Below are positions 1 through 18,555 of a stretch of 18,555 nucleotides of DNA, piece by piece; the first letter of the stretch is position 1, and every line of letters starts with the position of its first letter. The notes beneath the pieces are model-generated. The model saw only the letters and a program-made list of their open reading frames with translations. It was not told the DNA's origin and made no database searches. A program made the position numbers and the translations under genes. The stretch comes from Fusobacteriota bacterium (lineage in GTDB: Bacteria > Fusobacteriota > Fusobacteriia > JAPLKR01), in the NCBI GenBank assembly GCA_026387965.1, contig JAPLKR010000037.1, forward strand, positions 1-18,555, written 5' to 3'.

Positions 1-2
1 TT

Positions 3-1148
3 ATTCTCTCACTCATGACAATTTTAGTGGGCGCTTTTTTAGCTATAAATTTTTCTGATATGAAAGCGGTACTTGCTTCATCAAGTGTTGAAAATATGGG
101 GATAATTGTCTTGGCTATGGCGATATATATGCTCGGAACAACTTATCACAATCCGATCATTATGACGCTTAGTTTTATTATTATTCTTTTTCACTGTGTG
201 AGCCACGGTATCTTAAAGCTTTCACTCTTTTCAACACTCGGATATATTGCACAAAAATACCATTCGCACTCAATGGAAGCTTTAGGAGGGGTAAACAAGT
301 CACTAAGATCCTCTTCACTACTCTTTTTAATTTCACTGATCTCGATGTGTGCGATGCCAATACTAAATCTTTTTATCAGTGAATTTCTACTCTTTATTCT
401 CTGTACTCTACTTCTTTTAAGTGGTCAATTAGGCTCGACTATACTCGCAGTATTTTTAATGGTTTTTTTAGCTTTTAATGGCACCATTATTCTTACAGCT
501 ATGGTAAAACTCTACGCCATTGTATTTTTAGGGGAAAATCGTACACAAAAAAGAGAACCAATGAAAAATTCTATGTTGACGCTTTTTTTAACTATACTGG
601 TTACCGCACAACTCTATTTGACACTTTTCTCTCTCAATTTTATTTCCATTTTGCTAAAGCTCTTTCACGTCTATCCATGGATAGGGAGCTCTAATATTTT
701 AAAAATACTGCAAGAACCACTGAAAATGCTCTCACGGCTCTCACTTATTTTTATTATTTTCCTTCTTATATATATGCTATTCGCTCATCTTAAGAGGGCT
801 CGAAAAGTAGAAACATGGGGGTGTGGATCTGAAAATCTTACTCTTAAGCAGCAGTATACTGGGGAATCATTCACCATAGCCATTACCAATTTAATTAAAC
901 TTGGTACAAAAAATAAAGTAAAAACCAATATTACACGCCAACTTTTTCCAAAAGAGCACTATTTAAGAGTTGAAAAAACTGACCAATTTTATGGAATATA
1001 CCAACGCATCTACCGTTTTATTTCAAAAATTTCATATTTTGTATTGTGGATGGAAAGTAAAAACTCTCAGCAAAATATTCTCTATCTCTTAATTATCGTT
1101 ATAATTTTAACCGTTTGGATTTTTGGAGGTGGAACACTATGGAAATAA
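3..1148 (+). CDS. hyfB: HyfB-like membrane subunit (proton-translocating antiporter family), 5' partial
   Basis: This is the C-terminal part of a large antiporter-like membrane subunit of the hydrogenase-4/Ehr complexes, homologous to NuoL/MrpA-type subunits and expected to move ions across the membrane. The reading frame stays open to the left edge (Ile-Leu-Ser-Leu before the first ATG at 15), so the gene starts outside the window. E. coli HyfB has about 670 residues, so roughly 290 are missing. Seen here: the conserved SDMKAVLASSSVENMG segment with the functional lysine (about residues 15-30 from that ATG), HGILKLSLF with the His/Lys pair (about 64-72), and the WGCG...QYTGESF signature (about 267-285) between hydrophobic helices, followed by a final membrane segment. 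It overlaps hyfC by 10 bases. The subunit identification is firm. The ion moved (proton or sodium) cannot be told from sequence. Confidence 0.9.
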   Translation: MLSLMTILVGAFLAINFSDMKAVLASSSVENMGIIVLAMAIYMLGTTYHNPIIMTLSFIIILFHCVSHGILKLSLFSTLGYIAQKYHSHSMEALGGVNKSLRSSSLLFLISLISMCAMPILNLFISEFLLFILCTLLLLSGQLGSTILAVFLMVFLAFNGTIILTAMVKLYAIVFLGENRTQKREPMKNSMLTLFLTILVTAQLYLTLFSLNFISILLKLFHVYPWIGSSNILKILQEPLKMLSRLSLIFIIFLLIYMLFAHLKRARKVETWGCGSENLTLKQQYTGESFTIAITNLIKLGTKNKVKTNITRQLFPKEHYLRVEKTDQFYGIYQRIYRFISKISYFVLWMESKNSQQNILYLLIIVIILTVWIFGGGTLWK

Positions 1149-2056
1149 TATTCAATATTCTCTCCATTATTTTTATTCCCCTCATTATCATAGGTGTCAT
1201 TGAGAAAATCAAATCACTCTTATGCGGGCGTATAGGAAATCCCTGGTATCAATTTTTACTTGAATTCATTAAGTTAATGAGAAAAGAACTCATAGTCAGT
1301 AAACGTAGTAGTTTTATTACAAAGATAGCACCATTCTCACTATTCTTAAGTGTTATCATTGCTACTCTCTTTGTTCCTTTGATAAATGGGCATCCACTTA
1401 TGAGCTTCTCTTATGATTTTGTCGTTTTTGCTTACTTTTTAGGTTTTTCAAAGCTCTTAACCCTACTTTTAGCTATGGATAGTGGGAGCAGTTTTGAAGG
1501 AATGGGGGCAAGCCGAGAGGTGAAGTTCTCTCTTTTGATGGAAGCCTCACTATTTTTACTCTTCGCTTCGCTTATATTAGTAAGTGGTCAAACAAAACTT
1601 AATTTAATGGTTCAACTCTACCTCATCAAAAGCCCACAAACGATTGTTTTTGCGCTACTTCTTATCATCATATTTTTTATATTTATGCTCCTAGAGAGTT
1701 CAAGAATGCCTATTGATGACCCCAATACACACTTAGAACTTACAATGATTCATGAAGTAATGGTACTTGATTTATCTTGCACTCATTTAGCGATGATGAG
1801 TTATGCCAACAGTTTAAAACTCTATATTTTCATGAGTTTAATTATTAATACTATCATTCCTGTAAGTCACTCACTTTTTCTAGCATTACTTTTAAATCTC
1901 GTAGCGCTTGGAGTGCTTTGCTGTATTATAGCTGTTATTGAGACACTCTATGCAAGGATACGGTTTACACGACTATCGGAAATTATGTTACTAACCCTCA
2001 TTGGCGCTTTTATACTGCTTACTTTAATTTTATATATGAATGGAGTCCACCCCTAA
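1139..2056 (+). CDS. hyfC: HyfC/HycD/NuoH-like membrane anchor subunit
   Basis: This is a 305-residue polytopic membrane protein that connects the soluble redox arm to the membrane antiporter subunits (NuoH/complex I subunit 1 family). A longer reading begins at 1115, but the ATG at 1139 has a GGAGGTGG ribosome binding site at the right distance and gives the usual family N terminus, so 1139 is chosen. Conserved features include MDSGSSFEGMGASRE (about 113-127), the loop ESSRMP followed by DDPNTHLEL (about 186-201) and the HE pair (about 205-206). These carry the acidic and arginine residues of the quinone/hydrogenase-facing cavity in the family. The start overlaps hyfB and the stop shares one base with the hyfE start, so translation is coupled. 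Unlike the soluble subunits HyfG and HyfI, nothing here looks degenerate. Confidence 0.92.
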   Translation: MEIIFNILSIIFIPLIIIGVIEKIKSLLCGRIGNPWYQFLLEFIKLMRKELIVSKRSSFITKIAPFSLFLSVIIATLFVPLINGHPLMSFSYDFVVFAYFLGFSKLLTLLLAMDSGSSFEGMGASREVKFSLLMEASLFLLFASLILVSGQTKLNLMVQLYLIKSPQTIVFALLLIIIFFIFMLLESSRMPIDDPNTHLELTMIHEVMVLDLSCTHLAMMSYANSLKLYIFMSLIINTIIPVSHSLFLALLLNLVALGVLCCIIAVIETLYARIRFTRLSEIMLLTLIGAFILLTLILYMNGVHP

Positions 2057-2673
2057 TGGAAAATATGTTAATTTTACTATTTTGTCTTGTAACCCTCATT
2101 GGAGAGGTGAAAAGCCGAGTTTCAAGTCATATTAAGGTTATCGTATGGCAGGGAGTTCTTCTCTTTTTGATATTCATTTTTGATTCAAGTAGTGCACCGC
2201 TTGTTTCAATAGTTTTTATTGCTATTGAAGTGCTCCTGATTCGGGCTATTATCATCCCCATTATTTTGAAGCGAATTTTAGGCAGTACCGATTCACATTT
2301 TGAATCCGAGCATAGAATTTCAAGTTTTTACTCACTACTCATAATGGCGTTACTGTTTATCTCGGGATTTTTCTTTGCCTATATTGCAAATAAAACCTTT
2401 TCGGGGATATCTCCCCTTCAACTGGGAATGTCCATTTCAACCATTTTGATGGGGCTTTACCTAATTTTAATCAGAAAGAAGATGATTAGCCATATTATGG
2501 GGTATGTCATCATGGAAAATGGGATTTTACTCCTCTCATTTTCGCTACTTGGTGATATGCCACTACTTATTTCTGTGGGCGTTTTGATAGACTTTTTTAT
2601 CGGTATACTGTTATTTAGGTATTATACGCTTAAAATATTTCAAAATGGCTATGATAAGCGAGGTCGGATATGA
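2056..2673 (+). CDS. hyfE: HyfE-like membrane subunit
   Basis: This is a 205-residue, very hydrophobic protein matching HyfE (about 216 residues in E. coli), whose C-terminal half is related to NuoK/MnhC. Six or more membrane segments can be drawn. The helix with a buried glutamate (AIEVLLIRAIIIPIILK, about residues 55-72) and the late segment GYVIMENGILLLSF (about 148-161), also with a glutamate, are typical of the NuoK-like ion path. The ATG shares its A with the hyfC stop codon (TAATG), and the stop overlaps the hyfF start as ATGA, so it lies inside a translationally coupled string. It is identified by position and hydrophobic pattern as much as by motif. Confidence 0.85.
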   Translation: MENMLILLFCLVTLIGEVKSRVSSHIKVIVWQGVLLFLIFIFDSSSAPLVSIVFIAIEVLLIRAIIIPIILKRILGSTDSHFESEHRISSFYSLLIMALLFISGFFFAYIANKTFSGISPLQLGMSISTILMGLYLILIRKKMISHIMGYVIMENGILLLSFSLLGDMPLLISVGVLIDFFIGILLFRYYTLKIFQNGYDKRGRI

Positions 2674-4079
2674 TTATAGTACTTCTGTTACCTCTCATAT
2701 TTTCACTCTTAATGGTTATTTTTAAAAATATAAAACTATCAAAGCTGTTGACCCTTATTTTTGCACTCTACTTTTTTATTTTTGCACTCTATTCACTTTT
2801 TAACACAGGTCAGCAGTTTACACCATATTTTGAAATGAATGCACTAAGTTGTTATTTCTTACTCATTGAAGCTATATTAGTTCTGTGTGTTACGGTATAT
2901 CAAATAGGGTATTTTAATGACAGCTCAAAAATGAGTATCCGCTTTAACCGATATTTGATTTTCTACCTGCTTTTCATATTTTCTATGGCGGGATTTATTC
3001 TGACAACAAATTTTGGATTAATGTGGATTTTCTTAGAAGCTTCAACGTTAAGTTCAACTTTTTTAGTAGATTTTCGCTCTACAAAGGGATCTACCATTGC
3101 TGCGTGGCGCTATGTTTTTATCTGTACGATAGGAGTTGCGTTCGCCTTTATTGGAATTATAATGCTTTCAAAGGGTAGTGCTCCATTTGGTGGAACACTT
3201 TTTGTATCAGATTTAATCGCTCATGCAAAACTTATAAATCCTCTCTATTTAAAACTTGCCTTTGCCTTCATCATACTTGGAATGGGGACCAAAATGGGGC
3301 TTGCACCTATGCATGCGTGGCTTCCAAGCGCACACTCTGAAGGGCCGTCACCTGTATCAGCACTTCTTTCAGGAACGCTTCTTAATGTGGCACTACTGGG
3401 TATCATTCAAGTGTATAGAATCCTTGAGAGTGCCAATCTCATTATATTTTGCCAAGAAATTTTCTTAATATTTGGAATGCTTTCTCTGCTTTTTAGCGCA
3501 AGTTATATGCTAAGTTGTACCAATTATAAGAAGATGCTTGCCTACTCCTCGATAGAAAATATGGGCATTATAGCCATTGGTTTATCGCTTGGACCACTGG
3601 GATATCTCGCTATTATCATCCATATTGTGGGACACTCATGTTCAAAAGGGGCGCTCTTTCTAACTTCTGGTGTGATAGAAAAGATGTATCATACTAAAAG
3701 GATTGAGGGTGTCAAGGGACTCGTTGCCCATTCACCCATCGTTGGGATTGTCTGGCTTCTCTCGTTTTTAAGCTTAATTGGGCTTCCGCCATTTCCAATA
3801 TTTTTCAGCGAACTGCTCTTGGTTATTGCTATGATACAAACAGGGCATTTCATTGTGCTAGGGATATTTTTGATACTAATAACACTTATCATATATGGAA
3901 TGGGCAAATCCGTATTCTCCATGAGTTTTGGTAAGTCAACACACTCCATTACGGTAGTAAAAAATTTAAGACTACTTATGTATGGACAAATTGTTCTTCT
4001 TATTTTGATGGCGTCACTCGCCTTTTATCTACCAGAGCCCATACATCAGCTTATGTCAAACGCAGTATCCATTCTATAG
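2670..4079 (+). CDS. hyfF: HyfF-like membrane subunit (NuoN/L antiporter family)
   Basis: This is a 469-residue second antiporter-like subunit (proton_antipo_M family; E. coli HyfF is somewhat longer at about 526). Ion-path residues are present: glutamate E123 in WIFLEASTL, lysine K208 in GMGTKMGLAPMHAWLPSAH with the following His/Glu cluster (H215, H222, E224), KKMLAYSSIENMG (about 287-299), and HIVGHSCSKGALF with H318, H322 and K326. The family's typical MHAWLP..H.EGPSPVSALLSG motif is complete. The start overlaps hyfE by four bases, and 10 bases separate its stop from hyfG. The shorter length compared with E. coli is at the C terminus, and the ORF shows no sign of damage. Confidence 0.92.
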   Translation: MIIVLLLPLIFSLLMVIFKNIKLSKLLTLIFALYFFIFALYSLFNTGQQFTPYFEMNALSCYFLLIEAILVLCVTVYQIGYFNDSSKMSIRFNRYLIFYLLFIFSMAGFILTTNFGLMWIFLEASTLSSTFLVDFRSTKGSTIAAWRYVFICTIGVAFAFIGIIMLSKGSAPFGGTLFVSDLIAHAKLINPLYLKLAFAFIILGMGTKMGLAPMHAWLPSAHSEGPSPVSALLSGTLLNVALLGIIQVYRILESANLIIFCQEIFLIFGMLSLLFSASYMLSCTNYKKMLAYSSIENMGIIAIGLSLGPLGYLAIIIHIVGHSCSKGALFLTSGVIEKMYHTKRIEGVKGLVAHSPIVGIVWLLSFLSLIGLPPFPIFFSELLLVIAMIQTGHFIVLGIFLILITLIIYGMGKSVFSMSFGKSTHSITVVKNLRLLMYGQIVLLILMASLAFYLPEPIHQLMSNAVSIL

Positions 4080-4089
4080 GAGGTCTTTC

Positions 4090-5574
4090 ATGTGGAAGAG
4101 CATTAAAAATTGTGAACTTGTTAATCTTAAAGAGCTAGAACCACTACTTATCACACAGTTAAGAGAGGAAATTCTCGATAAACTACACAGTGGAGGACGA
4201 CTTCTTGCACTGTTTTGCGATAGGAATATCCATTTTATCTACTGCATTATTGCATTGGATAAACACTCTCAGCTGATGATGGGATGTGCATTTATCCATG
4301 GGGCAGCAGAGTATGAGAGTTTAACTCAACACTTTCCTGCGTGTGAAATGTTTGAGAGAGAACTCTTTGAAACAACACACATCAGACCTTTGAACCACCC
4401 AAATCTCAAACCACTTCGTAACCATTCCAACCCTTTTTTATTTCACCAAGTACACTCAAAGGAGGTGCATGAAGTGGGAGTAGGACCTGTTCATGCGGGG
4501 ATAATTGAGCCAGGGTATTTTAGATTTAATGCTCTTGGTGAAAAGATACTGCATCTTGAGATACAACTAGGATATCAACATAAAGGAATTGAAAAACTTT
4601 TTGAAGATTTTAGTAAACAGGGTAGGGGACTACACCTTGAGCCACTTGCAGAGGCAATTGTTGGCGATAGTGCCATTGCGCACACACTCGCCTACGTACA
4701 CGCTATCGAATCTCTGTGCAAACTAAAAGTTCCAAAGAGAGCACAACATATCCGCACACTCGCACTTGAGCTAGAACGTATTGGAAATCACTTAGGAAAC
4801 ATTGGAGATATTCTTGGAGATATTGGCTACTACCTAGGTAAAGATGCATTTATTGCGTTAAAAACAGAGGTTATCAACGCTATGCTAAAGATATGTGGCA
4901 GTCGATTTGGTATCTCGCTCATCAGCGTAGGAGGGGTAAATTATTCCTTAGCCGACGACTTTGTGCAAGAATTAGCAGAGCTTCTAACACGAGTTAAGCA
5001 TAACGCCAAAGTGTATTTTAAAATTCATGTTACCGAAAATTCGAGCGTTCTTTCACGACTAGAAGGAACAGGAATCGTTACCCTTCAAGATGCCATGAAT
5101 CATGGATTTGTTGGACTTACTGCACGTTCATGTGGTATGGATTTAGATGTAAGAAGTGATTATCCGTGTGGCGTATTTCAAGAATATCCTATAAAAAATA
5201 CACTATTTGAAAATGGGGATGTATTTGATAGAACCGTGATACGTTTTGTGGAAATTTTACATTCTATTGAGTGGATAATACAGGACCTTGAACGGTATAC
5301 AACTTCAGAAAGTAGAGAAATCTTCCTACACAACTCTAGCTCAACTCACTATTTAGCAAACCACTGCGTTGTAAGTTTGGTTGAGGGGTGGCGTGGGGAG
5401 ATAATGCACTGTGTTTTAACCGATGACAATGGTCATTTTGAGCGGTATAAGATAAAAGATGCTTCATTTAACAATTGGAATGCACTTCCGTTAGCCGTGT
5501 ATGGGGAGGGAATTTCTGATTTCCCACTTTGTAATAAGAGTTTTAACTTGTCTTATTCAGGGCATGATTTATAG
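4090..5574 (+). CDS. hyfG: HyfG/HycE-like large subunit (NuoC-NuoD fusion) lacking NiFe ligands; Ehr-type
   Basis: This is a 494-residue soluble subunit with an N-terminal NuoC-like part (about 1-115) and a NuoD/NiFe-large-subunit part (about 130-494). Strong family motifs remain: GPVHAGIIEPGYFRF (132-146), LEIQLGYQHKGIEKL (156-170), and DASF.NW plus SDFPLCNKS near the end. In NiFe hydrogenases the metal is held by two CxxC pairs. Here the first site reads V191-G-D-S194 and the second S488-Y-S-G491, so all four cysteines are gone and no NiFe centre can form. It stops at GHDL without a cleavable maturation tail. Loss of these cysteines is the known hallmark of energy-converting-hydrogenase-related (Ehr) complexes. 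The start has AGGAGGT eight bases upstream. It is surrounded by intact operon partners, and its true electron acceptor or substrate is unknown. Confidence 0.9.
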   Translation: MWKSIKNCELVNLKELEPLLITQLREEILDKLHSGGRLLALFCDRNIHFIYCIIALDKHSQLMMGCAFIHGAAEYESLTQHFPACEMFERELFETTHIRPLNHPNLKPLRNHSNPFLFHQVHSKEVHEVGVGPVHAGIIEPGYFRFNALGEKILHLEIQLGYQHKGIEKLFEDFSKQGRGLHLEPLAEAIVGDSAIAHTLAYVHAIESLCKLKVPKRAQHIRTLALELERIGNHLGNIGDILGDIGYYLGKDAFIALKTEVINAMLKICGSRFGISLISVGGVNYSLADDFVQELAELLTRVKHNAKVYFKIHVTENSSVLSRLEGTGIVTLQDAMNHGFVGLTARSCGMDLDVRSDYPCGVFQEYPIKNTLFENGDVFDRTVIRFVEILHSIEWIIQDLERYTTSESREIFLHNSSSTHYLANHCVVSLVEGWRGEIMHCVLTDDNGHFERYKIKDASFNNWNALPLAVYGEGISDFPLCNKSFNLSYSGHDL

Positions 5575-5583
5575 GAGGAATAT

Positions 5584-6336
5584 GTGAAAAATCTACTTAT
5601 TAACACAGTCGTTCACCGAAAGCAAGCGATTAAAGATAATTCGAAAGCCGTTTTACATTCAAAGTTTATCGGGCTACCTATGATTTTGAAAAATAGAGAC
5701 CCTCAAGATGAGCTGTGTTGCGAAAAGCTTTGTTTAAATGGGGCAATTTTACTATCCCCTTTTAGAATTGATTTGGGAAAATGTAGTTTTTGTAAACGTT
5801 GCAGTATTGCATTTCCGAAGCTTATTTGCTTTACTTCTCATCATAAACTCAGTGCAACAAGCCGTGAAATGCTTATCATTGATGATACGTGTGATAATGA
5901 GAGCTATGAAAAAAGAGCTATATTACCTTTGAAGAGCAAGATTTTCAAGCGTTCACTCTCCCTTAGAAGCGTGTGTGCGGGAGGTAATGGAGCGTGTGAA
6001 GCGGAGCTTAATGCGTGTTTCAATGTCAACTTTGATGCGGGGCGCTATGGAATAAAAATGGTGGCGTCACCTCGTCATGCAGATGGAATTATCATTTCGG
6101 GCCCTATCACCGGAAATATGGCCGTGGCACTAGAAAAAGCCTTTGAAGCCACTCCAAATCCTAAACTCATTATTCTACTTGGATGCGATGCAATTAGTGG
6201 GGGCGTATTTGCAAATTCTAAAAATTTGAATAGAAGCTTCCTTGATAGAAATATTCCAACGCTCTATATTCCTGGGGCTCCACCACACCCTCAAACCATC
6301 ATTCATGGTATTATGAAGATGCTTGACAGAGTGTAA
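5584..6336 (+). CDS. hyfI: HyfI-like small subunit with N-terminal ferredoxin remnant (NuoB family), altered cluster ligands
   Basis: This is a 250-residue electron-transfer subunit starting at GTG, with a GGAGG site overlapping the hyfG stop; the ATG two bases earlier is followed at once by a stop. The N-terminal part is ferredoxin-like: C50 in CLNGAI plus C67xxC70xxC73, enough for one 4Fe-4S cluster, while the ligands of the second are missing (F77 replaces the CP cysteine). The C-terminal part (about 123-250) is clearly NuoB/HycG-like (ASPRHADGIIISGPIT, YEATP-type FEATPNPKL, AISGGVF, YIPGxPPHP). Of the four canonical proximal-cluster cysteines only C138 is in place; the others read N135, D202 and A232, while C131 and C201 are new. 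The reading frame is intact, so this looks like remodelling, though early loss of function is possible. Confidence 0.85.
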   Translation: MKNLLINTVVHRKQAIKDNSKAVLHSKFIGLPMILKNRDPQDELCCEKLCLNGAILLSPFRIDLGKCSFCKRCSIAFPKLICFTSHHKLSATSREMLIIDDTCDNESYEKRAILPLKSKIFKRSLSLRSVCAGGNGACEAELNACFNVNFDAGRYGIKMVASPRHADGIIISGPITGNMAVALEKAFEATPNPKLIILLGCDAISGGVFANSKNLNRSFLDRNIPTLYIPGAPPHPQTIIHGIMKMLDRV

Positions 6337-6337
6337 A

Positions 6338-6381
6338 AAACCATCCGTAACCATTTAATAGTGAGTGGTTACGGATGGTTT
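6338..6381. terminator. Bidirectional intrinsic terminator
   Basis: A perfect 16-bp inverted repeat (6338-6353 and 6366-6381, arms with core CCATCCGTAACCA) and a 12-base loop lie between the end of hyfI (+) and the end of the lipoprotein gene (-). Read on the minus strand the stem is followed by a run of six T (6340 down to 6335), so the best U-tract serves the lipoprotein transcript. The plus-strand tail is only GATTT, so it is a weaker terminator for the hyf operon. Confidence 0.85.
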
Positions 6382-6395
6382 GATTTAAGAGTATA

Positions 6396-6989
6396 TTATC
6401 GATAGAGTTTTTCAGGAATCGTGCTATTTTGCATAGAATATTTTAAAATAGCACGGATATAAGGGCTAATATTTGATGACCCACTAGTTGAATTTTTTGG
6501 TGCATTTAATAGTCTTACCGTTGCAGAGCCAGAATTTATGTATATTTTAATATACTGCATACCACTTTTACCATATTGGTAAAAAGTTCCGGTATAGATA
6601 CTACTTCCACCGCTCAAATTATTATCTTTTGATATCGAAAGAGCGACATTCATATTGGCATAATTAGGATCTTTACTGATAAATTTTTCATATATAGCAT
6701 ACCAATTTTGATTGAATATTTGGTACTTTGAGATATTTGGATTTCCATTGGTTGTGAGGGTAGAGGTATCTTTTTCACTTAAATTCTGTTGATCTGGATT
6801 TTTATTAAGTGTGCTTGTAGTGGAATTAGAACTTGAAGATATATTTTTAGGTGTCACTGAATCTTTACTAACTTTATTTGAAATAGTGGCTTTTTTAGTT
6901 ACTTTTTTTTGTTTGGTATTATTGTGCTGACAGCTTGCAATTAATATTAGGATAATAATAAATAGTATTAATGTAATTGACTTTTTCAT
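6396..6989 (-). CDS. Putative lipoprotein of unknown function
   Basis: This encodes a 197-residue protein with a textbook lipoprotein signal: MKKS, a hydrophobic stretch, and a lipobox IASC with the lipidated cysteine at residue 20, so it should sit on the outer face of the cytoplasmic membrane. A Lys/Ser/Thr/Asn-rich linker follows (about 21-85). Next comes a compact domain of roughly 110 residues containing NWYAIYEKFI, SIYTGTFYQYG and YIKIYINSG, which look like alternating beta strands. I do not recognise the family. The start has AAGGAG seven bases upstream and a good promoter (see 7019-7047). It is transcribed alone, divergent from the DUF5714 gene, and ends at the shared terminator. Confidence 0.75.
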   Translation of the reverse strand: MKKSITLILFIIILILIASCQHNNTKQKKVTKKATISNKVSKDSVTPKNISSSSNSTTSTLNKNPDQQNLSEKDTSTLTTNGNPNISKYQIFNQNWYAIYEKFISKDPNYANMNVALSISKDNNLSGGSSIYTGTFYQYGKSGMQYIKIYINSGSATVRLLNAPKNSTSGSSNISPYIRAILKYSMQNSTIPEKLYR

Positions 6990-7018
6990 CTAACGCTCCT
7001 TGTATGTGGTCAGTTGAA

Positions 7019-7047
7019 ATTATACACTGAATTTTGAAATTTGTTAA
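7019..7047 (-). promoter_or_regulatory. Sigma-A-type promoter for the lipoprotein gene
   Basis: On the minus strand there is TTAACA (7047-7042) and, after exactly 17 bases, TATAAT (7024-7019). This is 5/6 and 6/6 to consensus. Transcription would start near 7012, leaving a leader of about 23 bases that contains the AAGGAG site before the ATG at 6989. It is a prediction from consensus only. Confidence 0.75.
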
Positions 7048-7055
7048 CCCTTTAC

Positions 7056-7084
7056 TTATCACAAATGTAAAAATATGATATAAT
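7056..7084 (+). promoter_or_regulatory. Sigma-A-type extended -10 promoter for the DUF5714 gene
   Basis: TTATCA (7056-7061, 4/6) is followed after 17 bases by a perfect TATAAT (7079-7084) preceded by TGA, i.e. an extended -10 (TGnTATAAT). It lies back to back with the lipoprotein promoter, with only 8 bases between the two -35 boxes, so a regulator bound here could affect both genes. Confidence 0.7.
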
Positions 7085-7087
7085 CAG

Positions 7088-7101
7088 TGTAAATAATTAC
7101 A
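7088..7101. promoter_or_regulatory. Candidate operator palindrome downstream of the -10 box
   Basis: TGTAA-ATAA-TTACA, a 14-base inverted repeat, sits where transcription of the DUF5714 gene would start. Its right half (TTACATT, 7097-7103) also pairs with AATGTAA at 7064-7070 on the other side of the -10 box. Position and symmetry fit a repressor site, but the region is AT-rich and such repeats arise by chance. The regulator is not identified. Confidence 0.3.
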
Positions 7102-7117
7102 TTAAAGGGAGCTATAA

Positions 7118-7807
7118 ATGCATAAAATGGGATGCGCATTATGTGGATCAGAAATCATTTATCTTGAAAAAGAACAACTTTTGGAGTGCGTGGTATGTAA
7201 AAAAACTGTTTTAGCCAATGCGAAATGTGAGAATAATCATTTTGTGTGTGATTCGTGCCATGAAATGGATGCTGTGGAATATATAGAACACACATGTCTA
7301 AACACGCAGGCAAAAACACTGGTTGAGTTGACAGTAGAATTAATGAGAAACCCAAAGGTGCTTATGCATGGCCCTGAACATCATTTTTTAGTTCCAGCGG
7401 TACTTTATACCCTCTATGCAAATACATACGAGAAAAAAAGTGAATTAGCTGAAAAGTTAGAAATTATTAAAGAGCGTGCAAAAATGGTGCCCGGAGGTTT
7501 TTGTGGGCAGTTTGGGTGTTGCGGCGCAGGTGTTGGAACAGGTATATTCATGAGTGTCCTTCTTAGTACATCACCACTTTCTGAAAACAGTTGGGGTGAC
7601 GCACAGTTAATGACTGCAAGAACACTAGAAGCACTTGGAAAGCTTGGAGGACCGCGTTGCTGTAAACGTTCAACATTTCAAGCCTTGGTAAGTGCGAATG
7701 AATTCTTAAAAGAAAAGTTTAATATTGTGCTCGAGTGTGGAGATATGAAATGTGAGTTTAGTGAGCTTAATTCAACATGTTCTAGTACACGATGTCCATT
7801 TATATAG
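7118..7807 (+). CDS. DUF5714 domain protein, cysteine-rich
   Basis: This encodes a 229-residue soluble protein. The N-terminal third resembles a treble-clef or zinc-ribbon region with paired cysteines C6xxC9, C24xxC27, C37, C44xxC47, and HxC-type residues, and would bind zinc or iron. The second part has the family signature HGPEHHFLVPAVLYT (about 84-98), GGFCGQFGCCGAGVG (about 126-140), and a late GGPRCCKRSTFQAL, ending in a CxxxxC...RCPF tail. I recognise this as the DUF5714 family of anaerobes, often found next to or fused with methyltransferases and radical SAM proteins. The biochemical activity is not known to me. It starts 6 bases after AGGGAG, and its stop lies within the ribosome binding site of the next gene, now a pseudogene, so the two were co-translated. 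Confidence 0.75.
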   Translation: MHKMGCALCGSEIIYLEKEQLLECVVCKKTVLANAKCENNHFVCDSCHEMDAVEYIEHTCLNTQAKTLVELTVELMRNPKVLMHGPEHHFLVPAVLYTLYANTYEKKSELAEKLEIIKERAKMVPGGFCGQFGCCGAGVGTGIFMSVLLSTSPLSENSWGDAQLMTARTLEALGKLGGPRCCKRSTFQALVSANEFLKEKFNIVLECGDMKCEFSELNSTCSSTRCPFI

Positions 7808-7813
7808 GAGGAG

Positions 7814-8415
7814 ATGGTGATTGACACCAAAATATTAGTCTTAAATAAAGAATATGCAGTTCTATAGTTTATTGGTAAAGGTAAGTCTGTGTACTCACAT
7901 CTTGCAGTAAATGAAAATAAGAATATGTAGTTGTAAAGAGAATGCATAGTTTTTATACATTTTCAAATAAGCTAGAAAGCGAAAAGTGTGCGCACTTAGT
8001 TTTAAAAATTTTAGGTATCTTGATTCCCAGCCTACTAGAAGCGGTTGACTGTTATACATTGGCAAAATCATATATTGAGGGAAAGCTCCTAGCAGAAGCA
8101 ACTTCTGAGGGAGTCTAGATCGATAGATACATTATTCAAATGGTAGAAATTTCTAAAAATCTTTAAAGTAAAGGTATTAATATTGATTATTTTCCAGTGA
8201 ATTTTGTTGTTAAAGGGAATATGCTTTACTATATTGATTGCGAAGTTAACTCTAATATGCCAGAGTACAGTTTTAAAAATTGGGAAATATATTGTTGGAT
8301 AACCCGTGAAGGGATACGCCACTATCTAGAACACCACTCTGACTCTAAACTCAATATAAATTTAGAGTCAGGTATTCCAATAAGACATTTTATTTTAGAA
8401 AATAGAGCAGGTTAA
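7814..8415 (+). pseudogene. Decayed kinase-like (phosphotransferase-fold) gene
   Basis: Read across lesions this would encode about 200 residues. It begins at ATG 7814 or GTG 7817 behind AGGAGG with VIDTKILVLNKEYAVL, then IGKGKSVYSHLA (a glycine-loop IGxGxS), and from about 7924 in the next frame YVVKRMHSFYTF with the expected lysine. Near the end come IDYFPVNFVV (catalytic D...N) and LYYIDCEVN (metal-binding D), the order seen in kinase-fold proteins. Lesions: TAG at 7865-7867, a one-base frameshift close to 7920, TAG at 8116-8118, and TAA at 8164-8166. With four independent breaks it is dead. The intact 3' stretch from 8197 is only 72 codons and lacks the nucleotide loop. It probably formed an operon with the DUF5714 gene. 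Confidence 0.8.
8340..8370. repeat. Inverted repeat at the 3' end of the pseudogene
   Basis: A perfect 10-bp inverted repeat TGACTCTAAA / TTTAGAGTCA with an 11-base spacer. There is no T-run after it on the plus strand, so it is not a standard intrinsic terminator. It may only be a structure left in a gene remnant. Confidence 0.5.
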
Positions 8416-8471
8416 TTATAGTTAGTTGCTTTATGTTTTAAAACAAGAGTGCTATATACATGGGAGAAAAT

Positions 8472-9662
8472 ATGAAACAATTTGAAAAAATTATATTAGA
8501 TGATATTAAAAATGGATTTTCGGGGGCAGTCTTAGCCATATATAAAGGAACTGAGCGCCTCTATCTAAACGCTTTTGGGTATAAAAGACGTTACTCTGAA
8601 AAATTTGAGGAGTTAGAAGTTGCGAATCGTGAGTTGATGGATGTTGAGACCCTCTTTGACATTGCCTCAAATAGCAAAATATATGGTACAACATTTGCGC
8701 TGATGAAGCTAGCGTATGAAAAAAAGATTGATATAGAAAGGCCCATTAGTGAATATATTAAAGGGTTTTCGATGCAAGGAGAGACTCCAAATATTAAGGA
8801 ACTACTTTCACACTGTTCAGGATTTGCTCCAGAGATTCATTTTTTTGATGCATCCATACCTGAACACCTTTACTCGCAAGAACGAAGCCGTACACTCTCT
8901 ATACTGCGGACGCAACTTTCTGCAGATTACCTAAAAGGAACAGAGCATGTCTACAGTGATATAAATTTTATGCTTCTCGGACTTTTAGTAGAGGAAGTAA
9001 CAGGGATGACTCAAGACAGGTACTTAGAAGTGAATTTTTTTAAGCCTTTAGGACTTAAATTTACGGGATATTCTCCCTTGAAAAGAGGGATATCCCCAAG
9101 TAAAATTGCTGTAACGCAAGCTGATGGGAATTCGTGTAATAATACCCAAAGCTTTCCTAATATGAGAAATTACTCTCTTAGAGGAGAAGTACATGATGAA
9201 AAAGCCTTTTACTCAATGGATGGTGTTGCTGGACACGCTGGTATCTTTACCACGATACTCGAACTTGAAGAGCTTGTAAACATCCTATACTACAAGGGAA
9301 GTTATAAAGGGATAACCTTTTTTAATTTTGAGACTCTCACTAAATTTTCACACTATAATTTAGGGGTAGATCCAAGTTTTGGCTTAGGATTTAGAAGGGG
9401 AGAGGGAGGTGGTATGAGAAAATTCTACGGACAAAATTCTTCTGAACGCGCATTTGGACACACTGGTTTTACGGGAACCCTTACCTTAATTGATCCCGAA
9501 AATGATATACGCATTATCTACCTATCAAATAGAATTCATGGTCCTATAACCGGTCGATTAGAGTTTATGGGACGCACTATGAGAAGTGGCCTTTATGGAG
9601 AAATTGTGGATGCCATTTACGATGAATTATTATGGAAAAATAAAATAGAAACAGGACTTTAA
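8472..9662 (+). CDS. Serine beta-lactamase-family hydrolase (class C/PBP4-like fold), cytosolic
   Basis: This is a 396-residue protein of the beta-lactamase/transpeptidase-like family (PF00144). The three catalytic motifs are visible: SxxK as S66-N-S-K69, the Y161-S-D motif, and H330-T-G332. DEKAFYSMDGVAGHAGIF (about 242-259) is also typical. No signal peptide or membrane segment precedes the domain, so it acts in the cytoplasm, which argues for an esterase or peptidase role (for example on muropeptides) and against antibiotic resistance. A start at 8460 is possible, but the ATG at 8472 has GGGAG five bases upstream and fits the family N terminus better. No convincing promoter was found just upstream, so it may depend on read-through from the DUF5714 promoter across the pseudogene. 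Confidence 0.85.
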   Translation: MKQFEKIILDDIKNGFSGAVLAIYKGTERLYLNAFGYKRRYSEKFEELEVANRELMDVETLFDIASNSKIYGTTFALMKLAYEKKIDIERPISEYIKGFSMQGETPNIKELLSHCSGFAPEIHFFDASIPEHLYSQERSRTLSILRTQLSADYLKGTEHVYSDINFMLLGLLVEEVTGMTQDRYLEVNFFKPLGLKFTGYSPLKRGISPSKIAVTQADGNSCNNTQSFPNMRNYSLRGEVHDEKAFYSMDGVAGHAGIFTTILELEELVNILYYKGSYKGITFFNFETLTKFSHYNLGVDPSFGLGFRRGEGGGMRKFYGQNSSERAFGHTGFTGTLTLIDPENDIRIIYLSNRIHGPITGRLEFMGRTMRSGLYGEIVDAIYDELLWKNKIETGL

Positions 9663-9684
9663 AAAAGTCCTGTTTCTATTTTAT
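9640..9684. terminator. Bidirectional terminator shared by the hydrolase and YgiQ genes
   Basis: A perfect 21-bp inverted repeat (9640-9660 and 9664-9684) with a 3-base loop, core ACAGGACTTT/AAAGTCCTGT. The A-rich left flank and T-rich right flank give U-tracts on both transcripts. The stop codons of both converging genes lie inside it: TAA at 9660-9662 (+) and TAG at 9678-9676 (-). Confidence 0.9.
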
Positions 9685-11373
9685 AAGAATATCTTTTTGT
9701 CGCTGTTTCATACTGGATTCTTTTTCTACAAAAAGCGAAGTTCGACTTCTATACCCTTTTTCCGTTAAATACATAAGCGTTGAATAAGTAGAAGGGGTTG
9801 GTGTGAAAATTTGAGTTTGTTCTGGTTTTATGTGTAAAACATCACGAGAGTAATCCTTTAAAGCGTACATATTAGAGATCTCACAGCCTGGATGTGCTGC
9901 AATAAAATAATAAGTCAAAAACATTTTAGGATTAATGGCATTTTTATAGATTGAAAAAAGCTCAATAAAATTATTTAGAACTTTACCACTTGGTTTTCCC
10001 ATTAAATCAAGAATTTTCTTTTCAGTATGTTCAGGTGCAATTTTCATCTGTCCAGATATATGATAGCATAGAACTTCTTCAAGATATTTTTTTCCAAACT
10101 CTTTATCTGCCATAATGAGGTCATAGCGTATTCCAGAAGCAATGAAGATATGTTTTATTTCAGGTATTTTTCTCAACTTTTCAAGCAACTTGAGAACTCT
10201 TAGATGGTTCACTTGAAGTCCTTTACAGGTATTTGGAAAGAGACAGCGATTTTCACTTTCTTCTGTAGGAGGACATGAACCAATTGTATGCCTTTTACTA
10301 CACTCGAAGCCATACATGTTTGCAGTTGGGCCACCCACGTCAGATATGATGCCTTTAAACTGCGCATGTTGTGTCATTAATTTAGCTTCTTCAATGATAT
10401 TAGTTTCAGAACGCATCGAGATATATTTGCCTTGATGTAAGGCAATAGCACAGAAATTACACTCCCCATAGCAGCCACGATGTGTGGTAATAGAAAATTG
10501 TGTTGTGTCTAGTGCCTTAACACTTCCCATTTTTTTGTAATAAGGATGTACATCGTTTTCAAATCCCATTGAATAAATTTTATCCATCTCTAGAGTTGTT
10601 AAGACAGCTTGGGGAGGCGTATGAATAATATAACGCTCATCTTGCTTTTGAGCAAGTATTTGAGCTGTTTTATAGTCCTGGTTATGGTAAAACAATTCAA
10701 AGGCTTTGGAATAATTTTCATGTGAGGATATGACTTCATCGAAACTTGGGAGCAATATTGCATTTGAAGGGGCTTTTTTATCAATATAACAGAGTCCTTT
10801 AATGGGTTTGTGGCTCTTTCTCTGCTCGATGGCGCGAGTAAGTTCTAATATCGTTTTTTCACCCATTCCATATACTAAAAAATTTGCCTTACAATCTATC
10901 AGAATAGATTTTCTGATTTTATCTTGCCAAAAATCATAGTGTGCAAAACGTCTTAAGCTCGCCTCAACCCCTCCGAGAACTATTGGTTTTTTCTCACTGT
11001 CAAATTGCTTGATTAAATTACAGTATGCAAGAGTAGCTCTATCGGGGCGCCGGGTGTTCTCTCCTCCAGGTGTTAAATCATCATGCCTTCGAGGTTTTTT
11101 AAGAGCGGTATAGTTTGAGACCATCGAATCCATTAGCCCTGCAGAAACTCCCCAATAAAGATTAGGAAGTCCAAGTCTTAAAATATCACTAGAATCTTTC
11201 AAACTAGGTTGAGCAATAATGCCAACCTTATAGCCGTAACTCACAAGCCATTTCCCTATAATTGCAATACCGTTATAAGTGCTATCAATATAAGTATCGC
11301 CAGAGACCAAAATAATATCGAGGTTTTTCCATCCTGATTTTTCCATTTCATCTTGCGTTGTAGGTAAAAACAT
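9676..11373 (-). CDS. YgiQ-family radical SAM protein (UPF0313)
   Basis: This is a 565-residue protein of the YgiQ family. The N-terminal part (about 15-170) carries the family motifs LVSGDTYIDSTYNGIAIIG, GENTRRPDRA and GGVEASLRRFAHYDFW. The radical SAM cluster motif is CxxxCxxC at C301, C305 and C308 (RGCYGECNFCAIALHQG). The substrate of this family is not established. The longer reading from ATG 11400 is rejected: the ATG at 11373 has AAAGGAG five bases upstream, and the promoter at 11402-11410 would start transcription near 11395, downstream of that first ATG. The gene is alone on the minus strand, converges on the beta-lactamase-like gene, and ends in the shared terminator. Confidence 0.92.
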   Translation of the reverse strand: MFLPTTQDEMEKSGWKNLDIILVSGDTYIDSTYNGIAIIGKWLVSYGYKVGIIAQPSLKDSSDILRLGLPNLYWGVSAGLMDSMVSNYTALKKPRRHDDLTPGGENTRRPDRATLAYCNLIKQFDSEKKPIVLGGVEASLRRFAHYDFWQDKIRKSILIDCKANFLVYGMGEKTILELTRAIEQRKSHKPIKGLCYIDKKAPSNAILLPSFDEVISSHENYSKAFELFYHNQDYKTAQILAQKQDERYIIHTPPQAVLTTLEMDKIYSMGFENDVHPYYKKMGSVKALDTTQFSITTHRGCYGECNFCAIALHQGKYISMRSETNIIEEAKLMTQHAQFKGIISDVGGPTANMYGFECSKRHTIGSCPPTEESENRCLFPNTCKGLQVNHLRVLKLLEKLRKIPEIKHIFIASGIRYDLIMADKEFGKKYLEEVLCYHISGQMKIAPEHTEKKILDLMGKPSGKVLNNFIELFSIYKNAINPKMFLTYYFIAAHPGCEISNMYALKDYSRDVLHIKPEQTQIFTPTPSTYSTLMYLTEKGYRSRTSLFVEKESSMKQRQKDILIK

Positions 11374-11401
11374 ATTACTCCTTTCAAATAGGGTATTCAT
11401 A

Positions 11402-11410
11402 ATTATACCA
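11402..11410 (-). promoter_or_regulatory. Extended -10 promoter element for the YgiQ gene
   Basis: On the minus strand there is TGGTATAAT, a perfect extended -10. At 17 bases upstream only TTCGTT is found, a poor -35, as expected for extended -10 promoters. The predicted start near 11395 leaves a leader of about 22 bases to the ATG at 11373. Confidence 0.65.
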
Positions 11411-11536
11411 TATTTTAATTCACTAACGAATGGAATTTATAAAATTATTCGCATTATGAAATTTCAAGTTTTTAATACAATAAATCATATAACACGACAA
11501 TCGATTAATTTTTATTATATAAAATCAAAGAATGTA

Positions 11537-11565
11537 TTGACAAATAGTTGAAAAAAGAATAAACT
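11537..11565 (+). promoter_or_regulatory. Sigma-A-type promoter of the branched-chain catabolic operon
   Basis: TTGACA (11537-11542, 6/6) is followed after 17 bases by TAAACT (11560-11565, 4/6). Transcription would start near 11572. The 45-base leader contains overlapping inverted repeats: TTACAA (11570-11575) with TTGTAA (11586-11591), and ACAAACATT (11572-11580) with AATGTTGT (11591-11598, one bulged base). These could be an operator or an mRNA hairpin. The remainder of the 11411-11616 gap shows nothing else I can support. Confidence 0.7.
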
Positions 11566-11616
11566 ATCATTACAAACATTAAATATTGTAAATGTTGTGA
11601 ATTATTAGGAGGATGT

Positions 11617-12693
11617 ATGTCAATTTTCAAAACTTTAGAAAAAACAGATCACGAGGAAGTAATTTTTTGTCATGACAAAGCAACGGGGTTAAAAGCCATT
11701 ATTGGGATTCATAATACGAAACTTGGACCAGCACTCGGTGGTTGCAGAATACTTCCATATGCAACTGAAGAAGAAGCAATTACTGATGTACTAAGACTTT
11801 CAAGAGGAATGAGCTATAAATCGGCCATTGCTGGGATTAATTTAGGTGGTGGGAAATCTGTAATTATTGCGGATCCTAAAACTCAAAAAACCGAGGCACT
11901 TTTTAGAGCATTTGGTAAATTTGTTGAGACGTTAAAAGGAAGATATTATACTGCAGAGGATGTGAACACATCTGTTGAAGATATGGATTTTGTAAGAATG
12001 GAGACAAAATATGTAACTGGAATTGATAAAGCATTAGGTGGAAGCGGAGATCCCTCTCCAATTACAGCATGGGGCGTATTTTGGGGGCTTAAAGCAGCTT
12101 GGGAAAGAAAAACAGGTAGAAAAGAGCTAGAGGGTGTTCGAGTATCTGTTCAAGGAATTGGCCATGTTGGGTATTGTCTATGTAAATTCCTACACGAAGA
12201 GGGAGCGAAACTTATCGTTTGTGATATGAATACAGCAGCAACTGAGCGTGTAAAAGAAGAATTTGGAGCTCACGTAGTTCATGTAAATGATATTTATGAT
12301 GTAGAGTGCGATATTTATTCGCCTTGTGCATTAGGCGCAACTCTTAATGAATTAACCATTCCTAAATTAAAGTGTAAAGTTGTAGCAGGCGCTGCTAATA
12401 ACCAACTTAAAGAGGAAGTGAGTGACGGCTCGGCGCTGCAAGAACGAGGGATACTCTATGCACCTGATTATTTAATTAATTCTGGTGGGGTAATTTCTGT
12501 ATATAATGAATTAAATGGAATTACAGCTACAGAATACTCAATGAATATGGCGCAAAGAAGAATTTACGGTACAACTCATAGAGTGTTTGATAAATCTGAA
12601 AAAGAAAATATTACGCCTCATATGGCTGCAAATAAAATTGCTGAAGAACGTATGACAATGGCTGCAAATATTCAAACTATTTATACAGCATGA
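11617..12693 (+). CDS. Leucine dehydrogenase (branched-chain amino acid dehydrogenase)
   Basis: This is a 358-residue NAD-dependent oxidative deaminase of the Glu/Leu/Phe/Val dehydrogenase family, close in length to leucine dehydrogenases (about 364). The catalytic lysines fall at K68 and K80 (SYKSAIAGINLGGGKS), the same numbering as the well-studied bacilli enzymes, and the aspartate is D115 (YTAEDVNT). The Rossmann motif is G180-I-G-H-V-G185 with D203 at the end of the second strand, as for NAD use. It converts leucine, valine and isoleucine to 2-oxoacids plus ammonia. AGGAGG lies six bases before the ATG. It is first in the operon and supplies substrate for VorBAC downstream. Preference for leucine over valine or phenylalanine is inferred from context, not proven. 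Confidence 0.92.
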   Translation: MSIFKTLEKTDHEEVIFCHDKATGLKAIIGIHNTKLGPALGGCRILPYATEEEAITDVLRLSRGMSYKSAIAGINLGGGKSVIIADPKTQKTEALFRAFGKFVETLKGRYYTAEDVNTSVEDMDFVRMETKYVTGIDKALGGSGDPSPITAWGVFWGLKAAWERKTGRKELEGVRVSVQGIGHVGYCLCKFLHEEGAKLIVCDMNTAATERVKEEFGAHVVHVNDIYDVECDIYSPCALGATLNELTIPKLKCKVVAGAANNQLKEEVSDGSALQERGILYAPDYLINSGGVISVYNELNGITATEYSMNMAQRRIYGTTHRVFDKSEKENITPHMAANKIAEERMTMAANIQTIYTA

Positions 12694-12702
12694 AAATAAT
12701 TA

Positions 12703-12733
12703 GATAGGGGAGGAAACTTCCCTATCAGTTTTT
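12703..12733 (+). terminator. Hairpin plus T-run between leucine dehydrogenase and butyrate kinase genes (possible attenuator)
   Basis: GATAGGGGAG (12703-12712) pairs with CTTCCCTATC (12717-12726) around a GAAA tetraloop, with one G-T pair. The stem is followed by AGTTTTT. This is a plausible intrinsic terminator inside the operon, which would make the dehydrogenase transcript more abundant than the downstream genes. Without a clear promoter before buk, partial read-through is the simplest reading. Confidence 0.7.
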
Positions 12734-12750
12734 AAACAAGTGAGGTAATC

Positions 12751-13824
12751 ATGAAAATATTAGCCATTAATCCTGGTTCAACAAGCACAAAAATATCACT
12801 ATACACTAATTTAAATGAAGATTTCACAGTAAATATTGCACATTTAACTGAAGAAATATCAAAATTTAAAAAAATTGCTGATCAATATGAGTTTAGAAAA
12901 GAAGAGATCTTAAAGGTACTTATTAATCATAATGTTGACCTAAGTTTAATTGATGTATTTGTTGGGCGAGGTGGACTCGTTAAACCCATAAAAAGTGGCG
13001 TGTACCCTGTGAATGAGGCGTTACTTAGAGATTTGAAAACCCCAGTACTCGGCGAACATGCAAGTAATCTAGGTGGTATACTTGCCTTTGAACTTGCAAA
13101 AAATTCTGGAAATAAACCATCATATATCGCTGACCCTGTTGTAGTAGATGAAATGTGTGATTTAGCCAGAATTTCAGGGCTTCCTGAAATTAGCAGAAGA
13201 AGTATTTTCCATGCGCTTAATCAAAAAGCAATAGCACGTCGTTATGCACGGGAAGTTGGCAAAAAATATGAAGAATTAAACCTCATTATAGCACATTTAG
13301 GTGGAGGGACAACTGTTGGTACCCATGAAAAAGGGAACGTTATAGATGTCAATGATGGATTAATTGGGGAAGGGCCGTTTACACCCGAACGTGCGGGTTC
13401 TCTTCCAGGTTTGCAACTGCTTGAAACATTTATAAATGATAAAAAATGCGATATTGAAGCTATGAAAAAGAGAATGACTGGTCAAGGTGGCTTAGTGGCT
13501 TATTTAGGGACAAATAATGCTAAAGCGATTGAAGAGAAGATTGAAGCAGGAAATGCCGAGTATGAATCCTTTATATTTGAAGCGATGGCATACCAAACAG
13601 CTAAGTGTATTGGAGAGATGGCGACAGTCTTAAAGGGAGAAGTGGATGCAATCATTCTTACAGGTGGGGTTGCGTATTCAGAATTTATCTCAAAAATCAT
13701 AAAAGAGCGTGTTGGGTTTATAGCACCAGTTATAAGAATGCCCGGGGAAAATGAGATGCAATCATTAGTAGAAAATGCCTATTATGCAACAATTGGCGAA
13801 TACTCGACTAAAGAGTATATCTAG
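12751..13824 (+). CDS. buk: Butyrate (branched-chain fatty acid) kinase
   Basis: This is a 357-residue acyl kinase of the acetokinase family. Phosphate-binding motif NPGSTSTK is at residues 7-14. IAHLGGGTTVGTHEKG (about 179-195) and DGLIGEGPFTPERAGSLP (about 202-219) are the butyrate kinase signatures. It makes ATP from butyryl- or isobutyryl/isovaleryl-phosphate and ADP, releasing the acid. Its setting between leucine dehydrogenase and the Vor genes points to branched-chain acyl-phosphates as physiological substrates, as in bacilli where buk sits with bcd in the bkd operon. The phosphotransbutyrylase normally adjacent is absent here. The ribosome binding site is TGAGGT, seven bases upstream. 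The stop codon overlaps the AGGAGG of the next gene. Confidence 0.95.
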   Translation: MKILAINPGSTSTKISLYTNLNEDFTVNIAHLTEEISKFKKIADQYEFRKEEILKVLINHNVDLSLIDVFVGRGGLVKPIKSGVYPVNEALLRDLKTPVLGEHASNLGGILAFELAKNSGNKPSYIADPVVVDEMCDLARISGLPEISRRSIFHALNQKAIARRYAREVGKKYEELNLIIAHLGGGTTVGTHEKGNVIDVNDGLIGEGPFTPERAGSLPGLQLLETFINDKKCDIEAMKKRMTGQGGLVAYLGTNNAKAIEEKIEAGNAEYESFIFEAMAYQTAKCIGEMATVLKGEVDAIILTGGVAYSEFISKIIKERVGFIAPVIRMPGENEMQSLVENAYYATIGEYSTKEYI

Positions 13825-13833
13825 GAGGATTTT

Positions 13834-14367
13834 TTGAAAAGAATTCAAATTATTACAGGACATTTTGGCAGTGGAAAAACTGAATTTGCAGTAAATTTTG
13901 CAAAATATCTTAAAAAAAATAGTGATGAAGGGATTTGCTTGGTAGATCTTGACTTAGTTAATCCATATTTTAGAAGCCGCGAGAAGACTGAAGTTTATAA
14001 AAACCTTGGCATTGAAATAGTTTCAAGTGATTTAGAAGGGGAAGCAGCGGATATTCCTTCAATTTCTGCAAGAATTCAGAAGATATTTGACACTAAAAAC
14101 CTTAAAAGTATTATTGATTTAGGTGGAGATTCAATGGGTGCTACAGCACTTAGAAGGTTTAGAGAATCATTTATTGAAAGTGAAATTGAAGTATGGTTTG
14201 TTATGAATGCCAATCGTCCTAATACTCAGTGTGTCGAAACTATTCTTGACTATGTCAAAAAATTAGAAACTGCAATTGAGCTTAAAGTATCTGGAATTAT
14301 CAATGCAACTCATATGTTAAAATACACGACATCCGAGCGCTTTAATGTGCCCAGATTTAGTAATTGA
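13834..14367 (+). pseudogene. P-loop ATPase gene, truncated at the C terminus by a deletion
   Basis: This gene starts with TTG behind AGGAGG. It encodes an MRP/CobQ-like P-loop protein with Walker A GHFGSGKT (9-16), a second motif LVDLDLVNPYFRSRE (about 37-52), and IIDLGGD (Walker B-like, about 93-99). I know such ATPases as regular companions of vor/kor operons in anaerobes, with about 230-250 residues. Here the protein is cut at 177. The family-like sequence ends at HMLKYTTSE (to about 14337), and the last nine residues are vorD sequence read in the wrong frame. The C-terminal 50-60 residues are missing, so I class it as broken, although the nucleotide-binding half is intact and could still be made. 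Its exact role, perhaps complex assembly, is not known to me. Confidence 0.75.
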
Positions 14368-14383
14368 AGTAGAAAGAGACTAA
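14339..14383 (+). pseudogene. vorD: Remnant of vorD, the ferredoxin-like delta subunit of VOR
   Basis: In the frame other than the ATPase tail the bases read ALMCPDLVIEVERD and then a stop (TAA 14381-14383). This is the usual C terminus of the small two-cluster ferredoxin subunit of 2-oxoacid:ferredoxin oxidoreductases, whose last cysteine is in MCPD. The upstream codon 14336-14338 is AGC where a cysteine (TGC) is expected, marking the junction. The remnant lies exactly where vorD belongs, right before vorB. A single deletion of a few hundred bases joining the ATPase gene to the end of vorD explains both broken genes. Confidence 0.7.
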
Positions 14384-14400
14384 AAATATAAGGAGATAAA

Positions 14401-15462
14401 ATGAATAAAGTATTAATGAAGGGAAACGAAGCTATTGCACTTGCAGCTATAAAAGCGGGATGTAAATGTTTTTTTGGTTATCCAATAACACCACAAAATG
14501 AAATTCCAGCATTTATGTCTGAAGAACTACCAAAAATTAATGGAAGTTTTGTTCAAGCTGAAAGTGAAGTGGCGGCTATTAATATGGTTTATGGTGCTGG
14601 AGGATGTGGTGTGAGAGTTATGACATCTTCTTCAAGCCCAGGAATTGCATTGAAACAAGAGGGGATATCGTATTTAGCAGGAGCAGAAATCCCTTGCTTT
14701 ATTGTTAGTGTTGGCCGTGGTGGCCCAGGTCTTGGCGGTATTCAACCTGCACAATCAGATTATTTCCAAGCTACTCGTGGTGGGGGGAATGGAGACTACA
14801 AAGTACCTGTCGTAGCACCAAATAGCATCCAAGAAGCCATTGATTGGACTTATAAGGCATTCGATATGGCAGATGAATATAGAACGCCTGTAATGATGCT
14901 GATAGATGGTTTAATCGGTCAGATGATGGAACCTGTAAGCTTTGAAAATCAGAGTTGTAAAGAATTTGATAGAAGTGGTTGGGCAACCACTGGAACAAAA
15001 GGGAAAAGAGACCCTCATATTATTAATTCACTCTACCTTGAACCTCGGGATCTTGAAATTCATTGTTTGAAACTTCAAGCGAAGTTTGATCTAATTCGAC
15101 AAAAAGAAGTAGCATGGGAAGAGCATAATCTTGAAGGTGCTGAAATTGTTGCCGTAGCTTATGGAATCACGTCAAGAATCGTAAAAAATTCCATTGAAAA
15201 GCTTAAAGAAAAAGGGATTAAAATGGGGCTGATTCGTCCAATAACTTTAAATCCATTTCCAGTTGAAGCTTTTAGTAACTTACCAAGATCTGTGAAATCA
15301 CTTATTTCAATAGAAATGAGTTTAGGACAAATGGTAGAAGATGTAAAACTTGCAAGTTGTGGAAAATATCCTGTAGACTTTTTTGGGCGTACAGGTGGAG
15401 TGATTCCAACTCCAGAAGAGATTGTAAATTACATTGAAAAACTCGTAAAGGAGGGCAAGTAA
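14401..15462 (+). CDS. vorB: 3-methyl-2-oxobutanoate (2-oxoacid):ferredoxin oxidoreductase alpha subunit
   Basis: This is a 353-residue alpha subunit of a 2-oxoacid:ferredoxin oxidoreductase. Family motifs are GYPITPQNEIPAFMSEELP (about 26-44), QAESEVAAINMVYGAGGCGVRVMTSSSSPG (about 56-85), the glycine-rich GRGGPGLGGIQPAQSDY (about 102-118), and the C-terminal segment SLGQMVEDVKLA. With VorA and VorC it oxidatively decarboxylates branched-chain 2-oxoacids to acyl-CoA plus CO2 and reduces ferredoxin in the cytoplasm. AAGGAG lies seven bases before the ATG. Substrate class (branched-chain over pyruvate or 2-oxoglutarate) is inferred from the operon with leucine dehydrogenase and butyrate kinase. 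The ferredoxin-like delta subunit that normally precedes it has been lost here. Confidence 0.9.
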   Translation: MNKVLMKGNEAIALAAIKAGCKCFFGYPITPQNEIPAFMSEELPKINGSFVQAESEVAAINMVYGAGGCGVRVMTSSSSPGIALKQEGISYLAGAEIPCFIVSVGRGGPGLGGIQPAQSDYFQATRGGGNGDYKVPVVAPNSIQEAIDWTYKAFDMADEYRTPVMMLIDGLIGQMMEPVSFENQSCKEFDRSGWATTGTKGKRDPHIINSLYLEPRDLEIHCLKLQAKFDLIRQKEVAWEEHNLEGAEIVAVAYGITSRIVKNSIEKLKEKGIKMGLIRPITLNPFPVEAFSNLPRSVKSLISIEMSLGQMVEDVKLASCGKYPVDFFGRTGGVIPTPEEIVNYIEKLVKEGK

Positions 15463-15463
15463 A

Positions 15464-16216
15464 GTGAGTACAGTGGTTTTTAAAAAGACAGAAGGATTAA
15501 CGGACAAAACAACACACTATTGCCCAGGATGCACACATGGAATCATACATAGATTGGTCGCTGAAAGCTTAGAGGAATTAGGAGTGCTAGGTGATACAAT
15601 AGGCGTAGCACCGGTAGGGTGTGCTGTTCTTGCTTACAAATATTTCAAATGTGATATGCATCAAGCTGCTCACGGAAGGGCACCCGCTGTGGCGACAGGG
15701 ATTAAAAGAGCAAGGCCTGAAAATGTAGTTTTCACTTATCAGGGGGATGGAGATTTAGCCTCTATCGGAGCCGCTGAAATAGTTCATGCAGCAGCTCGAG
15801 GTGAAAAAATTACAACAATTTTCATCAACAATGCTATTTATGGAATGACGGGGGGGCAAATGGCTCCTACAACATTGATTGGACAAAAAGCTGCGACAGC
15901 ACCCCTTGGAAGAGACCCAAAATTGGCTGGATACCCAATCAAAGTAAGTGAAATGCTTGCCACATTAGAAGGTGCAAAATTTGTTGAGCGAGTGTCAGTA
16001 GATACACCAATTAATGTCAGAAAGGCCAAAAAAGCGATTAAAAGAGCTTTTGAGATTCAACTTTCTGGAGAAGGGTTTGGAATTGTTGAAGTCCTTTCAA
16101 CCTGCCCTACAAACTGGGGGATGAGTGCAATAGAAGCATTAGAATGGCTACGTAAAAATATGATGCCGAAATATCCTTTAGGTAATTTGAGAGATGATAA
16201 TAAGGGGGACAACTAA
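15464..16216 (+). CDS. vorA: 2-oxoacid:ferredoxin oxidoreductase beta subunit (thiamine diphosphate-binding)
   Basis: This is a 250-residue beta subunit that carries thiamine diphosphate. Seen: HYCPGCTHGIIHRL near residue 20, the metal/TPP motif GDGDLASIGAAEIVHAAARGE (about 87-107) followed by INNAIYGMTGGQMAPTT (about 113-130), and the late CPTNWGM. Start is GTG, one base after the vorB stop, with GGAGGG about eight bases upstream. An internal GTG follows at codon 4, but the first fits the ribosome site. All catalytic motifs are present. It lacks an 8Fe ferredoxin domain of its own, so clusters beyond any held by CPGC-type cysteines would have to come from the missing delta subunit or a stand-alone ferredoxin. 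Confidence 0.92.
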   Translation: MSTVVFKKTEGLTDKTTHYCPGCTHGIIHRLVAESLEELGVLGDTIGVAPVGCAVLAYKYFKCDMHQAAHGRAPAVATGIKRARPENVVFTYQGDGDLASIGAAEIVHAAARGEKITTIFINNAIYGMTGGQMAPTTLIGQKAATAPLGRDPKLAGYPIKVSEMLATLEGAKFVERVSVDTPINVRKAKKAIKRAFEIQLSGEGFGIVEVLSTCPTNWGMSAIEALEWLRKNMMPKYPLGNLRDDNKGDN

Positions 16217-16217
16217 T

Positions 16218-16769
16218 ATGACAAGTCAAGCGCTAATTATAGCAGGATTTGGAGGGCAAGGGGTTCTCACGGTTGGGAAACTTTTGGCATATGCAGGAAT
16301 GGTTGCTGGTAAAGAGGTCTCTTGGATGCCTTCTTATGGGCCAGAGATGCGAGGCGGAACCTCAAATTGCCATATCATGATTTCTGATGAATTAATTGGA
16401 TCACCAGTGGTTGCACCGCATGAAGCAACAAGTGTTATTGCTATGAATGGCCCCTCTTTAGATAAATTTGAAGATTGGGTGGCACCAGGGGGACATCTTT
16501 TTATTAATAGTTCGATTATTGAGAGAAAACCGAAAAGAAGTGATATTCACATCCACTATATCGATGCAAATGAGCTTGCAAAAGAAGCTGGAACTATGAA
16601 AGCTGCGAATATGGTGATGCTTGGAAGCTATTTAGCAATATCTAAAGTCCTAATGGAAAAGCAAATTTTAGATGTTTTTACTAAAGTTTTTGGTGAAGAT
16701 AAAGCAAAACTAATACCTTTAAACGAAAAAGCACTTAATTCTGGAAAATGTGCTATAGAAAATAGATAG
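16218..16769 (+). CDS. vorC: 2-oxoacid:ferredoxin oxidoreductase gamma subunit
   Basis: This is a 183-residue gamma subunit (POR/KOR gamma family), with GFGGQGVLTVGKLLAYAGM near the N terminus, SWMPSYGPEMRGGTSNCHI (about 40-58), and GSPVVAPHEATSVIAMN. It completes the alpha-beta-gamma set and contacts the CoA-binding side of the complex. A longer reading from ATG 16194 lies inside vorA and adds a non-family tail. The ATG at 16218, one base after the vorA stop and nine bases after an AAGGGGG site, is preferred. It is the last recognisable enzyme gene of the operon. No terminator hairpin follows before the next gene, so transcription may run on. Confidence 0.92.
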   Translation: MTSQALIIAGFGGQGVLTVGKLLAYAGMVAGKEVSWMPSYGPEMRGGTSNCHIMISDELIGSPVVAPHEATSVIAMNGPSLDKFEDWVAPGGHLFINSSIIERKPKRSDIHIHYIDANELAKEAGTMKAANMVMLGSYLAISKVLMEKQILDVFTKVFGEDKAKLIPLNEKALNSGKCAIENR

Positions 16770-16795
16770 TCAAACCTCAAAAAAATTGATATAAT
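16767..16795 (+). promoter_or_regulatory. Extended -10 promoter for the small orphan gene
   Basis: TAGTCA (16767-16772, 4/6) and, after 17 bases, perfect TATAAT (16790-16795) preceded by TGA. The -35 overlaps the vorC stop. The element TGATATAAT is the same nine bases as in the promoter at 7076-7084. Confidence 0.6.
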
Positions 16796-16822
16796 AAAGA
16801 GAGAATATTTTTGGGGGTTAAA

Positions 16823-17110
16823 ATGACAAAAAAAGATTTTGAACATCTCGATTATGCACAGCTAAAACTCATAAGACATGAATTAGAAGAGGGATTTAAA
16901 GATGAGTTATTTACTTTAGGAAATAATCACTATACAAAACACCTCTATCGTCATGACGAAACAACTGTGGAATTTGACAAAAATATTGAACAAACCATGA
17001 TTCGATTGGACGATATCATAAAATCAATTTCTGCTGTAGAAGAACAATTAAATAATTTCCAACTTAAAATGGATGATATCAGTGTCCCTGTTGGAGCTAT
17101 GTTAAATTAA
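16823..17110 (+). CDS. Small protein of unknown function, probable coiled coil
   Basis: This encodes a 95-residue soluble acidic protein, unrecognised. It begins MTKKDFEHLDYAQLKLIRHELEE-like and from about residue 50 has a helical pattern with hydrophobic residues at heptad spacing (NIEQTMIRLDDIIKSISAVEEQL), suggesting an oligomerising coiled coil. There is no signal peptide, membrane segment or cysteine pair. A TTG at 16811 could extend it by four residues, but GGGGG at 16813-16817 is well placed for the ATG at 16823. It has its own predicted promoter and its stop is inside the downstream terminator stem. Proximity to vorC may be incidental. Confidence 0.65.
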   Translation: MTKKDFEHLDYAQLKLIRHELEEGFKDELFTLGNNHYTKHLYRHDETTVEFDKNIEQTMIRLDDIIKSISAVEEQLNNFQLKMDDISVPVGAMLN

Positions 17111-17151
17111 ATAATAAGGCTGTGCAAATTATGCACAGCCTTATTATTTAA
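17107..17151. terminator. Bidirectional terminator
   Basis: A perfect 20-bp inverted repeat (17107-17126 and 17132-17151) with a 5-base loop, core AAGGCTGTGCA/TGCACAGCCTT. AT-rich outer arms give U-tracts on both strands. The stop codons of the orphan gene (17108-17110) and of the converging MFS gene (17146-17144) both lie in the stem. Confidence 0.92.
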
Positions 17152-18555
17152 GTATAACTTGGTTAATAATAATAACGAGTATTGTTGCTATAATGATGAC
17201 ACTTAGGAGTATCCATATCGACTTATCCTTTTTGGTACTCTTTCCAAATTCAGGATCGATTTTTATAAGTGGTAGAACTGCTAAGGAAGGTAGCATCATT
17301 ATTTGAACAAATAAGAAAAAATGTTTATATCCCATAGCCATTTGCAAAGGGCCGCTATACATTGAAGGTAACATAAGTGCTACAATATTTATTGCAGAAA
17401 GAAAAGCAAAATGTGAGGTTTTAAAGCGGCTATTTCTTACAGTATAAAATAGCACCATTGTAAATGCAGCAAGTGCAAACGTAACAGCAAAATTCTCAAT
17501 CATTTGACACAGAATAATTACAGCCATATTATGTGGTTGGGCATACGCCATATAAATGTAGATTAAGTGTGGAACATTAACTAAAGCATACATGATCCAT
17601 AAAACTTTTTTAATTCCATTTTTATAAATATACAACCCACCTAAACTTCCTGCTAAAAGAATAGCTATTAATACAAACGTATAGCTATAACCGATATAAG
17701 TTGTCGTTAATCCTAACCCACCAGCAGAACGAGGGTCAAGAAGAAATAGAGTTACAACTTTGGAAACAAAATTTTCACCAAGTCTAAAAGTAAAAATAAA
17801 GAGAATACAAACCCATATACCCTCAAGTTGGAAAAATTCTGCAAATACCCCACTCTTCTTTTCTTCGCACGATAATTTTGCTTTTTTATTATTTAATGTA
17901 ATTCTGATAATACGCCAAACAAGTAGAGAAAATCCAATAATAATCATAAGTTTAGGAAATGGCAAAAATTTATAAAGTAAAAGAAGTATAATTGCAAGAA
18001 GTATTGGCCACTCCTTAGCGATATTTTTTAGTTCATTTGGTGTATCAACTTTAACCTCTTTTTTGGGGAGAAAAAATGCGTGGTATATACCTATAAGCAA
18101 GGTGACAATACCTGTGATAATAAGCGCAATTGTCCAGGCGTGAGCCATTCCATATGTCTCAGACTCTTTACCCACGAGAATAAGGATAAATGCTGTGACA
18201 AAAAATTTTGCTAACTGATAGAAAAGTCTTTGCATTCCAACAAAATATGACTGTTGAGCATTTGATAGCGACACCAAATAGAATCCATCGACAGCAATAT
18301 CGTGAGATGATGAGAAGAAGGCCATTGCCCAAAATACAGCGATACTACTTTTGAAGAAAAACATAGCACTACCATCAACATGATTATGAGTTGCTTGAAC
18401 AGTAAATACCACACCAATATAACTGAGAGCCATGAGAATTTCCATGGTATATATCCACCAGCGTTTTGTTTTAGTCACATCGATCAGCCATGACCATAGA
18501 GGTTTTAACCCCCAAGGGAGCATTAAGCTTCCTGTGTACATGGTGATTTGGGAAT
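17144..18555 (-). CDS. AmpG-like MFS transporter, 5' partial
   Basis: This is at least 465 residues of a polytopic membrane protein of the major facilitator superfamily, running off the right edge. The frame remains open upstream of the ATG at 18541 (Ser-Gln-Ile-Thr), and the sequence there already lies inside the domain. The segment LPWGLKPLWSWLIDVTKTKRWWI matches the second-helix and loop region of AmpG-type permeases, and FFSSSHDIAVDGFYLVSL is their fourth-helix motif. About ten further hydrophobic segments follow, with a charged central loop near residues 157-170. AmpG carries muropeptides in Gram-negative bacteria. In other phyla these homologues have unproven substrates, so none is assigned here. 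The gene ends in the shared terminator. Confidence 0.8.
   Translation of the reverse strand, partial: SQITMYTGSLMLPWGLKPLWSWLIDVTKTKRWWIYTMEILMALSYIGVVFTVQATHNHVDGSAMFFFKSSIAVFWAMAFFSSSHDIAVDGFYLVSLSNAQQSYFVGMQRLFYQLAKFFVTAFILILVGKESETYGMAHAWTIALIITGIVTLLIGIYHAFFLPKKEVKVDTPNELKNIAKEWPILLAIILLLLYKFLPFPKLMIIIGFSLLVWRIIRITLNNKKAKLSCEEKKSGVFAEFFQLEGIWVCILFIFTFRLGENFVSKVVTLFLLDPRSAGGLGLTTTYIGYSYTFVLIAILLAGSLGGLYIYKNGIKKVLWIMYALVNVPHLIYIYMAYAQPHNMAVIILCQMIENFAVTFALAAFTMVLFYTVRNSRFKTSHFAFLSAINIVALMLPSMYSGPLQMAMGYKHFFLFVQIMMLPSLAVLPLIKIDPEFGKSTKKDKSIWILLSVIIIATILVIIINQVILK

Follow-up and report, generated by a model that had tools for sequence, protein, structure and literature searches.

Here, we analysed a stretch of 18,555 nucleotides (the window), which represents an entire contig of a draft genome (141 contigs; 1.79 Mb; 95.5% complete; 1.15% contaminated). 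It carries the genes hyfB, hyfC, hyfE, hyfF, hyfG and hyfI in head-to-tail order. In agreement with the first-pass annotation, the reading frames of the operon turned out to be intact, with hyfB truncated only by the contig start. The hyfI frame (5584-6336) runs uninterrupted from its GTG start to the stop codon; the GTG starts five bases after a ribosome-binding site (AGGAGG, 5573-5578), and the gene is followed by a hairpin of 20 pairs with a short T-run.

15..1148, + strand: hyfB, C-terminal part; gene cut by the contig end
1115..2056, + strand: hyfC (NuoH-like); 24/24 conserved charged columns kept
2056..2673, + strand: hyfE
2670..4079, + strand: hyfF, antiporter-like subunit; 9/13 conserved charged columns kept
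4090..5574, + strand: hyfG, large subunit, a NuoC/NuoD-like fusion; alignment shows that the four NiFe cysteines are missing
5584..6336, + strand: hyfI, fused ferredoxin-like (HyfH) and NuoB/HycG-like small subunit, 250 aa
6338..6381, + strand: intrinsic-terminator-like hairpin at the operon end (-30.2 kcal/mol, z -9.5)

HyfI, the sole NuoB-family protein found in the genome, matches MbhJ (E 2.4e-26) and HycG of FHL (E 1.4e-20). The alignment of HyfG shows no CxxC at either NiFe motif. Since both cysteine pairs are missing, the complex is of the Ehr type and not a hydrogenase; all four NiFe cysteines of the group 4 [NiFe] hydrogenases are absent from its large subunit. It does not match complex I either: the N2 ligand set of NuoB (tandem Cys, Cys, Cys) is not there, and NuoB-family models, like the NuoB and NuoD models used for this comparison, score under their cut-offs. 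The alignment of HyfG with Nqo4 is ambiguous around the quinone-site residues.

The positions of the proximal-cluster ligands in HyfI (C-x2-C, G-x-C and PGC) were determined by alignment with the structures of MbhJ, HycG and NuoB, with the class relative L003 and with the closest relatives L125-L131. They read N135, C138, D202 and A232 in the window, i.e. three cysteines are replaced and only C138 remains. The alignments with structures and relatives thereby confirm the initial claim that three of the four proximal ligands are lost or moved, and the claim that C131 is new was borne out as well.

5974..5976, + strand: C131, new Cys, four residues ahead of the position where the first cysteine of CxxC is lost; absent in close relatives
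5986..5988, + strand: N135 (AAT), first proximal ligand lost; Cys in 14/14 canonical relatives
5995..5997, + strand: C138 (TGT), only proximal ligand kept in register
6184..6189, + strand: C201-D202 (TGC GAT), third proximal ligand changed to Asp or shifted by one
6277..6279, + strand: A232 (GCT), fourth proximal ligand lost

Judged from these positions, the canonical proximal cluster is very probably absent from the protein. The annotation had read the region without gaps, which gives the register N/C/D/A, but a one-codon deletion plus an insertion fits the CxxC loop and the GCDA loop equally well. 'Moved' and 'lost' are thus indistinguishable in these two loops, and C138 or C201 could be shifted originals. 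An AlphaFold2 model of HyfI made without an alignment reached a pLDDT of 33. That the replacements stem from an error in sequencing, assembly or binning is extremely improbable, even though the genome is a draft in 141 contigs. Each of the codons AAT, GAT and GCT lies at least two substitutions away from TGT/TGC, which makes the base-call error considered in the annotation implausible: at least six base differences are found in three codons and the frame stays open. Besides, the gene is the only one of the NuoB family in a genome of high completeness and low contamination, and equivalent losses occur in other lineages.

In the ferredoxin half of HyfI, one of two clusters is lost and the other is kept (C50, C67, C70 and C73), two points which the annotation had omitted.

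5731..5733, + strand: C50, fourth Cys of ferredoxin motif I (N6b-type set); retained in the window, as in all 14 canonical relatives
5782..5802, + strand: C67-x2-C70-x2-C73, ferredoxin motif II; completes the N6b-type 4Fe-4S ligand set with C50

In Thermus Nqo9, motif I contributes its fourth Cys and motif II its first three to the N6b cluster, which lies nearest to the proximal site. The ferredoxin half of L125-L129 resembles that of the window, with the N6a-type set already gone and the N6b-type set kept.

In a search for close relatives, the nearest genomes shared only the class with the window, and HyfI identity to operon relatives did not exceed 50%. Across 98 genomes of the window's own class, a single further HyfI turned up, and the best HyfI relatives, with 45-50% identity, belong to another class. 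All four proximal cysteines are present in L125-L129, L131 and L016. As the nearest relatives keep all four ligands, the loss arose on the window's own lineage. In a tree that excludes hyfI and is built from the other five genes (hyfB, C, E, F and G), the window clusters with three canonical operons (SH-aLRT 99), and within the starred clade the ligands are lost only in the window. Its terminal branch measures 1.32 compared to 0.43-0.54 in its sisters and is thus about 2.5 times longer. Invariant residues were defined over 14 canonical relatives. In the NuoB half, the window deviates at six of the 40, three of them being ligands (hypergeometric P 0.008) and the others F155Y, Y187F and D226T. 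The window keeps 38/39 invariants in HyfC, 80/89 in HyfG, 31/36 in HyfF and 28/40 in the visible part of HyfB; conserved charged columns are kept completely in HyfC (24/24) and HyfB (10/10) and in part in HyfF (9/13). At the level of sequence, the lesion is aimed at the site where electrons end, and overall change is somewhat accelerated as well.

But, could the complex simply be losing its function after transfer or genome reduction, with ligand loss as an early sign? The annotation had named canonical relatives together with a decaying copy as grounds for refutation, and the first part of this was found: the nearest relatives are canonical. The long operon branch and the 28 of 40 invariants in hyfB leave room for relaxed constraint on the window copy. 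The second part fits less well, as the changes are concentrated at the ligands, the six frames are intact apart from the cut in hyfB at the contig end, a ribosome-binding site and a terminator are in place, and hyfC retains every conserved charged residue. The same ligand set was also lost convergently in lineages under selection. We thus regard decay as unlikely.

These lineages were found in a survey that combined an alignment of related small subunits with searches around its unusual members. Of the same ligands, three or four are gone from 21 sequences of a Thermaceae type, a label that rests on a 66% match to its named member, the Allomeiothermus silvanus plasmid pMESIL01. Loss of three or four ligands was also found in 13 sequences from the class of G223, and further losses in five sequences from the class of G117 (D or T/C/D/D), in two from the genus of G112 (deleted/A/G/D), in G153 (A/S/E/H), in G295 (D/E/D/S) and on the Mycobacterium branderi plasmid pJCM12687 (NGSDEWE, GTDAISGG, PGAPASP). 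All these operons contain the hyfBCEFGI set, which is also seen in the M. branderi record. On the hyfB/C/E/F/G tree, at least four changes between the kept and the lost state are required (starred branches), six by parsimony; we infer that these are losses rather than regains. The canonical relatives used here are in line with the annotation's assumption that most Ehr complexes keep the cluster, but there are several exceptions, and they are widely distributed. In 20 of the 21 Thermaceae-type sequences as well as in G153 and G295, the NuoB half contains no Cys at all, and hence a Cys-ligated cluster is impossible within that half.

The ferredoxin half shows a different pattern. The window, the Thermaceae type, the class of G223 and G295 have lost the N6a set, which G153 and the genus of G112 still possess. 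All 39 clusterless members with a fused HyfI retain every ligand of the N6b-type set. If redox function had simply been lost, the N6b-type cluster should have disappeared too; its retention suggests that electrons still matter.

The ligand loss in the class of G117 is conserved across five genomes. In this class, an Ehr-type operon with the order hyfI-B-C-E-F-G was observed (L132:1257-8456), in which HyfI is unfused and NiFe ligands are missing. The annotated order of rv0082-rv0087 in M. tuberculosis (PMC6901956) is the same, a comparison by gene order alone. No ferredoxin gene was found in the operon read (L132), and a partner may be encoded elsewhere. In the complex of this class, the NuoB half of which has one Cys, we recognised no full ligand set for a redox cofactor. 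The small subunit on the M. branderi plasmid is annotated as 'ferredoxin' (L153:7848-8642); its proximal ligands are gone and the N6b-type set is kept.

Selection was assessed by dN/dS (Nei-Gojobori) in four of the clusterless clades. For the NuoB half, we obtained 0.14 in the Thermaceae type, 0.20 in the class of G223, 0.07 in the class of G117 and 0.04 in the genus of G112 (one pair), a range of 0.037-0.196 for the lost clades. Median values for six genes in six Thermus-like operons were 0.07-0.20, with hyfI (0.16) being no more relaxed than the membrane genes. The low dN/dS indicates that the clusterless complexes of the measured clades are maintained by purifying selection.

The annotation had weighed two alternatives, namely re-ligation of the cluster and a complex that has ceased to deliver electrons to the HyfG interface. 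Re-ligation would involve C131, C138 and C201 together with a fourth residue (D202, C144 or a HyfG residue), resulting in a shifted cluster or one with three Cys as in MBS. The Cys left in the NuoB-like half are 131, 138, 144 and 201. Two of five new Cys lie at most four residues from ligand positions (P about 0.04, the counts having been selected post hoc), there is an excess of new Cys (P 0.007-0.07, varying with the background used), and one-codon indels could bring C138 and C201 near the old positions. This clustering near the ligand loops is suggestive but weak. When close homologues were checked as the annotation had proposed, C131 and C201 turned out to be unique to the window, and the position of A232 is a Cys in the canonical relatives. 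C144 is common to most of the close relatives; as the canonical sisters have it too, it was rejected as a new ligand. Furthermore, an extra Cys beside position 131 also occurs in four-ligand proteins (L112-L114), replacement Cys are missing in the other clusterless lineages, and the PGC ligand is lost outright. A working precedent does exist in MBS, the membrane-bound sulfane reductase of Pyrococcus, in which three Cys bind a catalytic proximal cluster and the loop is three residues shorter than in MBH (PMC7684303). In the window, one ligand is in register and the loop is as long as in the canonical relatives. We therefore judge re-ligation to be rather unlikely for the window, although slightly less so than decay, and the relatives do not require it. 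The second alternative, in which no electrons reach the HyfG interface, is supported by the Cys-less lineages under purifying selection, and some clusterless complexes probably function with no electron transfer to the usual end point.

Based on the ligand loss, electrons could not end in a HyfG/HyfI chamber without NiFe and cluster in any known way. The electron path would stop before this chamber, the largely intact membrane arm would move ions without redox drive, and the remaining cluster of the ferredoxin half would act as a redox gate or a structural clip. Taken as a whole, we consider it reasonably probable that the window encodes an Ehr-type complex without the canonical proximal [4Fe-4S] cluster, in which ions are moved either with no redox drive or with a role for the remaining cluster as gate or clip. 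The narrower proposal, namely ion translocation by a membrane arm like that of Mrp or complex I, without redox drive and gated or stabilised by the remaining cluster, is put forward tentatively. It is likewise conceivable, if somewhat speculative, that such complexes form a recurrent class within the complex I superfamily, which dropped the terminal redox centres while peripheral and ion-translocating arms were kept under selection, ions moving without redox drive and the retained ferredoxin-type cluster serving as a redox gate; the window would then be one independent origin.

Among known systems, Ehr (Hyf-like) complexes are the closest, sharing the hyfB-C-E-F-G-I set, the NiFe-less large subunit, the NuoB/HycG-like small subunit and the antiporter-like subunits. 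They have been described as lacking NiFe ligands and being of unknown function (PMC6349859, PMC6728331, PMC10432482), and the common assumption is that they couple redox chemistry to the transport of ions (PMC6349859, PMC6728331). The window and several lineages differ in that the proximal ligands are missing as well, which the canonical reference relatives keep. MBS is also a NiFe-less group 4 relative with an altered proximal ligand set (PMC7684303), but its cluster is kept and constitutes the active site, whereas the window has one of four Cys and Thermaceae-type members have none. FHL/hydrogenase 4 (HycG/HyfI) and MBH (MbhJ) are homologous in HyfI, HyfG and operon, but carry NiFe and the full set of proximal ligands. 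The complex has in common with Mrp Na+/H+ antiporters homologous antiporter-like subunits and a possible redox-free ion exchange, but the latter have no NuoB/NuoD-like peripheral arm, which is kept here under selection (in the relatives). We found no description of recurrent proximal-cluster loss in the open literature searched, the scope of which did not include the main Ehr survey, and we do not claim priority.

As clusterless members under selection occur in cultivable Thermaceae (Allomeiothermus silvanus), and a clusterless member also in Mycobacterium branderi, the assumption of redox coupling is directly testable. If these members translocate ions, the peripheral arm of this superfamily can do something besides delivering electrons to a terminal site. 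With respect to the coupling problem of complex I, clusterless complexes are also separation-of-function variants provided by nature.

Canonical and clusterless small subunits (L096 and L117, L099 and L115, L102 and L118) occur together in several genomes of one family (G419, G434, G471), which suggests divergence after duplication or transfer. In G536, two complete hyf operons stand in tandem (L150:3242-19426) and fall into two subclades of the window's clade. The hyfB gene of the Thermus-like G357 is apparently split into two adjacent frames (L135:2262-3929), possibly by a strain frameshift. DUF190 genes lie beside Ehr operons on a Mycobacterium plasmid (L153:12060-13139) and a Burkholderia plasmid (L156:2502-2870), a possible regulatory link. 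Just downstream of the hyf operon, the window encodes a Cys-rich protein (7118-7807; 7.4% Cys), which matches part of the double selenoprotein model MbdU with 121.8 bits (cut-off 600).
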